Shown: positions 1 through 64,000 of the stretch, one piece after another | How positions within the stretch are numbered: the stretch's first letter is position 1 | How the letters are laid out: every line of letters begins with the position of its first letter | From: Microbacterium flavescens | Lineage (GTDB): Bacteria > Actinomycetota > Actinomycetes > Actinomycetales > Microbacteriaceae | Direction of reading: 5' to 3' | NCBI RefSeq assembly: GCF_018588945.1 | Contig: NZ_JAFIWA010000002.1 | Coordinates: 248,001-312,000, forward strand | DNA: 64,000 bases | Program-made: the position numbers and the translations under genes | Notes under the pieces: model-generated | The model's input: only the letters and a program-made list of their open reading frames with translations | Told to the model about the DNA's origin: nothing | Databases searched by the model: none

Positions 1-176
1 TCACCGCGCTTGGATACACGGTCAGCCCTCCGCCGTCGCTGCAGGAGTTTCTTGACACGTTCAACACGCAGGACGCATGGTCACCCTTTGCGGAAGCGCT
101 CGCGACGGCGACCGAAGAGGAGTCCATCGAGGCCAACGCCGCGTGTCCGCAGCAACCGGATGATTGGTGGGGATGA
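1..176 (+). CDS. C-terminal fragment of an unidentified protein
   Basis: An open frame enters from the left edge and stops at TGA 174-176, giving the last 58 codons or so of a gene. The visible tail is acidic and ends in a Pro/Asp/Trp-rich stretch (CPQQPDDWWG). No family is recognisable from this piece. It lies 140 bp upstream of the exporter operon on the same strand and could be its first gene. That it is coding is inferred from the uninterrupted frame running off the edge and its plausible composition. Confidence 0.45.
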   Translation, partial: TALGYTVSPPPSLQEFLDTFNTQDAWSPFAEALATATEEESIEANAACPQQPDDWWG

Positions 177-316
177 GCGCCCACGCGCGAGGTGACGGGT
201 CGAGAAGACCTGGCACAGATTGCGATGACGTGGGTGAACGAGGTCGCATACGCTCGATCCATGGCGTCGAGGCACCCAGTTCACCACCGCGCGCAGCGAC
301 GTAGGGGGAGGCGCCC

Positions 317-1429
317 TTGAGTGACGCCACCGATCAAGCGCCCAAGACCACGACGGCGCAGCGCCGCCGGTGGTGGCCGATGGTCATCGCGATTGTCCTC
401 GCTGCAGTTGTCGTGGGAGCCGCCGGTTGGGCCGCGGCCACGGTGCTGCGGCCCGCCGACGACCCGCTCGACGCCACCGCCTTCACGTACGTCACGGTCG
501 AGCCGGGATCGGTCGGGTCGAGCATCAACCTGAACACCGTGGCGGAGTGGACTCCGACGCCGGTGGGGTCGAACCAGGCAGCGGGAGTGGTCACCGGGGC
601 TGCGGTGCAGCCCGGCGATCAGGTGTCGCAGGGCTCGGTGCTGTATACGGTGAACTTGCATCCCGTGGTCGTGGCGCAGGGCGAGGTGCCGGCGTTCCGT
701 GCGATAGGCCTCGATGCGCAGGGCGCTGATGTCGCCCAGCTTCAGGGGATGCTCCAGTCCTTGGGTCTATACAACGGCGCCGTGGACGGCAAGGCGGGAT
801 CGGGAACCGTGCAGGCGATCAAGGCCTGGCAGAAGTCGCTGGGTGTGCCGCAGACCGGCACCGCCGAGCTCGGCGACGTGATCTTCGTGCCGTCGCTGCC
901 CACCCGGGTCTCGCTCGACTCGAAGGTGATCGCGCGAGGGAAGAGCGTGTCGGGAGGCGAGGAGGTCCTTCTGGGGCTCCCCTCCGCACCCACGTTCGTC
1001 TTGCCCGTCACTGAAGCTCAAGCCGGGATGATCCCGACAGGCACGCAGGTGCAGGTCACGTCTCCCGACGGGTCGATATGGGATGCCGTGTCGACCGATC
1101 AGGTGGCCGACGCCGAGACGCAGACGATCACTGTGGGGCTGGCGGGTCCCGACGGCGGTGTCATCTGCGGCGACTCGTGCGGGCTCGTTCCGGTGACGGG
1201 CGAGGCGATGCTGTCGTCCGTCATCGTTACGGTACCCACCGCCGGCGGGCTCGTCGTCCCGTCGGCGGCGCTGGTGACGGATGCCGGGGGCGAGGTCGCG
1301 GTGGTCGACGAGGCCGGCGCGCGCTTGCCAGTGACTGTGGTGACTTCGGCCAGGGGAATGTCGGTCGTTGAGGGCGTCGAGGGGGGTACCCGTGTGCGCG
1401 TCCCCGCGGTCGAGGGAGGCGGCGGGTGA
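317..1429 (+). CDS. Membrane-anchored efflux adaptor with peptidoglycan-binding domain
   Basis: 370 aa. A cytoplasmic N-terminus rich in Arg is followed by one membrane segment at about residues 20-43, then an extracytoplasmic region. Residues about 131-178 form a PG_binding_1-type repeat (LQGMLQSLGLYNGAVDG, then a helix with AIKAWQ). The flanking parts resemble the lipoyl/barrel-sandwich region of HlyD/MacA-like membrane-fusion proteins. The TTG start at 317 is chosen because GGGGGAGG (303-310) sits 6 nt upstream. The stop overlaps the GTG start of the ABC ATPase, so the three genes to 3263 form one operon. In Gram-positives such adaptors pair with MacB-like ABC exporters; the substrate is unknown. 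Confidence 0.8.
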   Translation: MSDATDQAPKTTTAQRRRWWPMVIAIVLAAVVVGAAGWAAATVLRPADDPLDATAFTYVTVEPGSVGSSINLNTVAEWTPTPVGSNQAAGVVTGAAVQPGDQVSQGSVLYTVNLHPVVVAQGEVPAFRAIGLDAQGADVAQLQGMLQSLGLYNGAVDGKAGSGTVQAIKAWQKSLGVPQTGTAELGDVIFVPSLPTRVSLDSKVIARGKSVSGGEEVLLGLPSAPTFVLPVTEAQAGMIPTGTQVQVTSPDGSIWDAVSTDQVADAETQTITVGLAGPDGGVICGDSCGLVPVTGEAMLSSVIVTVPTAGGLVVPSAALVTDAGGEVAVVDEAGARLPVTVVTSARGMSVVEGVEGGTRVRVPAVEGGGG

Positions 1430-2166
1430 GCGCACACGCGGACCCTGATGCGTCGGGGCGTTTCGTCTCGCTTCGCTCGCTCAACGACCGGGGAGAGGCG
1501 TTCGACGAGCGGGATGGTGATCCTGGCACGCCGCGGCTGGAAGCGCGTGACATCGTCTTCGAGTACACCGCCGGCACCCGGGTGCTCGACGGTTGGTCGG
1601 CGGAGTTCCCGGCGGGATCGATGAGCGCGCTGACCGGGCCATCGGGGCGAGGCAAGTCGACATTGCTGTACCTGCTCGGCCTAATGCTGCATCCCGCCTC
1701 AGGCGCGATCCTGGTCGATGGCGAATCCGTGGCCGGGATGCGCGACGCGCAGCGGGCTCGGTTGCGAGCGAGCCGTTTCGGGTTCGTGTTCCAGGACGCC
1801 GCGCTCGACCAGACCCGCACGGTGATCGACAATGTGACTGAGACCGCGCTGTACCGTGGCGAGGCCAAGCGGGACATCCGAGACAGGGCCCTCGAGCTAC
1901 TCGACCGGTTCGGCGTCGACGTGCCGCCCGACCGCAAACCCGGCCAGGTGTCCGGCGGACAGGCTCAGCGCATCGCACTCTGCCGAGCGTTGCTGAATGC
2001 TCCCGCCGTACTGCTCGCAGACGAACCCACGGGAAACCTCGACCCCGCGACATCCGTTCTCGTCGTCGAAGCGATGCGCGACCATGCCCGCACCGGCGCT
2101 GCCGTGATCGTCGTCACCCACTCGCCCGAGGTCGCCGCTGCGTGCGACGCGGAGATCCGACTGTGA
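1426..2166 (+). CDS. ABC transporter ATP-binding protein (MacB/LolD type)
   Basis: 246 aa. It has Walker A GPSGRGKST, a Q-loop in FVFQDAA, signature VSGGQ, Walker B LLADEPTG and the H-loop VVTHS, all intact. The family normally starts close to the beta strand before Walker A; here there is an N-terminal extension of about 35 residues. Within it, residues about 11-22 (GRFVSLRSLNDR) are encoded by a dispersed 31-bp repeat (1459-1489) also present, inverted, in dnaX. The GTG start overlaps the adaptor stop, and the stop overlaps the permease GTG start. It should energise the FtsX-like permease. A later start that drops the repeat is possible but no better start codon plus ribosome site is evident. 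Confidence 0.85.
   Translation: MSAHADPDASGRFVSLRSLNDRGEAFDERDGDPGTPRLEARDIVFEYTAGTRVLDGWSAEFPAGSMSALTGPSGRGKSTLLYLLGLMLHPASGAILVDGESVAGMRDAQRARLRASRFGFVFQDAALDQTRTVIDNVTETALYRGEAKRDIRDRALELLDRFGVDVPPDRKPGQVSGGQAQRIALCRALLNAPAVLLADEPTGNLDPATSVLVVEAMRDHARTGAAVIVVTHSPEVAAACDAEIRL
1459..1491 (+). repeat. Dispersed 31-33 bp element inside the ABC ATPase gene
   Basis: The block beginning CGTTTCGTCTCGC and ending CTCAACGACCGG is the reverse complement, with one mismatch, of the element at 23512-23542 in dnaX. It is read in frame as RFVSLRSLNDR in a non-conserved N-terminal extension. No other copy was seen in the window outside dnaX. Confidence 0.85.
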
Positions 2167-3263
2167 CGCGCCCCGGTGAGCTGATCCGCGAGGCGATCGC
2201 GACCGCCAGGTCGCAGCCGGTGGCATCGGCACTCACCGTCTTCATGGTCGCAGGGATGATCCTCGCGGTCATGCTCACTACTGGGCGTACCGTCGGCGCC
2301 GAACAGGAGGTGCTCGGCTCAATCGACTCGGCCGGCACTCGGTCGATCACGATCCGGGCCGAGGAGGCCGCGGGAGTCACGAGCGACGTCCTCGAGCGGA
2401 TCGCGCACATCGACGGCATCGAGTGGGCGGGCGCGTTCTCCACCGCGATCGACGCGACCAACACCCTCGTCTCCGACGGCACCCGCGTACCTGTGCGCTT
2501 CGCCTATGGGAACGACTTGGAGCGGCTCGGCGTCCCCGCGGACTCGCCGCTGCCTGGCCAGCTCGCCTATGCCGCCCCAGGCGCCCTCGACCAGCTCGGA
2601 CTCGTCGACGATGTCGGCGCCCTCACCCTCACGACCGGCGCCGACTTCGCGGTGGCCGGCACGTTGGCCAGTCCGGAGTTCCTCGCGGCGCTGCAGCCTT
2701 TGACGCTCATTCCCCGTCCAGACGCGACGGGTGAGGAGGCGGTGGGCGTGCTAGTGGTGATTGCCGATCGTCCCGACCTCGTGGCCCCCGTCAGCGATGC
2801 GGTGCTCTCGGTGCTCGCTCCCGCCGACCCGAGCAAGATCACGGTCGAGACGAGCGAAGCCCTCGCGCAGCTCCGGGCCCTCATCCAGGGTCAGCTGGGG
2901 AGCTTCTCGCGCGGGCTGGTCCTCGGACTACTCGCGCTCACAGGAGCCCTCGTGGCCGTCCTCCTCTACGGCCTCGTGATGATGCGTCGCAAGGATTACG
3001 GCCGCCGCCGCGCGCTCGGCGCCACCCGCGGCCTGATCGTCGCCCTCCTCATGACTCAGACCGCTGTGCTCGCCGCGGCGGGCATCGCCGTCGGCACGGT
3101 GGCAAGCGCAGTGATCCTCTTCGCCTCGGGCGACCCGCTCCCTGGAGTCGCCTTCACCACCTCCCTCGCCGTCCTCGCCCTCTGCACGGCGATCGTGGCG
3201 GCGCTCCTCCCGGCGATCGTCGCCAGCCGACGCGAACCTATCCGGGAATTGCGCGTCCCGTAG
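2163..3263 (+). CDS. FtsX-like ABC transporter permease
   Basis: 366 aa from GTG 2163, which overlaps the TGA of the ATPase (GTGA). The layout is the MacB/FtsX type: one membrane segment near residues 21-40, a large extracytoplasmic domain of about 200 residues, then three C-terminal membrane segments (from about 255) with a cytoplasmic loop carrying the RRALGATRG coupling motif, ending in RREPIRELRVP. The GTG at 2142 would give seven more residues but lies deep inside the ATPase gene. It forms the channel/mechanotransmission part of the exporter with the two preceding genes. Confidence 0.85.
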   Translation: MTRPGELIREAIATARSQPVASALTVFMVAGMILAVMLTTGRTVGAEQEVLGSIDSAGTRSITIRAEEAAGVTSDVLERIAHIDGIEWAGAFSTAIDATNTLVSDGTRVPVRFAYGNDLERLGVPADSPLPGQLAYAAPGALDQLGLVDDVGALTLTTGADFAVAGTLASPEFLAALQPLTLIPRPDATGEEAVGVLVVIADRPDLVAPVSDAVLSVLAPADPSKITVETSEALAQLRALIQGQLGSFSRGLVLGLLALTGALVAVLLYGLVMMRRKDYGRRRALGATRGLIVALLMTQTAVLAAAGIAVGTVASAVILFASGDPLPGVAFTTSLAVLALCTAIVAALLPAIVASRREPIRELRVP

Positions 3264-3783
3264 AAGCGCCATGGGCCCTCCGGTGAGCGGATTCGCGATC
3301 AGATTCGTCGCCGCATTCGCATTGGCGATCGCGGTCGGGGAACTAATGCCGAGAACGCTGTTACCGCCGCCTCGGGAATATGGCGCTCGCGACGGCCAGC
3401 ATCGCGGCGTTGCGGCCGGCTCTCTTCGCAGGGCGCCAGTAACTCGTTGGCGAACTGCGAGTCCCGTGGAGACACCTTGTGATGAACCCAGGGCACTCGA
3501 TTTACGCGCGATCTGCGTCAACGAACTTGTCGATCCATGTCCGGATTCCCATCGGAATCTCTTCGATCGCGCTCACCGCATCGGCTGCGCCTGTACGGAG
3601 TCCGAGTGCACCCCATCGACAGTCAACTGTGTGGCGTGAGCAGCGCCCTATTGTTGCGCGAACGGCGAGTTCCTTACATTTCACTATTGGCAAGTTCGCG
3701 CCATTGTTGGGGCTATCGCAGCATGCAAGTATGAGCGCGCAACGACGCAGTCGACAGCTGCGCGAAGACGGAAAGGTCGATAC
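3264..3783. other. 520-bp non-coding interval, left part of accessory region
   Basis: No gene could be supported. Several short frames are open on both strands but none has a convincing ribosome site or recognisable domain. The right half (about 3480-3780) is visibly less GC-rich than the flanks, marking the transition into the accessory region. The promoter of the protease gene should lie near 3700-3780, but no clear -10/-35 pair was identified. Confidence 0.6.
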
Positions 3784-4965
3784 ATGAAGCAATGGCGCTT
3801 GCGGGTCGGGGTCGGACTTATCACAGTAGGTGCGCTGGCTCTGGTCAATCCCGCCGCGTCGCTGGCCGCCCAGAATCCAGATGACGTACCCGCGCCGGAG
3901 CTCAATTCCGTGTACCCGATCACCCCCGAGCAGATGCAGGACTATCAATCCTTCGCTGCGAGCGAGGGAATCTCTGTTGACGAGGTCATCCAGCGTTTCA
4001 GCGGGCAGCACGAGTTCTTGGCTGCGGTTGACCAGGTACGGTCAGCCCCCGGGGATGTGGTGGTACGGGCTGCGTGGGGCAACGGGTCGGGAAGCATTCA
4101 CGTGAAACCCGGTGGTGCAAACGCCGCGCAAGCTGCTGCAGTTACCGCGGGCGCGGACATGGACGTGCTGGTTGCAGATCTCCGCGGCGAGGTAGCGCAG
4201 GCCGCTGTGGTGGACCAGTACGCGGGTACGCTTCAGGCCGCCGGCCAGTCGGGGTTTCAGGTGAGCTACGACGTCTTTACGAACACAGTAAATGTCACGA
4301 CGTTCAGCGAGCCCGATGCGGCGGCTGCCGAATCCGTCCTCGCGGCGGAGGCGAGTGCACTCCTCGATGCCGAGGTTGGCACCGTGAACGTCGTGGTGGC
4401 AGCCGCTGACGAATCACAAACCCCCGCGCCCGATGCGCGTGGTGGGATGGGCTACGCCGGTTGCACAGGCGCTTTCATCGTGCGCCAGTCGACCAACTAC
4501 TTCATCTCCACTGCGAGGCATTGCTTGACAACTCCGTCCACGTACGACGGTGCGTCGGTGAGCACGAGCATGAGCGCGATCGCGTCCGGCCATGACCTTC
4601 GAAGGACTCGACTGTCGGGCAGCCACCCAGCGACCTTTCGTTGGAGCTGGGGCAGCTACCGAACCGTCAAGTCATACGGCAACCCGACGATAGGAATCCT
4701 TGCGTGCAAGTTCGGTGTGACGACTGGGAACGGGTGCGCCACAGTAGTGGGCGTTGATTGGTGTGCTGTGTACGAGAACTTTCCGAGATTCTGCGGTCTG
4801 GCTGCGATGTCCGGGATCCTCACCAAGCCTGGCGACTCGGGCGGTCCGTGGTTCACGGGTTCGAAGGCGCTTGGCATCCACTCAGGACGCAGTGGGGCAA
4901 GTTCCGTTTTCACGAAGATTGGGCTCCTTCCCGGCCTTCTCGGCGTAACGGTGGTCACTGGTTGA
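3784..4965 (+). CDS. Secreted S1-family serine protease with pro-region
   Basis: 393 aa preproprotein. Residues 1-29 are a signal peptide (KQWRLR, hydrophobic core, ASLAAQ). About 180 residues of pro-region precede a chymotrypsin-like domain starting near GCTGAFIV (226). The histidine motif STARHC gives His246 and the serine motif TKPGDSGGPWF gives Ser352; Asp271 in SGHDLRR is the likely third member. Cys pairs 227/247 and others fit streptogrisin/alpha-lytic-type proteases. ATG 3784 follows a GAAAGG site (3770-3775). The long pro-region is usual for this family, where it acts as folding chaperone and inhibitor. It is followed within 3 bp by a lipoprotein gene. Confidence 0.85.
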   Translation: MKQWRLRVGVGLITVGALALVNPAASLAAQNPDDVPAPELNSVYPITPEQMQDYQSFAASEGISVDEVIQRFSGQHEFLAAVDQVRSAPGDVVVRAAWGNGSGSIHVKPGGANAAQAAAVTAGADMDVLVADLRGEVAQAAVVDQYAGTLQAAGQSGFQVSYDVFTNTVNVTTFSEPDAAAAESVLAAEASALLDAEVGTVNVVVAAADESQTPAPDARGGMGYAGCTGAFIVRQSTNYFISTARHCLTTPSTYDGASVSTSMSAIASGHDLRRTRLSGSHPATFRWSWGSYRTVKSYGNPTIGILACKFGVTTGNGCATVVGVDWCAVYENFPRFCGLAAMSGILTKPGDSGGPWFTGSKALGIHSGRSGASSVFTKIGLLPGLLGVTVVTG

Positions 4966-4967
4966 AC

Positions 4968-5393
4968 ATGAAGCCGCAACGCCTCGTTTTTACCGCGGTC
5001 GTCGCAGCGTTCGGTCTGCTCCTAGTGGCGTGCCAACAACCACAAGGCGGCGGATCCCTCTCTGTCGAGCATTCGGGGGGCATCACCTTCCTACGCTCCG
5101 ATGGCCACAGTGACGCCCCTGACATCTATTACCAGGGCACCGTGACAATTGGTCCAGGCGACTGCCTCTACGTCGAATTCCCGGGTGAGGCGCAGGAACT
5201 CGTGATCCTCGACGACGACACTGAAGTCACAGCCGACGGTCTCATCACGCCGGAAGGCTTCGAAGTGGCCTACGGCGAGCAAGTCAACGTTGTCCGCACG
5301 AACGCGGGCCACTACGACATGGAGATCGAGGGCGTCGAGGGTTGCGACGACAGCGGCCGGTCGGGTATCGCCTTCGTCGGAGATCCTCGGTAG
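4968..5393 (+). CDS. Small secreted lipoprotein, function unknown
   Basis: 141 aa. Residues 1-22 form a lipoprotein signal with lipobox LLVAC (Cys22), so the mature protein should be lipid-anchored on the outside of the membrane. The rest is acidic, predicted all-beta by eye, with two further cysteines (in GPGDCLYVEF and VEGCDD). ATG 4968 follows the protease stop by 2 nt, so the two are probably cotranscribed and translationally coupled; no separate ribosome site is obvious. It could be an accessory factor or immunity/inhibitor partner of the protease, but nothing in the sequence proves this. Confidence 0.7.
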   Translation: MKPQRLVFTAVVAAFGLLLVACQQPQGGGSLSVEHSGGITFLRSDGHSDAPDIYYQGTVTIGPGDCLYVEFPGEAQELVILDDDTEVTADGLITPEGFEVAYGEQVNVVRTNAGHYDMEIEGVEGCDDSGRSGIAFVGDPR

Positions 5394-5563
5394 AGCACAT
5401 TTCCCGCCCGTCGTGGTTCCCGCGTCTGTCGCTGGGGCGGGGTGACGTGATGCAGCGCCGCATTCGCGGACGCGAGTCGTTGATGCGACTCCGTAAGGAA
5501 CCGCAGGCTCGAAGCGACTACCGAGTGACGGCGCGTGGCCGTCATCACCCGAAGGAGTCCGCG

Positions 5564-5716
5564 ATGCGTGTCTCGCCTTACTACTCAATCAACCCCACCG
5601 ACCCCGATGTTCACCACGTCCACGATGATTGCCCGAGCGGCCAGCAGATCCCGGACCTCAACAAGCGGTCGGGGACGAACAACTGGCCGCTGTGCAAGCA
5701 CTGTCGAGACATGTGA
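5564..5716 (+). CDS. 50-aa protein with a Cys/His metal-binding pattern
   Basis: The ATG at 5564 has a strong GAAGGAG site 7-8 nt upstream (5550-5556). The protein has His17, His18, His20, Cys23, then Cys44 and Cys47 in CKHC, and a conserved-looking core NKRSGTNNWPLC. Small proteins with this H-x(2)-C ... RSGT ... PLC-x2-C layout recur in bacterial accessory DNA (recalled, not searched); a single structural zinc site is a reasonable inference. Function is unknown. It stands alone between the lipoprotein and the sigma factor gene, on the same strand. Confidence 0.7.
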   Translation: MRVSPYYSINPTDPDVHHVHDDCPSGQQIPDLNKRSGTNNWPLCKHCRDM

Positions 5717-5906
5717 CAGAACGACTCGCGTGGGCCGGCAGGGTGTTCTATTGCCGGCCCAGCGGGTCGCTGCCGGAGTTCAAGGGGCGGTGCTTCCTCT
5801 GTTGTGGCCGCCGGAGCCACTTCCTTACGACCTGTGGATAAGCGGTGGGCGGGTCGAGACACGCGGTTACTGTTGGACTGACCTTCGCTGCAAGTCCGGA
5901 GCAACT

Positions 5907-6437
5907 GTGAACAGGAAGACACCTTTCGAGGAGCACCTGTTCCGAGACGCTGTGTTTCGTGAAATGTTCGCATCTAACTTTTCACGGGTCGTCCGGTACG
6001 TGGAGGGACAGACCTCCAATCGTGCCGTTGCCGAGGACATCGCGGCTGAGGTGTTTCGTGTGGCTTGGCAGAAGCTCGACCCGGAGGAGCCCTTCGGGCT
6101 CCCGTGGCTCATCCGGACCGCGATTCACAAGACCCGGGACTATCAGCGGCGGGAGTACCGCGGTGCAAGGGTGATGGCCACCCTGTCGTTGCTGACAGCG
6201 GTGTCTGGCACCGGGGTCAGCAACCTCGACCGCCTGGCCCTACACGAGGCGATGTCGAAGCTGAGCGAAAATGACCTTCAGATTGTTCGACTCACATACT
6301 GGGACGGCTTGACTGCAGGAGAAGTAGCCCTAGTCCTGAGGATGAAGGAAGGCGCCATCTGGACGCGATTGCACCGAGCGCGGGCGCAACTTCGGGCAGC
6401 TCTCTTGGAGCCGGTGAAGGCAGGCAGCCATGAATGA
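5907..6437 (+). CDS. ECF-type RNA polymerase sigma factor
   Basis: 176 aa. Region 2 is visible at about residues 15-85 (VVRYVEGQTSNRAVAEDIAAEVFRVAW, then LIRTAIHKTRD) and region 4 at about 115-165 (LSENDLQIVRLTYWDGLTAGEVA, then WTRLHRARAQLRAAL). GTG 5907 is chosen because CGGAG precedes it at suitable distance and the protein then begins just before region 2. The stop overlaps the ATG of the next gene by 8 nt, the standard sigma/anti-sigma arrangement. It probably directs transcription of its own operon, including the secreted protein at 7419, and perhaps the protease upstream. Confidence 0.88.
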   Translation: MNRKTPFEEHLFRDAVFREMFASNFSRVVRYVEGQTSNRAVAEDIAAEVFRVAWQKLDPEEPFGLPWLIRTAIHKTRDYQRREYRGARVMATLSLLTAVSGTGVSNLDRLALHEAMSKLSENDLQIVRLTYWDGLTAGEVALVLRMKEGAIWTRLHRARAQLRAALLEPVKAGSHE

Positions 6438-7422
6438 CGACGAACTCGAGCGCCTCCTTCGAGAGAGCAATCCAGCGAGCACCCCATCGGAGGTGGGACT
6501 CAGCGCAAACCATCGCGCAATCCTCGAACGCATCGTCGCTGAGCCCGTCGGGCGAAGGCGCTCGCCTGCCCGACTCACGCTCATGGTCACGGCACCGCTA
6601 GCAGCGGTGCTGGCCATATTCGTTGTCGTCATTTCGGTCTTCCAGCCTTTCGCCCCAGCGCCCGCCGCCGCCTTTGGGCCCCCGCCACTCGAATACCAGC
6701 CGACAGGTCGCAGCGCGGAGGAGGCGATTCGCTTGGCCCAGGGACGCCTTGAACAGCAGCAGAGTGTGACCGAACCTCTGCGGCAGGCCGTAACCACTGC
6801 ATGGAACCTGACGATCGCCGAGGATGGGCAAGCCGAGCCCACCGTCGTTATTTCGCCTTCGGTGACCGAGCTCGAATGGGCAGCGGACCTGTCTGGCTCG
6901 TTGAAGGTCGTTGCCGGCGAGCCATACTTCGCGGACGGCAACGACGTCGCCGTCGCCACCGACGAGGCTAACGAGGCTGGAACGGTCCTCGACGAGCGCA
7001 CGTTCGCACCCGGTGAGTTCCCCGCGCAGATTCCGGACGCCGCCAGCCTCGAGCCGGCCGCTCTCGATGCTCTGCTCGCCGCGTTCGCGCCCGACCGGTC
7101 ACTCGCGGGCGATGCGTTCCTCGCAATGCATGCGGTTTTGAACGAGTGGACGCTGACGAACGCCCAGCACTCTGCGCTGCTCCATGGTCTGTCCGACTAC
7201 GAGAACATTACGGTCCTCGGAACCACCACAGACCGTGCGGGCAGGGATGTGGTCGGGTTGAAGGCGGCGACGAGCAGACCTGGGCAAGATGCGGTGCTCC
7301 TCGTCTCAGCCTCGTCCGGACGCATCGTTGGACTCGAGAGCAGCGTCACCTCGAACGACAACTCTCTCGAGGTGCCGGAAGGCACAGTTATCTCGTACAC
7401 CCTTTGGAAGGACCAAGAATGA
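6430..7422 (+). CDS. Single-pass membrane protein, probable anti-sigma/sensor (CU044_5270-like)
   Basis: 330 aa. A cytoplasmic N-terminal segment (about 1-50) is followed by one membrane helix at about 51-72 (TLMVTAPLAAVLAIFVVVISV) and a roughly 255-residue extracytoplasmic domain. This resembles the actinobacterial CU044_5270 family that follows ECF sigma genes. No zinc HxxxCxxC anti-sigma motif is present in the N-terminus, so the interaction with the sigma factor is inferred from position and topology only. It overlaps the sigma gene by 8 nt and its TGA overlaps the ATG of the next gene. Confidence 0.7.
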   Translation: MNDDELERLLRESNPASTPSEVGLSANHRAILERIVAEPVGRRRSPARLTLMVTAPLAAVLAIFVVVISVFQPFAPAPAAAFGPPPLEYQPTGRSAEEAIRLAQGRLEQQQSVTEPLRQAVTTAWNLTIAEDGQAEPTVVISPSVTELEWAADLSGSLKVVAGEPYFADGNDVAVATDEANEAGTVLDERTFAPGEFPAQIPDAASLEPAALDALLAAFAPDRSLAGDAFLAMHAVLNEWTLTNAQHSALLHGLSDYENITVLGTTTDRAGRDVVGLKAATSRPGQDAVLLVSASSGRIVGLESSVTSNDNSLEVPEGTVISYTLWKDQE

Positions 7423-7880
7423 AACGCACCCTCGTCACCGTTGCCCTCGTGACGGCGCTCGTCGTAGGCGCGCCGACATCGGTTGTTGCAGCAGAGGAGT
7501 CCGGGCAAGACGTGCATCCGTCCGTCGCGTTTGCTCTCGACGCCGAGCCTGGCGGGGTCGCGACTGGTTACGGCTCGGCGGAGTGGCCGGAGCTCGGAAT
7601 GACGCTCGAGGTGTCTCTCGTTCGTGCCGTTGGCACATGCGCGACGGGCAGCATCTGCGCGTACTCCGAAGGCGGCATGGCCGGGACGAAACTCACCTGG
7701 ACCACATGCGGTTCGAAGTCGACGAGCGCTCTGAGCACAGTTGGCTCGATCGCCAACGCGCGCTCGAGCGGAACGCTCAGTGCGCGCGAGGGTACGACCG
7801 TGCGCGCGAGCGCTGCCGCCAACACCTACGCCAACGTTCCGTTGGCCTATCGCACAGCCATTACCAACGTGTACTGCTAG
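7419..7880 (+). CDS. Secreted cysteine-containing protein, peptidase-inhibitor I36-like
   Basis: 153 aa. Residues 1-25 are a signal peptide ending in VVAAEE. The mature protein has Cys74, Cys80, Cys97 and a C-terminal Cys153. The stretch GSICAYSEGGMAGTKLTWTTCG matches the C-x-Y/S-x(5-7)-G ... W..CG pattern of the peptidase inhibitor I36 / Streptomyces metalloproteinase inhibitor family. ATGA overlap with the membrane protein gene makes it the last gene of the sigma operon. An inhibitor role is only suggestive: many I36-domain proteins are uncharacterised, and the serine protease upstream is not the classical target class. Confidence 0.65.
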   Translation: MKRTLVTVALVTALVVGAPTSVVAAEESGQDVHPSVAFALDAEPGGVATGYGSAEWPELGMTLEVSLVRAVGTCATGSICAYSEGGMAGTKLTWTTCGSKSTSALSTVGSIANARSSGTLSAREGTTVRASAAANTYANVPLAYRTAITNVYC

Positions 7881-8108
7881 GCGGACTCGTCGTCGGCGTC
7901 CACCGGCTTGGATGCGGGTAATCTCCTCGTCGATGAGATGCCGTGTAAACAGGACCCGTTAGAACGTTGAGCCACGGAGTGTCTGTCGGGGCGGTGTCTT
8001 GGGTGCATGTCCGTGGGTGATAACGCTCGATGAGCGCCTCGCCGACGACGATCACCGGCACGGTTGAGTACGTCCGCAGACGTGTTCGAAAACAGTCGCG
8101 CAATGCCG

Positions 8109-8297
8109 CTAACGTGGTGAGGCTTCGACGGCGAAGATCCGCAGCAGCGCCGCGCGGGGGATCATGCGCCGTGGGCCAAGCTGAACGCTGGGGATTGTCC
8201 CGCGGTCGACGCCCGCCTTGATGGTGCGGTAGTCGACGCCGACGAGGATCGCGGCATCCTTGAATGTGAGTGCGAGGGAAGTATCTGACCGGTTCAT
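8109..8297 (-). CDS. Excisionase-like HTH DNA-binding protein
   Basis: 62 aa, single helix-turn-helix of the MerR/Xis (HTH_17) type: FKDAAILVGVDYRTIKAGVDRGTIPSVQLGPRRMIPRAALL. Such proteins act as recombination directionality factors or small regulators. ATG 8297 starts directly at the domain; an in-frame start at 8387 would add 30 residues of low-complexity sequence across the promoter region and is less likely. The ribosome site (AGGAA touching the ATG) is poor. It diverges from the HTH gene at 8426 and shares a 128-bp control region carrying two direct repeats. Confidence 0.65.
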   Translation of the reverse strand: MNRSDTSLALTFKDAAILVGVDYRTIKAGVDRGTIPSVQLGPRRMIPRAALLRIFAVEASPR

Positions 8298-8310
8298 TTC
8301 CTGTCCAATC

Positions 8311-8370
8311 TCTGAGCCACCTATGTCAGCACGCGCCCACACTGTACACCAGTCTGAGCCAGATGTGTCA
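8311..8370. promoter_or_regulatory. Direct-repeat operator or integrase arm sites
   Basis: Two 18-bp copies, TCTGAGCCACCTATGTCA (8311-8328) and TCTGAGCCAGATGTGTCA (8353-8370), match at 14 positions and are spaced 42 bp, about four helical turns. They flank a reverse-strand -10 box TACAGT (8346-8341): the upstream copy covers the -35 position and the downstream copy lies just after the expected start site. They look like binding sites for the excisionase-like protein, a repressor, or the integrase arm domain. An extra inverted repeat TGTCA-N11-TGACA lies at 8366-8386. Confidence 0.6.
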
Positions 8371-8390
8371 TGAATGCTTCGTGACAAACC

Positions 8391-8419
8391 TTGTTCATCG
8401 TTTTCCGGCCTGAGATACT
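8391..8419 (+). promoter_or_regulatory. Promoter of the HTH gene at 8426
   Basis: TTGTTC (8391-8396), 17-bp spacer, GATACT (8414-8419), followed after 6 nt by the ATG at 8426, which implies a leaderless transcript. It faces away from the reverse-strand TACAGT promoter. Confidence 0.55.
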
Positions 8420-8425
8420 GCCCTC

Positions 8426-9007
8426 ATGGTGAAGCTCGCGACAGCGGATATCAGCGACGATCGTGTCGAGGTGGGCAACGGCGTGAGCATCCCTCGGGCA
8501 TGGACGGCGATTCTCCAAGGAGAGCCGGATGTCCCCGGAACGATTCGCGTGGACATCACGTTCGATCGCAAGCTCGGGCGCAGTGCCGCGGCACTCGTCA
8601 GCGTCGGGCGCAAAGCGGAAGGTGATGAGGTGACGAGCCTGACGCTCCGCGAGGTGCGAGTCCAGTGGGCGGTGCAGGCAACCGGCCTGACGGTTTCCAC
8701 AGTTTCCACCGGCACGGACCACTCGGAGTCTGGCGCGGCGTACCTTATGCGCATGCGCGACCGGAAAGAGCGGACGACGGAAGAGACCATCGCCGACGCG
8801 GCGACCATCTACCGTCTCGCGGCGGCGGTGAGCATGCCGCCGTTGAAGGCTGTCGCCGACAATTTGAGCGTGAGCCAGAGCACCGCGACTCGGCTAATGA
8901 ATCGCGCCCGCGTCGATGGACTCGCGGAAGGCATCAGGCTGCCGAGGGCCGATGCCACCGGACCGGTCGTCGGCGCACCGGGGCCGACGGGGCCGTCGAT
9001 CAGCTGA
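8426..9007 (+). CDS. Helix-turn-helix protein, integrase-associated
   Basis: 193 aa. The N-terminal 110 residues are predicted mostly beta and unassigned. The C-terminal part has a clear helix-turn-helix, PLKAVADNLSVSQSTATRLMNRAR (about 149-172), of the kind that recognises DNA in sigma-4/TetR-like proteins. The tail is Pro/Gly-rich. It is separated by 11 nt from the integrase start and is probably cotranscribed. A role in control or targeting of the integrated element is inferred from this linkage; the family is not one I can name. Confidence 0.65.
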   Translation: MVKLATADISDDRVEVGNGVSIPRAWTAILQGEPDVPGTIRVDITFDRKLGRSAAALVSVGRKAEGDEVTSLTLREVRVQWAVQATGLTVSTVSTGTDHSESGAAYLMRMRDRKERTTEETIADAATIYRLAAAVSMPPLKAVADNLSVSQSTATRLMNRARVDGLAEGIRLPRADATGPVVGAPGPTGPSIS

Positions 9008-9018
9008 GGAGAAGCATC

Positions 9019-10248
9019 ATGGCTCGACGGGTGAACCACGAGGGCACACTCTCGCCGTACACGACGCCCTCGGGTGAGATCCGCTACCGGATCGCGTACT
9101 GGATCGTTCGCCCGGACGGTGAGTACGTGCGCCGCTTCCGCCGTGGCTTCGAAACCGAGCGGTTTGCGCGCGAGACGCTGGCCGACCTCCAGGTTGACAT
9201 CCGCCGTGGCACTCATATCGAGGAGACCCGCGAGACGCTGAACGCCTACTCAGCGAAGTACTTCGACGGGCTGCGGGTGCGTCCGACGACGCTCGCCGGC
9301 TACCGAAAGCACTACCGCGTCCATGTCGAGAGCTCGTCGCTAGGGCGCACGCCGCTGAGCGACATCTCGAAAGATCAGCTCAACCGGCTCTATCGGCAGC
9401 TTGAGCGCGACGGGCGAAAGGACCGCGGACACATCGGTGAGCCGCTGGGGCCGGCGACCATCCGGCACATTCACGTGCTGCTGTCGCAGATCCTGCAGCA
9501 CGCACTCGAGGATGGTCTCATCCGGCTGAACCCCGCCAAGCGGGCATCGCCTCCCACCAAGATCGATGCGGCGCCGCCCGAGATGATGACCTGGTCGGCC
9601 GAGGATGCGCGACTCTTCCTCGAGTGGTCCGAGTCCACTGGCGACTACCTCTGGCTGGCGTGGCTGACGCTGCTCGGCACCGGCATGCGCCGCGGCGAGA
9701 TCCTTGGCGTGCGATGGAAGGACGTCGACCTCGATAACAACGTGATCACGATCGCGCGCGCGATGTCGTACGTGAAGGAAGCCGGCAAGAAGCCGGTCAT
9801 CGACTTCCGTCAGACCAAGAGCGGCCGCGTGCGGAACGTCGACATCGACGCTCGGCTGGCGCACGCGCTGCGCACGAAGCGGGATCTGCTGCGGGCGGTC
9901 GCGCCTGAACTCGCGCGCGGCGAGCAGTTGATCTTCTGTAACCGGTTCGGCCGGCCGCACAACCCGACGCAGTTCTCGCGGCAGTGGCGCGAGCGGGTGA
10001 ACAAGGCCGCGGACGCGCATCCCGATCTCGACCGGCTTCATCTCCACGAGCTTCGGCACACGCACGCGACGCTGCTGCTGCGCGCCGGCGTTCATCCGAA
10101 GATCGTCTCGGAGCGGCTCGGGCACGCTGACATCCAGACAACGCTCAATACGTACTCACACGCGGTGCGCACTTTGCAGCGGGGCGCTGCGGACCTTGTG
10201 GGGGAGCTGCTGGCTCCCGTCCGGGCCGACGCGCTCACGACGAGTTAG
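9019..10248 (+). CDS. int: Tyrosine recombinase / phage-type integrase
   Basis: 409 aa. An N-terminal arm-binding region (about 1-60, with IRYRIAYWIVRPDGEYVRRFRRGF), a SAM-like core-binding domain (about 70-180) and a catalytic domain. The catalytic residues are present: Arg224 in TGMRRGE, Lys268 region, His343 and Arg346 in HELRHTHA, His369 in LGHAD and Tyr379 in TLNTYSH. ATG 9019 follows GAGGAGAAG (9007-9015). Its 3' end lies 400 bp from the 3' end of tRNA-Ser(GGA), the usual geometry for an element integrated into a tRNA gene. The enzyme looks intact and could still be active. Confidence 0.9.
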   Translation: MARRVNHEGTLSPYTTPSGEIRYRIAYWIVRPDGEYVRRFRRGFETERFARETLADLQVDIRRGTHIEETRETLNAYSAKYFDGLRVRPTTLAGYRKHYRVHVESSSLGRTPLSDISKDQLNRLYRQLERDGRKDRGHIGEPLGPATIRHIHVLLSQILQHALEDGLIRLNPAKRASPPTKIDAAPPEMMTWSAEDARLFLEWSESTGDYLWLAWLTLLGTGMRRGEILGVRWKDVDLDNNVITIARAMSYVKEAGKKPVIDFRQTKSGRVRNVDIDARLAHALRTKRDLLRAVAPELARGEQLIFCNRFGRPHNPTQFSRQWRERVNKAADAHPDLDRLHLHELRHTHATLLLRAGVHPKIVSERLGHADIQTTLNTYSHAVRTLQRGAADLVGELLAPVRADALTTS

Positions 10249-10647
10249 TCCTCAGGAACTCTCAGACACGGCGCTTCTCCGACATCAGCGAATCAGCGAT
10301 CGGGCGGGGCGGAGTCCCGGGACCGTGGAATACCGGAGGCGCGAAGCGCCGAGGATATGCCGTCGAAAGCCCGGGACGCAGCCTCGCGCGGTCGCTACAC
10401 TCTCGCGGCGGAGAAGAGCCGGCACATTCCGAGCGACACAACAGATGCCTCAGAAGCGTGTCCGAAAACCGCTAGCTCCGCCCATGACATGAGCCAGCCA
10501 TGTCGCAACAGGCCAGTTCCACACGATCAGCGAACCGCGGAAAATCAGGCCTCTGGAGGGGTCGAAATCGGCCTTAACTGTGCCAGTAGGTGTGTCACGC
10601 GACCTGGACGGACGAAAAATCCCTTGAAAACACTGGGATCGGAGCGG
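10249..10647. other. 399-bp interval between integrase and tRNA-Ser
   Basis: No gene is supported. Short open frames (for example 10357-10674 on the plus strand) run into the tRNA and have no ribosome site. This is where the attachment-site junction and any integrase arm sites at this end should lie; no duplicate of the 8311/8353 repeat was seen here. Confidence 0.6.
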
Positions 10648-10732
10648 CGGAGGATAGGGGATTCGAACCCCTGAGAGCTTTCACTCAACACGCTTTCCAA
10701 GCGTGCGCCATAGGCCACTAGGCGAATCCTCC
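10648..10732 (-). tRNA. tRNA-Ser(GGA)
   Basis: 85 nt on the reverse strand. The acceptor stem GGAGGAT/ATCCTCC pairs perfectly, the T-loop is GGTTCGAATCC, and the anticodon loop CTTGGAAA places anticodon GGA at 10698-10696. A long variable arm, typical of tRNA-Ser, is present. CCA is not encoded. Its 3' end faces the integrase gene, so it is the probable attachment site. Confidence 0.95.
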
Positions 10733-10758
10733 GTGGCCCCGGAGGGCCGCAGACCATC

Positions 10759-13032
10759 CTACCTGGTCGCGGGGGCCGCCCCTGCGTATACGCTGCCCGG
10801 CCTCACGATGAGCGAGCGCGGTGCGATGACGGCGAGGATGCGGCGCGCTGGTGGTGCCGCGGCGAGCAGCTGAGCGCGCACCGCGGTCGCGGCATCCATC
10901 GCCGCATCGCCCATCCAGTAGTCCCGGCCACCGGACGGCGCATACGAGGCCCTCTCGATCGCCGTCGTCAGCGTGTACATGTCGTCGGGCGAGACTCCGT
11001 GGAAGTCGATGAGCCGCTGGGCGAATGCCCGGGGACTCTCGCTCGCGGGCACGGCGATGCCGGTGTCGATCGCGGCATCCTGCACGATCATCCATGCGGA
11101 TGCGGCGTCCCCGCCGCGCGCCGCGAGCGTCAGCTGCCGGCGGCGCAGCTCGCGCACGAGGAAAGGCAGCGCGAGCACGAAGAGGATGAGCACGACGACG
11201 CCCAGCATCGGCAGCGGGTTGCCGGTGCCGAGCGGGGTTCCGGGCAGGGCCTCGTCGCGCGGATCGAGGGGACCGTTCGGACCCTGTTCGGCGCTCGTCG
11301 TGGGCGACGGGGTCGCGCCGGGTGTGGCGCCGTTCGGATCGTCGGTCTCACCGGGGAGCGTGGCGGCGGGGGAGAAGGATGTCGGCACCCCGAGCCCCGC
11401 GGTGGGCTCGAACGCGATCCACCCGGCGTTGTCGAAATACACCTCGGGCCAGGCGTGCAGAAGGGAGCTCGAGACCGTGTAGACGGTCTGATCCTCGACC
11501 GAGTCCGTGGTCCCCACACCGGGCAGGTAGCCGATCACGATGCGCGACGGCATGTGCAGGGTGCGCGCCATCAGCGCGAACGCCGACGCGAAGTGGATGC
11601 AGTAGCCCTCACGCTGTTCGAGGAATTGCGCGACGGCCTCCGCGCCGCTGCCGTCGAAGTCGTCCTCGACGGGCGCCTCGAGCGAGTACCGGAACTCGCC
11701 GCCGCGGAACCAGCGCTGCATCGCGATGAGCCGGTCGTAGTCGTTCGTCGCGTTCGCCGTCACCTCGGCGGCGAGCTGCGTGATGATCTCCGGGGTTCCG
11801 GCAGGAACCTGGGTGGTCTCGTCGCGCAGCTCGGGGCCGCCGGCGTTGTACGACCGGATCTGCTCGAGGGTCGGGCGGACCTGGTTCGACACCACCTCGT
11901 ACGACTGACCCTGCGTGGTGCCCGACTGCGAGATCACCGTGCGGTTGTAGGGGACGGCTGCCCACCGGCCGTCGAGACCCGAGACCTGGACCGCCGGGTA
12001 GGGGACCGGCAGCCACACCGACGCGAGGTTCACCACCTCGACATCGGTCGTGTACTCCGACAGCCGGATGTCCTCGGCGACGGTGACCGAGCCGAGGCCG
12101 AACTCGCTGTCGAGGGGAACGGTGCGCACGCGGTCCGGCTCCCACACCCCGCCCTCGAAGCGCGACAGCGTGGTCGCACGCAGGTACGGCGGCGACGGCG
12201 CATCGGAGCGCACCCGCAGCACCTCCACCTGCTCCGGCCTGCGGAGGTCGTCACCGAGCTGCAGCGTGGCATCGATGCCCGGGCCGCCACCGAGACCGGC
12301 GCCGGCACGGACGAGCGGCTGCGGCAGGAGCGGCGTGGCGACGACCGCGACGATCACGGCGATCGCCCCGATGCCGAGCGCCGTCGCGGGCACTCCCGCG
12401 GTCCGCTCCGCGGCGCGTTCCAACGGGCGCTCGCGCGACCGGGTCTCGACGCGGATGAGAGACAGGATCGCCACCGCGAGGAAGACGAAGGCCATCACGT
12501 CGACCTCCCGCGGCACGGCGATCGCCGGGATCAGCGAGACCGCGACGATCCCGATGGACGCGAGCAGCGGCATCCGCGCGGTGAGCACGACGTGATCGAC
12601 GATGATCGCGAGAAGTCCCATGGCGCCGACGATGAGGAACGCGAGCGGGATGCTGTCCTCGAGCGGAGCCGCGCCGAGGATGATCTCGTCCATCGCGTCG
12701 TCGACGAGCGGCGGCACCGCGCGGATCGTCTCGGGTGTCGGGATGATCCACAGCAGCGCCGTGTCGCGCAGGAACACGGCGGTCATCATGGCCACCCAGA
12801 CGCCGGCCTCGATGAGGCTGACGGCGACGGCGGGAAGCCGCAGGCGTCGGGCGCCGTAGCCGGCGGCGAGCACGAGCGTGGCGATGACGACTGAGCCCAG
12901 CAGCCAGCCGCCCGGCTTCACCACCCCCATGACCGGCAGGAGCGCGGCCAGCAGCGCGGTGAGGAGCACCAGGGTCAGCAGCCACTCGCCGCCGCGGCGG
13001 GTGCGCTGCTCCACCGACTCAGACGTTGACAT
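10759..13032 (-). CDS. TgpA-like membrane transglutaminase-domain protein (DUF3488)
   Basis: 757 aa. An N-terminal block of about six membrane helices (about 15-240) is followed by a beta-rich region, a transglutaminase-like domain with Cys478 (REGYCIHFASAF), His526 (LLHAWPEVYF) and Asp534, then a Pro/Thr-rich linker, one more membrane helix near 610-630 and a DUF4129-like cytoplasmic tail. The full catalytic triad is present. It is last in the moxR-DUF58-tgpA operon and overlaps the DUF58 gene by 14 bp. Related proteins act on or near the cell envelope; the substrate is not known. Confidence 0.88.
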   Translation of the reverse strand: MSTSESVEQRTRRGGEWLLTLVLLTALLAALLPVMGVVKPGGWLLGSVVIATLVLAAGYGARRLRLPAVAVSLIEAGVWVAMMTAVFLRDTALLWIIPTPETIRAVPPLVDDAMDEIILGAAPLEDSIPLAFLIVGAMGLLAIIVDHVVLTARMPLLASIGIVAVSLIPAIAVPREVDVMAFVFLAVAILSLIRVETRSRERPLERAAERTAGVPATALGIGAIAVIVAVVATPLLPQPLVRAGAGLGGGPGIDATLQLGDDLRRPEQVEVLRVRSDAPSPPYLRATTLSRFEGGVWEPDRVRTVPLDSEFGLGSVTVAEDIRLSEYTTDVEVVNLASVWLPVPYPAVQVSGLDGRWAAVPYNRTVISQSGTTQGQSYEVVSNQVRPTLEQIRSYNAGGPELRDETTQVPAGTPEIITQLAAEVTANATNDYDRLIAMQRWFRGGEFRYSLEAPVEDDFDGSGAEAVAQFLEQREGYCIHFASAFALMARTLHMPSRIVIGYLPGVGTTDSVEDQTVYTVSSSLLHAWPEVYFDNAGWIAFEPTAGLGVPTSFSPAATLPGETDDPNGATPGATPSPTTSAEQGPNGPLDPRDEALPGTPLGTGNPLPMLGVVVLILFVLALPFLVRELRRRQLTLAARGGDAASAWMIVQDAAIDTGIAVPASESPRAFAQRLIDFHGVSPDDMYTLTTAIERASYAPSGGRDYWMGDAAMDAATAVRAQLLAAAPPARRILAVIAPRSLIVRPGSVYAGAAPATR

Positions 13033-14266
13033 GGCTCACCCCCCGCCCGACCGCGTTGCCCCACGCGACGGCGAGATCCCCATCGGGATCGATCGCCGCG
13101 ACCCGCCAGCCGTGGTCGGCGGCGCGGTCGAGCGCGTCTCCGACGGGTCCGACGGCGAGCACCATCGGCAGCGTGCTGTGATGGGCGACCGGGGCGATCG
13201 CCTCGGCGTCGGACGGATCGAACCTGCCCACGATGAGGATGACGGGTCCGGTCATCACACCCGCGAACAGCCGCGTGAGCCGGGCCAGGCTGTCATCGCG
13301 TCGAGCGGTGAGCTTCGCGAAGTGGGAGAGGAGCGCCTCGACCTCGACCATGTCGCCGCCGTCGATGCGCTCGGCGAGGATCGTGCCGTCGGAGTCGAGC
13401 ACCTCGACCGCGTACCCGTCGTGCACGAGGCGGGCGACGGCGGACACGCAGGCCGACACCGCGGCCTCGAACCCCGGGTCGGCGCCGGGCGCCTGCATCG
13501 CCTCGGCCGCCCAGCGCAGCACGCCGCGGTCGAGCACGACGCTGGCCTCGGGCGTGGACTCCTGCTCCTCCTGGCGCACCATCAGCTCGTCGCGATGGGC
13601 GGTCGCGCGCCAGTGGATTCGGCGCATCGAGTCGCCGGGGAGGTACGGCCGGGCGACGAGGTTGTCCGCGCCCTGGCCGAGCTGGTTCGTCGTGGTGTGC
13701 AGCGTGCCGCCGGTCTCGCCGGCGAAGTCGGTGAGCGGCGGCAGGTCGACCAGCGCGGGAGCGACGGTCACCGGCGTGCGCTCGCCGAACAGGGTGCGCC
13801 GCCGCGCCAGTCCGAACGGGTCGGTCGAGCGCACCGAGAGAGGACCGATGGAGTGGATGCCGCGCCTGACGCCCGTCACCGTGTACGAGAGGTCGACCAC
13901 ACGCTCGCCGCCGCGCAGCCCCGACCCGAGGGCCGGGAACACCCCCTCGGACCGGCCGCGCAGTCCTTTCGGAAGGGCGTCGTGCCACGTGCCGGGCGGC
14001 GTGGGCACGGCGGTGCGCACTCCCACCCGCACGGCGACGATCGACGAGCGACCGACGGTCGCGACATCCGGGGTGAACGATCTCGTCACGACGTCCGTGC
14101 GACGCGTGAGGTAGAGCGATGCGACGCTCGCGCCCAGTACGGCCAGCAGCAGGATGCCGAAGTACATCAGCTCGCTGATGCCGAACTCGTTCGCCATCAC
14201 GAAGCAGGTGATCGCCAGGATGAGCGCGCCGGTGCCTCGCACCGTCAGCGGCCACAGGCGTCTCAT
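13019..14266 (-). CDS. DUF58 domain protein
   Basis: 415 aa. Two membrane helices at about 8-50 (LTVRGTGALILAITCFVMANEF, MYFGILLLAVLGASVASLYL), then a soluble region with the DUF58 signature GGTLHTTTNQLGQGADNLVARPYLPGDSMRRIHWRATAHRDELMVRQ (described by key words GDSMRRIHW) and a vWA-like fold with VVLDRG. ATG 14266 lies 8 nt after the stop of the MoxR gene; the GTG just before it is an equivalent alternative. With MoxR and the transglutaminase it forms the widespread MoxR-vWA-transglutaminase cluster, in which a MoxR ATPase probably remodels or matures partner proteins. Confidence 0.88.
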   Translation of the reverse strand: MRRLWPLTVRGTGALILAITCFVMANEFGISELMYFGILLLAVLGASVASLYLTRRTDVVTRSFTPDVATVGRSSIVAVRVGVRTAVPTPPGTWHDALPKGLRGRSEGVFPALGSGLRGGERVVDLSYTVTGVRRGIHSIGPLSVRSTDPFGLARRRTLFGERTPVTVAPALVDLPPLTDFAGETGGTLHTTTNQLGQGADNLVARPYLPGDSMRRIHWRATAHRDELMVRQEEQESTPEASVVLDRGVLRWAAEAMQAPGADPGFEAAVSACVSAVARLVHDGYAVEVLDSDGTILAERIDGGDMVEVEALLSHFAKLTARRDDSLARLTRLFAGVMTGPVILIVGRFDPSDAEAIAPVAHHSTLPMVLAVGPVGDALDRAADHGWRVAAIDPDGDLAVAWGNAVGRGVSHVNV

Positions 14267-14273
14267 CACGGGC

Positions 14274-15278
14274 TCACTGACGCGGGGCGATGGGGACGCG
14301 CACGCTCGAGGCGATGCGGTCCAGGATCGAGATGATGGCGTCGGCCGCTCCGCGCGCTCGCGCGCCGCCGGCCGAGCGGGTGGGGATGAGGCGGTGGGCG
14401 AACACCGGCGCGAGCAGCGCCGTGATGTCGTCGGGGATGACGAAGCCGCGGCCGTCGAGTGCGGCCCAGACCTTCGCCGCACGCACGAGCTGCAAGGTGG
14501 CGCGCGGGCTCGCGCCCAGCCGCAGGTCGGTGTGGGTGCGGGTGGCGTGCGCCAGGGCGACCGCGTAGTCCTCGATGGGCGGCGCCACGTGGACCGCGCG
14601 GGCCCACGCGATGAGCTCGGTCACCTGATCGGCCGAGACCACCGCGGCCAGCTGGTCGAGCGGGTTCAGGGTGTCGCGCTGACGCAGCATCAGCGCCTCC
14701 GAGCGCTGGTCGGGATAGCCCATCGAGATGCGCATCATGAAGCGGTCCCGCTGCGCTTCGGGCAGCGCGTACGTGCCCTCCATCTCGAGCGGATTCTGGG
14801 TGGCGACGACGAGGAACGGCTCGGGGACGAAGTGCGTGCGACCGTCGACGGTCACCTGGCGCTCCTCCATCGCCTCGAGCAGTGCCGACTGCGTCTTGGG
14901 GGAGGAGCGGTTTATCTCGTCGGCGATGACGATGTTGGCGAAGATCGCGCCCTGCTTGAACTCGAACTCCCGATCGACCGGGTTGAAGACGCTCACGCCC
15001 GTCACGTCGCCGGGGAGGAGGTCGGGCGTGAACTGGATGCGGCGGACCGTCGCGTCGACGGAGGCGGCGAGCGCCCGCGCGAGCATCGTCTTGCCCACGC
15101 CCGGGACGTCTTCGATGAGCAGGTGTCCTTCGGCGAGGAGGCACACCAGCGCGCTGCGCACCGCTTCCGGCTTGCCGTCGATCACGCTGCCCACGGCGCC
15201 GAGGATCGCGTCGGTCGTGCGGGCGAAATCCTCCGCGGTGAGTGCAGTGGTGGCGTCGGTCGTCGCGGTATCGGTCAT
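14274..15278 (-). CDS. MoxR-family AAA+ ATPase
   Basis: 334 aa. Walker A is in EDVPGVGKTMLARAL, Walker B in IVIADEINRSSP, sensor 1 in VVATQNP, and the arginine-finger region is LPEAQRDRF, all in the MoxR subgroup form. ATG 15278 is preceded by GGAGAGG at suitable spacing; an upstream in-frame extension to 15362 lacks similarity to the family. It is the promoter-proximal gene of the three-gene reverse-strand operon. It probably works as a chaperone-like ATPase on the products of the next two genes. Confidence 0.92.
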   Translation of the reverse strand: MTDTATTDATTALTAEDFARTTDAILGAVGSVIDGKPEAVRSALVCLLAEGHLLIEDVPGVGKTMLARALAASVDATVRRIQFTPDLLPGDVTGVSVFNPVDREFEFKQGAIFANIVIADEINRSSPKTQSALLEAMEERQVTVDGRTHFVPEPFLVVATQNPLEMEGTYALPEAQRDRFMMRISMGYPDQRSEALMLRQRDTLNPLDQLAAVVSADQVTELIAWARAVHVAPPIEDYAVALAHATRTHTDLRLGASPRATLQLVRAAKVWAALDGRGFVIPDDITALLAPVFAHRLIPTRSAGGARARGAADAIISILDRIASSVRVPIAPRQ

Positions 15279-15412
15279 CGCGCCCTCTCCTCGGACGCCC
15301 GTTCGGGCGGGTGAGCCGAAATGCACGGGCTCCAGCGCCCGCTCACTCGTTGATCGTAACAACGCACGGGCCTTCGCGGGCCTGGGAGAACACTGCGACT
15401 CCCACGCCGGGT

Positions 15413-15418
15413 TAGACT
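15413..15418 (+). promoter_or_regulatory. -10 box of SRP RNA gene
   Basis: TAGACT ends 6 nt before the expected first base of the SRP RNA near 15425. No good -35 is visible. Confidence 0.5.
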
Positions 15419-15423
15419 GGTGT

Positions 15424-15514
15424 CAGCTCTCCGCGAGGCGGCATCCAGGCCAACTCCCCCAGGACGGAAACGTAGCAAGGGTAACCAGGCTCTGCCGGGT
15501 TCGCGGAGAGTCTT
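15424..15514 (+). ncRNA. ffs: Signal recognition particle RNA (4.5S type)
   Basis: The conserved apical domain is recognisable by GGACGGAAACGTAGCAAGG (part of the helix 8 GGAA tetraloop, symmetric A/C-rich loop and SRP54-binding motif). The ends pair: GCTCTCCGCGA (15426-15436) with TCGCGGAGAG (15501-15510), closing a rod-like hairpin of about 90 nt without an Alu domain. It scaffolds Ffh for cotranslational membrane targeting. In many actinobacteria it lies next to dnaX; here about 6.8 kb separates them. Confidence 0.93.
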
Positions 15515-15567
15515 ACTTTTGCCGGGGGGTTCCCGCCGACGGGCCCCTGCGGAGCCGGCGCCGCCCG

Positions 15568-15573
15568 TAGGCT
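15568..15573 (+). promoter_or_regulatory. -10 box, leaderless promoter of pta
   Basis: TAGGCT, then 6 nt, then the GTG start at 15580. Confidence 0.6.
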
Positions 15574-15579
15574 GGGCAC

Positions 15580-17715
15580 GTGGCGCAGAGCATCTTCATC
15601 ACGTCGGCCGAAGGCCACTCGGGCAAGTCGACGGTCGCGCTGGGCGTGCTCGACGCCCTCAGCCACGCCACCCCGCGTGTCGGGGTGTTCCGGGCGATCG
15701 CCCGCTCGACGGCCGAGCCCGACTACGTCCTCGAGATGCTGCTCGACCACGACGGCGTCCATCTGCCCTACGACGAGTGCATCGGCGTCACCTACGACGA
15801 TGTGCGTCGCGATGCGGATGCCGCGCTCGCGGCGATCGTCGAGCGCTACAAGTCCGTCGAGGCGCAGTGCGACGCGGTCGTGATCCTGGGCAGCGACTTC
15901 ACCGACGTCGGCAGCCCGGCCGAACTGGGCTACAACGCGCGCATCGCAGCGAACCTCGGCGCCCCGGTGCTCCTCGTCCTGGGCGGGCGCTCGGCGCAGA
16001 ACCAGACGCGGCCCGAGCAGCTCGGATCCTCACTCCCGCGCACGGCCGCTGAGATGGGCCAGATCGCCGACCTGGCCCTCACCGAGCTCGCGCACGAGCG
16101 CGCCGAGCTGTTCGCCGTCGTGGCCAACCGCTCGGAGCCGTCGGAGGCGGCGGCCACGATCGCCGCGATCACGCGTTCCGTCGAGACGGCCCTCGGTCCC
16201 CGCACGGACACCGTGCCGGTGTGGGCCATTCCCGAGGATCGGTACCTCGTCGCCCCGTCCATGCGCGGCATCATGCGCTCGGTCGGCGGCGAGCTGCTCT
16301 CGGGCGACCCCGACCGACTCACCCGCGAAGCGCTCGCGGTCGTCGTCGCGGGCATGTCGATGGTCAACGTGCTGCCGCGCCTGCTCGAGGGTGCGGTCGT
16401 GGTCATCGCCGCCGACCGCTCCGAGGTGCTCCTCGCCACGATGCTCGCGAATGCCGCGGGCACGTTCCCCTCGATCTCGGGGATCGTGCTCAACGGCGGA
16501 TTCCCGCTGCCCGAGCCGGTGACGCGCCTGCTGGACGGCCTGGGCTCGAACGTCCCGATCGTGACGACCGACCTCGGCACGTACGAGACCGCCGCCCGCA
16601 TCATGGGCACGCGCGGCCGGCTGGCAGCCGACTCGCAACGGCGCTACGACACCGCCCTGTCGCTGTTCGAGCAGAGCGTCGACACGGAGGAGCTGCTTCG
16701 CGCCTTCGGCGTCGCACGCGCGACGGTCGTCACGCCGCTCATGTTCGAGTTCCAGCTCATCGAGCGCGCCCGTTCCCAGCGCAAGCGCATCGTCCTGCCC
16801 GAGGGCGGTGACGACCGGGTGCTGCGCGCCGCCGCGACGGTGCTCAAGCGCGGCATCGCCGACCTCACGATCCTCGGCCAGCCCGACGAGGTGCGCGCCC
16901 GTGCCGTCGAGCTCGGCATCGACCTCCGGGCGGCGGAGGTGCTCTCGCCGCTGGACGCAGACCACGTGCGCAGGTTCGCCGAGGAGTACGCGCGGCTGCG
17001 CGCCCACAAGGGCGTCACCCTCGCGCAGGCGGCCGACACGGTGACGGATGTCTCGTACTTCGGCACGCTCATGGTCCACCTCGGACTCGCCGACGGGATG
17101 GTCTCGGGTGCGATGCACACCACCGCCCACACCATCCGGCCGGCGTTCGAGATCATCAAGACCAGGCCCGGCGTCTCGGTCGTCTCGAGCGTCTTCCTCA
17201 TGGCCCTCGCCGACCGCGTGCTCGTCTACGGCGACTGCGCGGTGATCCCCGATCCGACCTCCGAGCAGCTGGCCGACATCGCCATCTCGTCCGCCGCCAC
17301 GGCGGCGCAGTTCGGCATCGACCCGCGGGTCGCGATGCTGTCCTACTCGACGGGGGAGTCCGGTTCGGGTGCCGACGTCGAGAAGGTGCGGGATGCCACG
17401 GCCCTGGTGCGCTCGCGTGCGCCCGAGCTCCTCGTGGAAGGCCCCATCCAGTACGACGCGGCGGCCGACGCCGCCGTCGCGGCGGCCAAGATGCCGGGGT
17501 CCGACGTGGCCGGGCGGGCCACGGTGTTCGTCTTCCCCGACCTCAACACCGGCAACAACACGTACAAGGCCGTGCAGCGCTCGGCCGGCGCCGTGGCGAT
17601 CGGGCCCGTTCTGCAGGGACTCAACAAGCCCATCAACGACCTGTCGCGGGGCGCCCTCGTCGACGACATCGTCAACACGATCGCCATCACGGCGATCCAG
17701 GCGCAGGGGGAGTGA
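15580..17715 (+). CDS. pta: Phosphate acetyltransferase
   Basis: 711 aa, the long (type II) form. It has an N-terminal P-loop/BioD-like domain (about 1-220, TSAEGHSGKSTVALGVLDAL), a central DRTGG domain and a C-terminal PTA_PTB catalytic domain (about 385-705, with LPEGGDDRVLRAA, MVSGAMHTTAHTIRPAFEII and FPDLNTGNNTYKAVQR). It converts acetyl-CoA and phosphate to acetyl phosphate and CoA. GTG 15580 is set by the TAGGCT box 6 nt upstream, with no ribosome site. ackA follows 2 nt after the stop, completing the Pta-AckA acetate pathway. Confidence 0.95.
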   Translation: MAQSIFITSAEGHSGKSTVALGVLDALSHATPRVGVFRAIARSTAEPDYVLEMLLDHDGVHLPYDECIGVTYDDVRRDADAALAAIVERYKSVEAQCDAVVILGSDFTDVGSPAELGYNARIAANLGAPVLLVLGGRSAQNQTRPEQLGSSLPRTAAEMGQIADLALTELAHERAELFAVVANRSEPSEAAATIAAITRSVETALGPRTDTVPVWAIPEDRYLVAPSMRGIMRSVGGELLSGDPDRLTREALAVVVAGMSMVNVLPRLLEGAVVVIAADRSEVLLATMLANAAGTFPSISGIVLNGGFPLPEPVTRLLDGLGSNVPIVTTDLGTYETAARIMGTRGRLAADSQRRYDTALSLFEQSVDTEELLRAFGVARATVVTPLMFEFQLIERARSQRKRIVLPEGGDDRVLRAAATVLKRGIADLTILGQPDEVRARAVELGIDLRAAEVLSPLDADHVRRFAEEYARLRAHKGVTLAQAADTVTDVSYFGTLMVHLGLADGMVSGAMHTTAHTIRPAFEIIKTRPGVSVVSSVFLMALADRVLVYGDCAVIPDPTSEQLADIAISSAATAAQFGIDPRVAMLSYSTGESGSGADVEKVRDATALVRSRAPELLVEGPIQYDAAADAAVAAAKMPGSDVAGRATVFVFPDLNTGNNTYKAVQRSAGAVAIGPVLQGLNKPINDLSRGALVDDIVNTIAITAIQAQGE

Positions 17716-17717
17716 GC

Positions 17718-18944
17718 ATGTCACCGGTGCTGGTCGTCAACTCCGGCTCGTCGTCGTTCAAGTACCAGCTGATCGACGTCGACACCGAGTCGACGCTCGC
17801 CTCGGGTCTCGTGGAGCGCATCGGCGAGGCATCCGGTCACGCCACCCACACCGTGATGGCGCCGCCGGCCGACGGACCCGCGCCCACGATGCTCAATGCG
17901 ACGCACACGCTCGAGCTGCCGATCCCCGACCACGGGGTGGGCTTCCAGGTCATGCTCGATGCGTTCGCGTCCGCCGGCCCGTCGCTCGACGAGCATTCGC
18001 CGATCGCCGTCGGACACCGCGTCGTGCACGGCGGGGCCCGGTTCTTCGAGCCGACGCTCATCACGCCGCTCGTCGAGATCAACATCGACGAGCTCTCGGT
18101 GCTGGCGCCGCTCCACAACCCGGCCAACCTCGCGGGAATCCGGGCGGCGAAGGCCGCCTTCCCCGACGTGCCCCACGTCGCCGTCTTCGACACCGCGTTC
18201 CACCAGACCCTCGAGCCGCACGTCTACACGTACGCGATCGACGCCGAGCTCGCGGCATCCCACCGCATCCGGCGCTACGGGTTCCACGGCACGTCGCACA
18301 AGTTCGTGGCCGAGGCGGCGGCGGCCTTCGTCGGCAGGCCGCTCGCCGACCTGCGGCAGATCGTCTTCCACCTGGGCAATGGCGCGTCCGTGACCGCGAT
18401 CGACGGCGGGCGCTCGGTCGAGACCTCGATGGGCTTCACGCCGCTCGAGGGGCTCGTGATGGGCACGCGCTCGGGCGACATCGACCCGGCGGTGCTGTTC
18501 CACCTCGCCCGCCGCGACGCCCTGTCGATCGACGACCTCGACGACCTGCTCAACAAGCGCAGCGGCATGCTGGGGCTCGCCGGATCCTCCGATCTGCGCG
18601 ACATCCGCGCCGCCATCGAGCGCGGCGAACCGCAGGCGATCCTCGCGTACGAGGTGTACGTGCACCGCCTGCGCGCGTACGCCGGGGCGTACCTCGCCCA
18701 GCTGGGCGGCGTCGACGTCATCTCCTTCACCGCCGGGGTGGGCGAGAACGCCCCGCTGGTGCGCGCGGCGGCGCTGGCGACGCTCGGGTTCGCGGGGGTG
18801 GAGGTCGACCCGGAGCGCAACCTCGCCCAGGCTCGCGGCATCCGGAGGATATCGACGGATGCCTCGGCCGTCGCCGTCCTCGTCGTGCCCACCGACGAGG
18901 AGCTCGAGATCGCCCGGCAGACGGTCGGCGTCGCGCGGCGGTGA
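17718..18944 (+). CDS. ackA: Acetate kinase
   Basis: 408 aa, usual length. ASKHA-family motifs are present: VLVVNSGSSSFKYQL near the N-terminus, VGHRVVHGG, FDTAFHQT, YGFHGTSH, HLGNGAS and FTAGVGENAP. It converts acetyl phosphate and ADP to acetate and ATP, or the reverse. ATG 17718 is preferred over GTG 17712 because the AGGGGGAG site (17705-17712) lies at the correct distance from the ATG. It follows pta directly, so the two are an operon; acetyl-CoA synthetase for the opposite flux lies at 46602-48566. Confidence 0.96.
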   Translation: MSPVLVVNSGSSSFKYQLIDVDTESTLASGLVERIGEASGHATHTVMAPPADGPAPTMLNATHTLELPIPDHGVGFQVMLDAFASAGPSLDEHSPIAVGHRVVHGGARFFEPTLITPLVEINIDELSVLAPLHNPANLAGIRAAKAAFPDVPHVAVFDTAFHQTLEPHVYTYAIDAELAASHRIRRYGFHGTSHKFVAEAAAAFVGRPLADLRQIVFHLGNGASVTAIDGGRSVETSMGFTPLEGLVMGTRSGDIDPAVLFHLARRDALSIDDLDDLLNKRSGMLGLAGSSDLRDIRAAIERGEPQAILAYEVYVHRLRAYAGAYLAQLGGVDVISFTAGVGENAPLVRAAALATLGFAGVEVDPERNLAQARGIRRISTDASAVAVLVVPTDEELEIARQTVGVARR

Positions 18945-18955
18945 GCCGCTCTCGC

Positions 18956-18961
18956 TACCCT
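18956..18961 (+). promoter_or_regulatory. -10 box, leaderless promoter of the HAD/GH65 operon
   Basis: TACCCT, then 6 nt, then the GTG start at 18968. Confidence 0.55.
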
Positions 18962-18967
18962 TGTCTG

Positions 18968-19738
18968 GTGTCCACCGAAGCCCTGCCCGACCTGTCCGCC
19001 TACGACGCCGTGCTCTTCGATCTGGACGGCGTGCTGACCCCCACCGCCGAGGTGCACATGCACGCCTGGCAGACGATGTTCGAGGCGCTCTTCGCCGCCT
19101 GGGACATCACGCCCGCGTACACCGAGCGCGACTACTTCGACCACCTCGACGGCAAGAAGCGCTACGACGGCGTCGCGAGCCTGCTGCGCTCGCGCGACGT
19201 CGAGGTGCCCTGGGGTGACCCGTCCGACCCCGTGACGGCCGACACCGTGTGCGGCATCGGCAATCGCAAGAACGTGGTCTTCGAGTCCGTCCTGCGCGAC
19301 GAGGGCATCGCCGCGTACCCGGGATCCCTCGCGCTGCTCGACGCGCTCGCCGCAGCCGGCACTCGGGTCGCGGTGGTCTCGAGCTCGAAGAACGCCGAGG
19401 AGGTCCTCGACGTCGCCGGAATCCGTGACCGGTTCGACGTCGTGATGGACGGCGTGATCGCCGAGCGCGACCACCTCGCCTCCAAGCCCGCGCCCGACGT
19501 CTTCGTCGAGGCGGCGCGGATGCTCGGCGTCGACCCTGCCCGCAGCGCCGCCGTCGAAGACGCCCTCAGCGGCGTCGCCTCGGCCGCGGCGGGCGCGTTC
19601 GCGCTCGTCGTCGGCGTCGATCGCGGCGCAGGGGTGCAGGCGCTGACGGATGCCGGCGCCCACGTCGTCGTCGACGATCTCGCCGAGCTCGTGCCCGCCG
19701 TCACCGCCCCGACCAGCACCGAGGAGAGCACCGCATGA
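18968..19738 (+). CDS. HAD hydrolase, beta-phosphoglucomutase-like
   Basis: 256 aa. HAD motif I is VLFDLDGVLTPT with the two catalytic aspartates; motif II is VVSSSKN, motif III includes KPAPDVF and motif IV VEDALSGVASA. The cap region carries HMHAWQTMF. The placement directly before a GH65 phosphorylase, with an ATGA overlap, fits beta-phosphoglucomutase, which converts the beta-glucose 1-phosphate released by the phosphorylase to glucose 6-phosphate. A trehalose-6-phosphatase-like role cannot be excluded from sequence alone. Confidence 0.85.
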   Translation: MSTEALPDLSAYDAVLFDLDGVLTPTAEVHMHAWQTMFEALFAAWDITPAYTERDYFDHLDGKKRYDGVASLLRSRDVEVPWGDPSDPVTADTVCGIGNRKNVVFESVLRDEGIAAYPGSLALLDALAAAGTRVAVVSSSKNAEEVLDVAGIRDRFDVVMDGVIAERDHLASKPAPDVFVEAARMLGVDPARSAAVEDALSGVASAAAGAFALVVGVDRGAGVQALTDAGAHVVVDDLAELVPAVTAPTSTEESTA

Positions 19739-22251
19739 TGGATCGCGACCGGTTCCCCGTCGACCCCTGGCGTCTCGTCGAGACGTCGTTCGATCCCGAG
19801 GACGGCGGTGTCACCGAGACGCTGTTCGCGGTCGGGAACGGCTACCTCGGGATGCGCGGCAACCACCCCGAGGGCCGCCAGTCGCACGAGCACGGCACGT
19901 TCATCAACGGCTTCCACGAGACATTCCCGATCCGCCACGCCGAGCAGGCGTACGGCTTCGCCGAGGTCGGGCAGACGATCGTCAATGCGCCCGACGCGAA
20001 GGTGATGCGCGTCTACGTCGACGACGAGCCGCTGTCGCTCGACGTCGCCGACGTGCGCGAGTACGAGCGTGTGCTCGACATGCGCGAGGGCGTGCAGACC
20101 CGCCACGTGCTGTGGACGACGCCGTCCGGCAAGGACGTGCGCATCGAGTACTCCCGGCTGGTGTCGTTCGAGGAGAAGCACCTGTCGGTCATGACGGTCG
20201 ACGTCACCGTCCTGAACGCCGACGCGCCCGTCACGGTCAGCTGCCAGCTCATCAACCGCCAGGACGGCGAGGACGTCTACGGCGGCACGCCCAAGGCGCC
20301 CAAGAAGGCCGGCTTCGACCCGCGCAAGGCGGAGCGCATGCAGGAGCGCGTGCTGCAGCCGGAGGAGTACTGGCAGGACGGGCTGCGGTCGGCGCTGTCG
20401 TACCGCGTGACCGACTCGGGCATGACGATCGCCCTCGTCGCCGACCACCTCGTCGAGACCGAGAACGCGTACTCGGCGCGCACGCTCATCGAGCCCGACA
20501 TCGCCAAGAACGTGTTCCGCGTGCAGGCGAAGGCCGGGGTTCCGATCCGCGTGACCAAGCTCGTGAGCTACCACACGTCGCGCGGCGTCCCTGCCCGTGA
20601 GCTGGTGGACCGCTGCCGGCGCTCGCTGGATCGCGCGCTCACCGTCGGCGTCGACGCGGTGATCGCGCAGCAGCGCGAGTGGCTCGACGGCTTCTGGGAG
20701 CGCTCGGACGTGCGGATCGGCGGTCACGACGATCTGCAGCAGGCCACGCGCTGGTGCCTGTTCCAGCTCGCGCAGGCGTCGGCGCGCGCCGACGGCCAGG
20801 GCGTGCCCGCGAAGGGCATGACGGGCTCCGGCTACAGCGGCCACTATTTCTGGGACACCGAGATCTACGTCCTGCCGTTCCTCGCGTACACGACGCCGCT
20901 CTGGGCGCGCAACGCCCTGCGGATGCGATACCTCATGCTGCCCGCCGCCCGCCGGCGCGCGTTCCAGCTCAACGAGCACGGCGCGCTGTTCCCGTGGCGC
21001 ACGATCAACGGCGAGGAGGCCTCCGCCTACTACGCCGCCGGCACGGCGCAGTACCACATCAACGCCGACGTCTCCTTCGCGCTGGCCAAGTACATCCGCG
21101 CCACGGGCGACACGGAGTTCCTCTACCGCGAGGGTGTCGACATCGCCGTCGAGACGGCGCGGCTGTGGGCCACGCTCGGGTTCTGGCGCACGGTCGAGGG
21201 GGCGGGCGAGGAGACGTTCCACATCCACGGCGTCACCGGTCCGGACGAGTACACGACGGTCGTCAACGACAACCTCTTCACGAACGTGATGGCCCGCTTC
21301 AACCTGCGGTTCGCCGCGCGCACCGTGCGCGAGATGGCCGAGGTCGACGGCGAGGTGTACCGCAGGATGGTCGACCGGCTCGGGCTCGACCCCGCCGAGC
21401 CCGAGGGCTGGGAGCGTGCCGCCGAGGCGATGCACATCCCGTTCAGCCCCGACCTCGGCATCCACCCTCAGGACCACGTCTTCCTCGAGCGCGAGATCTG
21501 GGATCTCGAGAACACCCCGCCCGACAAGCGGCCGCTGCTGCTGCACTTCCACCCGCTGGTCATCTACCGCTACCAGGTGCTCAAGCAGGCCGACGTGGTG
21601 CTGGCGCTGTTCCTGCAGGGCAACCACTTCTCCGACGAGGACAAGCTCGCCGACTTCGAGTACTACGACCCGCTGACCACGGGCGACTCGACGCTCTCTG
21701 CGGTGGTGCAGGCGATCCTCGCCGCCGAGGTCGGATACCAGGACCTCGCCCTCGAGTACTTCCGGCAGTCGATCTTCGTCGACCTCGCCGACCTGCACCA
21801 CAACGCGTCTGACGGCGTGCACGTGGCATCGGCCGGCGGGGTGTGGACGGCGCTGGTGTCGGGCTTCGGAGGCATGCGCGACCACTTCGGCGAGCTGTCG
21901 TTCGACCCGCGCCTGCCCGCCGCCTGGCCCGAGCTGTCCTTCGTGCTGCACTGGCACGGCACCCGCCTGCAGATCACGATCACGCGTGACGAGCTCCGGA
22001 TCGCCGCGTCGGACGGCGACCCCGTCGGCTTCAGCGTGCGGGGTACCGGCTACGTCGTCGGTGCGGGCGAAGAGGTCTCCGTCCCCCTTGAAGGACAGGG
22101 CCCGGTGATCCCCGGACGCCCGACCCTCGGCGAGCTGACCGAGGTGCAGCGCGAGGACGGCTCGTACCTCTCGGCGTCCGTGCCGACGGTGACGGCATCC
22201 ATCCCGATCATCATGGGAGCGGCGGATGTCGAGCACGGCGCAGACGCGTGA
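19735..22251 (+). CDS. Glycoside hydrolase family 65 phosphorylase (maltose/kojibiose/trehalose type)
   Basis: 838 aa. An N-terminal beta-sandwich (about 1-280) is followed by the (alpha/alpha)6 barrel with the catalytic acid Glu505 in HGVTGPDEYTTVVNDN, the substrate motif GYSGHYFWDTEIYVLPF, and a C-terminal beta domain. The phosphate-binding motif in HPLVIYRYQVLKQADVVLALF is intact. It phosphorolyses an alpha-linked glucose disaccharide into beta-glucose 1-phosphate plus glucose; which disaccharide cannot be decided here. GAGGAGAG (19721-19728) precedes ATG 19735; ATG 19738 is an alternative. The upstream HAD gene supplies the next enzyme. Confidence 0.9.
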   Translation: MMDRDRFPVDPWRLVETSFDPEDGGVTETLFAVGNGYLGMRGNHPEGRQSHEHGTFINGFHETFPIRHAEQAYGFAEVGQTIVNAPDAKVMRVYVDDEPLSLDVADVREYERVLDMREGVQTRHVLWTTPSGKDVRIEYSRLVSFEEKHLSVMTVDVTVLNADAPVTVSCQLINRQDGEDVYGGTPKAPKKAGFDPRKAERMQERVLQPEEYWQDGLRSALSYRVTDSGMTIALVADHLVETENAYSARTLIEPDIAKNVFRVQAKAGVPIRVTKLVSYHTSRGVPARELVDRCRRSLDRALTVGVDAVIAQQREWLDGFWERSDVRIGGHDDLQQATRWCLFQLAQASARADGQGVPAKGMTGSGYSGHYFWDTEIYVLPFLAYTTPLWARNALRMRYLMLPAARRRAFQLNEHGALFPWRTINGEEASAYYAAGTAQYHINADVSFALAKYIRATGDTEFLYREGVDIAVETARLWATLGFWRTVEGAGEETFHIHGVTGPDEYTTVVNDNLFTNVMARFNLRFAARTVREMAEVDGEVYRRMVDRLGLDPAEPEGWERAAEAMHIPFSPDLGIHPQDHVFLEREIWDLENTPPDKRPLLLHFHPLVIYRYQVLKQADVVLALFLQGNHFSDEDKLADFEYYDPLTTGDSTLSAVVQAILAAEVGYQDLALEYFRQSIFVDLADLHHNASDGVHVASAGGVWTALVSGFGGMRDHFGELSFDPRLPAAWPELSFVLHWHGTRLQITITRDELRIAASDGDPVGFSVRGTGYVVGAGEEVSVPLEGQGPVIPGRPTLGELTEVQREDGSYLSASVPTVTASIPIIMGAADVEHGADA

Positions 22252-22282
22252 GGGGGGCCGCTGCGATGTCACCGGCACGCCG

Positions 22283-22288
22283 TAGGCT
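22283..22288 (+). promoter_or_regulatory. -10 box, leaderless promoter of dnaX
   Basis: TAGGCT, then 6 nt, then GTG 22295; the same box and spacing as pta. Confidence 0.6.
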
Positions 22289-22294
22289 GTCCTG

Positions 22295-24424
22295 GTGACC
22301 ACCGCCCTCTATCGCCGCTACCGACCCGAGTCGTTCGGCGAGATGATCGGCCAGTCGCAGGTCACCGAGCCGCTCATGACCGCGCTGCGCGGTGACCGCG
22401 TCGGGCACGCCTATCTCTTCTCGGGTCCGCGCGGGTGCGGAAAGACCACCTCGGCCCGCATCCTGGCGCGGTGCCTCAACTGCGCGGCCGGTCCGACCGA
22501 CACCCCGTGCGGCACGTGCGACAGCTGCGTCGAGCTCGGCCGCGGCGGCGGCGGGTCGCTCGACGTCGTCGAGATCGACGCGGCGAGCCACAACGGCGTC
22601 GACGACGCCCGCGACCTCCGTGAGCGCGCCGTCTTCGCCCCGGCGCGCGACCGCTTCAAGATCTTCATCCTCGACGAGGCGCACATGGTGACGCCGCAGG
22701 GCTTCAACGCGCTGCTCAAGCTCGTCGAAGAGCCGCCCGACCACGTCAAGTTCATCTTCGCGACGACCGAGCCCGAGAAGGTCATCGGCACGATCCGCTC
22801 GCGCACCCACCACTACCCGTTCCGGCTCGTCCCACCAGGAGCCATGCTCTCGTACGTCGAAGAGCTCTGCACGCAGGAGGGCGTCGAGGTCGAGCTGGGC
22901 GTCCTGCCGCTCGTCGTGCGCGCCGGCGGCGGCTCGCCGCGTGACACGCTCTCGCTGCTCGATCAGCTGATCGCGGGCTCCGAAGCGGGCAAGGTCCGCT
23001 ATGAGCGGGCCGTGGCGCTCCTCGGGTACACGCACGCCGAGCTCCTCGATGAGGTGGTCGACGCCTTCGCAGCGAACGACGCCCAGGCCGCGTTCGCCGC
23101 CGTCGACCGCGTCGTGCAGACGGGGCAGGATCCCCGCCGGTTCGTCGACGACCTCCTCGAGCGCCTGCGCGACCTCATCGTCGTCGCCGCCACCGGCGAC
23201 GGCGCCGCGGCGGTCCTGCGCGGCGTGTCGGCCGAAGACCTCGAGCGCATGGGCCGCCAGGCCGACGCGTTCGGCTCGGTGCGCCTGTCGCGCACCGCCG
23301 ACCTCGTCATCGCGACGCTCGACGACATGACCGGCGCCACCTCGCCCCGCCTGCAGCTCGAGCTCATGGTCGCCCGCGTGCTGGCGAGGGGAGCGGATGC
23401 CGCGGCCCCGGCCGCCCCCGCCGCACCCCCGGTCGTCGAGCGAGCGCAGCCCACCCCGGTCGTTGAGCGAGCGCAGCCCACCCCGGTCGTTGAGCGAGCG
23501 CAGCCCACCCCGGTCGTTGAGCGAGCGCAGCGAGACGAAACGCCCACCCCGCCGCCCGCCGCTACGCCCGCCGCACCACCGGTCGTCGAGCGAGCCCAGC
23601 GAGACGAAACGCCCACCCCGCCACCCGCACCCGAGCCCGCACCCGCGCCCGAAGGGCCTGTCACGCTCGACCGCATGCGCGCCGCGTGGACCGAGGTGCT
23701 GAGCCGGCTCGAGAACATCAGCCGCACATCGTGGCTGCTCGCCTCGAACGCCGAGGTCGCCGGCCTCGACGACGACGTGCTCACCCTCGCGTTCGCCAGC
23801 CAGGCCGACGTGACCAAGTTCAAGCAGCGCGCCGCAGGCGGCGGCCCGAGCGAAGACCTGCGCCAGGCGATCCTGGCCGTCCTCGGCATCCGCGTGAAGT
23901 ACCTCGCGAAGCACGACGGCGGAGGTTCCGCACCGTCCGGCCCCGGCTCGGCGCCCGCCGCCCCGCCCGTCTCGAGCCGCCCTGCGCCCGCGCGGGCTGC
24001 GGCCCCCGCGGCGGCCGCACCGGTCACCGAGTGGGCCGTGGCGCCGATCCCCACCGATGCCGACGCGCCGCCGCCCGACCCGGGCCCGCCCGCGTCGCTT
24101 CCCTCCGCCCAGTTCGCGGTGGACGACGAGCCAGAAGACGCCGCGGCGCGGTCGCGCGTCGCCACGCTGGCCCCCGCCCGTGAGGGCGAGGTGCTGCGCA
24201 CCGTCGACGTCGAGCCCTCCATCGAGCCCGACGACGACGACGGCGATGCGCCCGAGCCCGCGGCCGACCTCCCGGTTCCGCCGGTCGTCGCGCCGCCGCT
24301 GCCTCCCGTCGTCACCACGCGCAACGACGGCGTCCAGCGCTACGGCGAGGCGGTGGTGCGCCAGATGCTCGGGGCGAGGTTCGTGCGCGAGGAGCCCTAC
24401 GAGCCGCCGACGAGGTTCAGCTAG
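22295..24424 (+). CDS. dnaX: DNA polymerase III subunits gamma and tau
   Basis: 709 aa. AAA+ clamp-loader domain: Walker A GPRGCGKTTSARIL, zinc cysteines in CLNCAAGPTDTPCGTCDSC, Walker B FILDEAHMVT, sensor 1 FATTEP, then domain III to about residue 365. A Pro/Ala-rich linker (about 366-450) follows, then the tau C-terminal region (VTLDRMRAAWTEVLSRLENISRTSWLLASNAEV) and a second Pro-rich linker and basic tail. The first linker contains a 27-bp tandem repeat (VVERAQPTP units) derived from a dispersed element. No A/C-type frameshift site for a separate gamma form was noticed. recR follows after 3 nt. Confidence 0.95.
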   Translation: MTTALYRRYRPESFGEMIGQSQVTEPLMTALRGDRVGHAYLFSGPRGCGKTTSARILARCLNCAAGPTDTPCGTCDSCVELGRGGGGSLDVVEIDAASHNGVDDARDLRERAVFAPARDRFKIFILDEAHMVTPQGFNALLKLVEEPPDHVKFIFATTEPEKVIGTIRSRTHHYPFRLVPPGAMLSYVEELCTQEGVEVELGVLPLVVRAGGGSPRDTLSLLDQLIAGSEAGKVRYERAVALLGYTHAELLDEVVDAFAANDAQAAFAAVDRVVQTGQDPRRFVDDLLERLRDLIVVAATGDGAAAVLRGVSAEDLERMGRQADAFGSVRLSRTADLVIATLDDMTGATSPRLQLELMVARVLARGADAAAPAAPAAPPVVERAQPTPVVERAQPTPVVERAQPTPVVERAQRDETPTPPPAATPAAPPVVERAQRDETPTPPPAPEPAPAPEGPVTLDRMRAAWTEVLSRLENISRTSWLLASNAEVAGLDDDVLTLAFASQADVTKFKQRAAGGGPSEDLRQAILAVLGIRVKYLAKHDGGGSAPSGPGSAPAAPPVSSRPAPARAAAPAAAAPVTEWAVAPIPTDADAPPPDPGPPASLPSAQFAVDDEPEDAAARSRVATLAPAREGEVLRTVDVEPSIEPDDDDGDAPEPAADLPVPPVVAPPLPPVVTTRNDGVQRYGEAVVRQMLGARFVREEPYEPPTRFS
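23431..23619 (+). repeat. 27-bp tandem repeat from a dispersed element, in the dnaX linker
   Basis: Three exact-length 27-bp units start at 23431, 23458 and 23485 (GGTCGTTGAGCGAGCGCAGC followed by CCACCCC; unit 1 has C for T at one site). A fourth unit at 23512 continues into the full 31-bp element ending GAGACGAAACG (to 23542), and a fifth, slightly diverged, lies at 23581-23611. Because 27 is divisible by 3, expansion stays in frame: VVERAQPTP x3, then two VVERAQRDETPTPPP. Confidence 0.9.
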
Positions 24425-24427
24425 GCC

Positions 24428-25021
24428 ATGTACGACGGGATCGTCCAAGACCTCATCGACGAATTCGGCCGCTTGCCCGGCATCGGCCCGAAGTCGGCGC
24501 AGCGCATCGCGTTCCACATCCTGCAGACGCCGAACTTCGACGTCACGCATCTCGCCCAGCTGCTCGCCGAGGTGCGCGACAAGGTGCGCTTCTGCGAAGT
24601 GTGCGGCAACGTCACCGAGCAGGAGCGCTGCTCGATCTGCCGCGACCCGCGCCGCAACATGAGCCTGATCTGCGTGGTCGAAGACGCCAAGGACGTCGCC
24701 GCCATCGAGCGCACGCGCGAGTTCCGCGGCCGGTACCACGTGCTCGGCGGCGCCATCAGCCCGATCGCCGGCATCGGTCCCGACGACCTGCGCATCACGC
24801 AGCTCATGCAGCGACTCGCCGACGGCACCGTGCAGGAGGTGATCCTCGCCACGAACCCGAACCTCGAGGGCGAGGCCACCGCGACCTACCTCAGCCGGCT
24901 GCTGAACACGCTCGAGATCTCCGTCACCCGACTGGCGTCCGGCCTTCCCGTCGGAGGCGACCTGGAGTACGCCGACGAGGTGACGCTCGGCCGCGCCTTC
25001 GAGGGTCGGCGCTCTGTCTGA
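24428..25021 (+). CDS. recR: Recombination mediator RecR
   Basis: 197 aa, standard length. A helix-hairpin-helix ([22 protein letters not shown]), a four-cysteine zinc finger ([16 protein letters not shown]), a Toprim domain ([16 protein letters not shown] ... [19 protein letters not shown]) and the C-terminal [30 protein letters not shown] are all present. It acts with RecO/RecF in RecA loading at gaps. It starts 3 nt after the dnaX stop, the conserved dnaX-recR pair; no ebfC/YbaB gene lies between them. Confidence 0.96.
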
Positions 25022-25030
25022 CGTCCGCCG

Positions 25031-25036
25031 TACATT
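25031..25036 (+). promoter_or_regulatory. -10 box upstream of the EamA gene
   Basis: TACATT, then 7 nt, then GTG 25044, which opens a 12-codon frame. Transcripts would begin at or next to that GTG. Confidence 0.5.
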
Positions 25037-25043
25037 GGCAGTC

Positions 25044-25082
25044 GTGCGCGTCGCGACGATCTCCGGCGCTGGGCATCCTTGA
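25044..25082 (+). CDS. Possible 12-aa leaderless leader peptide
   Basis: GTG 25044 is placed 7 nt after TACATT, exactly like the leaderless genes of this window, and reads MRVATISGAGHP before TGA 25080-25082. The EamA gene starts 18 nt further on with its own GGAAGAG site. Either this is a translated leader affecting the transporter, or chance. The peptide has no run of one amino acid that would suggest classical attenuation. Confidence 0.3.
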   Translation: MRVATISGAGHP

Positions 25083-25099
25083 GCGATGGAAGAGACGAC

Positions 25100-26053
25100 G
25101 TGAACGGCATCATCCAGCGGTTCGACGCCCGGGCGTGGGTGCTGTTCGCGATCATGGCGCTGGTGTGGGGCATCCCCTACCTCTTCATCAAGGTGGCCGT
25201 CGACTCCTACTCGCCCGCCGCCGTCGTGGCGGGGCGCACGCTCATCGGGGCTGTCATCCTGCTCCCGTTCGCCCTGCGCCAGAAGGCGCTGCGCCCCGCG
25301 ATGTCGAGGATCGGCTGGGTGCTCGCGTTCGGGGCGATCGAGATGGCGGGGCCGTTCCTCCTGCTCGGGCACGCCGAGCAGACCCTGCCCTCGGGGCTGA
25401 CCGGCCTGCTGGTGGCGACGGTGCCGCTCTTCGCCGCGGTGATCGCGCTCGGCGGAGGCGACCGATCGGTGCTGCGTCCTCTCCGGGCGGTCGGCCTGTT
25501 CGTGGGGTTCATCGGCGTCGCCGTCGTCGTCATGGGGCCCGGACTCGCCGTCGAAGGCGGGGGAGGGCTGATCGCGATCGGCGAGGTGCTCCTCGTGGCG
25601 CTCCTCTATGCGATCGCGCCGTTCATCATCGCGCGCAAGCTGCACGACGTCCCCTCGCTCGGCACGATCACGCTCTCACTCCTCGCGGTCGGCATCTTCT
25701 ACCTGCCGATCGGGCTGCTCACCCAGCACGAGGTGCCGACGCTCGACAGCACGATGGCACTCATCGCCCTCGGCGTCGTGTGCACGGCCGTCGCGTTCAT
25801 CGTGTTCTTCGCGCTCATCGCCCGTGTCGGCCCCGTCCGCGCGCCGCTGTTCACGTACGTCAATCCCGTCGTTGCGATCATCCTCGGCACGATCATCCTC
25901 GGGGAGAGCCTCACCATCGGGCTGCTCATCGGCTTCCCGCTCGTCATCCTGGGGTGCTGGCTCGCGGCCACCGGCGGAACCGTCCGTCCGCCGCGCCAGG
26001 TCGAGCGCGAGCCCGAGGTCGAGGCCGAACTGCCGCCCGTCGCTCCCGGCTGA
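25100..26053 (+). CDS. EamA/DMT-family transporter
   Basis: 317 aa with ten hydrophobic segments in two EamA halves (first from about residue 9, second from about 155 with LIAIGEVLLVALLYAIAPFIIARKL). The conserved GIPYLFIKVAV and YVNPVVAIILGTIILGE motifs are present. It exports or imports a small metabolite of unknown identity. GTG 25100 has GGAAGAG (25088-25094) 5 nt upstream; TTG 25079 would add seven residues and overlap the upstream 12-codon frame. The C-terminal 25 residues are charged and cytoplasmic. Confidence 0.85.
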   Translation: MNGIIQRFDARAWVLFAIMALVWGIPYLFIKVAVDSYSPAAVVAGRTLIGAVILLPFALRQKALRPAMSRIGWVLAFGAIEMAGPFLLLGHAEQTLPSGLTGLLVATVPLFAAVIALGGGDRSVLRPLRAVGLFVGFIGVAVVVMGPGLAVEGGGGLIAIGEVLLVALLYAIAPFIIARKLHDVPSLGTITLSLLAVGIFYLPIGLLTQHEVPTLDSTMALIALGVVCTAVAFIVFFALIARVGPVRAPLFTYVNPVVAIILGTIILGESLTIGLLIGFPLVILGCWLAATGGTVRPPRQVEREPEVEAELPPVAPG

Positions 26054-26073
26054 TCGTCACCGAGTCGACCGCG

Positions 26074-26562
26074 TCAGCGCAGCACTTCGACGAGGGCCAC
26101 CCACGAGACCATGATCGCCGACACGATGGCGAGCAATGAAGCGACCGCCGCGACCAACAGGCCGCCGGAGGCGCCCAGCACGATCATCGTCGCCGCGACG
26201 GCGTAAGCCACCACCGGCGCGAACCCCAGCGCCGACTTGAAGAACCGGCCCACGTGCTCGGGCGCGGGGTCGCGCGCGATCGTGATGGCGGCGTGCACCT
26301 GGAAAGCGGCCGCCGCGATCGCGCCGGCCGCGATGGTGACGCCGTACCAGATTGTCGCCATATCGGGCACGAGGCCCAGACCGGTGACGACGATCGCCAG
26401 CACGAGAGCGGCGATCGCGGCTCCCAGTCGGGAGGTGAGGGTGTTGGACTTGATGATCTCTGCGATGTTGACGCTCGATGCGACGATCACGAGACCGGCC
26501 AGGGCGGCGGTGGCGCCCACCATCGCGACGTTGAACTCCGACCACGCCTCCAGTTGGTCCAT
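26074..26562 (-). CDS. Four-helix membrane protein of unknown function
   Basis: 162 aa with four hydrophobic segments (about 12-32, 44-65, 70-95 and 115-155). No known domain is recognised. It is convergent with the EamA gene and divergent from lysC. The start at 26562 is supported by a reverse-strand TAGCAT box 6 nt upstream. A similar small membrane protein is common in actinobacterial genomes (recalled), but no role is known to me. Confidence 0.75.
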
Positions 26563-26568
26563 GCCCGG

Positions 26569-26574
26569 ATGCTA
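26569..26574 (-). promoter_or_regulatory. -10 box, leaderless promoter of the membrane protein
   Basis: TAGCAT read on the reverse strand, 6 nt before ATG 26562. Confidence 0.55.
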
Positions 26575-26631
26575 TCGCCCGCGGGCGGCGCGGTGACTCG
26601 TCACATGGCGGGGGAGGAATCAGCGCGTCCG

Positions 26632-26637
26632 TAAGAT
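26632..26637 (+). promoter_or_regulatory. -10 box of lysC
   Basis: TAAGAT, giving a 5' untranslated leader of about 68 nt before GTG 26712, unlike the leaderless genes nearby. Confidence 0.45.
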
Positions 26638-26711
26638 GGAGGCTCGGGTGCGGCATCCGATCGCTCCTGTCAGTCTTGCGTGCCGCACCGCGGCATTTCG
26701 GGGAGTTCCAC

Positions 26712-27998
26712 GTGGCGCTGATCGTCCAGAAGTACGGCGGGTCGTCGGTCGCGGATGCCGAGAGCATCAAGCGCGTCGCCAAGCGCATCGTCGATGCGCG
26801 CCGTGCCGGGCACGACGTCGTCGTCGCCGTGAGCGCCATGGGCGACACGACCGACGAGCTGCTCGACCTCGCCGCGCAGGTCGCGCCGATCCCGGCTCCG
26901 CGCGAGCTGGACATGCTCCTCTCGAGCGGTGAGCGCATCTCGATGGCGCTGCTGGCGATGGCGATCCACTCGATGGGCTTCGAGGCGCGCTCGTTCACGG
27001 GCTCGCAGGCGGGCATGATCACGGATGCCACGCACGGCGCGGCCCGGATCGTCGACGTGACCCCGATCCGGCTGCGCGAGGCGCTCGACGAGGGCGCGAT
27101 CGTCATCGTCGCCGGCTTCCAGGGCTTCAATCGCGACACCCGCGACATCACCACGCTGGGTCGCGGCGGCTCCGACACGACCGCCGTCGCCCTCGCGGCG
27201 GCGCTCCAGGCCGACGTGTGCGAGATCTACAGCGATGTCGACGGCATCTTCACGGCAGACCCGCGCGTCGTGCAGAAGGCCCGCAAGCTCGGCGTCGTCT
27301 CGGCGGAGGAGATGCTCGAGCTCGCCGCCAACGGCGCGAAGGTGCTGTACATCCGCGCCGTGGAGTACGCGCGCCGGCACGGTGTGCTCATCCACGCCCG
27401 ATCGACGTTCAGCTCGAGCGTCGGCACCTACGTTCTCGGCCCGGGGATGACGCTCCCCGACGGCGCAAAGGGAGAAGACATGGAAGAGCCGATCGTCGCG
27501 GGAGTCGCGACCGACCTCAGCCAGGCCAAGATCACGGTCATCGGCGTGCCCGACGTGCCCGGCAAGGCTGCCGAGATCTTCAAGGTCGTGGCCAAGTCCG
27601 GCGCCAACGTCGACATGATCGTCCAGAACGTGTCGGCGGCCGCGACAGGGCGCACCGACATCTCGTTCACCCTGCCCAAGACCGACGCCGCCACGGCCCT
27701 CAAGGCGCTCGCCGGCGACCAGGCCGAGATCGGCTTCCAGAGCCTCGTGCACGACGACCAGATCGGCAAGCTCTCGGTGGTCGGCGCGGGCATGCGCACC
27801 CACTCGGGCGTCTCTGCGACGCTCTTCGAGGCGCTGAGCGTGTCGGGCATCAACATCGAGATGATCTCCACCTCCGAGATCCGGATCTCGGTCGTGGTGC
27901 GCGGCGACGATCTCGCCGAGGCCGCTCGCGTCGTGCACACCGCCTACGGCCTCGACGGCGACGGCGACGCCGTCGTGCACGCCGGCACCGGCCGCTGA
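26712..27998 (+). CDS. lysC: Aspartate kinase
   Basis: 428 aa. The catalytic domain starts with [11 protein letters not shown] and includes [36 protein letters not shown]; two ACT domains (about 265-340 and 345-420) provide feedback control by lysine/threonine. It phosphorylates aspartate, the first step to lysine, threonine, methionine and diaminopimelate. GTG 26712 follows GGGGAG (26700-26705) at 6 nt. An internal ATG at 27480 with a good ribosome site yields the regulatory beta subunit. asd, usually adjacent, is 1.4 kb downstream beyond a TetR/RibD-like pair. Confidence 0.95.
27480..27998 (+). CDS. Aspartate kinase beta subunit (internal start within lysC)
   Basis: ATG 27480 ([20 protein letters not shown]) is preceded by AAAGGAGAA (27467-27475), far stronger than expected by chance inside a gene. 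The 172-residue product equals the two ACT domains. This matches the known alpha2beta2 aspartate kinases of Corynebacterium and Bacillus, in which the beta chain is made from an internal start. Confidence 0.8.
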
Positions 27999-28020
27999 CT
28001 CCGGCTTCGGCCCTACGACC

Positions 28021-28602
28021 TCACGGCGACATCCGGTCGCGGAGAAGCCCCGCGACGAAGGCGTCGACGACCGTGTCGGTGGAGGTCTCGGCGTCGATCG
28101 GCAACGTGAGCCGGTCGAGGATCAATCCGTCGATCGCGTAGTGGAACAGTGCGATGTCGAAGGCGTCCCCGGGGAGGCCAGCGTTGCGGTTGAAGGCGAC
28201 GTCGGCCTCGAAGCCCGCACGTATCCACTGACCCAGGCGGTCGGCGACCATGGGATTGCGTGCCGCTTCGAGACGCAGCGTGAACAGTGCGAGTGTGACC
28301 TGCCGGTCGCCCAGCAGTCGGCGCACGATGTCGCGCAGGTAGTCCGCGAAGAGCGCGGTCCCGGGGGTGCGCGCAGCCAATTCCTGGTGCACTTCCGCGG
28401 ACGGGGTGAGCCTTTGGCCGATCTGCGCGACGATCGCGTCGATCAGGGCGTCTCGCGACCGGAAGTAATTGGACGCCGTGCCCAGAGGTGCACCCGCGCG
28501 CACATCGACGGCGCGGTGTGTCAAGCCACGCATCCCTTCGTCGGCGACGACCGCGATGGCAGCGTCAGCCAACTGTTCACGGCGGGCATTGTTCCGGGCC
28601 AT
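28021..28602 (-). CDS. TetR-family transcriptional regulator
   Basis: 193 aa. The N-terminal helix-turn-helix is clear (EQLADAAIAVVADEGMRGLTHRAVDVRAGAPLGTASNYFRSRDALIDAIV). The C-terminal ligand domain is not assignable. It diverges from the RibD-like gene with 96 bp between; both sides carry a matching 16-bp palindrome, so it probably represses itself and its neighbour. ATG 28602 is 6 nt after a TACAGT box, so the mRNA is probably leaderless. Confidence 0.88.
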   Translation of the reverse strand: MARNNARREQLADAAIAVVADEGMRGLTHRAVDVRAGAPLGTASNYFRSRDALIDAIVAQIGQRLTPSAEVHQELAARTPGTALFADYLRDIVRRLLGDRQVTLALFTLRLEAARNPMVADRLGQWIRAGFEADVAFNRNAGLPGDAFDIALFHYAIDGLILDRLTLPIDAETSTDTVVDAFVAGLLRDRMSP

Positions 28603-28608
28603 GCGTGC

Positions 28609-28614
28609 ACTGTA
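28609..28614 (-). promoter_or_regulatory. -10 box of the tetR gene
   Basis: TACAGT on the reverse strand; the -35 position falls inside operator 28622-28637. Confidence 0.55.
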
Positions 28615-28621
28615 TCCGATT

Positions 28622-28637
28622 CACGACAAGTGTTGTG
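28622..28637. promoter_or_regulatory. TetR operator O1
   Basis: CACGACAAGTGTTGTG, a 16-bp near-palindrome flanked by TT/AA. It overlaps the -35 region of the tetR promoter. Confidence 0.7.
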
Positions 28638-28672
28638 AATGCCGTCGCAGTTCGCTACGGTGATCGGATAAC

Positions 28673-28688
28673 CACAACATCTGTCGTG
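28673..28688. promoter_or_regulatory. TetR operator O2
   Basis: CACAACATCTGTCGTG, sharing consensus CACRACA-N2-TGTYGTG with O1, centred 51 bp from it. It ends 10 bp before the ATG of the RibD-like gene and should block its transcription. Confidence 0.7.
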
Positions 28689-28698
28689 AAAGAGAATC

Positions 28699-29268
28699 AT
28701 GCGAGAACTCGTCTACTACGTCGCCGTCAGCCTGGACGGCCGGATCGCTTCGCCCACGCACGGCTTCGAGTCCTTCCTGGCGGAGGGCGACCATGCGGCG
28801 GTCCTCACCCCCGAGTGGGGCGACACCATCCCGGAGCCGATCCATCGGGCTCTCGGGCTCGACGTTCGTCGGGGCTCCCTCTCCACCGTGCTGATGGGCT
28901 GGAACACCTATGCAGTGGGTCTTCCCGAGATGCCGAGCCCGTACTCGCACCTCGAGCAGATCGTGTTCTCGCGCACGCGAACGGCGGCGGCGGGAGCAGG
29001 CGGCGTCCGGATCACCGACGACGACCCCCGGGAGGTCGTCACCGCGCTCAAGCAGCAGAGCGGCGGCGACATCTGGCTGTGCGGAGGAGGCGTGCTGGCG
29101 GCACAGCTCGTGGATCACATAGATCGCCTGGTGCTGAAGGTGAACCCGTTCGTCTTCGGAGACGGCATCCCCCTGTTCGCGGGGGAGTACCTGCCCACCA
29201 GGTTCGCGCTGGAACGCTCCCGAGCGTTCGAGTCGGGCGTCGTCGTGAACGAGTACCGCAGACGGTAA
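28699..29268 (+). CDS. Dihydrofolate reductase-like (RibD C-terminal domain) protein
   Basis: 189 aa, a single RibD_C domain: start YYVAVSLDGRIA, the VLMGWNTYAV segment, and the nucleotide-binding WLCGGGVLAAQLV. Proteins of this stand-alone type are NAD(P)H-dependent reductases with mostly unknown substrates; many sit beside a TetR regulator. ATG 28699 follows AAAGAGA closely. Control by the divergent TetR protein is inferred from the operators. The pair separates lysC from asd. Confidence 0.85.
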   Translation: MRELVYYVAVSLDGRIASPTHGFESFLAEGDHAAVLTPEWGDTIPEPIHRALGLDVRRGSLSTVLMGWNTYAVGLPEMPSPYSHLEQIVFSRTRTAAAGAGGVRITDDDPREVVTALKQQSGGDIWLCGGGVLAAQLVDHIDRLVLKVNPFVFGDGIPLFAGEYLPTRFALERSRAFESGVVVNEYRRR

Positions 29269-29297
29269 CGGCGGAGCTCGCCGCTTCGGCGGGGCGG

Positions 29298-30443
<1,146 letters not shown>

Positions 30444-30536
30444 GGAGCGGCATCCGCTCCCTTGATCGGTCTGCAAGAAGTGGCATTCTTTCACGATGAG
30501 ACGCCGCCCACGGTCGGAGGCGGTGTCGTCCCGAAC

Positions 30537-30542
30537 TAGACT
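30537..30542 (+). promoter_or_regulatory. -10 box, leaderless promoter of mqo
   Basis: TAGACT, then 6 nt, then GTG 30549. Confidence 0.6.
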
Positions 30543-30548
30543 CGTCGG

Positions 30549-32069
30549 GTGACCGAAACGCACGACGCCCTGCCCAACCCCGACGACAGCGACCTGCCCG
30601 ACGGCACCGTCGATGTCCTGCTCATCGGCGGCGGGATCATGAGCGCGACGCTCGGCACCCTGCTGCAGGAGCTGCAGCCGACGTGGAAGATCGCCGTCTT
30701 CGAGCGGCTCCACGACGTCGCGCTCGAGAGCTCGAACGCCTGGAACAACGCGGGCACCGGCCACGCCGCACTGTGCGAGCTCAACTACACGCCCGAGGGC
30801 AAGGACGGCTCCGTCGACCCCGCGAAGGCCATCTCGATCAACGAGCAGTTCCAGCAGAGCCGGCAGTTCTGGTCGTCCCTCGTCGAGGAGGGCGTGCTCG
30901 ACGCCCCGTCGACATTCATCAACTCGGCGCCGCACATGACGTTCGTGCGAGGCGAGAAGGACGTCGCCTTCCTCAAGAAGCGCTACGAGGCGCTCCGCGA
31001 GCAGCCGCTCTTCGCCGGCATCGAGTACAGCGAGGACTCGCGCGTCATCAACAAGTGGGCGCCGCTGCTCATGCAGAAGCGCCGCAAAGGTGAGCCGTTC
31101 GCGGCGACCCGGGTGCCCGCCGGCACCGACGTCGACTTCGGCGCCCTGACCCGCCAGCTGTTCGATCATCTCGCCGAGAACGGCGCCGACGTGCGCACGA
31201 ACACCGAGGCGCGTCGCCTCAAGCGCCTCCCCGACGGCTCGTGGCGGGTGAAGTTCCGCCGCACGATCGGCCGCACGCCGGGCGAGATCCGCGCGAAGTT
31301 CGTCTTCGTCGGTGCGGGCGGCTGGGCGCTCAAGCTGCTGCAGCGCTCGGGCATTCCCGAGATCTCCGGCTACGGCGTCTTCCCGATCGGCGGCCAGTTC
31401 CTCAAGACGACCAATCCCGCCCTGGTCGCCCAGCACAAGGCCAAGGTGTACTCGCAGGCCTCGGTGGGCGCTCCGCCCATGTCGGTGCCGCATCTCGACA
31501 CGCGCGTCGTCGACGGCGAGGCATCCCTCCTCTTCGGGCCCTTCGCGACGTTCAGCCCGAAGTTCCTCAAGAACGGATCGCTGTTCGACATCGTCGGACA
31601 GGTGCGCCCGGGCAACCTCGGCCCGATGCTGAAGGTCGCCTGGGACAACCCGTCGCTCATCACCTACCTCGTCGGCGAGCTGGTGAAGAACCACGCCAAG
31701 AAGGTCGACAGTCTCCGCACCTTCATGCCGACCGCCAAGGACGAGGACTGGGAGCTCATCCAGGCCGGTCAGCGTGCGCAGGTGATGAAGAAGGACCCGG
31801 AGAAGGGCGGCATCCTGCAGTTCGGCACGGAGGTCGTCACCGGCGCCGACGGCACGATCGCCGGACTCCTGGGCGCCTCACCCGGAGCCTCGACCGCGGT
31901 GTCGATCATGCTGGGCCTGCTGAAGACGTGCTTCCCGGAGCAGGTCGGCGATTGGGAGCCGCGCCTGCGCGAGCTGATCCCGAGCTACGGCGACACGCTG
32001 AACGCGCGTCCCGACGCTGCCGAAGAGGTGCTCAGCGAGACCGCCGAGACCCTCGCTCTCACGGCGTAG
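30549..32069 (+). CDS. mqo: Malate:quinone oxidoreductase
   Basis: 506 aa. The FAD-binding motif is [22 protein letters not shown], followed by the family signatures [23 protein letters not shown] and [14 protein letters not shown], and the C-terminal [23 protein letters not shown]. It is a peripheral membrane flavoenzyme that oxidises malate to oxaloacetate and reduces menaquinone or ubiquinone. Length and motifs are typical. It is monocistronic on the evidence of its own leaderless promoter and that of the next gene. Confidence 0.96.
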
Positions 32070-32105
32070 GGGCGTCACCGCCGCGGTTCGCGATCCGGCT
32101 GGCCC

Positions 32106-32111
32106 TATCGT
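32106..32111 (+). promoter_or_regulatory. -10 box, leaderless promoter of the DUF2207 gene
   Basis: TATCGT, then 7 nt, then ATG 32119. The box would overlap an alternative GTG start at 32110, which argues for the ATG. Confidence 0.5.
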
Positions 32112-32118
32112 GGGGAGC

Positions 32119-34158
32119 ATGCGGCTCGGGGAACGCCTGACCTGGCGCACGGCTGCGCTGGCTGTCGTCGTCGTCGGCGCGATCCTCGCTGCGCTCCTCG
32201 CCCTCGCCGTCACGCACCCGCGAAGCGACCCCGCCGCGCTCGCGGGGCGCGGCGCCGAGCGCGGTGCCCAGGCGGCCCTCGGCGCCCAGGCGGCGGGCTC
32301 CGTCGACGACTTCACCTTCGACTCCTTCTCGGCGGACTACTGGCTGGCTCGCGCCGCCGACGGCGGCAGCCGGCTCGTCACGACCGAGACGATCGTGGCC
32401 CGGTTCCCCGAGTTCGACCATAACAAGGGCATCGTGCGGGCTCTGCCCCGCATCGACAGCGGCCTCGACCTCAGCACCCAGGTCCTCGACGTGACGGGCG
32501 CCGACGGGGCACCCATCCCGTGGTGGACCGAGCGCGACGAGGACTGGGTCTACGTCCTCACCGGCGATGACGACTACGTCCGCGGTGCGCAGACCTACGT
32601 GATCACCTATCTGCAGCGCGACGTCGTGCTCCGCTACGACGACACCGACGCGGACGAGTTCTACTGGGACACCGTCGGCACCGATCACGCGCAGCCCTTC
32701 GGCGAGGTGAGGGCGCGGGTCCACGTCGCCGGGGACGCGGCATCCGGTCTGCTCGAGGGCCGTGCGTTCTGCTACACCGGTCTTGCCGGGTCGACCGAGC
32801 AATGTGCGATGGAGGGTCCTGCCCCCGACACGGCCTGGCCCGCCGTCGCCTCGCTCTGGCTGGGTCTGCCGACGCCGGAGGTGCGGGATGCCGGGGCCGT
32901 CGTCTTCACCGCAGGTGACGAGTCGCTCGGACCGCACGAGAACGTCACCCTCGCCCTCGGATTCGCGCAGGGCACGTTCGCGGCGCCGTCGCCGCCGCCG
33001 CCGCCGCCGTACCCGTGGTGGCAGTGGATCCTCCCGGTCCTCCCGCTGTCGGCCGGAGTCGGGGGCCTGGTCTTCGTCCTGGTCGTCAGAGCCGCCGCGC
33101 GCCGCAATCCCGACGACTCACCGGTGCTGGTGCAGTACACCCCGCCCGCGGACGAGTCGGTCACGCTGTCGGCCGGCGTCCTCGATGTGCCCGAGCGGGC
33201 TCTCGCCGCGCACGTGGTCGACCTGGCGGTGCGCGACAAGATCGAGATCCGTGCGGCGGGGGAGCGCGACGAGCCCGAGGACTTCCACCTGGTGCTGGTC
33301 CATCGCGGCGGGCTGCAGCACGACGATCGTCGTGTGGTCGACACGCTGTTCGGGAAGGATGCCGCACCCGGCGCGGATCTCGATCTGGGCGCCTTCGCGC
33401 GCAAGCCGCCGAGCCGCGCGGTCACCTACGTGCGCCGCATCGACACCTTCACCACTCAGCGCGGCTACCGCTCGCCACTGCCGTCGTGGATCGCCTCGGT
33501 GCGCGGTGCCGTGCAGTACAGCGGCATGGTCCTGTCGCTCCTGCTGATCTTCGTCGGCGACGGATCATGGGAGGTGCTGGCACCCCTCGGGGCGGCAGGC
33601 AGCCTGCTGTACATCGTCGCGATCGCGAGCGGCTTCTTCGCTTCCTTCGCCCTGCCGCTGATCTCGACACCGACGACCGTGCTCACCCGCGCCGGCGGGA
33701 TACACCGCACGTACCTCGAGGGAATCCGCGCCTACCTCCGCCTGGCGGAGGAGGAGCGTCTGCGGGCGGCGCAGTCGCCGCGCACAGCCGACCTGGTGTC
33801 GGCGGGAGTGCGGGCCTTCGGGGAGGTGCCGAACGCGCCGGGCGCCGATGTGGTGAACGTCTACGAGCGCCTGCTGCCCTACGCGGTGCTGTTCGGCATG
33901 GAGCGTGAGTGGGTCGACGTCATCCGCAGCGCCGCGCCGGGCGTCACGGACTCCGCTCCGCTGTTCGACGCGGTGACGTCCAACGCGCTGTCCGACGCGT
34001 CGCGCTCGATCGGTCGACTCGCCGCGACTCCCGTCTCGAGCGGCCGCTCCAGCGGAAGCAGTTCGTCGTCGCGGTCGAGCTGGTCATCGTCGGGTGGATC
34101 GTCCGGTGGCGGCTTCTCCGGCGGAGGCGGTGGCGGCGGCGGGTTCGGCGGTCGCTGA
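32119..34158 (+). CDS. DUF2207 membrane protein
   Basis: 679 aa. A signal-like first membrane helix (about 10-33), an extracytoplasmic beta-rich domain (about 60-285), a Pro run before a second helix (about 300-325), a cytoplasmic segment, two more helices (about 465-520) and a C-terminal cytoplasmic domain ending in a Ser-rich then Gly-rich tail ([18 protein letters not shown]). This is the typical architecture of DUF2207 proteins, whose function is unknown; the glycine-rich tail is common to them. The upstream and downstream genes have their own promoters. Confidence 0.85.
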
Positions 34159-34164
34159 CTTCCG

Positions 34165-34170
34165 TAGACT
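34165..34170 (+). promoter_or_regulatory. -10 box, leaderless promoter of tdk
   Basis: TAGACT, then 6 nt, then GTG 34177. Confidence 0.6.
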
Positions 34171-34176
34171 CACCGG

Positions 34177-34836
34177 GTGGCAAAACTGTACTTCCGCTAC
34201 GGCGCGATGAACTCCGGCAAGTCGACGTCACTGCTGCAGGCCGCGTACAACTACGAAGAGCGCGGGCAGCACGTCCTGCTCGCCAAGCCCGAGATCGACA
34301 CCAAGGGCGCCGACCAGATCGACAGCAGGCTCGGCGTGAAGCGCACAGTCGACTTCCTCATCACCCCTGACGCCGACCTGCGGGTGCTCTTCGCCGAGCA
34401 CCGCGCGCGGGTGCGAGCGCAGGCCGAGGACGCGCTCATCCCGGAGTCCGCCGCGACCGGCGCTGCGCCCGATGTGGCGTGTCTGCTCATCGACGAAGCA
34501 CAGTTCCTCACGCCCACGCAGGTCGAGGACCTGTTGCGCATCGTCGTGCTCGACAGGGTTCCCGTGCTGGCATACGGCATCCGCACCGACTTCCAGACCC
34601 AGGCGTTCCCGGGCTCGCGGCGGCTGCTCGAGCTCGCCCACAGCCTCGAGGAGCTCAAGACGATCTGCCGCTGCGGCCGAAAGGCGCTCTTCAATGCGCG
34701 GCTCGTCGGAGGCCGCTTCGTCTTCGACGGCAGCCAGGTCGCGATCGACGAGCTCTCGGCGGATCGGGTGACCTACGAGTCGATGTGCGCCGAGTGCTAC
34801 CTGCGCGAGTCCGGCGGCCGCATCGCCGGCTCCTGA
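34177..34836 (+). CDS. tdk: Thymidine kinase
   Basis: 219 aa, type II (TK1-like). P-loop GAMNSGKST (9-17), Walker B CLLIDEAQFLT with the catalytic glutamate nearby, lasso region YGIRTDFQTQAFPGSRRLLELA, and zinc cysteines in TICRCG and CAECY. It phosphorylates thymidine for salvage. GTG 34177 is fixed by the upstream TAGACT box. Confidence 0.95.
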   Translation: MAKLYFRYGAMNSGKSTSLLQAAYNYEERGQHVLLAKPEIDTKGADQIDSRLGVKRTVDFLITPDADLRVLFAEHRARVRAQAEDALIPESAATGAAPDVACLLIDEAQFLTPTQVEDLLRIVVLDRVPVLAYGIRTDFQTQAFPGSRRLLELAHSLEELKTICRCGRKALFNARLVGGRFVFDGSQVAIDELSADRVTYESMCAECYLRESGGRIAGS

Positions 34837-34844
34837 CGCCCGCG

Positions 34845-34850
34845 TAGGCT
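34845..34850 (+). promoter_or_regulatory. -10 box, leaderless promoter of galE
   Basis: TAGGCT, then 6 nt, then ATG 34857. Confidence 0.6.
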
Positions 34851-34856
34851 GGTTTC

Positions 34857-35876
34857 ATGCGTGCACTTCTCGCCGGCGGCGCCGGCTACGTCGGGGCCCA
34901 CACGGCCGTCGCCCTCCTCGAAGCCGGGCACGAGGTGGTCCTGCTCGACGACCTGAGCAACGCCTCGGCGGCGGTCGCCGAACGGATCGGCCGCATCACC
35001 GGCAAGGACGTGTCGCTGGTCAGCGGCGATGCGACCGACGAGGGCGCCATCGCCGCCGTCTTCGACGAGCACGGGCCCTTCGACGCGATCGTGCACCTGG
35101 CTGCGTTCAAGGCGGTCGGCGAGTCGACGCAGAAGCCGCTCGACTACTACGACAACAACCTCAACACGACGTTCGCGCTGCTCCGCGTGGGCATGGCGCG
35201 CGGCATCCGCTCGTTCCTCTTCTCGAGCACGGGCACGGTGTACTCCGACCCCGCCGATCTGCCCTTCACCGAGGAGTCGAAGACGAGCGTCGACCTGTCG
35301 AACGCCTACAGCAAGTCCAAGCGCATGAACGAGGTCGTGCTCGAGGACGTCGCGCGCGTCAATCCCGACCTCGACGTGACGGTGCTGCGCTACTTCAACC
35401 CGGTCGGCGCCCACCCGAGCGGTCTCATCGGCGAGGACCCGAAGGGCGTCCCGAACAACCTCATGCCGTACGTCCAGCGTGTGGCGATCGGCGAGCTCGA
35501 TCGCGTCGGCGTGTTCGGCACCGACTACGACACCCCCGACGGCACCGGCCTGCGCGACTACATCCACGTGGTGGACCTCGCCGAGGGCCATGTCGCCGCC
35601 CTCGAGAAGGGCGAGCCGGGCTACACCGTCTACAACCTCGGCACCGGCGAGCCGGTCAGCGTGCTCCAGCTGATCGCATCGTTCGAGAAGGCGATCGGCC
35701 GCGAGCTGCCCAAGGATCTCCTCGAGCGCCGGGCCGGTGACGTCACGGCGACGTACTGCGATCCGTCGAAGGCCGAGCGCGAGCTGGGCTGGAAGGCGAA
35801 GCTCACGATCGACGACGCCTCGCGCGACGCGTGGAAGTGGCAGTCGCAGAACCCCCAGGGATTCGCGGGCGTCTGA
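34857..35876 (+). CDS. galE: UDP-glucose 4-epimerase
   Basis: 339 aa extended short-chain dehydrogenase. NAD motif GGAGYVGAH (7-15), catalytic Ser in LFSSTGTVYS (about 123-124) and Tyr151/Lys155 in NAYSKSKRM. The motifs RYFNPVGAHPSG, NNLMPYVQRVA and RDYIHVVDLAEGHV are those of GalE rather than of other epimerases. It interconverts UDP-glucose and UDP-galactose for sugar use and envelope glycans. Confidence 0.94.
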   Translation: MRALLAGGAGYVGAHTAVALLEAGHEVVLLDDLSNASAAVAERIGRITGKDVSLVSGDATDEGAIAAVFDEHGPFDAIVHLAAFKAVGESTQKPLDYYDNNLNTTFALLRVGMARGIRSFLFSSTGTVYSDPADLPFTEESKTSVDLSNAYSKSKRMNEVVLEDVARVNPDLDVTVLRYFNPVGAHPSGLIGEDPKGVPNNLMPYVQRVAIGELDRVGVFGTDYDTPDGTGLRDYIHVVDLAEGHVAALEKGEPGYTVYNLGTGEPVSVLQLIASFEKAIGRELPKDLLERRAGDVTATYCDPSKAERELGWKAKLTIDDASRDAWKWQSQNPQGFAGV

Positions 35877-35897
35877 GACGGGGCTCATTCCCCGCCG

Positions 35898-36749
35898 TCA
35901 GGCGGTCTTCGGCTCCTTCGACCCGCCGCGTCGGCGGGAGGGGAGCGGGACGAGCATCGACGTGGTCCGCTTGTAGCCGGCGTACGCTGGGTACTTCGCG
36001 GCGGTGATGGACTCGGTGAAGATGGTCGACCCGATGAAGAGCAGCGTGAGCAGCGCGGCGCCGGCGATCGTCCAGTTGAGGGCGCCGCCCCACACGCCGA
36101 GACCCGCCGAGACGGCCGCGGTCGCTCCGATCGCGTAGAACGCCCACCACTGCGCCTGCTCGAAGAAGAAGTTGGGGTGGCGGCTGTAGGCGAACATGCC
36201 CGTCGTGAGGAAGCCCGGTTCGAGCGTTCCGCCCGCGGCCTTCTTCGCCCGGTGGAAGTCCCACTGCTGCTGGTCGGCGATGAACTCGCCGACCAGGAAC
36301 GCCGCGAAGAGCGCCGAGAACGCGGCATCCCACCCTCCGAACCGAACCGGGTGCAGGAACGCGATGTACGCGGGAAGCGTGATGAGCACCAGCAGCGCGT
36401 TCTGGTACAGCACGATGAAGAACAGGTTGAAGACCTGGAACTGCCACGGCTTCATGCGGCCCCGCAGGATCGCCCAGCGGTAGTCCTCCATGCCGGTGTA
36501 CCCGCCCTTGCGGGCGAAGTTGAACGTGAGGCGCGCACCCCACGCGGTGACGAGGACGGCCATGACGACGAGCCGCACCGCATCGACCCCCGCGGCGATG
36601 CCGGCGATTGCGAAGATCCAGACGTAGACGACCGGGACGACCGACCAGAGGCGGTCGACCCACGAGGTGTCCTTGGTGATGAGAGACGCGATCCAGCAGA
36701 AGGCGCAGGCCACGCCCGCGACGATGACGACGAGGAGGAGGGGATCCAT
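35898..36749 (-). CDS. DUF1295 / steroid 5-alpha-reductase-like membrane protein
   Basis: 283 aa with about seven hydrophobic segments. The C-terminal signature FAYSRHPNFFFEQAQWWAFY and AKYPAYAGYKRTTSMLVP belongs to the DUF1295 family, related to isoprenylcysteine methyltransferases and 5-alpha-reductases. It is an integral membrane enzyme of unknown substrate, probably NADPH-dependent. ATG 36749 lies 6 nt from a TACCCT box. The GntR operator at 36771-36785 covers the -35 position of this promoter, so it may be controlled with the lactate gene. Confidence 0.85.
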   Translation of the reverse strand: MDPLLLVVIVAGVACAFCWIASLITKDTSWVDRLWSVVPVVYVWIFAIAGIAAGVDAVRLVVMAVLVTAWGARLTFNFARKGGYTGMEDYRWAILRGRMKPWQFQVFNLFFIVLYQNALLVLITLPAYIAFLHPVRFGGWDAAFSALFAAFLVGEFIADQQQWDFHRAKKAAGGTLEPGFLTTGMFAYSRHPNFFFEQAQWWAFYAIGATAAVSAGLGVWGGALNWTIAGAALLTLLFIGSTIFTESITAAKYPAYAGYKRTTSMLVPLPSRRRGGSKEPKTA

Positions 36750-36755
36750 GGGCTC

Positions 36756-36761
36756 AGGGTA
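36756..36761 (-). promoter_or_regulatory. -10 box of the DUF1295 gene
   Basis: TACCCT on the reverse strand, 6 nt before ATG 36749. Confidence 0.55.
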
Positions 36762-36770
36762 GTGCTTGCG

Positions 36771-36785
36771 TGTGGTCGGACCACA
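36771..36785. promoter_or_regulatory. FadR/GntR operator O1
   Basis: TGTGGTCGGACCACA, a perfect 15-bp palindrome with a central G. The TGGTC-N-GACCA core is the classical form for FadR-subfamily regulators of the LldR/PdhR type. Confidence 0.8.
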
Positions 36786-36791
36786 AGTTAC

Positions 36792-36806
36792 TGTGGTCTG
36801 ACCATA
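36792..36806. promoter_or_regulatory. FadR/GntR operator O2
   Basis: TGTGGTCTGACCATA, one mismatch from perfect symmetry, centred 21 bp (two helical turns) from O1. It lies immediately before the ribosome site of the GntR gene, so it should mediate autoregulation. Confidence 0.8.
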
Positions 36807-36816
36807 GGAGGTGAGT

Positions 36817-37524
36817 GTGGCCGAGACCCGCGCATGGCAGCTCGTGCTCGAGCGCATCGAGACCGAGCTGCTCGACGGCCGGCTTCGCCCTGGCGAGCGA
36901 CTTCCTCCCGAGCGCGAACTGGCGGCCACCCTCGGCGTCGGCCGGTCGAGCGTCCGTGAGGCGCTCAGGGTGCTCGAGGTCATGGGCCTCATCCGCACCG
37001 GGACCGGGTCGGGGCCCTCGTCGGGCGCGATCATCATCGCCACGCCCCAGGGCGGCATGTCCGCGCTGCTGCGGCTGCAGGTGGCTGCTCAGGGCTTTCC
37101 GCTCGACGACGTCGTGCACACCCGCCTCGTGCTCGAGTCGGCCGTCGTGGAGGCGCTCGCGTCCGACGCGGGCAGCGACACGGGCGACGCGCGCGCCGTG
37201 GCCGACGCCATGGACGCCCCCGACCTCACCCCAGCCGAGTTCCTCGCGCTCGACGCCCAGCTGCACCTGGCCTTGGCCGAGGCATCCGGCAATGTCGTCA
37301 TCGCCGCCATGATGGCGGGCCTGCGCACGGCGATCGAGTCGTACGTGCAGGCGGGTGCGGCTCGGATTTCGGATTGGGATGCCGCGGCCACCCGCCTGCG
37401 GATCGAGCACCGCCGCATCCTCGATGCGATCGACGCCGGCGACGCCGCCGCGGCCGGCACCCTCCTCCACGACCACATCACCGGGTACTACGCCGAAGCA
37501 GGCCTGGCCCGCGTGAGCGACTGA
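36817..37524 (+). CDS. FadR-subfamily GntR regulator (probable lactate-responsive)
   Basis: 235 aa. Winged helix at about 10-75 ([43 protein letters not shown]) and an all-helical FCD ligand domain with the metal-site residues in [15 protein letters not shown] and [11 protein letters not shown] 36817 is preceded by AGGAGG at 5 nt. It is followed 35 bp later by an L-lactate dehydrogenase-type gene, so lactate or a related 2-hydroxyacid is the probable effector. Two palindromes upstream match this family's sites. Confidence 0.88.
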
Positions 37525-37559
37525 CTCGCCAACTTTCCCTCAGACAGAAGGCTCTTCCG

Positions 37560-38903
37560 ATGGTCCAGCGCCAGCTCCCCAACCCCGCCGAACTGCTCGA
37601 GCTCATGAAGTTCAAGAAGCCCGAGCTCGACGGACGCAAGCGCCGCCTCGAGTCGGCGCTCACCATCGCCGACCTGCGCAGGATCGCCCAGCGCCGCACG
37701 CCCAAGGCCGCGTTCGACTACACCGACGGCGCCGCCGAGGGCGAGCTGTCGCTCTCGCGCGCCCGCCAGGCGTTCGAGGACATCGAGTTCCATCCCGGCG
37801 TCCTGCGGCCGGCGCCCGCCGTCGACACGTCCGTCCAGATCCTCGGCGGCCCGAGCGCTCTTCCGTTCGGCATCGCCCCGACCGGGTTCACGCGGCTGAT
37901 GCAGACCGAGGGCGAGGTCGCCGGCGCATCGGCGGCCGGCGCGGCCGGTATCCCGTTCACGCTGTCGACGCTCGGCACGACCTCGATCGAAGGGGTGAAG
38001 GAGGCGAACCCCCACGGCCGCAACTGGTTCCAGCTGTACGTGATGCGCGATCGCGAGATCTCGTACGAGCTGGCCCGGCGGGCAGCCGCCGCCGGATTCG
38101 ACACCCTGCAGTTCACGGTCGACACCCCTGTCGCCGGCGCGCGGCTGCGCGACAAGCGCAACGGGTTCTCGATCCCGCCGCAGCTCACGCTGGGCACGAT
38201 CATCAATGCGATCCCGCGGCCGTGGTGGTGGTACGACTTCCTCACCACCCCGAAGCTCGAGTTCGCCTCGCTGTCGACGACCGGCGGCACGGTGGGGGAG
38301 CTCCTGGATGCCGCGATGGACCCGACCATCAGCTACGACGACCTCGCCGTGATCCGCGACATCTGGCCCGGCAAGATCGTGGTGAAGGGCGTGCAGAACG
38401 TCGAGGACTCGGTGCGCCTCATCGACGCCGGGGTCGACGGCATCATCCTGTCGAACCACGGCGGACGCCAGCTCGACCGCGCGCCCATCCCGTTTCACCT
38501 GCTGCCGAAGGTCGTCAAGGAGGTCGGTCAGGACGCGACCGTGATGATCGACACCGGCATCATGAACGGCGCCGACATCGTGGCGTCGATCGCACTGGGG
38601 GCGAAGTTCACGCTGATCGGGCGTGCGTACCTCTACGGGCTGATGGCGGGCGGGCGCGAGGGTGTGGACCGCACGATCGCGATCCTGCGCAGCGAGATCG
38701 AGCGCACGATGAAGCTCCTGGGCGTGTCGACGCTGGACGAGCTCGAGCCGAAGCACGTCACGCAGCTGCAGCGGCTCGTTCCGGTCGCCGCACCGGGGGC
38801 ACCGTCGCGCACGCCGCGGGCCACCAAGGCCGCCATGGCCACGTCCGGCACCTCGCGCAGCACGAAGGCCAACCCGGCTCCGCCGGACATCGAGGTCAGC
38901 TGA
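37560..38903 (+). CDS. lldD: FMN-dependent L-lactate dehydrogenase / 2-hydroxyacid oxidase
   Basis: 447 aa. The TIM-barrel FMN domain is recognisable by [55 protein letters not shown], the catalytic histidine and FMN loop [13 protein letters not shown], and [19 protein letters not shown]. It oxidises L-lactate to pyruvate, passing electrons to the respiratory chain or to oxygen. A C-terminal Ala/Pro/Thr-rich tail of about 45 residues is beyond the family norm. It is controlled, by inference, by the preceding GntR gene. The dehydrogenase/oxidase distinction cannot be made here. Confidence 0.88.
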
Positions 38904-38912
38904 GCGGATCGA

Positions 38913-39695
38913 TCAGACGGTGGGGCGCTCGGGAAGCGCGGGGAGCAGCGCTTCGAGGAACGCCGCAGTGTCCTCCCACCCTTCGACCGCCTGGCAGGTG
39001 ACGCCCATCGCGAGGACCGGGTAGTCGTTGCCGTCGGGGTCGAGGCGGTCGCCGACGAACAGCATGTCGTCGAGCGAGATGCCGGTCTGCTCGGACAGCT
39101 GTCGCATGCCGTAGGCCTTGTCGATCCCGCGGTGGGTGATGTCGACCGACGTCGACCCGCCGGAGCGGACTTCGAGGTCGGGGATGCGCTCGGCCACGGC
39201 CGCGCGCAGGAGGCTCTTCTTCTCGCCGGTCGGATCCCACGCGGTCTTGGCGTGGAGCGGCGCGCGCTGACCGAGCGCCGAGAACGTGATCTGCGACCCG
39301 CGGTCCTCCAGGATGTCGCCCCAGGTCTCGGCCTCCCAGAGTCCCAGCCGGCGCGCTTCGCCTTCGACGGCCGCCAGCGCACGCAGCTTCTGGTCTTCGG
39401 TCAGGCTGTGCGCGTACACCGTCGTGACCCCGTCGGGGGTGAGGCGATAGTACTGCGTGCCGCAGGTGGGCAGGAGATGGAGCCGCGCGAGAGCGGCGGG
39501 CGAGGCAACCGGCAGCCTGTCGACGACCTGCGTCGTGAACTGCGCGAGCTGACCGCCCGAGATGATCGCCACCTCGACGCGCTCGGCGAGCGCGACCAGC
39601 AGTTCGCCGATGCGCGGGTCGATCTGGCTCTTGGAGGGGGCCAGGGTGTCATCGAGGTCGAAGGCGACGAGGAGCGGCGGGCTTCCTTCGGTCAC
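38913..39695 (-). CDS. HAD-superfamily (Cof/type IIB) hydrolase
   Basis: 260 aa. Motif I LVAFDLDDTLAPSK, motif II IISGG, Lys in the DKAYGMRQL segment and motif IV LFVGDRLDPDGND are intact. Proteins of this type are sugar-phosphate phosphatases or phosphomannomutase-like enzymes. GTG 39695 is chosen because AAGGAG lies 7 nt upstream; ATG 39719 would add eight residues and start right at the base of the terminator hairpin. It is convergent with lldD. Confidence 0.82.
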   Translation of the reverse strand: MTEGSPPLLVAFDLDDTLAPSKSQIDPRIGELLVALAERVEVAIISGGQLAQFTTQVVDRLPVASPAALARLHLLPTCGTQYYRLTPDGVTTVYAHSLTEDQKLRALAAVEGEARRLGLWEAETWGDILEDRGSQITFSALGQRAPLHAKTAWDPTGEKKSLLRAAVAERIPDLEVRSGGSTSVDITHRGIDKAYGMRQLSEQTGISLDDMLFVGDRLDPDGNDYPVLAMGVTCQAVEGWEDTAAFLEALLPALPERPTV

Positions 39696-39721
39696 GGCGG
39701 TTCTCCTTGCTGGACTCATGG

Positions 39722-39751
39722 AAGAGGCTCCGCCTTCCGGCGGAGCCTCTT
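39722..39751 (-). terminator. Strong hairpin downstream of tRNA-Pro
   Basis: A perfect 13-bp stem, AAGAGGCTCCGCC / GGCGGAGCCTCTT, with loop TTCC. It begins 6 nt after the 3' end of tRNA-Pro. The expected T-run is very short. It also lies directly before the HAD gene, with no room for a separate promoter except within the tRNA. Confidence 0.8.
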
Positions 39752-39756
39752 GTCGG

Positions 39757-39830
<74 letters not shown>

Positions 39831-39848
39831 TTTTGCAACCCCCCGAGT

Positions 39849-41804
39849 CTACCCGATGGAGGGGGGTGCTCCGAACCGCCGTCGTCGAGGATACGCGAAC
39901 GCGGTGGCGCCGAGCGTGAGGACGGTCACGCCCGCCCCTGCGATCGTGCGGATCGCGTTGGGCTGTATGCCGGTCTTCGCGAGTCCGGGCGGCTCCGGCG
40001 GCGCGGGCGGGGCAGGAGGGGTGTGGGGAGTGCCGGGCACGGGCGGGATCAGCGTCGTCGACGGGGAGGGCTCGGGCGTCGGTGTGGGTGTCGGCTCGGG
40101 CGTGGGCGTGGGCGTGGGCTCCGGGTTGGGCGTCGGAGTCGGGGTCGGCGTCGGGGCCGGTGTGACGGTCGATGTCTCCGCCGCGATGCCGCACACGCCC
40201 AGGTGGACGACGGCCCCGCTGCTGTCGATCGCGCGCTCCTGCCAGTAGTAGGTGCCCGCGTCCGCGACGGCAGGGGCGGTCACTATGACCTCGCCCGGCA
40301 AGGTGACGCGCTGAAAGGGCGACGACCAGACCAGGCGCTCTTCCACGCACGTGTCCGCTGCGGCGACACCGTCGACGGCGCGGTAGAGCGCGGACCCGAC
40401 GTCGAGTCCGGCCGAAGGTACCGGGCCGTCCACGACGATCGTGTCGCTCACGGCCTCGCCCGCCATCGCCGCAGCCTGGGCGCGCGACGAGATGCCCGGC
40501 ACCATCGTGATCTGGGTGGCGACGCCGAAACGCTCCTTCCACGCGTAGCCGCGGGGGAGCCGCAATGCGGCCGCATCGGGCTGGGCCGACGCGCGGATGG
40601 TCCATACCGCGACGTAGTACCCGGGCTCGTCGGCCCGCCAGTCCGAGACCACGCGGTAGGGCGCCCGGGGTCCTCTGGAGCGGTCGGTGACGAGTTGCAG
40701 TTCGCCCACCTTGACGGCGCCGGCCGGAACCTTCGTCGATGGCGTCGGCTCCTTCAGCGTGCGGTAGACCGTCGCGGACACCCGGAGTGGCAGGTACGAT
40801 CCCCGCGCGTCGCGCGGCCACTCGCCCTCCTCCACGCGCACCGTTACCTCATCCACGAACGGACCTCCGGCCGAGTACGCGGACGCCACCTGGGTCGTGA
40901 TCACCGGCACGAAGCCGGCGGCGCGGGGCGCGGCATCCTTCCCCCTCACCGTGAACGAGGACGTGCCTCCCGGGCCGGCGGTGTCCTGGCCGCCGGACGT
41001 CGTGTAGTGGCGCACGGCGGGCGCCACGCCGGTCTCGAAGCGTCCTGATCCGGTGACGGTATGCGGTCGGCCGGGCTTGCCCGACGCGGACCGGAGGGCG
41101 TAGGCGACACCCGAAGCCGCCCCGCTCAGCGTCGCGGTGCCGGTCTTCGCGAAGACCGCGCCCTTCAGGGTCAGCGTGCCGGTCGCCGCGGTCGTCGTGC
41201 GCGCGGTCACCGTCCCTGTCCACGGGTCGTCGGGATCGGTCGTGAAGATGAGTTCGCCGCTGGCCTTGGCGGGCGCCCGCACCGCGCGGGCCTCGTCATA
41301 GTAAGCGACGGCGCGCTCCTGGATCGCGGCGTTGTGTCGCGGCGACAGCGCCGAGAACGTCCAGTTCACGGCGCCGGCGAGCGAGTCTCCGCGGTAGCCG
41401 TAGTGGTGGAGCGTGGCATTCCAATCCGCGATCGCCTTCACCGCCCACGCCACCGACGCGGCCTGCACCGGGTCGCCGGTCTGGCCGTACTTCGTCACGA
41501 GCAGGTTGATCCCCGCGAGCTGCTGCGCGCTGAGCCCGCGCACCGAGGTGCGCACACCGTGATCGGTCGTCGGCCCCGTCGGCGCGGGCGCGCCGGGAAG
41601 GATGCAGTACGTGTGGACGCCGTCGACCAGCATCGAGCCGTGCCAGCCGTACGCCGACACCGGTTCCCACGCGCCGAAGCCCACGCCGCGCGCGGCCGCC
41701 TGGGCAGGTGCCGCCGGCAGTATCACGGACGCAGCGATGAGGGCCGCGACGATCGCCACGATGAGCGTGGCGGGGCGGTAGCGGGCACGGGCGCAGCGAT
41801 CCAT
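39849..41804 (-). CDS. Sortase-anchored surface protein with TQXA-like domain
   Basis: 651 aa. Signal peptide at about 1-36 (ending APAQAAA), then a TQXA-like N-terminal segment (YGWHGSMLVDGVHTYCILPGAPAP) followed by a long helical/beta region and several Ig-like repeats. A Pro/Thr/Glu linker of about 40 residues (TPTPTPEPTP units, near 40060-40190) precedes the C-terminal sorting signal LAKTG, a hydrophobic stretch and the charged tail YPRRRR. LAXTG is the motif of class E sortases in high-GC Gram-positives. The protein would be covalently attached to the wall, perhaps as adhesin or pilus component; no sortase gene is in the window. Start ATG 41804 has AGAGGAG upstream. Confidence 0.82.
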   Translation of the reverse strand: MDRCARARYRPATLIVAIVAALIAASVILPAAPAQAAARGVGFGAWEPVSAYGWHGSMLVDGVHTYCILPGAPAPTGPTTDHGVRTSVRGLSAQQLAGINLLVTKYGQTGDPVQAASVAWAVKAIADWNATLHHYGYRGDSLAGAVNWTFSALSPRHNAAIQERAVAYYDEARAVRAPAKASGELIFTTDPDDPWTGTVTARTTTAATGTLTLKGAVFAKTGTATLSGAASGVAYALRSASGKPGRPHTVTGSGRFETGVAPAVRHYTTSGGQDTAGPGGTSSFTVRGKDAAPRAAGFVPVITTQVASAYSAGGPFVDEVTVRVEEGEWPRDARGSYLPLRVSATVYRTLKEPTPSTKVPAGAVKVGELQLVTDRSRGPRAPYRVVSDWRADEPGYYVAVWTIRASAQPDAAALRLPRGYAWKERFGVATQITMVPGISSRAQAAAMAGEAVSDTIVVDGPVPSAGLDVGSALYRAVDGVAAADTCVEERLVWSSPFQRVTLPGEVIVTAPAVADAGTYYWQERAIDSSGAVVHLGVCGIAAETSTVTPAPTPTPTPTPNPEPTPTPTPEPTPTPTPEPSPSTTLIPPVPGTPHTPPAPPAPPEPPGLAKTGIQPNAIRTIAGAGVTVLTLGATAFAYPRRRRFGAPPSIG

Positions 41805-41927
41805 GTCGACTCCTCTACTCGAGACGTCGACGATCCTGTTCGATCGCGAGGGAACATCGACGGCCGTCGCACCGCACTGTGGCGGCGGGAGCGCGCGTGG
41901 GCGCTGGGGAGGAGGCGCTGGTCAGCG

Positions 41928-42869
41928 TCAGCCGGCGGCGGTGAGCGTGATGAGGGATGCCTCGGGCCGGCATCCGAATCGCACGGGCGCGTAGATCGAG
42001 TGACCGAGTCCGGCGCTGACGTTGAGCGGCACCGAGCGGTCGAGTCGAGTCCACTGGCTCAGGCCACGCGCCTGGCGGAGGGGGATGTCGCAGTTGGCGA
42101 CGAGTGCCGCGGGAGAGCCCGGAATGCGCACCTGCCCGCCGTGCGTGTGTCCGGCGAAGATCGCGTCAGCGCCGAGGTCGACGAACTCGTCGAGCACGCG
42201 ACGGTACGGCGCATGCGTGACGCCGATCATCGGCACGGTGGGGTCTTGACCCCGCAGCTGCTGGATCAGATCGGGCAGCACCTCGAGGCGGTCCCAGCCG
42301 CGGTGCGCGTCACTGACTCCGAACGCGTCGAGCCGGCGGCCGGCGACCTCGAGCGTGCCGACCGCGTTGTTGAGGTCGATCCAGCCGAGCTCATCGGTGA
42401 GGTAGCCGTCGAGAGCCTGCGTGTCGAGCGGCTCCCATGCCTGCTCGGCTCCGCCCTTGGACGGGCCGAGGAAGTACTTGAACGGGTTGCGGGGCGAGGG
42501 TGCGATGTGGTCGTTGGAGCCGTGCACGAACGCGCCCGGAATACCGCGCAGCGGGTCGAAGGCTGCGCGCAGGCCGCGCAGGCCGTGCTCATGCCCGATG
42601 TTGTCGCCCGTGTTCACGATGAGGTCGGGCTCGAGGTCAGCCAGCGCGGCCATCCACCGCTGCTTGCGGTGCTGCCACGGCGCCATGTGGGCGTCCGAGA
42701 GATGCAGCACGCGCAGGGGAGCGGAGCCCGGGGGCAGAAGCGCCACTTCGTGGAAGCGCACGGTGAAGAGGTACCGCTCGATGGCGATGCCCCAGATCGC
42801 CGCCGCCGCGCCGACCGCCCCCACCGCGCCGAGCGCGGTGAGGGCGGTGCGTGGGCCGCTCAGGACCAC
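41928..42869 (-). CDS. Membrane-anchored metallophosphoesterase
   Basis: 313 aa. One N-terminal membrane helix (about 7-28), then a calcineurin-like phosphoesterase domain with LHLSDAHM, NTGDNIG, GSNDH, THAP and GHTHGGQVRIP, the full set of metal ligands. It probably faces outward. The GTG start at 42869 shares a base with the TAG of the PBP gene (TAGTG), so translation is coupled to the penicillin-binding protein. In actinobacteria this PBP-phosphoesterase pair is common; the natural substrate is unknown. Confidence 0.88.
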   Translation of the reverse strand: MVLSGPRTALTALGAVGAVGAAAAIWGIAIERYLFTVRFHEVALLPPGSAPLRVLHLSDAHMAPWQHRKQRWMAALADLEPDLIVNTGDNIGHEHGLRGLRAAFDPLRGIPGAFVHGSNDHIAPSPRNPFKYFLGPSKGGAEQAWEPLDTQALDGYLTDELGWIDLNNAVGTLEVAGRRLDAFGVSDAHRGWDRLEVLPDLIQQLRGQDPTVPMIGVTHAPYRRVLDEFVDLGADAIFAGHTHGGQVRIPGSPAALVANCDIPLRQARGLSQWTRLDRSVPLNVSAGLGHSIYAPVRFGCRPEASLITLTAAG

Positions 42870-45667
42870 TAGTCGTTTCCGCGGCCGTTGCCGCCGCCGC
42901 AGTCCGGAGAGGCGTAGTTCACGGTGATCCCGGTGTTGCGGTTGGTCACGGAGCCGCCCTTGGGGCTCGTGCTCGTCACGCGTCCTTCGTTGTCGACCTT
43001 GCCGTCGGGCTTGCACTTGCCGACCTGCACGTTGCCGAAGCCGGCCTGACGCAGTTGCGAGATCGCACTGTCCACTCCCATGCCGACAACGTCCGGGACC
43101 GTGAGACCGAGCCCGTTGCTCGGGCTGATGGTGATGGTCGATCCGCCGGCGACCTTGCCCGCTCCGGGGTTCTGACTGACGACAAGGTCCTTGGCCTGAT
43201 CGGAGTCCACGGCTGGACCGACGATGACATCGAACCCGCGGCCCTCAAGCTCGGCCCTGGCCTGTTCGACGGAGAGCCCGACCACGTTGGGCAGATCGGT
43301 GAGGATGAACTTCGTCAGCTCGCTGTCCGCCTGGGCGAACGGACCCCCGCCGTACGCGGCATTCGCCGCCGCCTGCACGCGCCTGGCGATCTCGTAGCGG
43401 ACCTGGTAGAGAGCCCTCCCGTGCTGGTTGTAGGAGTTGAAGACGTCACCGCCTCCGTCGGCGTTGCCGACCCAGGCCACGGTGGCGACCTTGGTGCTCG
43501 ATTCGACCATCCACGTCTGGATCTCTTCGTGCGTTCCAGTTTTGCCGATGAGGGGCGTGCCGTCGTACGGGTTCCCCTGGTTGCCCGTGCCGCCGTCCAT
43601 GACGCCCTTCAGGGCGTAGGCAGCGGTGGCGGCGACCTTGGGCTCGAGCACCGGCGTGCACTTCCGCTCCGGCTTCGGCAGGTCGTTCCCGTCGGCATCG
43701 GTGACACGGTCGATCGCCTGCGGCTGGCAGTAGACACCGTTGTTGGCCACGGTCGCGTAGGCGCTGGCCATCGCGAGTGGCGACACCGCGTTCGTGCCGA
43801 TGACGGAGTTGAGGTTGTCCATCACGACCTCTTCGCCGTTCGGCTGAGTGACTCCCATGCGCGTTGCGACCTTCTGGATGTCGCACAGGTCGAGCTTCTC
43901 TGCCATGGCGAAGAACCCCGTGTTGAGCGAGTCCGCGGTGAAGCGAGTGGGGGTGCCGTAGTACCCGCCGTTGCCGCCGAAGTTCTTGGTCGGCTTGTCG
44001 GTCGGGTTCGTCCATGTCTCGCCGCACACCGTGAGGTTCTTGAAGAGTCGCACGCGGCCATTGAGGGTCTCGTTGACGGAGTGGCCCTTCTCGAGCCAGT
44101 CGATCAGCGTGAACAGCTTGAACGTCGATCCCGCCGGGAAGCCGCCGGAGTTGCCGAACTTCTTGTCACCGGCGAAGACGAGCGACGAGAAGTTCGGGTC
44201 GCCTGCCGCGGACGCGTCCTCGTTGAATTTCGTGTTCTGCGCGATCGCGAGGATGCGCCCTGTCGTCGCCTCAACGCTGACAGCTGTCGATCCGAAGCGG
44301 CCCTTGGAGGGCACAGTCTTCCCGGTCGGCATGTCGACCGACGTGGGCGCGACATCGGTCATCGCGCTCTCGGCGGCCTTCTGGATGCGCGAGTCAAGAG
44401 TCGTGTAGACGTTCAGACCACCGCGCGACAGCGTCTCCTGGCGCTCCTCGGGCGTCTCGCCGAAGGCGGGGTCGTTGAGGATGACGTACTTGACGTACTG
44501 GCAGAAGTACGCCGCGCCGCCGGCCGACCGGCAGCCGGTCTTGGCCGGATTGATCGCCGGCGTGATGGGCCACGCAGCGGCCTCGACATACTGCTCCCGG
44601 GTGATCTTGCCGTCGTCGAACATGCGGCTCAGCACGTAGAGCTGGCGCACCTTCGTCGAGGTGTAGCCGTCGGCCGCCGCCAGTCGCTGCTCTTCGGTGA
44701 TCTCGCCGGACTGCACGAGCGAGTCGAGCACCCGGATGTTGGCGCCCTCGTCGATGACGCCGTCCGGCGCCTTGTTGAACGCGGTGCCGTCGGCTCCGAA
44801 GATCGACCCGCCGGGCTTGTCGATGCGGTAGTTGTTGGGGTTCTGCACCATGCCGGCGAGCGTGGCCGCCTGGGCGACCGTGAGCTTCGCCGCCGTCGTG
44901 CCGAAGTAGTAGCGCGCCGCGGCCTCGATGCCGTAAGTGGTGCCGCCGAAGTTGGCGATGTTGAAGTAGCCGAGGAGGATCTCCTCCTTCGAGTACTTCT
45001 GCTCGAGGGCGATGGCGTAGCGCATCTCCTGGAGCTTGCGCATGTAGCCCTCGTCGCCCTCTGCCGTCGTGGCATCCTGCCAGCACTGCTGCAGGGCTTC
45101 GTCGCGCGTGACGGCGACGATCTTCTGGCCCGCCTCGTCGAGGACGGGCTCGCCCTTCTCGTCGACCTCGTACTCGACGTCGGCGTTCTGCTCGCACTTC
45201 TGGATGAGGACGTTCTTCACGTACTGCTGGCTGACGGTCGAGCCACCCTGGGTCTCGCCGCCTCCCTGGGCGTTGGAGAGGATCGCTCGGGTGGTTCCGA
45301 TCAGGTCGACGCCGCCGTGCTGGAAGTAGCGCGGGTCCTCACTGGACAGCAGCGCGTCGTACATGACAGGGGAGATCTGGTCGTACTTCACCGGCGTGCG
45401 GTCCTGCTCGAGGAACTTCGCCAGCAGCACCGGCTTGCCCGAGTCGGAGTCGGTGGCGTAGAAGTTGCTCGGCAGCATCAGATCGTCGATCTCGAGGACG
45501 CTGGGCAGGTTGTCGAACATCGTGATGGCGCTGGTCGCAGCGGCACCAGACAGCGCGATGGCGGGGGTCACCGTGGCGGCGACGAGAACACCCGCGACTG
45601 CGCTGAGGCCTACGAGGCCGGTGATCCCACCGAGCACACCGCTAGCCGTTCGTTTGGTATCAGGCAT
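42869..45667 (-). CDS. Bifunctional class A penicillin-binding protein with PASTA domains
   Basis: 932 aa. One membrane helix (about 13-45), a GT51 glycosyltransferase domain with catalytic Glu110 (LLSSEDPRYFQHGGVD) and GGSTVSQQ (141-148), a transpeptidase domain with Ser514/Lys517 (AGSTFK), SLN and KTG motifs, then two PASTA domains (LPNVVGLSVEQARAEL ... and VPDVVGMGVDSAISQL ...) and a Gly/Asn-rich tail. It polymerises and crosslinks peptidoglycan. ATG 45667 lies 7 nt after a TACGAT box; an extension to 45721 is less likely. The phosphoesterase gene is coupled to its end. Confidence 0.94.
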   Translation of the reverse strand: MPDTKRTASGVLGGITGLVGLSAVAGVLVAATVTPAIALSGAAATSAITMFDNLPSVLEIDDLMLPSNFYATDSDSGKPVLLAKFLEQDRTPVKYDQISPVMYDALLSSEDPRYFQHGGVDLIGTTRAILSNAQGGGETQGGSTVSQQYVKNVLIQKCEQNADVEYEVDEKGEPVLDEAGQKIVAVTRDEALQQCWQDATTAEGDEGYMRKLQEMRYAIALEQKYSKEEILLGYFNIANFGGTTYGIEAAARYYFGTTAAKLTVAQAATLAGMVQNPNNYRIDKPGGSIFGADGTAFNKAPDGVIDEGANIRVLDSLVQSGEITEEQRLAAADGYTSTKVRQLYVLSRMFDDGKITREQYVEAAAWPITPAINPAKTGCRSAGGAAYFCQYVKYVILNDPAFGETPEERQETLSRGGLNVYTTLDSRIQKAAESAMTDVAPTSVDMPTGKTVPSKGRFGSTAVSVEATTGRILAIAQNTKFNEDASAAGDPNFSSLVFAGDKKFGNSGGFPAGSTFKLFTLIDWLEKGHSVNETLNGRVRLFKNLTVCGETWTNPTDKPTKNFGGNGGYYGTPTRFTADSLNTGFFAMAEKLDLCDIQKVATRMGVTQPNGEEVVMDNLNSVIGTNAVSPLAMASAYATVANNGVYCQPQAIDRVTDADGNDLPKPERKCTPVLEPKVAATAAYALKGVMDGGTGNQGNPYDGTPLIGKTGTHEEIQTWMVESSTKVATVAWVGNADGGGDVFNSYNQHGRALYQVRYEIARRVQAAANAAYGGGPFAQADSELTKFILTDLPNVVGLSVEQARAELEGRGFDVIVGPAVDSDQAKDLVVSQNPGAGKVAGGSTITISPSNGLGLTVPDVVGMGVDSAISQLRQAGFGNVQVGKCKPDGKVDNEGRVTSTSPKGGSVTNRNTGITVNYASPDCGGGNGRGND

Positions 45668-45674
45668 AGGGTTG

Positions 45675-45680
45675 ATCGTA
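45675..45680 (-). promoter_or_regulatory. -10 box, leaderless promoter of the PBP gene
   Basis: TACGAT on the reverse strand, 7 nt before ATG 45667. Confidence 0.55.
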
Positions 45681-45778
45681 AGGGAATTACCTGGGCGATT
45701 CCCTGACGGACGTGCGCCCACGCGGGTGTTTCCCAGTCTTCACCAGCCCGATTCCGCTCGCCGACTCGAGGAGCCGCG

Positions 45779-45994
45779 ATGACGACGTGGGAGTATCTCA
45801 CCACGCCCCTTCTGATCCACAACACCGCCGCGATCCTCAACAACTGGGGCAAGCAGGGCTGGGAACTCGTGCAGGTCGTGCCGGGTCCCGAGGGTGGGCT
45901 GGTGGCCTATCTCAAGCGCCCCAGCGGCGGTGGAGTGGCGAATGCCGGACTGGATGCCGCGGCCCAGGCATCCCAGCAGTTCGAGGGGAACTGA
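45779..45994 (+). CDS. DUF4177 small protein
   Basis: 71 aa. WEYLTTPLLIHNTAAILNNWGKQGWELVQVV is the DUF4177 pattern (short beta-alpha-beta unit ending GWELV). The C-terminal 25 residues are Gly/Ala-rich. ATG 45779 follows GAGGAG. It stops 4 nt before the RidA gene and is translated ahead of it. Function unknown; in actinobacteria it is regularly found upstream of RidA near class A PBP genes (recalled). Confidence 0.85.
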   Translation: MTTWEYLTTPLLIHNTAAILNNWGKQGWELVQVVPGPEGGLVAYLKRPSGGGVANAGLDAAAQASQQFEGN

Positions 45995-45998
45995 CCCG

Positions 45999-46466
45999 GT
46001 GACCGTCTCGCAGAAGCTCGCAGACCTGGGCATCTCGCTGCCCGATGTCGTCCCGCCGGTCGCCGCCTACGTGCCCGCCAAGGCGCACGGCGACCTCGTC
46101 TTCACCGCCGGCCAGCTGCCGATGGTCTCGGGCGCGCTGCCCGCGACCGGCAAGGTGGGGGAGGGCAGCGGGCTCGTCCCGGCGGCCGACGCCAAGGAGT
46201 ACGCGCGCCAGTGCGCCCTGAACGCGATCGCCGCAGCCGCCGCGGCCGTCGGCGGGGTGGACAGGCTCACCGGGGTCGTGAAGGTCACCGGGTTCGTGGC
46301 ATCCGTCCCCGAGTTCACCGGGCAGCCGGGCGTCATCAACGGCGCGAGCGAGGTGCTCGGCGACGTCTTCGGCGACGCCGGCCGCCATGCGCGCTCGGCC
46401 GTGGGCGTGCCCGTTCTGCCGCTCGACGCTCCGGTCGAGGTCGAGGTCGTCTTCTCCTTCGCCTGA
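45999..46466 (+). CDS. RidA-family (YjgF/UK114) protein
   Basis: 155 aa. VFTAGQLPMVSGALPATGKVG, YARQCALNAIAAAAAAVGGVDRLTGVVKVTGFVAS and the C-terminal RSAVGVPVLPLDAPVEVEVVF fit the longer RidA subfamily (two extra helical turns compared with the 125-aa archetype). The family hydrolyses reactive enamines/imines formed by PLP enzymes. The Arg that binds the substrate carboxylate is present in ARSAVGV. GTG 45999 is placed 9 nt after GAGGGGAA. Confidence 0.88.
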   Translation: MTVSQKLADLGISLPDVVPPVAAYVPAKAHGDLVFTAGQLPMVSGALPATGKVGEGSGLVPAADAKEYARQCALNAIAAAAAAVGGVDRLTGVVKVTGFVASVPEFTGQPGVINGASEVLGDVFGDAGRHARSAVGVPVLPLDAPVEVEVVFSFA

Positions 46467-46500
46467 CCCTGCCCCGGTCCTCATCGGCCCCACCACTCCT

Positions 46501-46571
46501 CGCGAAACCGCAACGGTGCACCGAGACCGCGCCTACTGGCTGCTGTCTCGGTGCACCGTTGCAGTCTCGCG
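46501..46571. repeat. Large palindrome between ridA and acs
   Basis: Arms 46501-46527 and 46545-46571 pair over 27 bp with two mismatches (shared core CAACGGTGCACCGAGAC), separated by 17 nt. It lies between two convergent genes. No T-run follows on either side, so it is not a standard intrinsic terminator; it resembles a REP/BIME-like unit or a factor-independent 3'-end-protecting hairpin. Confidence 0.85.
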
Positions 46572-46601
46572 GAAGGATGGGGGCGGGCCGGGAGGGCCGG
46601 G

Positions 46602-48566
46602 CTACCGGACCTGGGCGGAGATGACGCTCATCACGGCGGTGTCGGCCAGCGTCGTGGTGTCGCCGACCTCCCGGCCCTCGGCGACGTCGCGCAGCAGGCG
46701 GCGCATGATCTTGCCCGAGCGGGTCTTGGGCAGCTCGCCCACGATGTAGACGTCGCGCGGCCGGGCGATCGGCCCGATCTGCTCGCCGACCCACGCGCGC
46801 AGGGTCTGTCCGAGGCCCTCGACCGTGTGCTCGTCGAGGTAGGACTGCTTGATGATGACGAATGCGACGACGGCCTGGCCGGTCGTATCGTCCGACGCGC
46901 CCACGACGGCGGCCTCGGCGACCGCCTCGTTGCCGACCAGCGCCGACTCGATCTCGGTGGTCGACAGCCGGTGGCCCGACACGTTCATGACGTCGTCGAC
47001 GCGGCCGAGGAGCCACACGTCGCCGTCGTCGTCGAGGCGTGCGCCGTCCCCGGCGAAGTAGTAGCCCTGCTTCTGGAACTTCTCCCAGTAGGTCTCGACG
47101 AACCGCTCCGGGTCGCCCCAGATGCCGCGCAGCATCGCCGGCCATGGTTCGGTGATGACGAGCAGCCCGCCGTTCCCGTTGCCCACGTGCGAACCGTCCT
47201 CGTCGACGACGTCGACCGAGATGCCCGGCAGGGGCACCTGAGCCGCGCCCGGCTTCGTCTCGGTCACGCCCGGGAGGGCCGAGATCATCATCGCGCCGGT
47301 CTCGGTCTGCCACCACGTGTCGACGATCGGCGTGGTCTTGCCGCCGATGATCTTGCGGTACCACATCCATGCCTCGGGGTTGATGGGCTCACCCACCGAG
47401 CCGAGCAGACGCAGCGACGAGAGGTCGAACTGCTTGGGGACCGCGCGCCCGATCTTCATGAAGGAGCGGATGGCGGTGGGGGCGGTGTAGAGGATGCTGA
47501 CGCCGTACTTCTGCACGATCTCCCACCAGCGACCCGGGTGCGGGCTGTCGGGCGTGCCCTCGTACATGACCTGGGTCGCGCCGTTGGCGAGCGGGCCATA
47601 GGTGACGTACGTGTGACCGGTGACCCAGCCGATGTCGGCGGTGCACCAGAACACGTCGGTCTCGGGGTGGATGTCGTGCACGACCTTGTTGGTGAACGCC
47701 GCCTGCGTCAGGTAGCCGCCTGACGTGTGGAGGATGCCCTTGGGCTTTCCGGTCGTGCCGGAGGTGTAGAGGATGAAGAGCGGGTTCTCGGAGGGGAACG
47801 GCTTCGCCTCGTGATCGACGGATGCCTGGGCCACGACGTCGTGCCACCAGAGGTCGCGGCCCTCGGTCCACTCGACGTCGTTGCCGCCGCGCTTGACGAC
47901 GAGCACGTGCTCGACGGTCTCCTGCGCACCCTGTCCGCGGTCGCCGAGGGCGAGGTCGACGGCGGGCTTGAGTGCCGACACCTTGCCCTTGCGGTAGCCG
48001 CCGTCGGCGGTGATGACGAGCTTCGCCCCGGCGTCGTCGATGCGCGCACGCAGGCTGTCGGCCGAGAACCCGCCGAAGACGACGGAGTGGATCGCGCCGA
48101 TGCGCGCCACGGCGAGCATCGCGGCGACGGCCTCGGGGATCATCGGCATGTAGATGGCGACGCGGTCGCCGTGCCCGATGCCGAGCCCTTCGAGCACGTT
48201 CGCCAGCCGCTTCACCTCGTCGGTGAGCTCGGCGTAGGTGACGCGCCGGTCGTCGCCGGGCTCGCCCTCCCACAGCAGCGCGACACGGTCGCCGTTGCCC
48301 GCCTCGACGTGGCGGTCGAGGCAGTTGTAGGCGACGTTGAGCTCGCCGTCGGGGAACCACTCGGCGAACGGCGGATTGGACCAGTCGAGCACGCGCGTGA
48401 AGGGCGTGTGCCAGTGGAGGTCGCGCGCCTGGTCCGCCCAGAAGCCCTCGCGATCGGCGGCGGCGCGCGCGTACAGGTCGGCGGTGGCGACCGCCTCGGC
48501 GGCGAATCGCTCGGACGGCGCGAATCGGCGGTCCTCGTTCAGCAGGTGATCGATCTGGCTGCTCAT
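46602..48566 (-). CDS. acs: Acetyl-CoA synthetase
   Basis: 654 aa, standard. Adenylate-forming motifs are present: ILYTSGTTGKPKGI, WCTADIGWVTGHTY, DTWWQTETG, GDGARLDDDGDVWLLGRVDDVMNVSGHRLST and the catalytic lysine in PKTRSGKIMRRLLR, which is the site of regulatory acetylation in this family. It activates acetate to acetyl-CoA with ATP, the scavenging counterpart of Pta-AckA. ATG 48566 follows AAAGGAGCG. A reverse-strand TACATT (48631-48626) is a possible -10. Confidence 0.96.
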   Translation of the reverse strand: MSSQIDHLLNEDRRFAPSERFAAEAVATADLYARAAADREGFWADQARDLHWHTPFTRVLDWSNPPFAEWFPDGELNVAYNCLDRHVEAGNGDRVALLWEGEPGDDRRVTYAELTDEVKRLANVLEGLGIGHGDRVAIYMPMIPEAVAAMLAVARIGAIHSVVFGGFSADSLRARIDDAGAKLVITADGGYRKGKVSALKPAVDLALGDRGQGAQETVEHVLVVKRGGNDVEWTEGRDLWWHDVVAQASVDHEAKPFPSENPLFILYTSGTTGKPKGILHTSGGYLTQAAFTNKVVHDIHPETDVFWCTADIGWVTGHTYVTYGPLANGATQVMYEGTPDSPHPGRWWEIVQKYGVSILYTAPTAIRSFMKIGRAVPKQFDLSSLRLLGSVGEPINPEAWMWYRKIIGGKTTPIVDTWWQTETGAMMISALPGVTETKPGAAQVPLPGISVDVVDEDGSHVGNGNGGLLVITEPWPAMLRGIWGDPERFVETYWEKFQKQGYYFAGDGARLDDDGDVWLLGRVDDVMNVSGHRLSTTEIESALVGNEAVAEAAVVGASDDTTGQAVVAFVIIKQSYLDEHTVEGLGQTLRAWVGEQIGPIARPRDVYIVGELPKTRSGKIMRRLLRDVAEGREVGDTTTLADTAVMSVISAQVR

Positions 48567-48725
48567 TGAGCGCGCTCCTTTGCGGCGGGTGGGCGAGTGC
48601 CGGTGCTCCGGCGAGTCTGTCGAGAAATGTAGTTCCGGGTTTCCCGGGTGACTACCCCCGTTAGTAGGTGAGCCGAATTCTTCGACTCGACCGATATATG
48701 AGTGAGAAGGCTCTCATGAAGTGTT
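48567..48725. other. Upstream region of acs
   Basis: Non-coding. It holds the acs 5' leader and a possible reverse-strand -10 box (48631-48626). Short inverted sequence around CGGGTTTCCCGGG (48637-48649) could be a regulator site for acs. Confidence 0.4.
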
Positions 48726-48753
48726 TTGCGAGGACCCCTTCCTCGCATATGCT
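48726..48753 (+). promoter_or_regulatory. Promoter of the 6C RNA
   Basis: TTGCGA (48726-48731), 16-bp spacer, TATGCT (48748-48753). Transcription should begin near 48760. Confidence 0.65.
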
Positions 48754-48759
48754 GTCCAG

Positions 48760-48865
48760 CGGCCGAACATCGATTCTGGCATTGCGGCACCCAAATCACC
48801 CCCCGAAGTGGTGTGTCGCACGTGGCGGCATCCCATTCCCCCCATGGGATGCCGCCCCTGTTTTT
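48760..48865 (+). ncRNA. 6C small regulatory RNA
   Basis: Two hairpins display C-rich loops. The first (48784-48819) pairs GCGGCAC with GTGTCGC and an inner CAC with GTG around a loop containing CCCCCCG. The second (48824-48856) is a perfect 13-bp stem GGCGGCATCCCAT/ATGGGATGCCGCC with loop TCCCCCC, followed by a T5 run (48861-48865), so it doubles as the terminator. This is the defining pattern of the actinobacterial 6C RNA, known in Mycobacterium as B11, where the C-loops bind target mRNAs near ribosome sites. Its place before the tad locus is the same as in Mycobacterium. Confidence 0.9.
48824..48865 (+). terminator. Intrinsic terminator of the 6C RNA
   Basis: 13-bp stem, 7-nt C-rich loop and a T5 tract 4 nt after the stem; it is also the second C-rich hairpin. 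Confidence 0.85.
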
Positions 48866-48962
48866 CCGGGAGCTTGTGCGCCGCCCCTCCTCCCCAGGTC
48901 GGCGATCCTCCGCGCGCTTCCCAGAACGACCGTCCGGACGCCGCCGGTACGGCGGGCGCTCG

Positions 48963-48968
48963 TAGCTT
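48963..48968 (+). promoter_or_regulatory. -10 box, leaderless promoter of the tad locus
   Basis: TAGCTT, then 7 nt, then ATG 48976. Confidence 0.5.
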
Positions 48969-48975
48969 CGATCGC

Positions 48976-50061
48976 ATGCCCGAGCCCTTCGTCGTCCGCC
49001 CGCGGACCGCTCCGTTCGTGAGCGATGGCCCCGTGCGGTCGGCGGTGGCGCCGGCACGTGTTCTCGAGCCGAGCGCGCCGTGGATCCCGGCTGCGCCGGC
49101 GGTCCGCGCGCGGGTGAGGCCGCGGCATCCGTCGCTCGAACCGCTCGCCGAGTACCTCGACGATCCCGACGTGACCGACCTGTTCGTCAACGGCGCGGCC
49201 GGCCTCTTCGTCGACCGGGGCTCGGGGCCGAAGCGCGAGCCCGCGTGGCACGCGAGCGAAGAGAACGTGCGCGAGCTGGCGGTCGCGCTCATCGGGCTCG
49301 GCGGGCGGCACATCGACGACGCGACCCCGTGCGTCGACGTCCGGCTCGACGGGGGCGTTCGGATCCACGCCGTGCTTCCGCCGGTCGCCGCTCAAGGCAC
49401 GGCCATCTCGATCCGGGTGCCGAGGCTCGATCGGCCGAGTCTCGACGACCTCCACGCCGGCGGCATGTTCGGCGACGAGGCGCGCGCCGGCCTCGACGAC
49501 CTGATCGCTCAGCGCGAGAACATCCTGATCACGGGAGCGGCGGGCGCCGGCAAGACCACGCTGCTGGCGAGCCTGCTGAGCGAGGCGCCTCCTCACGAGC
49601 GGATCGTCACGATCGAGGACGTCGCCGAGCTGCGGATCGACCATCCTCACCACGTCAGGCTCGAGGCGCGGCAGGCCAACCTGGAGGGAGCGGGGGCGAT
49701 CGGGCTGGCACGCCTGGTGCGCGAGGCGCTGCGGATGCGGCCCGACCGCCTCGTCGTGGGCGAGTGCCGCGGAGACGAGGTGCGCGAGCTGCTGTCCGCG
49801 CTCAACACCGGCCACGACGGCGGTGCGGGCACGCTCCACGCCAACGGACTCCACGATGTGCCCGCGCGACTGGAGGCGCTCGGAGCCCTCGCCGGACTCG
49901 ACGACCACGCGGTGGCGCGGCAGGTGGCGAGCGCGATCGGCTTCGTCCTGCACGTCGAGCGCGCGGAGGGCAGGCGTCGGCTCGGCGGGATCGGCCGTCC
50001 GCGCGTCGACCCGGCGACGGGCCGGCTGACGATCGAGGAGCTCGCGTGGGACGCACGGTGA
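48976..50061 (+). CDS. Tad-type secretion ATPase (TadA/CpaF)
   Basis: 361 aa. Walker A GAAGAGKTT (187-195), Asp box IVTIEDVAELRI, His/Arg region HHVRLEARQAN and Walker B MRPDRLVVGECRG (about 254-266) are those of the CpaF/TadA subfamily of type II/IV secretion ATPases. It powers assembly of Flp-like pili or a related export machine. ATG 48976 is set by the TAGCTT box; longer frames upstream would run through the 6C RNA. It starts the five-gene locus 48976-51924. The septum-site (ssd) gene that precedes it in Mycobacterium is absent. Confidence 0.9.
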   Translation: MPEPFVVRPRTAPFVSDGPVRSAVAPARVLEPSAPWIPAAPAVRARVRPRHPSLEPLAEYLDDPDVTDLFVNGAAGLFVDRGSGPKREPAWHASEENVRELAVALIGLGGRHIDDATPCVDVRLDGGVRIHAVLPPVAAQGTAISIRVPRLDRPSLDDLHAGGMFGDEARAGLDDLIAQRENILITGAAGAGKTTLLASLLSEAPPHERIVTIEDVAELRIDHPHHVRLEARQANLEGAGAIGLARLVREALRMRPDRLVVGECRGDEVRELLSALNTGHDGGAGTLHANGLHDVPARLEALGALAGLDDHAVARQVASAIGFVLHVERAEGRRRLGGIGRPRVDPATGRLTIEELAWDAR

Positions 50062-50999
50062 CCGGCGCGGCCGAGAAGGTCCGGCCCGGTCCGTCGGTCG
50101 CGTCGGCCGCCGCCGAGACGGTGCTGCGGCTCGCGGTGCTGTTGCAGGCGGGTCTCTCGCCGGCTCGCGCGTGGGAGCACCTCGCCGAGGCGGGCGATGC
50201 CGCTGCGGTCCGCGTCGCGGAAGCGCTGGGGGAGCGGATGCCGCTGGCCGACGCCATCGCGAGCGTCGCCGCTCCCGCTCCCCGGCGTCGTCTCCGGCGA
50301 CATGAGGCCGGCCGCGACCCGTGGCCCGACGTCGGTGCGGCATGGCGGGTCGCCACCACCGTCGGCGCTCCGCTCGCGGAGAGCCTGCGCGGGCTCGCCA
50401 CGGCGCTGCGCGACGCGCAGGAGGCGGCCGACGATGTGCGCGTCGCGCTCGCCGAGCCGGCGGGCACCGCACGGCTCATGGGGTGGCTCCCGATCGTGGC
50501 GGTCGCCCTCGGAGCCGCGCTCGGGTTCGACACGCTCGGAATCCTCGTGGGCCGGCCGCTCGGCGTCGCATGCCTGGTCGGCGGCGTGATCCTCATCATC
50601 GCGGCGCAGCGGTGGAGCGCTCACCTCGTGCGCCAGGCCCGCGTCGAGAGCGGCGTCCCCGGCCTCGACGCCGAGCTGCTGGCGATCGCGCTGAGCGGCG
50701 GCGTCTCGATCGAGCGGGCGACGGCGATCGTCGCCGGCGCCGGTGGAGAGAGAGCGGATGCCTCCACCGGCGCCGTGCTCGCGCTGTCGCGTTCGGCCGG
50801 TGTGCCCGCCGTGGAGCTGCTGCGCGCGACGGCGGCGCTCGCGCGACACCGGGCGCGGATCGACGGACGCCTGCGGGCCGCCCGGCTGTCGTCGCGCCTC
50901 CTCCTTCCGCTCGGAGTCTGCACACTGCCCGCATTCCTGCTTCTCGGCGTCGCGCCGATGCTCCTCAGCGTCATGTCCACGATGCCGCTCACGTTCTGA
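50058..50999 (+). CDS. Tad pilus inner-membrane protein (TadB/T2SF family)
   Basis: 313 aa, GTG start overlapping the TadA stop. It contains a type II secretion F domain (helical; AVLLQAGLSPARAWEHLAE in the first part, ELLAIALSGGVSIERATAIV in the second) and three or four membrane segments (about 137-158, 160-180, 285-308). Many species have separate TadB and TadC; here a single gene is present, as is usual in high-GC Gram-positive minimal tad loci. It forms the assembly platform. Confidence 0.85.
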   Translation: MTGAAEKVRPGPSVASAAAETVLRLAVLLQAGLSPARAWEHLAEAGDAAAVRVAEALGERMPLADAIASVAAPAPRRRLRRHEAGRDPWPDVGAAWRVATTVGAPLAESLRGLATALRDAQEAADDVRVALAEPAGTARLMGWLPIVAVALGAALGFDTLGILVGRPLGVACLVGGVILIIAAQRWSAHLVRQARVESGVPGLDAELLAIALSGGVSIERATAIVAGAGGERADASTGAVLALSRSAGVPAVELLRATAALARHRARIDGRLRAARLSSRLLLPLGVCTLPAFLLLGVAPMLLSVMSTMPLTF

Positions 51000-51062
51000 T
51001 GCCTGCACCGGCATCCCCGACCGTGCCCACGACACACCGAACACACCCGACAGGAGAACCCG

Positions 51063-51269
51063 ATGACCCTTCCCCTTCTGACCGCCCGCCGTGCGGCGAA
51101 GCTCTTCGCCGACACCCACGCCGACGATACCGGCGCCGCGACGGCCGAGTACGCGATCGCCACCATGGCGGCCGTGGCGTTCGCCGGGCTGCTGGTGGTG
51201 ATCATGCGCAGCGACGAGGTGCGCGGCATCCTCACCGATCTCATCCGCCGCGCCCTCACGGTCGCGTGA
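51063..51269 (+). CDS. DUF4244 Flp-pilin-like protein
   Basis: 68 aa. A short basic leader is followed by GAATAEYAIATMAAVAFAGLLVVIM, a pilin-type hydrophobic helix with the conserved Glu five positions after the potential cleavage site, the hallmark of type IV/Flp prepilins. ATG 51063 has CAGGAGAA upstream. It is the probable major subunit. A prepilin peptidase is not in the window. Confidence 0.85.
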   Translation: MTLPLLTARRAAKLFADTHADDTGAATAEYAIATMAAVAFAGLLVVIMRSDEVRGILTDLIRRALTVA

Positions 51270-51607
51270 TCCGCCGCAGGCTCGGCGACGACCGCGGGTC
51301 GGTCGTCGCCGAGTTCGCGGTGGCTCTACCGGCGCTGATCGTCGTGCTCATCGTCGGTGTCGGCGTGCTGGCCGCCGGTGCGCGGCAGGTGCGACTCCAG
51401 GATGCGGTGGCCGACGCCGCCCGTCTGGCCGCCCGAGGCGAGCCCGCCGGTCGGGTCGGTGCCGTCGTCGCCTCCGTCGCGCCCGGCGCTGTCGCCTCGG
51501 TCGAGCCGCGCGGCGACCTGGTGTGCGTGACCGGCACCGTGGCGGCGGCGCTTCCGCTTCCGTTCGCCCTGACCGCGACGAGCTGTGCGCTCGCAGGAGG
51601 CCTCTGA
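51266..51607 (+). CDS. TadE-like pseudopilin
   Basis: 113 aa. GDDRGSVVAEFAVALPALIVVLIVGVGVLAAGARQVRLQDAVADAARLAARGE is the TadE/TadG N-terminal pattern with one membrane helix. GTG 51266 overlaps the preceding stop. Two cysteines lie in the extracytoplasmic part (LVCVTG, TSCAL). It is probably a minor pilin. Confidence 0.85.
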   Translation: MIRRRLGDDRGSVVAEFAVALPALIVVLIVGVGVLAAGARQVRLQDAVADAARLAARGEPAGRVGAVVASVAPGAVASVEPRGDLVCVTGTVAAALPLPFALTATSCALAGGL

Positions 51608-51924
51608 TGCCCGGTTCGACGTTGACCGTCGGCCTGATCGGCGCCGCGGCGGTGCTCACCGTGGGGCTCGCGACGGTCGGGTCGGCGTCGGTCCTCGGGC
51701 AGCGGCTCGCGGGTGCCGCCGACGCCGCAGCGCTCGCCGCCGCCGATGCCGCGTCCGGTGCCGTCACAGGCGTCCCATGCGAGCGCGCCGCCGAGATCGC
51801 CGCGGTCGCGGGCGTCGCGCTGGAGGCCTGCGAGCTTGACGAGCTGGTGGCCACCGTGACCGTGTCGGCCCGGTTCGGCATCCTCCCGGCGACGGCGTCG
51901 GCACGCGCAGGCCCACCGTCATGA
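51607..51924 (+). CDS. TadE/Rv3654c-like helicase-associated small protein of tad locus
   Basis: 105 aa. One membrane helix at about 5-28 (TVGLIGAAAVLTVGLATVGSA), then an Ala-rich GAADAAALAAADAASG segment typical of the Rv3654c-type TadG/TadE-like proteins and two cysteines. It shares one base with the TadE stop and ends the locus. The name helicase-associated occurs in some annotations without evidence; a minor pilin or secreted component is more plausible. Confidence 0.75.
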   Translation: MPGSTLTVGLIGAAAVLTVGLATVGSASVLGQRLAGAADAAALAAADAASGAVTGVPCERAAEIAAVAGVALEACELDELVATVTVSARFGILPATASARAGPPS

Positions 51925-51960
51925 GGCCGGCTCACAGCGACCACTCCGATAACCGGCGTG

Positions 51961-51966
51961 TATGGT
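51961..51966 (+). promoter_or_regulatory. -10 box of topA
   Basis: TATGGT, giving a leader of about 20 nt that includes the AAAGGA ribosome site. Confidence 0.45.
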
Positions 51967-51991
51967 TTGCGACGAAGAAAGGACGCCCCCG

Positions 51992-54708
<2,717 letters not shown>

Positions 54709-54712
<4 letters not shown>

Positions 54713-55344
54713 CCGCTGCAGGGCACCCCGGGCTCTTCATCACGTTCGAGGGCGGCGACGGCGCGGGCAAGACCACGCAGGCGTCGCTGCTCGAGGAATG
54801 GCTGACGGATGCCGGGCACGCCGTCGTGCGCACGCGCGAGCCAGGCGGCACCGAGGTCGGCACGCTCATCCGCGACATCGTGCTGCACCACCGCGGCGAA
54901 GTCGCACCGCGCGCCGAGGCCCTCCTCTACGCCGCCGACCGCGCCCACCACATCGAGACCGTGGTGCGCCCCGCGCTCGAACGCGGCGACGTCGTGATCC
55001 AGGACCGCTACCTCGACTCGTCGATCGCCTACCAGGGCGCGGGCCGGATCCTCGGCCGCGACGAAGTGCGCGACCTCTCGCTGTGGGCGACCGCCGGACT
55101 CCTTCCCGACCTCACCGTGCTGCTCGACCTCGACCCGACGGTCGCACGTCAGCGGCTCGACGCCGACGACAAGCCCTTCGACCGCCTGGAGGCGGAGCGC
55201 GAGACCTTCCACGTCCGCGTCCGCGAGGAGTTCCTCGCTCTCGCGGCCGCCGAGCCCGGCCGATTCCTGGTGCTCGACGCGACCCTCGCGCCGGCCGAGC
55301 TGGCCGCCACGGTGCGCGAGCGCGTGGCCGGCGTCCTGGGGTGA
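54709..55344 (+). CDS. tmk: Thymidylate kinase
   Basis: 211 aa. P-loop FEGGDGAGKTTQ, the DR(Y/H) motif QDRYLDSSIAYQGAGR, and the LID region. It phosphorylates dTMP to dTDP. GTG 54709 overlaps the topA stop, so the two are cotranslated; holB follows after 40 nt with its own promoter. Confidence 0.95.
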
Positions 55345-55371
55345 GCGGACGGCTGCGTCCCTCCCCGCGAC

Positions 55372-55377
55372 TAGGCT
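55372..55377 (+). promoter_or_regulatory. -10 box, leaderless promoter of holB
   Basis: TAGGCT, then 7 nt, then ATG 55385. Confidence 0.55.
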
Positions 55378-55384
55378 GACCAGC

Positions 55385-56560
55385 ATGGAATCCACGGCGA
55401 GCACAGCGCCCTCGAGCGCTCTCGCGGAGGTTCCGTGGGGGGCGGTCTGGGGGCAGGACGCCGCCGTCGCGATGCTGCAGGACGCGGCATCCGATCCCGC
55501 CGCACTCACCCACGCCTGGCTCATCACCGGCCCGCCCGGGTCAGGTCGATCGACGCTCGCCTACGCGTTCGCAGCGGCCCTCATCGCCGAGCCGGGCGAC
55601 GAGAACGCGATGCGCCAAGTGCTCGCCGGCACCCACCCCGACCTCGCCGCGCTGCGCACCGAAGGCGTGATCATCTCGATCAAAGACGCCCGCGCGCTCG
55701 TCGAGCGCTCGTACTTCTCGCCCTCGCTCGGCCGCTACCGCGTCATCGTCATGGAAGACGCCGACCGCATGGCCGAACGCACGTCCAACGTGCTGCTGAA
55801 GGCCCTCGAAGAGCCGCCCGAGCGCACCGTCTGGGTGCTCTGCGCCCCGAGCGACGCCGACCTCCTGCCCACGATCCGCTCCCGCGTGCGCACGCTTCGG
55901 CTGCGCGAGCCCGACGTCGCCGACGTCGCACGCCTGATCGTCGAGCGCACCGGAGCCGACGCCGCGACGGCCGAGCAGTCCGCCCGGCACGCCCAGCGCC
56001 ACATCGGCATGGCGCAGCGATTGGCGACGGATGCCGCGGCCCGCGCCCGCCGCGACGACACGCTGCGCGCCGTCCTGCGCGTGCGCGGCGTCGGCGATGC
56101 GGTCGACGTGGCGGGGCGCATCGTGCAGGCCGCGACCGAAGACGCCAAGGCGCTCACGGCCGAACGCGACGAGGCGGAGCGCGCCGGTCTGCTGCGCACC
56201 CTGGGCATCGCCGAGGGCGCGGCAGTGCCCCCGGCCGTCCGCTCACAGCTGTCGGCACTCGAAGACGACCAGAAGCGGCGCGCCACTCGCAGCCTGCGCG
56301 ACGGCATCGACCGCGTCCTCACCGACCTCGAGTCGATGTTCCGCGACGTGCTGATGCTGCAGTTCGGGCGCGACGCCGACCTCATCAACCGCGAGCTCGA
56401 ACCCGACCTCCGCGCGCTGGCCGAAGCCTGGCCCATCGATCGCACGCTCACCGTCGTCGACCGCATCGCCGAGACGCGCGAGAACGTCGAGCTCAACGCC
56501 GCGCCCACGCTCGCCCTCGAGAGCATGCTCGTCACCGTCGCGAGCGGAAGGACCCCGTGA
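55385..56560 (+). CDS. holB: DNA polymerase III subunit delta'
   Basis: 391 aa. AAA+ clamp-loader fold: WGQDAAVAMLQDA, a Walker A-like GPPGSGRST (49-57) in which the catalytic Lys is Arg, VIVMEDADRMAERTSNVLLKALEEPPERTVWVL, and the sensor-1 region CAPSDADLLPTIRSRVRTLRL. Delta' subunits often lack ATPase activity, consistent with the Arg. The C-terminal 150 residues form the collar domain. It loads the sliding clamp with DnaX. Confidence 0.93.
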   Translation: MESTASTAPSSALAEVPWGAVWGQDAAVAMLQDAASDPAALTHAWLITGPPGSGRSTLAYAFAAALIAEPGDENAMRQVLAGTHPDLAALRTEGVIISIKDARALVERSYFSPSLGRYRVIVMEDADRMAERTSNVLLKALEEPPERTVWVLCAPSDADLLPTIRSRVRTLRLREPDVADVARLIVERTGADAATAEQSARHAQRHIGMAQRLATDAAARARRDDTLRAVLRVRGVGDAVDVAGRIVQAATEDAKALTAERDEAERAGLLRTLGIAEGAAVPPAVRSQLSALEDDQKRRATRSLRDGIDRVLTDLESMFRDVLMLQFGRDADLINRELEPDLRALAEAWPIDRTLTVVDRIAETRENVELNAAPTLALESMLVTVASGRTP

Positions 56561-58110
56561 AAACTCCCCGTCGCGCCCGTCGCGTCTCCGCCGCCGTCGC
56601 CGGGCTCGTCGCCGCGTCGCTCGCGTTGAGCGGATGCCTCTACGCGATGATCCCCGAGAGCACCGGCCCCGCCTCCACAGCGAGCCCGGAGCCCGACACC
56701 GAGGGCGTCGCCGCCGACCTGCTGCCGTTCTACGGGCAGGAGCTCGACTGGGCGGACTGCGGTGACGGGCTGGAATGCACGACCGTGACGGCCCCGCTCG
56801 ACTGGGCCGAGCCGTCCGCGGGCGAGATCGAGCTCTCCGTCATCCGCAGCCGCGCGACGGGCGGCGAGGCGATCGGGTCGCTCCTGACGAACCCGGGCGG
56901 TCCCGGCGCGAGCGGCGTCGGCCTCATCCGCGACTCCCTCGAGTTCGCGGTGGGCGAGCCGTTGCGCGAGCAGTTCGACGTGATCGGCTTCGACCCGCGG
57001 GGCGTGGGGGAGTCGACCGCGGTCCGCTGCTTCGACGCGCCGGAGATGGACGCGTACCTGTTCGACATCCCCGAGAACGAGCGGGGGACGGATGCCTGGG
57101 CCGACGAGCTGCGCGAACGCCACGCCGGGTTCGCCGAGGCGTGCGACGACAACAGCGACGGCATCATCCCCTTCATCACGACGGAGAACTCCGCCCGCGA
57201 CATGGACCTGCTGCGCGCCGTCCTGGGCGACCGCGAACTCCACTACCTCGGCTATTCGTACGGCACCTTCCTCGGAGCGACCTACGCGAAGCTGTTCCCC
57301 GAGAAGGTCGGCCGCCTGGTCCTCGACGGCGCGGTCGACCCCGCCATCTCGAGCCTCGACGTCGACGTCGTGCAGGGGGTCGGCTTCGAGTCGGCGCTGC
57401 GCGCCTACATGGCCGACTGCCTCGAGGGCAGCGACTGCCCGTTCCGCGGCACCGTCGACGATGCGATGGCAGACCTCGGCACGCTGCTGGCCTCGGTCGA
57501 TCGCGATCCGCTCCCGGCGGCGGACGGCCGCATGCTCGGGGCCGACTCGCTCATGACCGGCATCGTGGCTGCGCTCTACTCGCAGGAGAGCTGGCCGTAC
57601 CTCTCGCTCGCCCTGGAGTCCGCGCTCGAGGGCGATCCTGAGACCGCCTTCCTGCTCGCCGACTTCTACTTCAACCGCGAGAGCGGCGCCTACCTCGACA
57701 ATCAGACCGAGGCGTTCCGCACCTACAACTGCATGGACTACCCGAACGAGGCGACGCCCGACCAGCTCGCCGCAGCCCGGGACCGACTCGCCGACGAGGC
57801 GCCCACGGTCGCGCCGTACTGGTTCGGCGTGAACCCCTGCACCGACTGGCCGTACCCGCCCACCGGGGTGCGCGAGCCCATCGCAGCCGAAGGGGCAGCG
57901 CCGATCGTCGTCGTCGGCACCACGAATGACCCCGCCACCCCCTACGAGTGGTCGGTCTCGCTGGCCGAGCAGCTCGCCTCCGGCGTGCTCGTCACCCGGG
58001 AGGGCGAGGGCCACACCGGCTACAACAAGGGCAGCGACTGCGTCGACAGTGCCGTCGAGACCTACCTGCTCGAAGGGACCGTCCCGGAAGACGGGCTCAC
58101 GTGCGGCTGA
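56557..58110 (+). CDS. Secreted alpha/beta-hydrolase, tripeptidyl aminopeptidase-like lipoprotein
   Basis: 517 aa. Lipoprotein signal with LALSGC (Cys26). The hydrolase core has GGPGASGVG (oxyanion), nucleophile Ser234 in GYSYGTFLG, acid in VVGTTNDPATPYEW and catalytic His in EGEGHTGYNKGSDC; a C-terminal TAP-like domain follows. Similar to the SlpD/SlpE and Tap tripeptidyl aminopeptidases of Streptomyces. GTG 56557 overlaps the holB stop. Confidence 0.88.
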   Translation: MKTPRRARRVSAAVAGLVAASLALSGCLYAMIPESTGPASTASPEPDTEGVAADLLPFYGQELDWADCGDGLECTTVTAPLDWAEPSAGEIELSVIRSRATGGEAIGSLLTNPGGPGASGVGLIRDSLEFAVGEPLREQFDVIGFDPRGVGESTAVRCFDAPEMDAYLFDIPENERGTDAWADELRERHAGFAEACDDNSDGIIPFITTENSARDMDLLRAVLGDRELHYLGYSYGTFLGATYAKLFPEKVGRLVLDGAVDPAISSLDVDVVQGVGFESALRAYMADCLEGSDCPFRGTVDDAMADLGTLLASVDRDPLPAADGRMLGADSLMTGIVAALYSQESWPYLSLALESALEGDPETAFLLADFYFNRESGAYLDNQTEAFRTYNCMDYPNEATPDQLAAARDRLADEAPTVAPYWFGVNPCTDWPYPPTGVREPIAAEGAAPIVVVGTTNDPATPYEWSVSLAEQLASGVLVTREGEGHTGYNKGSDCVDSAVETYLLEGTVPEDGLTCG

Positions 58111-58134
58111 GCGGATGCCGCGGCATCCGCTCGA

Positions 58135-58794
58135 CTATCGGCGAAGCACTCGGCGGGCCAGGGCGTTCCCGAGGAACTGGACGCCCTGCACGATGACGAC
58201 GATCACGATCACGGCGGCCCACGTCACCCACGGATTGAACTGCTTGAACCCGTAGACGATCGCGAAGTCGCCCAGGCCGCCGGCCGCCACCGCACCGGCC
58301 ATCGCCGTCATGTCGACGAGGGCCACGACGATGAACGTGTAGCCGAGGATGAGGGGTCCGAGGGACTCGCGCGGGATGAGGCGGAACAGGATGCGCGAGC
58401 GGCTGGCGCCGGCGGCGCGGGCCGCCTCGATCACGCCCGGGCGCACGGTGAGGAGGTTCTGCTCCACGATGCGGCTGATGGCGAAGAGCGACGCGATCGA
58501 GATCACGAAGACACCGAAGTTGGTGCCGATGCCCGGGATGCCGACGCTGCGCGCGAGCGGCTGCAGCGCTGTCAGGAGGATGACGAACGGGATGGGGCGC
58601 ACCGTGTTGACGACGACGTTGAGCGTGCCGAACACGGCGCGGTTCGGGAAGAGGCTCCCGGCGCGCGTCGCGTAGAGCGCGACGCCGAGCACCAGACCGC
58701 CGAGACCGCCCAGCACGAGGCTGAACGTCACCATGTAGAGCGTCTCGGCGGTGGCCGCCCACAGCTCGGGGAGCAGGTCGATGAGCCTATCCAC
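58135..58794 (-). CDS. metI: Methionine ABC transporter permease
   Basis: 219 aa with five membrane segments. The EAA-type loop EAARAAGASRSRILFRLIPRESLGPLI is typical of MetI. With MetN and MetQ it imports D/L-methionine and possibly its derivatives. Its start overlaps the metN stop by 8 nt. Confidence 0.92.
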   Translation of the reverse strand: MDRLIDLLPELWAATAETLYMVTFSLVLGGLGGLVLGVALYATRAGSLFPNRAVFGTLNVVVNTVRPIPFVILLTALQPLARSVGIPGIGTNFGVFVISIASLFAISRIVEQNLLTVRPGVIEAARAAGASRSRILFRLIPRESLGPLILGYTFIVVALVDMTAMAGAVAAGGLGDFAIVYGFKQFNPWVTWAAVIVIVVIVQGVQFLGNALARRVLRR

Positions 58795-59824
58795 GGACGT
58801 CCTCCTCGATCAGCGGCGCGAACGCCGCGGCGGCGGAGATCGCGGCGTCGACGGCGGCGTCGTCCCCGCTCAGCGACAGCGTCAGGTGCCCGAAGACGCG
58901 GCCGCGGATGTCGTTGATGCCGCCGTGGATCAGCTCGAACCGCACGCCGTGCGCCGAGAGAGCCGCGAACACGTCGGCCTGGGTGACGTCGCCGTCCCGC
59001 ACGGTGAACGTGACGATGCGCCCCGGGTGGCGGTCGCGGAGAGTGCGCAGCTGCGCGCCGGCGGGGACGTCCTCGATGATGCTCGAGACGAAGCGCCGGG
59101 TCGAGGGATGCTGCGGTGCGGACAGCACGTCGAAGACCTCGCCGCTCTCGATGATGCGCCCCGCCTCCATGACGACCACGCGGTCGGCCAGGGTGCGGAT
59201 GACGTCCATCTCGTGGGTGATGACGAGGATCGTGATGCCGAGCTCGCGGTTGACGCGCTGGAGGAGGCCGAGCACATCCTGCGTCGTGTCGGGGTCGAGC
59301 GCGCTGGTGGCCTCGTCGGCGAGGAGGATGCGCGGGCTCGTGGCGAGCGCGCGTGCGATGCCGACGCGCTGCTTCTGGCCGCCCGAGAGCTGCTCGGGAT
59401 AGCTGCGCGCCTTGTCGGCGAGTCCCACGAACGTCAGCAGCTCGCCGACGCGGGTCGCGATCTCGGCTCGCGACCGCCCGGCGATCTCGAGGGGATACGC
59501 GACGTTCTTGGCGACCGTCCGGGAGTCGAAGAGATTGAACTGCTGGAAGATCATGCCGATGTCGCCGCGCAGCTCGCGCAGATCCCGCTCGCGCAGTCGC
59601 GTGACGTCCCGCCCGTCGATCTCGACGGTGCCGTGCGTCGGCGTCTCGAGGGCGTTCACGAGGCGCAGCACCGTGCTCTTGCCGGCTCCGGAGTAGCCGA
59701 TGATGCCGCACACCTCCCCGGCGGCGATCTCGAGGTCGACGGCGTCGACGGCCGTGACCGGCGGGGCGTCCTTGGCCGGGGGCGGGAACGTCTTGGAGAC
59801 GCCGCTCAGTCGGATGAGGCTCAT
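58787..59824 (-). CDS. metN: Methionine ABC transporter ATP-binding protein
   Basis: 345 aa. Walker A GYSGAGKST, signature LSGGQ, Walker B ILLADEATSALD, H-loop VITHEMD, and a C-terminal NIL/ACT-like domain (about 265-340) that binds methionine and inhibits transport (known in E. coli MetN). ATG 59824 has the AGGAAGAACC-type site upstream. Confidence 0.93.
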   Translation of the reverse strand: MSLIRLSGVSKTFPPPAKDAPPVTAVDAVDLEIAAGEVCGIIGYSGAGKSTVLRLVNALETPTHGTVEIDGRDVTRLRERDLRELRGDIGMIFQQFNLFDSRTVAKNVAYPLEIAGRSRAEIATRVGELLTFVGLADKARSYPEQLSGGQKQRVGIARALATSPRILLADEATSALDPDTTQDVLGLLQRVNRELGITILVITHEMDVIRTLADRVVVMEAGRIIESGEVFDVLSAPQHPSTRRFVSSIIEDVPAGAQLRTLRDRHPGRIVTFTVRDGDVTQADVFAALSAHGVRFELIHGGINDIRGRVFGHLTLSLSGDDAAVDAAISAAAAFAPLIEEDVRG

Positions 59825-59888
59825 GGTTCTTCCTGGGACGTGCGCGTGCGGCCCGCTCGGTTCGAGCGGACCGCACGACGCGACGGGC

Positions 59889-60788
59889 TCACTGGGTGGC
59901 GCGGACGTCTTCCTCGACGTCGGTCAGCGACGCGACGAGGTCCTCGGCGGGGGTGTCGACGAACACCGCGGTGCCGCCGGAGGCGTCCTGCACGCCGTCG
60001 AGCACCTCCTGGGTGTTCTGGTAGATCTCGACGAGCTTCAGGTACGTCGGGTTGTCGGCGTCCTCGGCACGCGCCGCGAAGATGTTCACGTACGGCAGGG
60101 CGTTCGGGTCGGACGGGTCGTCGACCGCGATCGCATCCTGGAAGCTGAGACCGGCGTCCGCGACGAAGTCGTTGTTGATGATCGCGGCGGCCACGTCGGG
60201 CAGCGACGTCGCCGTGAGGGCGGCGTCGAGCGCCTCGACGGTGACCTTCGACGACGGCTCGACATCGGCGACCGTGGAGAAGATCGACCCGCCGTCCTTC
60301 AGCTCGATGAGGCCGGCCGACTGCAGCACCAGCAGCCCGCGGGCCTGGTTGCTCTCATCGTTGGGCACGGCCACCGTGGCGCCCTCCGGGATGTCCTCGA
60401 CCGACTCGTACTGCGACGAGTACAGCCCGAGCGGGTAGATCGCCGTGGCGCCGATGGGCTGCAGGTCGTCTTCGCTCGCGACGTTGTAGGTCGCGAGGTA
60501 GATCACGTGCTGGAACTGGTTGAGATCCAGCTCCCCGGCCGAGAGCGCCGGGTTCGGCTGCGTGTACTCGCTGAAGTCGACGAGCTCGACCTCGATGCCC
60601 TCGGCGGCGGCCGCCTCCTTGTAGGTCTCCCAGTAGGGGTCGCCGGCGCCCACGACGCCGATGCGGATGACCTCGTCGGTTCCCGCGGCGTCCGCACCTC
60701 CGGTCTCGGCGCTCGCGCCGGCGCAGCCGGCGAGGAGGAGGGCGAGCGGGAGGGCCGCTGCGGCTGCGATCGTGAACTTCTTGGACAT
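59889..60788 (-). CDS. metQ: Methionine-binding lipoprotein
   Basis: 299 aa. Lipobox LLLAGC (Cys22), then the NlpA/MetQ domain: RIGVVGAGDPYWETYKEAAAAEGIEVELVDFSEYTQPNPALSAGELDLNQFQHVIYL and the ligand region AIYPLGLYSSQY. First gene of the reverse-strand metQNI operon, 64 bp before metN. No SAM riboswitch hallmark was found in the 217-bp leader. Confidence 0.93.
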   Translation of the reverse strand: MSKKFTIAAAAALPLALLLAGCAGASAETGGADAAGTDEVIRIGVVGAGDPYWETYKEAAAAEGIEVELVDFSEYTQPNPALSAGELDLNQFQHVIYLATYNVASEDDLQPIGATAIYPLGLYSSQYESVEDIPEGATVAVPNDESNQARGLLVLQSAGLIELKDGGSIFSTVADVEPSSKVTVEALDAALTATSLPDVAAAIINNDFVADAGLSFQDAIAVDDPSDPNALPYVNIFAARAEDADNPTYLKLVEIYQNTQEVLDGVQDASGGTAVFVDTPAEDLVASLTDVEEDVRATQ

Positions 60789-60969
60789 GTGTGCTCCTGT
60801 GCGTCAAAGCCGCGACGGGGGTGGACCACAAGCACGATCGGGCGGACCGCGCTCGCTTCGTCGCGGTACCCGTCGACGCTACGTCGGGGCGGGAAGGGGT
60901 CCGAATCGACGCGTAACACGTCGACACCGGGCGGGCGGGGGCGTGTTCGCGAGCACCCCCGCGCTCCTG

Positions 60970-60975
60970 TAAGAT
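60970..60975 (+). promoter_or_regulatory. -10 box of tRNA-Thr
   Basis: TAAGAT, preceded by TG; a weak -35 TTCGCG lies at 60946-60951 (18-bp spacer). Confidence 0.5.
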
Positions 60976-61005
60976 CGTTGATCGTGCATCGCGCAAGCGA
61001 AGCGC

Positions 61006-61078
61006 GCCACCTTAGCTCAGTCGGCAGAGCGATTCACTCGTAATGAATAGGTCAAGGGTTCGATTCCCTTAGGTGGCT
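61006..61078 (+). tRNA. tRNA-Thr(CGT)
   Basis: 73 nt. Acceptor GCCACCT/AGGTGGC, D-arm AGCTCAGTCGGCAGAGC, anticodon loop CTCGTAA with CGT at 61039-61041, T-loop GGTTCGATTCC. CCA is not encoded. Confidence 0.96.
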
Positions 61079-61088
61079 CACACCGGAG

Positions 61089-61115
61089 AGGCCCGCTTCT
61101 GGCGGGCCTTCTTCG
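61089..61115 (+). terminator. Terminator downstream of tRNA-Thr
   Basis: 8-bp stem AGGCCCGC/GCGGGCCT with loop TTCTG, followed by a T-rich TCTTCGT stretch. Confidence 0.75.
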
Positions 61116-61139
61116 TACCCGCATAAACGAAGAGGACCG

Positions 61140-61535
61140 ATGCACTCCACGATCGACGCCGTCGTCGAGATCTTCTCGTGGGTGGGGTTCGGTCTGGGCG
61201 CCCTGGTCGCCGGCGTCGCACTGGTGATGTACCTCTTCGACGGCACCTGGCTGCCCACTCGCGGAGTGCTCGACGACGGTGAGCACGGCCGGGTCGTGCG
61301 GTGGTTCGACGAGGACGGCGGTGTCAACGAGGCGCACCTGACCCACGAGCAGGAGCGCGCCCTCGCCGGCAAGAGCATGGCCGACATCTACTACCGCCGC
61401 GGCGGTCGTGGCCGCATGCGCCTGACGCAGGGATCCCCGGCCGTGAGGGCGGTCGCGTTCCTCTCGCTCGGCCTGCTCGGCGTGGGCATCGTCGCGCTCG
61501 CCACGTCGCTCGTCCTCCTCTTCATCCGCGGCTGA
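61140..61535 (+). CDS. Small membrane protein with two helices
   Basis: 131 aa. One hydrophobic segment at about 8-33 (VEIFSWVGFGLGALVAGVALVMYLF) and one at about 105-130 (VAFLSLGLLGVGIVALATSLVLLFI), separated by a charged loop. It begins ATG 61140 with AAGAGGA upstream. No family is recognised; it is just after the tRNA terminator, so it has its own promoter or depends on read-through. Confidence 0.75.
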   Translation: MHSTIDAVVEIFSWVGFGLGALVAGVALVMYLFDGTWLPTRGVLDDGEHGRVVRWFDEDGGVNEAHLTHEQERALAGKSMADIYYRRGGRGRMRLTQGSPAVRAVAFLSLGLLGVGIVALATSLVLLFIRG

Positions 61536-61554
61536 TCCGCACGGCGAGGCGCGG

Positions 61555-62520
61555 TCAGCCCAGCGCGAGCATCCCGCCGGCGACCAGCGCCAGCGCCAGA
61601 CCCAGCCACTGGATCCCCGCGACGCGCTCGCGCAGCACGATGGCTGCGAGCAGGATCGTCCCCGCCGGATACAGAGCCGTCAGCGCGGAGACGATCGACA
61701 GCTCGCCCCCGCGCAGCGCCACCAGCAGGAGGACGTTGGCCGCGGCATCCACGACTCCGCACACGATCGCGAGCCACCACGCCCGTGCGACCGGAGACGC
61801 CGGCTGAGGCACCGCGGTCGCGCCCGTCGATGCGTGCTCCAGGTCGGCGTGACCGCTCGGAGTGGCGCCGACGGATGTTCCGGCGGGAGTGAGGACGGAT
61901 GCCGCGGCCAGCCCGCGCCGCACGGCGACCATCGCCAGCCCGGCGACGATCGCCGACGTCACCACGACCGTGGTGGCGCGGCTCATCACGAGCGGCACCA
62001 GCCCGCTGTCGGTGGCGGTCTGATCGAGGACGATCAGGAATCCGCCGATCGCCGCGCCGGCTCCGACGGCCATGAGGAGCCCGCGGGCGCTCGGGCGCAC
62101 CACCTTCTCGCCGGGGATGAAGCCGACCAGCACGACGGCGACCAGTGCGACGCCGAGACCCGCATACGCCACGGGGGAGAGGGTCTCGCCGTCGATCAGC
62201 AGGCCCCAGAGCATCGGGGCGATGGCCGAGATGACGGCGGTCAGCGGCGAGAGGATGCTCATCGGCCCGACGGCGAGGCACGCGTAGAGGAGGGCGACGG
62301 CGATGAGGCCGAAGAGCCCGGCCAGCGCGCCCCACGCCATGTCGGCGAGGGTCCAGACCCCACCGACGAGCGGCAGGGCGATAGCGAGCGCGATCAGTCC
62401 CGACAGCCCCGCGACGGCCGTGACCACGATCGACCTGAGGCGCTTCGCCGCGACGCCGCCGAAGAAGTCGGCAGCGCCGTACAGCAGCGCGCCGACGAGG
62501 GCCAGAACGGCGGAGATCAT
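61555..62520 (-). CDS. EamA/DMT-family transporter
   Basis: 321 aa with ten hydrophobic segments. The N-terminal MISAVLALVGALLYGAADFFGGVAAKRL and the second-half YPAGTILLAAIVLRERVAGIQWLGLALALVAGGMLAL are family patterns. ATG 62520 is chosen because a reverse-strand TATGCT box lies 7 nt upstream and the first helix then starts immediately; upstream alternatives (to 62550) would overlap the box. A hydrophilic insert of about 45 residues (RRGLAAASVLTPAGTSVG ... ASPVARAWW) lies between helices 7 and 8. It is divergent from the MMPL gene. Confidence 0.85.
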   Translation of the reverse strand: MISAVLALVGALLYGAADFFGGVAAKRLRSIVVTAVAGLSGLIALAIALPLVGGVWTLADMAWGALAGLFGLIAVALLYACLAVGPMSILSPLTAVISAIAPMLWGLLIDGETLSPVAYAGLGVALVAVVLVGFIPGEKVVRPSARGLLMAVGAGAAIGGFLIVLDQTATDSGLVPLVMSRATTVVVTSAIVAGLAMVAVRRGLAAASVLTPAGTSVGATPSGHADLEHASTGATAVPQPASPVARAWWLAIVCGVVDAAANVLLLVALRGGELSIVSALTALYPAGTILLAAIVLRERVAGIQWLGLALALVAGGMLALG

Positions 62521-62527
62521 CGGATTC

Positions 62528-62533
62528 AGCATA
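62528..62533 (-). promoter_or_regulatory. -10 box, leaderless promoter of the EamA gene
   Basis: TATGCT on the reverse strand, 7 nt before ATG 62520. Confidence 0.55.
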
Positions 62534-62555
62534 GGGATGGTCGCGATCACCTATT

Positions 62556-62574
62556 TCGCTAGATAAACTAGTGA
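62556..62574. promoter_or_regulatory. Operator-like inverted repeat at the MMPL promoter
   Basis: TCGCTAGATAAACTAGTGA, arms of 7 bp with one mismatch around a 5-bp centre. It contains the -10 box TAAACT (62564-62569), 6 nt from ATG 62576, so a bound repressor would block MMPL transcription and perhaps that of the divergent EamA gene. Confidence 0.5.
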
Positions 62575-62575
62575 T

Positions 62576-64000
62576 ATGTCGACCTCTGCGCGTACCGACC
62601 GTCAACCGACCCGATGGCTGCGCGTCGGCATCCCCGCCCTCCTCGTACTCGTGTGGCTCGCCGTCGGCGCCATGGGCGGCCCCTACTTCGGCAAGGTCGA
62701 CGAGGTCTCCAGCAACGACCGGTCGTCGTTCCTGCCCGAGAGCGCCGACGCGACCCAGGTCAACGAGCGCCTGCCCGACTTCCTCGGCGGGGACAGCATC
62801 CCGGCCCTCGTGGTCGTGACGGGCGACGGCGAGCTCACTGAGGATCAGCTCGCCGACGTGCAGACCCTCGCTGACGACATCGCGGCGGTCGACGGCGTGC
62901 TGGACGACATCTCGCCTCCCATCCCGTCGGAGGACGGCGAAGCGGTGCAGATCTTCGTCCCGATCGACGCCGAGGGAGACGTGGGCGAGGTGATCGCGGA
63001 GATCCGCGCGCTCGTGGCCGAGGAGCTTCCGGACGGCATGGAGGGCTGGGTGACCGGCCCGGCGGGCTTCACCGCCGACCTCGTCGAGGGCTTCCTCGGG
63101 ATCGACGGACTGCTGCTCGGCGTCGCGCTCCTGGCGGTGTTCGTCATCCTCGTGATCGTCTACCGCTCGCCGCTGCTGCCCGTGCTGGTGCTGCTGACCT
63201 CGGTGTTCGCGTTGTGCGTCGCGCTGCTCACGGTGTGGTGGCTGGCCAAGGCGGGCATCGTCGTGCTCAACGGCCAGGTGCAGGGCATCCTCTTCATCCT
63301 CGTGATCGGCGCTGCCACGGACTACGCCCTGCTGTACGTCGCACGGTTCCGAGAAGCCGTCGCCGAGGGCAGGAAGCGGTGGGATGCCGTGGTCACGGCC
63401 TGGCGCGGAGCCTTCGAGCCGATCCTGGCGTCGGGCGGCACGGTGATCGCCGGCCTGCTGTGCCTGCTGCTGTCCGATCTCGCGACGAACCGCGCGCTCG
63501 GACCCATCGCCTCGATCGGCATCGCGTTCTCGGTGCTCTCCGCGCTGACGTTCCTGCCTGCCCTGCTCGCGCTGGTCGGCCGCGCGGCGTTCTGGCCCTT
63601 CATCCCGAAGGAGCCGATGGCGACGATGCCCGACGACCTCACGAAGCCCGTCAAGGGCGTGTGGCCACGTCAGGCGCGCTTCATCGCCCGCCACGCCCGC
63701 GCGGTGTGGGTCGTGTGCACGATCGTGCTGCTCGTCGGCGCCGTCGGCATCACGCAGCTGAAGGCGGACGGGGTGCCGTCGAGCGACCTCGTGCTGGGGG
63801 CGTCCGAGGCTCGCGACGGCCAGGAGGTGCTCGCCGAGCACTTCCCCGCAGGGTCGGGCAGCCCGGTGTACGTCATCGTGCCCGAGGAGGACCTCGCCGA
63901 GACCGTCGAAGTTCTCGAGGCGTCGGACGGCGTCGAGTCGGTGGCGATCGCATCCGAGGACTCGCCCACCGGTCAGGCGTCCGTCGAGGTCGAAGACGGT
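62576..64000 (+). CDS. MMPL-family RND-type exporter (5' part, cut by window end)
   Basis: 475 codons are visible with no stop. A first helix (about 14-32), an extracytoplasmic domain, then a block of membrane segments (from about 175) with IDGLLLGVALLAVFVILVIVYRSPLLPVLVLL and the family motif ILFILVIGAATDYALLYVARFREAV, and another helix at about 375. MMPL proteins export lipids or toxic compounds with the proton gradient. ATG 62576 is set by the TAAACT box; the mRNA is probably leaderless. Confidence 0.88.
   Translation, partial: MSTSARTDRQPTRWLRVGIPALLVLVWLAVGAMGGPYFGKVDEVSSNDRSSFLPESADATQVNERLPDFLGGDSIPALVVVTGDGELTEDQLADVQTLADDIAAVDGVLDDISPPIPSEDGEAVQIFVPIDAEGDVGEVIAEIRALVAEELPDGMEGWVTGPAGFTADLVEGFLGIDGLLLGVALLAVFVILVIVYRSPLLPVLVLLTSVFALCVALLTVWWLAKAGIVVLNGQVQGILFILVIGAATDYALLYVARFREAVAEGRKRWDAVVTAWRGAFEPILASGGTVIAGLLCLLLSDLATNRALGPIASIGIAFSVLSALTFLPALLALVGRAAFWPFIPKEPMATMPDDLTKPVKGVWPRQARFIARHARAVWVVCTIVLLVGAVGITQLKADGVPSSDLVLGASEARDGQEVLAEHFPAGSGSPVYVIVPEEDLAETVEVLEASDGVESVAIASEDSPTGQASVEVEDG

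Follow-up and report, generated by a model that had tools for sequence, protein, structure and literature searches.

Gene content and setting of the locus

The window, by which we mean the entire 64,000-nucleotide stretch analyzed here, belongs to a 3.42-Mb Microbacterium genome (G000), and our comparison within the genus covered 149 genomes. We found that the window carries a block of six bona fide plus-strand genes, running from a secreted protease gene to a gene for an I36-like protein (Table 1). An earlier note on this DNA had described these genes as all facing one way and as compositionally distinct, which is correct: G+C content is 60.6-66.6% across the segments of 3264-10248, compared with 69.3% to the left and 70.5% to the right. 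On the 3′ side of the block lie an excisionase-like gene, a tyrosine integrase gene, and a tRNA-Ser gene, which were absent from the earlier note.

The integrase gene adjoins the tRNA gene, as in integrative tRNA islands, and the operon at the end of the block probably sits on a mobile island. The locus resembles tRNA-borne integrative islands in its integrase facing tRNA-Ser, its excisionase-like gene, and its low G+C content, and differs from them in that no second attachment site was found in the stretches compared. No exact direct repeat of 11 bases or more was found between 10601-10735 and either 1-10590 or L173, and no fitting family occurs among the repeat families listed (20 of 30). 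The left end of the island may lie further off or be decayed.

Table 1. Genes and candidate regulatory sites of the block and its 3′ flank (window coordinates)
Feature	Position	Strand	Remarks
ECF-type site TGTAAGGAACTCGCCGTTCGCGCAAC	3653..3678	-	upstream of protease, pointing away; matrix rank 1 of 127,938 positions
Secreted S1 serine protease with pro-region, streptogrisin/alpha-lytic type	3784..4965	+	H246, D271, S352
Small lipoprotein	4968..5393	+	3 of 149 genomes
ECF-type site CGTAAGGAACCGCAGGCTCGAAGCGAC	5492..5518	+	sense, before microprotein
50-aa microprotein, possible zinc site	5564..5716	+	H18, C23, C44-x2-C47
ECF-type site CGTAAGGAAGTGGCTCCGGCGGCCAC	5804..5829	-	upstream of sigma, pointing away; present in G095 too
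ECF sigma factor, 176 aa	5907..6437	+	GTG start; Sigma70_r2, r4_2
Membrane anti-sigma-like protein	6430..7422	+	NCBIfam CU044_5270; ectodomain weakly LolA/RseB-like
I36-like (SMPI-related) protein, predicted beta-gamma-crystallin fold	7419..7880	+	N-terminal signal sequence by eye
Excisionase-like HTH protein	8109..8387	-	TIGR01764 27.5 bits (cut-off 28.8), HTH_17 24.9 (27.0); both just under cut-off
ORF of unknown function	8426..9007	+	92% identity to G095 counterpart
Tyrosine integrase, facing tRNA gene	9019..10248	+	Phage_integrase 96.4 bits; 98% identity with G095
tRNA-Ser(GGA), probable integration site	10646..10732	-	

The first gene encodes an S1 protease with the catalytic His-Asp-Ser residues and a Pfam Trypsin domain (22.5 bits; cut-off 20.6). 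Its nearest solved relatives are proteases of the streptogrisin/alpha-lytic type (2pfe, E 1.6e-8), with which it shares the sequence family, the catalytic residues, and an N-terminal pro-region; it differs from them in being paired with a small lipoprotein and in being rare in the genus. The three catalytic residues are kept in its homologues in genomes G082 and G065. The lipoprotein gene lies 3′ of the protease gene in the window and in G082. In the microprotein, H18, C23, C44, and C47 are invariant in all ten sequences compared; of the ten genomes with a match, seven have it away from the operon.

The sigma factor exceeds the cut-offs for both Sigma70_r4_2 (45.7 bits versus 25.7) and Sigma70_r2 (25.5 versus 24.0), as expected of the ECF type. 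The putative anti-sigma factor owes its assignment to its place in the operon and to a single helix predicted at residues 57-71, where model confidence is low (AF2 model pLDDT 85.3 overall). Its match to CU044_5270 (NF038083; E 2.4e-16, residues 27-301) scores 60.4 bits, under the cut-off of 100, and we therefore regard it as a relative of that family and not as a member. Fold matches of the ectodomain include LolA, MucB, RseB, and LprG; the best Foldseek E-value is 8.2e-5 but TM-scores are 0.2-0.4, and the resemblance to RseB is weak (Z of at most 6.5, rmsd mostly above 5 Å). The pair is like RseA-RseB and MucA-MucB in joining a sigma factor and a membrane anti-sigma-like protein in one operon and in its RseB and MucB fold matches, weak as the structural scores are. 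It is unlike them in that the anti-sigma factor would itself carry the RseB-like domain, which is a separate protein in those systems, and in having an I36-like third gene. We found no paper on a LolA/RseB-type anti-sigma factor in actinobacteria in the open-access literature.

The conserved unit is a three-gene operon

We found that the conserved unit consists of the sigma, anti-sigma, and I36-like genes, and not of the six-gene block. In the window, the start of the I36-like gene overlaps the anti-sigma stop codon. Matches to the I36-like protein occur in 48 of the 149 genomes, and 52 of the 53 matches adjoin an anti-sigma match: 44 lie on its 3′ side and 8 precede the sigma gene. At 30 named loci, the anti-sigma gene is beside the I36-like gene in every case, the sigma gene is also present in 28, and the protease gene in none; among 11 loci retrieved from other genera, eight have all three genes in order, although at least two of them (Pseudoclavibacter, Mycetocola) duplicate named loci. 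The I36-like gene thus recurs in one operon with the sigma/anti-sigma pair and is therefore likely to be under sigma-factor control, as the earlier note had proposed. Conversely, no I36 match accompanies 19 of the 71 anti-sigma places in the 149 genomes, and the pair can therefore do without the I36-like protein. A literature search of open-access papers returned no published description of such an operon.

The idea that the whole block would co-occur in other genomes failed: the protease was matched in 5 of the 149 genomes, the lipoprotein in 3, and the microprotein in 10, and these differing distributions rule out the block as one conserved module. Protease and I36 matches are found together in G000, G016, and G065 alone, with a weak protease match in G016 (E 2.8e-5) and a weak I36 match in G065 (E 3.3e-5). 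Protease and sigma operon thus have independent phyletic patterns, the outcome that the earlier note had itself set against its circuit.

The I36-like protein has a predicted crystallin-type fold

The window protein scores 12.5 bits against Pfam Inhibitor_I36, below the gathering score of 21.1, and is therefore called I36-like; 19 of 28 scanned family members, the window protein not among them, match the same Pfam entry at E of 0.01 or less (best 1e-6). In its predicted model (pLDDT 86.6), residues 76-153 superpose on crystallins with Z of about 8 and rmsd of about 2.4 Å, and it is this model that points to a crystallin-type fold. Matches include spherulin, clostrillin, and gamma-crystallin, with a best Foldseek E-value of 0.06 and none below 0.001. 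By eye, the calcium ligands of the beta-gamma-crystallin motif seem not to be conserved.

The sole PDB sequence match at E of 1 or less was SMPI, the Streptomyces metalloproteinase inhibitor of family I36 (1bhu; E 0.32, over SCATGxxCAYSGxxLSG). SMPI has a crystallin-type fold, which the window protein would share; 1bhu was not among the 50 matches listed in either fold search. SMPI inhibits a metalloprotease through a short reactive loop held by a disulfide, whereas the later cysteines of the window protein, C97 and C153, do not form such a loop. Further differences from SMPI are a conserved N-terminal segment in the I36-like family (HPDVAYAL..PGG..WPELGM), the genetic tie to an anti-sigma gene, and the lack of a signal peptide in some members (10 of the 30 named proteins, read by eye).

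These observations bear on the circuit of the earlier note, in which the sigma factor would switch on a secreted inhibitor that keeps the neighboring S1 protease in check or gives protection against it. Proximity, a site common to protease and sigma operon, and a protease-like tail beside the operon in G095 speak for this circuit, but a protease match is lacking in 45 of the 48 genomes that have an I36 match, the 30 named loci have no protease, a third of the named I36-like proteins lack a recognizable signal peptide, and SMPI, the characterized I36 protein, inhibits metalloproteases and not S1 proteases. We consider the circuit very unlikely. An antidote to the window protease was specifically rejected on the phyletic mismatch; more probably, the I36-like protein works together with the sensor or gives general protection.

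A bipartite motif clusters at the operon

A bipartite site, TGTAAGGA-N~12-G(C/A)NA(C/A), is common before the sigma operons of relatives, and in the window it precedes the protease, microprotein, and sigma genes. The motif shared by these three genes, which the earlier note had suggested looking for, is therefore present, yet the sites before 3784 and 5907 face away from the gene. Neither the sigma gene (best sense score -1.9) nor the protease gene (6.8 at 3725) is preceded by a good sense-strand copy. We considered and dropped the possibility that the protease site serves a gene to its left, as the minus strand there has unconvincing short ORFs only.

All four pattern matches in the 3.42 Mb of G000 fall inside 7.7 kb, and all three in G095 inside 4.8 kb. 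With a matrix whose training excluded G000 and G095, although it was constructed with the window sites already known, these sites rank 1-3 of 127,938 positions. Their scores are 25.1, 19.7, and 18.1; against the best scores of six single-base-shuffled 64-kb controls (14.4-18.7), the first is well above, the second barely above, and the third under two of the six. Of 50 operon-front regions, 33 contain the hexamer CCTTAC/GTAAGG, compared with a mean of 7.05 and a maximum of 16 in 200 single-base shuffles, and 17 lack it; wider regions were used because the automatic start choice was wrong for several relatives. The 149 genomes contain 80 pattern matches, of which 31 are no more than 3 kb from one of the 71 anti-sigma places, where 0.08 would be expected; only 24 of these places have a full match that close. 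Both enrichments are partly circular, since operon fronts were the source of the pattern. The other 49 matches are about equally frequent whether the genome has an anti-sigma match (20 in 63) or lacks one (29 in 86). WTCCTTAC is not over-represented genome-wide (13 matches versus 17 for a reversed control), and its position alone is unusual. The protease-lipoprotein pair of G082, a genome with no anti-sigma match, has no TCCTTAC/GTAAGGA, nor is this sequence found near the protease homologue of G065, where the anti-sigma match is on a different contig.

An ECF promoter can have a -35 TGTAAG, about 16 nt, and CAAC. Among the 33 motif-bearing regions, the motif is in sense orientation only in 10, points away only in 7, and does both in 16. 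As both orientations occur, the motif might instead serve another activator or repressor as its operator, with that regulator co-regulating these genes in place of the ECF sigma factor. The variable distance to start codons and sigma-A-like -10 candidates (GGYTACNGT) seen by eye downstream of the site in near relatives fit such an operator. It is nevertheless somewhat unlikely, in our judgment: the spacing of the two blocks and the A/T-rich sequence ahead of them fit an ECF promoter, an unsystematic look noticed no other regulator gene traveling with the operons, and sites in sense orientation stand before 8 of 11 I36-first operons, before the microprotein gene of three genomes, and before two G097 genes.

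The sister island in G095 has the lipoprotein gene in the I36 position of the operon, together with remnants of the I36 and protease ends; the junction reads I36 start, a stretch like a protease tail (GLLCVTVVTG), then lipoprotein. The link between protease and sigma operon, which had been drawn from proximity, thus gains support from the shared motif and this apparent tail. Alternatively, the block could be cargo accreted by chance in an integrative island, its shared sites being remnants of recombination without a regulatory role. Islands do collect unrelated genes, BLAST similarity between window and G095 resumes right at the site at 5493, and a partial operon duplicate in G052 also bears the site. 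Against accretion, the lipoprotein gene follows a site-bearing gene in G000 and the anti-sigma gene in G095, and no repeat family includes 3670 among those listed (20 of 30), and a longer repeat around the protease site is thus not apparent. Such accretion seems to us decidedly improbable.

A candidate envelope-sensing switch

We lean slightly toward an envelope-sensing ECF switch whose local regulon has recruited the protease-lipoprotein pair. Judging from its predicted topology, the membrane anti-sigma factor, with an extracytoplasmic LolA/RseB-like domain, would hold the sigma factor until an envelope cue, which the fold suggests is probably an amphiphile or a misplaced lipid or lipoprotein, frees it. 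The sigma factor would then transcribe from the bipartite sites, including that of its own operon in many relatives, and the third gene would yield an exported I36/beta-gamma-crystallin protein. In the window lineage, the same site may have come to govern the microprotein gene, the gene pair for protease and lipoprotein, and, about 7.7 kb from the sigma gene, an AraC-type regulator. The sites that point away from the sigma and protease genes in the window count against this reading.

For the I36-like protein, two roles appear possible, each of them tentative: it might provide negative feedback by keeping proteases off the anti-sigma ectodomain or off other surface proteins, or it might be a general protective secreted effector. 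It is doubtful, though conceivable, that it is a dedicated third component of the switch, binding the LolA-like ectodomain and controlling anti-sigma proteolysis, with an inhibitor fold that was domesticated and an export signal lost in one lineage.

Together, these results identify an operon of ECF sigma, anti-sigma, and I36-like genes that recurs in Microbacteriaceae. Its candidate site opens the regulon to direct testing, and I36-type proteins, usually labeled protease inhibitors by similarity alone, gain a regulatory context.

The sigma, anti-sigma and I36-like genes form a conserved unit

Matches to the anti-sigma protein were found in 63 of the 149 genomes of the genus, at 71 genomic positions, and matches to the I36-like protein in 48 of them, at 53 positions. 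Most I36 positions (44) lie behind an anti-sigma position, 8 lie ahead of sigma, and one, in genome G052, has no anti-sigma adjacent; 19 of the 71 anti-sigma positions have no I36 match. The G052 position is apparently a partial operon duplicate that keeps the operon's upstream region: in that stretch (L174, 1242-1655) the front region, the bipartite site described below and the I36-like gene are retained, and neither sigma nor anti-sigma was seen. Across 30 named loci that carry an I36-like gene, anti-sigma lies beside it in all 30 and sigma as well in 28, one of the other two being a contig that starts inside anti-sigma. In a family-wide sample, 13 of 199 genomes had I36 matches, three of them from the window's genus. 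Eleven loci from the ten others, some of which duplicate named loci, hold sigma, anti-sigma and I36 in this order (8), anti-sigma and I36 (1) or I36 only (2, one being a weak fragment). We conclude that this is a real variant of an ECF switch, one in which an I36-like gene comes third, and found no description of it in the papers searched.

Four cysteines are invariant among the I36-like proteins, which also have a segment conserved at the N-terminus; Pfam I36 matches at E<=0.01 were obtained for 19 of 28 members. Residues 76-153 of the model (pLDDT 86.6) match beta-gamma-crystallins with Z of about 8; the best Foldseek E was 0.06, and the sole PDB sequence match at E<=1 was SMPI (E 0.32). No signal peptide is evident at 10 of the 30 named loci (L104, L107, L109, L111-L114, L116, L118 and L119), where the cysteines are still conserved. 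In the anti-sigma model (pLDDT 85.3), a short N-terminal stretch precedes a helix of low confidence, taken for a membrane anchor; the best structural matches of the ectodomain are LolA, MucB and RseB, a likeness that is suggestive only.

The earlier note had treated all six genes of the block as one module. By the note's own test, the whole block does not co-occur across genomes: compared with the counts for anti-sigma and I36, the protease matches in 5 of 149 genomes (two weakly), the lipoprotein in 3 and the microprotein in 10, in 7 of these away from any anti-sigma position. The protease is absent from the sequence compared around all 30 named loci, and in G082, a genome without an anti-sigma match, it adjoins the lipoprotein. 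The circuit proposed there, in which an inhibitor-like protein restrains or protects against proteases, is not supported.

Coordinates of features in the window
Feature	Positions	Strand	Remark
Efflux/ABC/FtsX cluster	317-3263		left border of stretch
Shared site	3653..3678	-	ahead of protease
Protease	3784-4965	+
Lipoprotein	4968-5393	+
Shared site	5492..5518	+	ahead of microprotein
Microprotein	5564-5716	+
Shared site	5804..5829	-	ahead of sigma
Sigma	5907-6437	+
Anti-sigma	6430-7422	+
I36-like	7419-7880	+
tRNA-Ser	10646-10732		right border of stretch

A shared site suggests a link between the protease and the operon

A common motif ahead of protease, microprotein and sigma, which the earlier note had suggested seeking, was found: TTCCTTAC has three copies in the 64-kb window, one before each gene (0.14 expected), and seven across the whole 3.42-Mb genome. 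Genome-wide, WTCCTTAC is not over-represented (13 matches vs 17 for a reversed control). CCTTAC or its complement occurs in 33 of 50 operon-front regions, where 200 single-base shuffles averaged 7.05 and peaked at 16. Whichever way they face, the aligned sites also agree in a second block, G(A/C)(C/A)A(C/A), at +20. The pattern GTAAGGAWN{12,13}GMVAM has 80 matches in the 149 genomes; 31 fall within 3 kb of an anti-sigma position against 0.08 expected at an assumed 3.5 Mb per genome, a test that is partly circular because the pattern was derived from those operon fronts. The remaining 49 are similarly frequent in genomes with anti-sigma (20 in 63) and without (29 in 86). Besides the three window sites, the window's genome has a fourth match to the pattern, 1.8 kb left of the window; it lies ahead of an AraC-type regulator (HTH_18, 70.1 bits) and is conserved in G095 (the carrier of a sister island). 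A matrix trained without the window's genome and G095 placed the three window sites at ranks 1, 2 and 3 of 127,938 positions (scores 25.1, 19.7 and 18.1; next-best 12.0). Six shuffled windows reach 14.4-18.7; therefore, the weight rests on the protease site and on the clustering of three sites within 2.2 kb.

The sites consist of TGTAAG, about 16 nt and CAAC, with A/T-rich sequence ahead, a geometry that matches an ECF promoter. They face the microprotein gene in the window's genome, G095 and G145, and the gene in 8 of 11 I36-first operons. In two other genera (L192, L195), the first block is sense-oriented ahead of sigma and the second reads GGAAA. Sites in G097 face genes for an HSDR_N protein (L035, about 6273) and a CBM96-bearing secreted protein (L175, about 2644), a possible wider regulon. 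In the window, the sites ahead of sigma and protease both point away from the gene; over the 33 motif-bearing regions, 10 have sense sites only, 7 away-facing only and 16 both. Away-facing sites may reflect divergent transcription or a second regulator. In L010 and similar sigma fronts that have two divergent sites, a hairpin-like stretch, GGGTGTCGTCTC...GAGACGACACCC, can be made out by eye just past the outward site, and a short outward RNA is possible there.

The block probably lies on an integrated island

The window covers positions 248001-312000 of its contig. Between the efflux/ABC/FtsX cluster and tRNA-Ser, the six genes are accompanied by an excisionase-like gene, a tyrosine integrase and an ORF of unknown function. 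The G+C content here is 60.6-66.6% by segment, against 69.3% in the left and 70.5% in the right flank; the stretches compared yielded no second attachment site. The setting is probably that of an integrated island. The cluster adjoining the operon comprises an efflux adaptor with a peptidoglycan-binding domain, an ABC ATPase and an FtsX-like permease; when 40 adaptor matches were set against anti-sigma positions by eye, those within about 2.5 kb were in G013, G002, G043 (twice) and the G095 island.

G095 shares the integrase (98%), excisionase-like gene, microprotein, sigma and anti-sigma, with the same flanking genes, and has no protease or I36 match. The lipoprotein (71%) occupies the I36 position, as if one third gene had been swapped for another behind the same translational start; its reading frame runs on without a break from the I36 start codon (L031, 6395-6530). 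Between that start and the lipoprotein lies a stretch resembling the protease's last ten codons (GLLCVTVVTG vs GLLGVTVVTG), from which we infer that the protease formerly adjoined the operon in this lineage as well. The sequence data support a putative regulatory link between the protease and the sigma operon. The switch sits on a probable mobile island, on which a protease-lipoprotein pair has a shared site.
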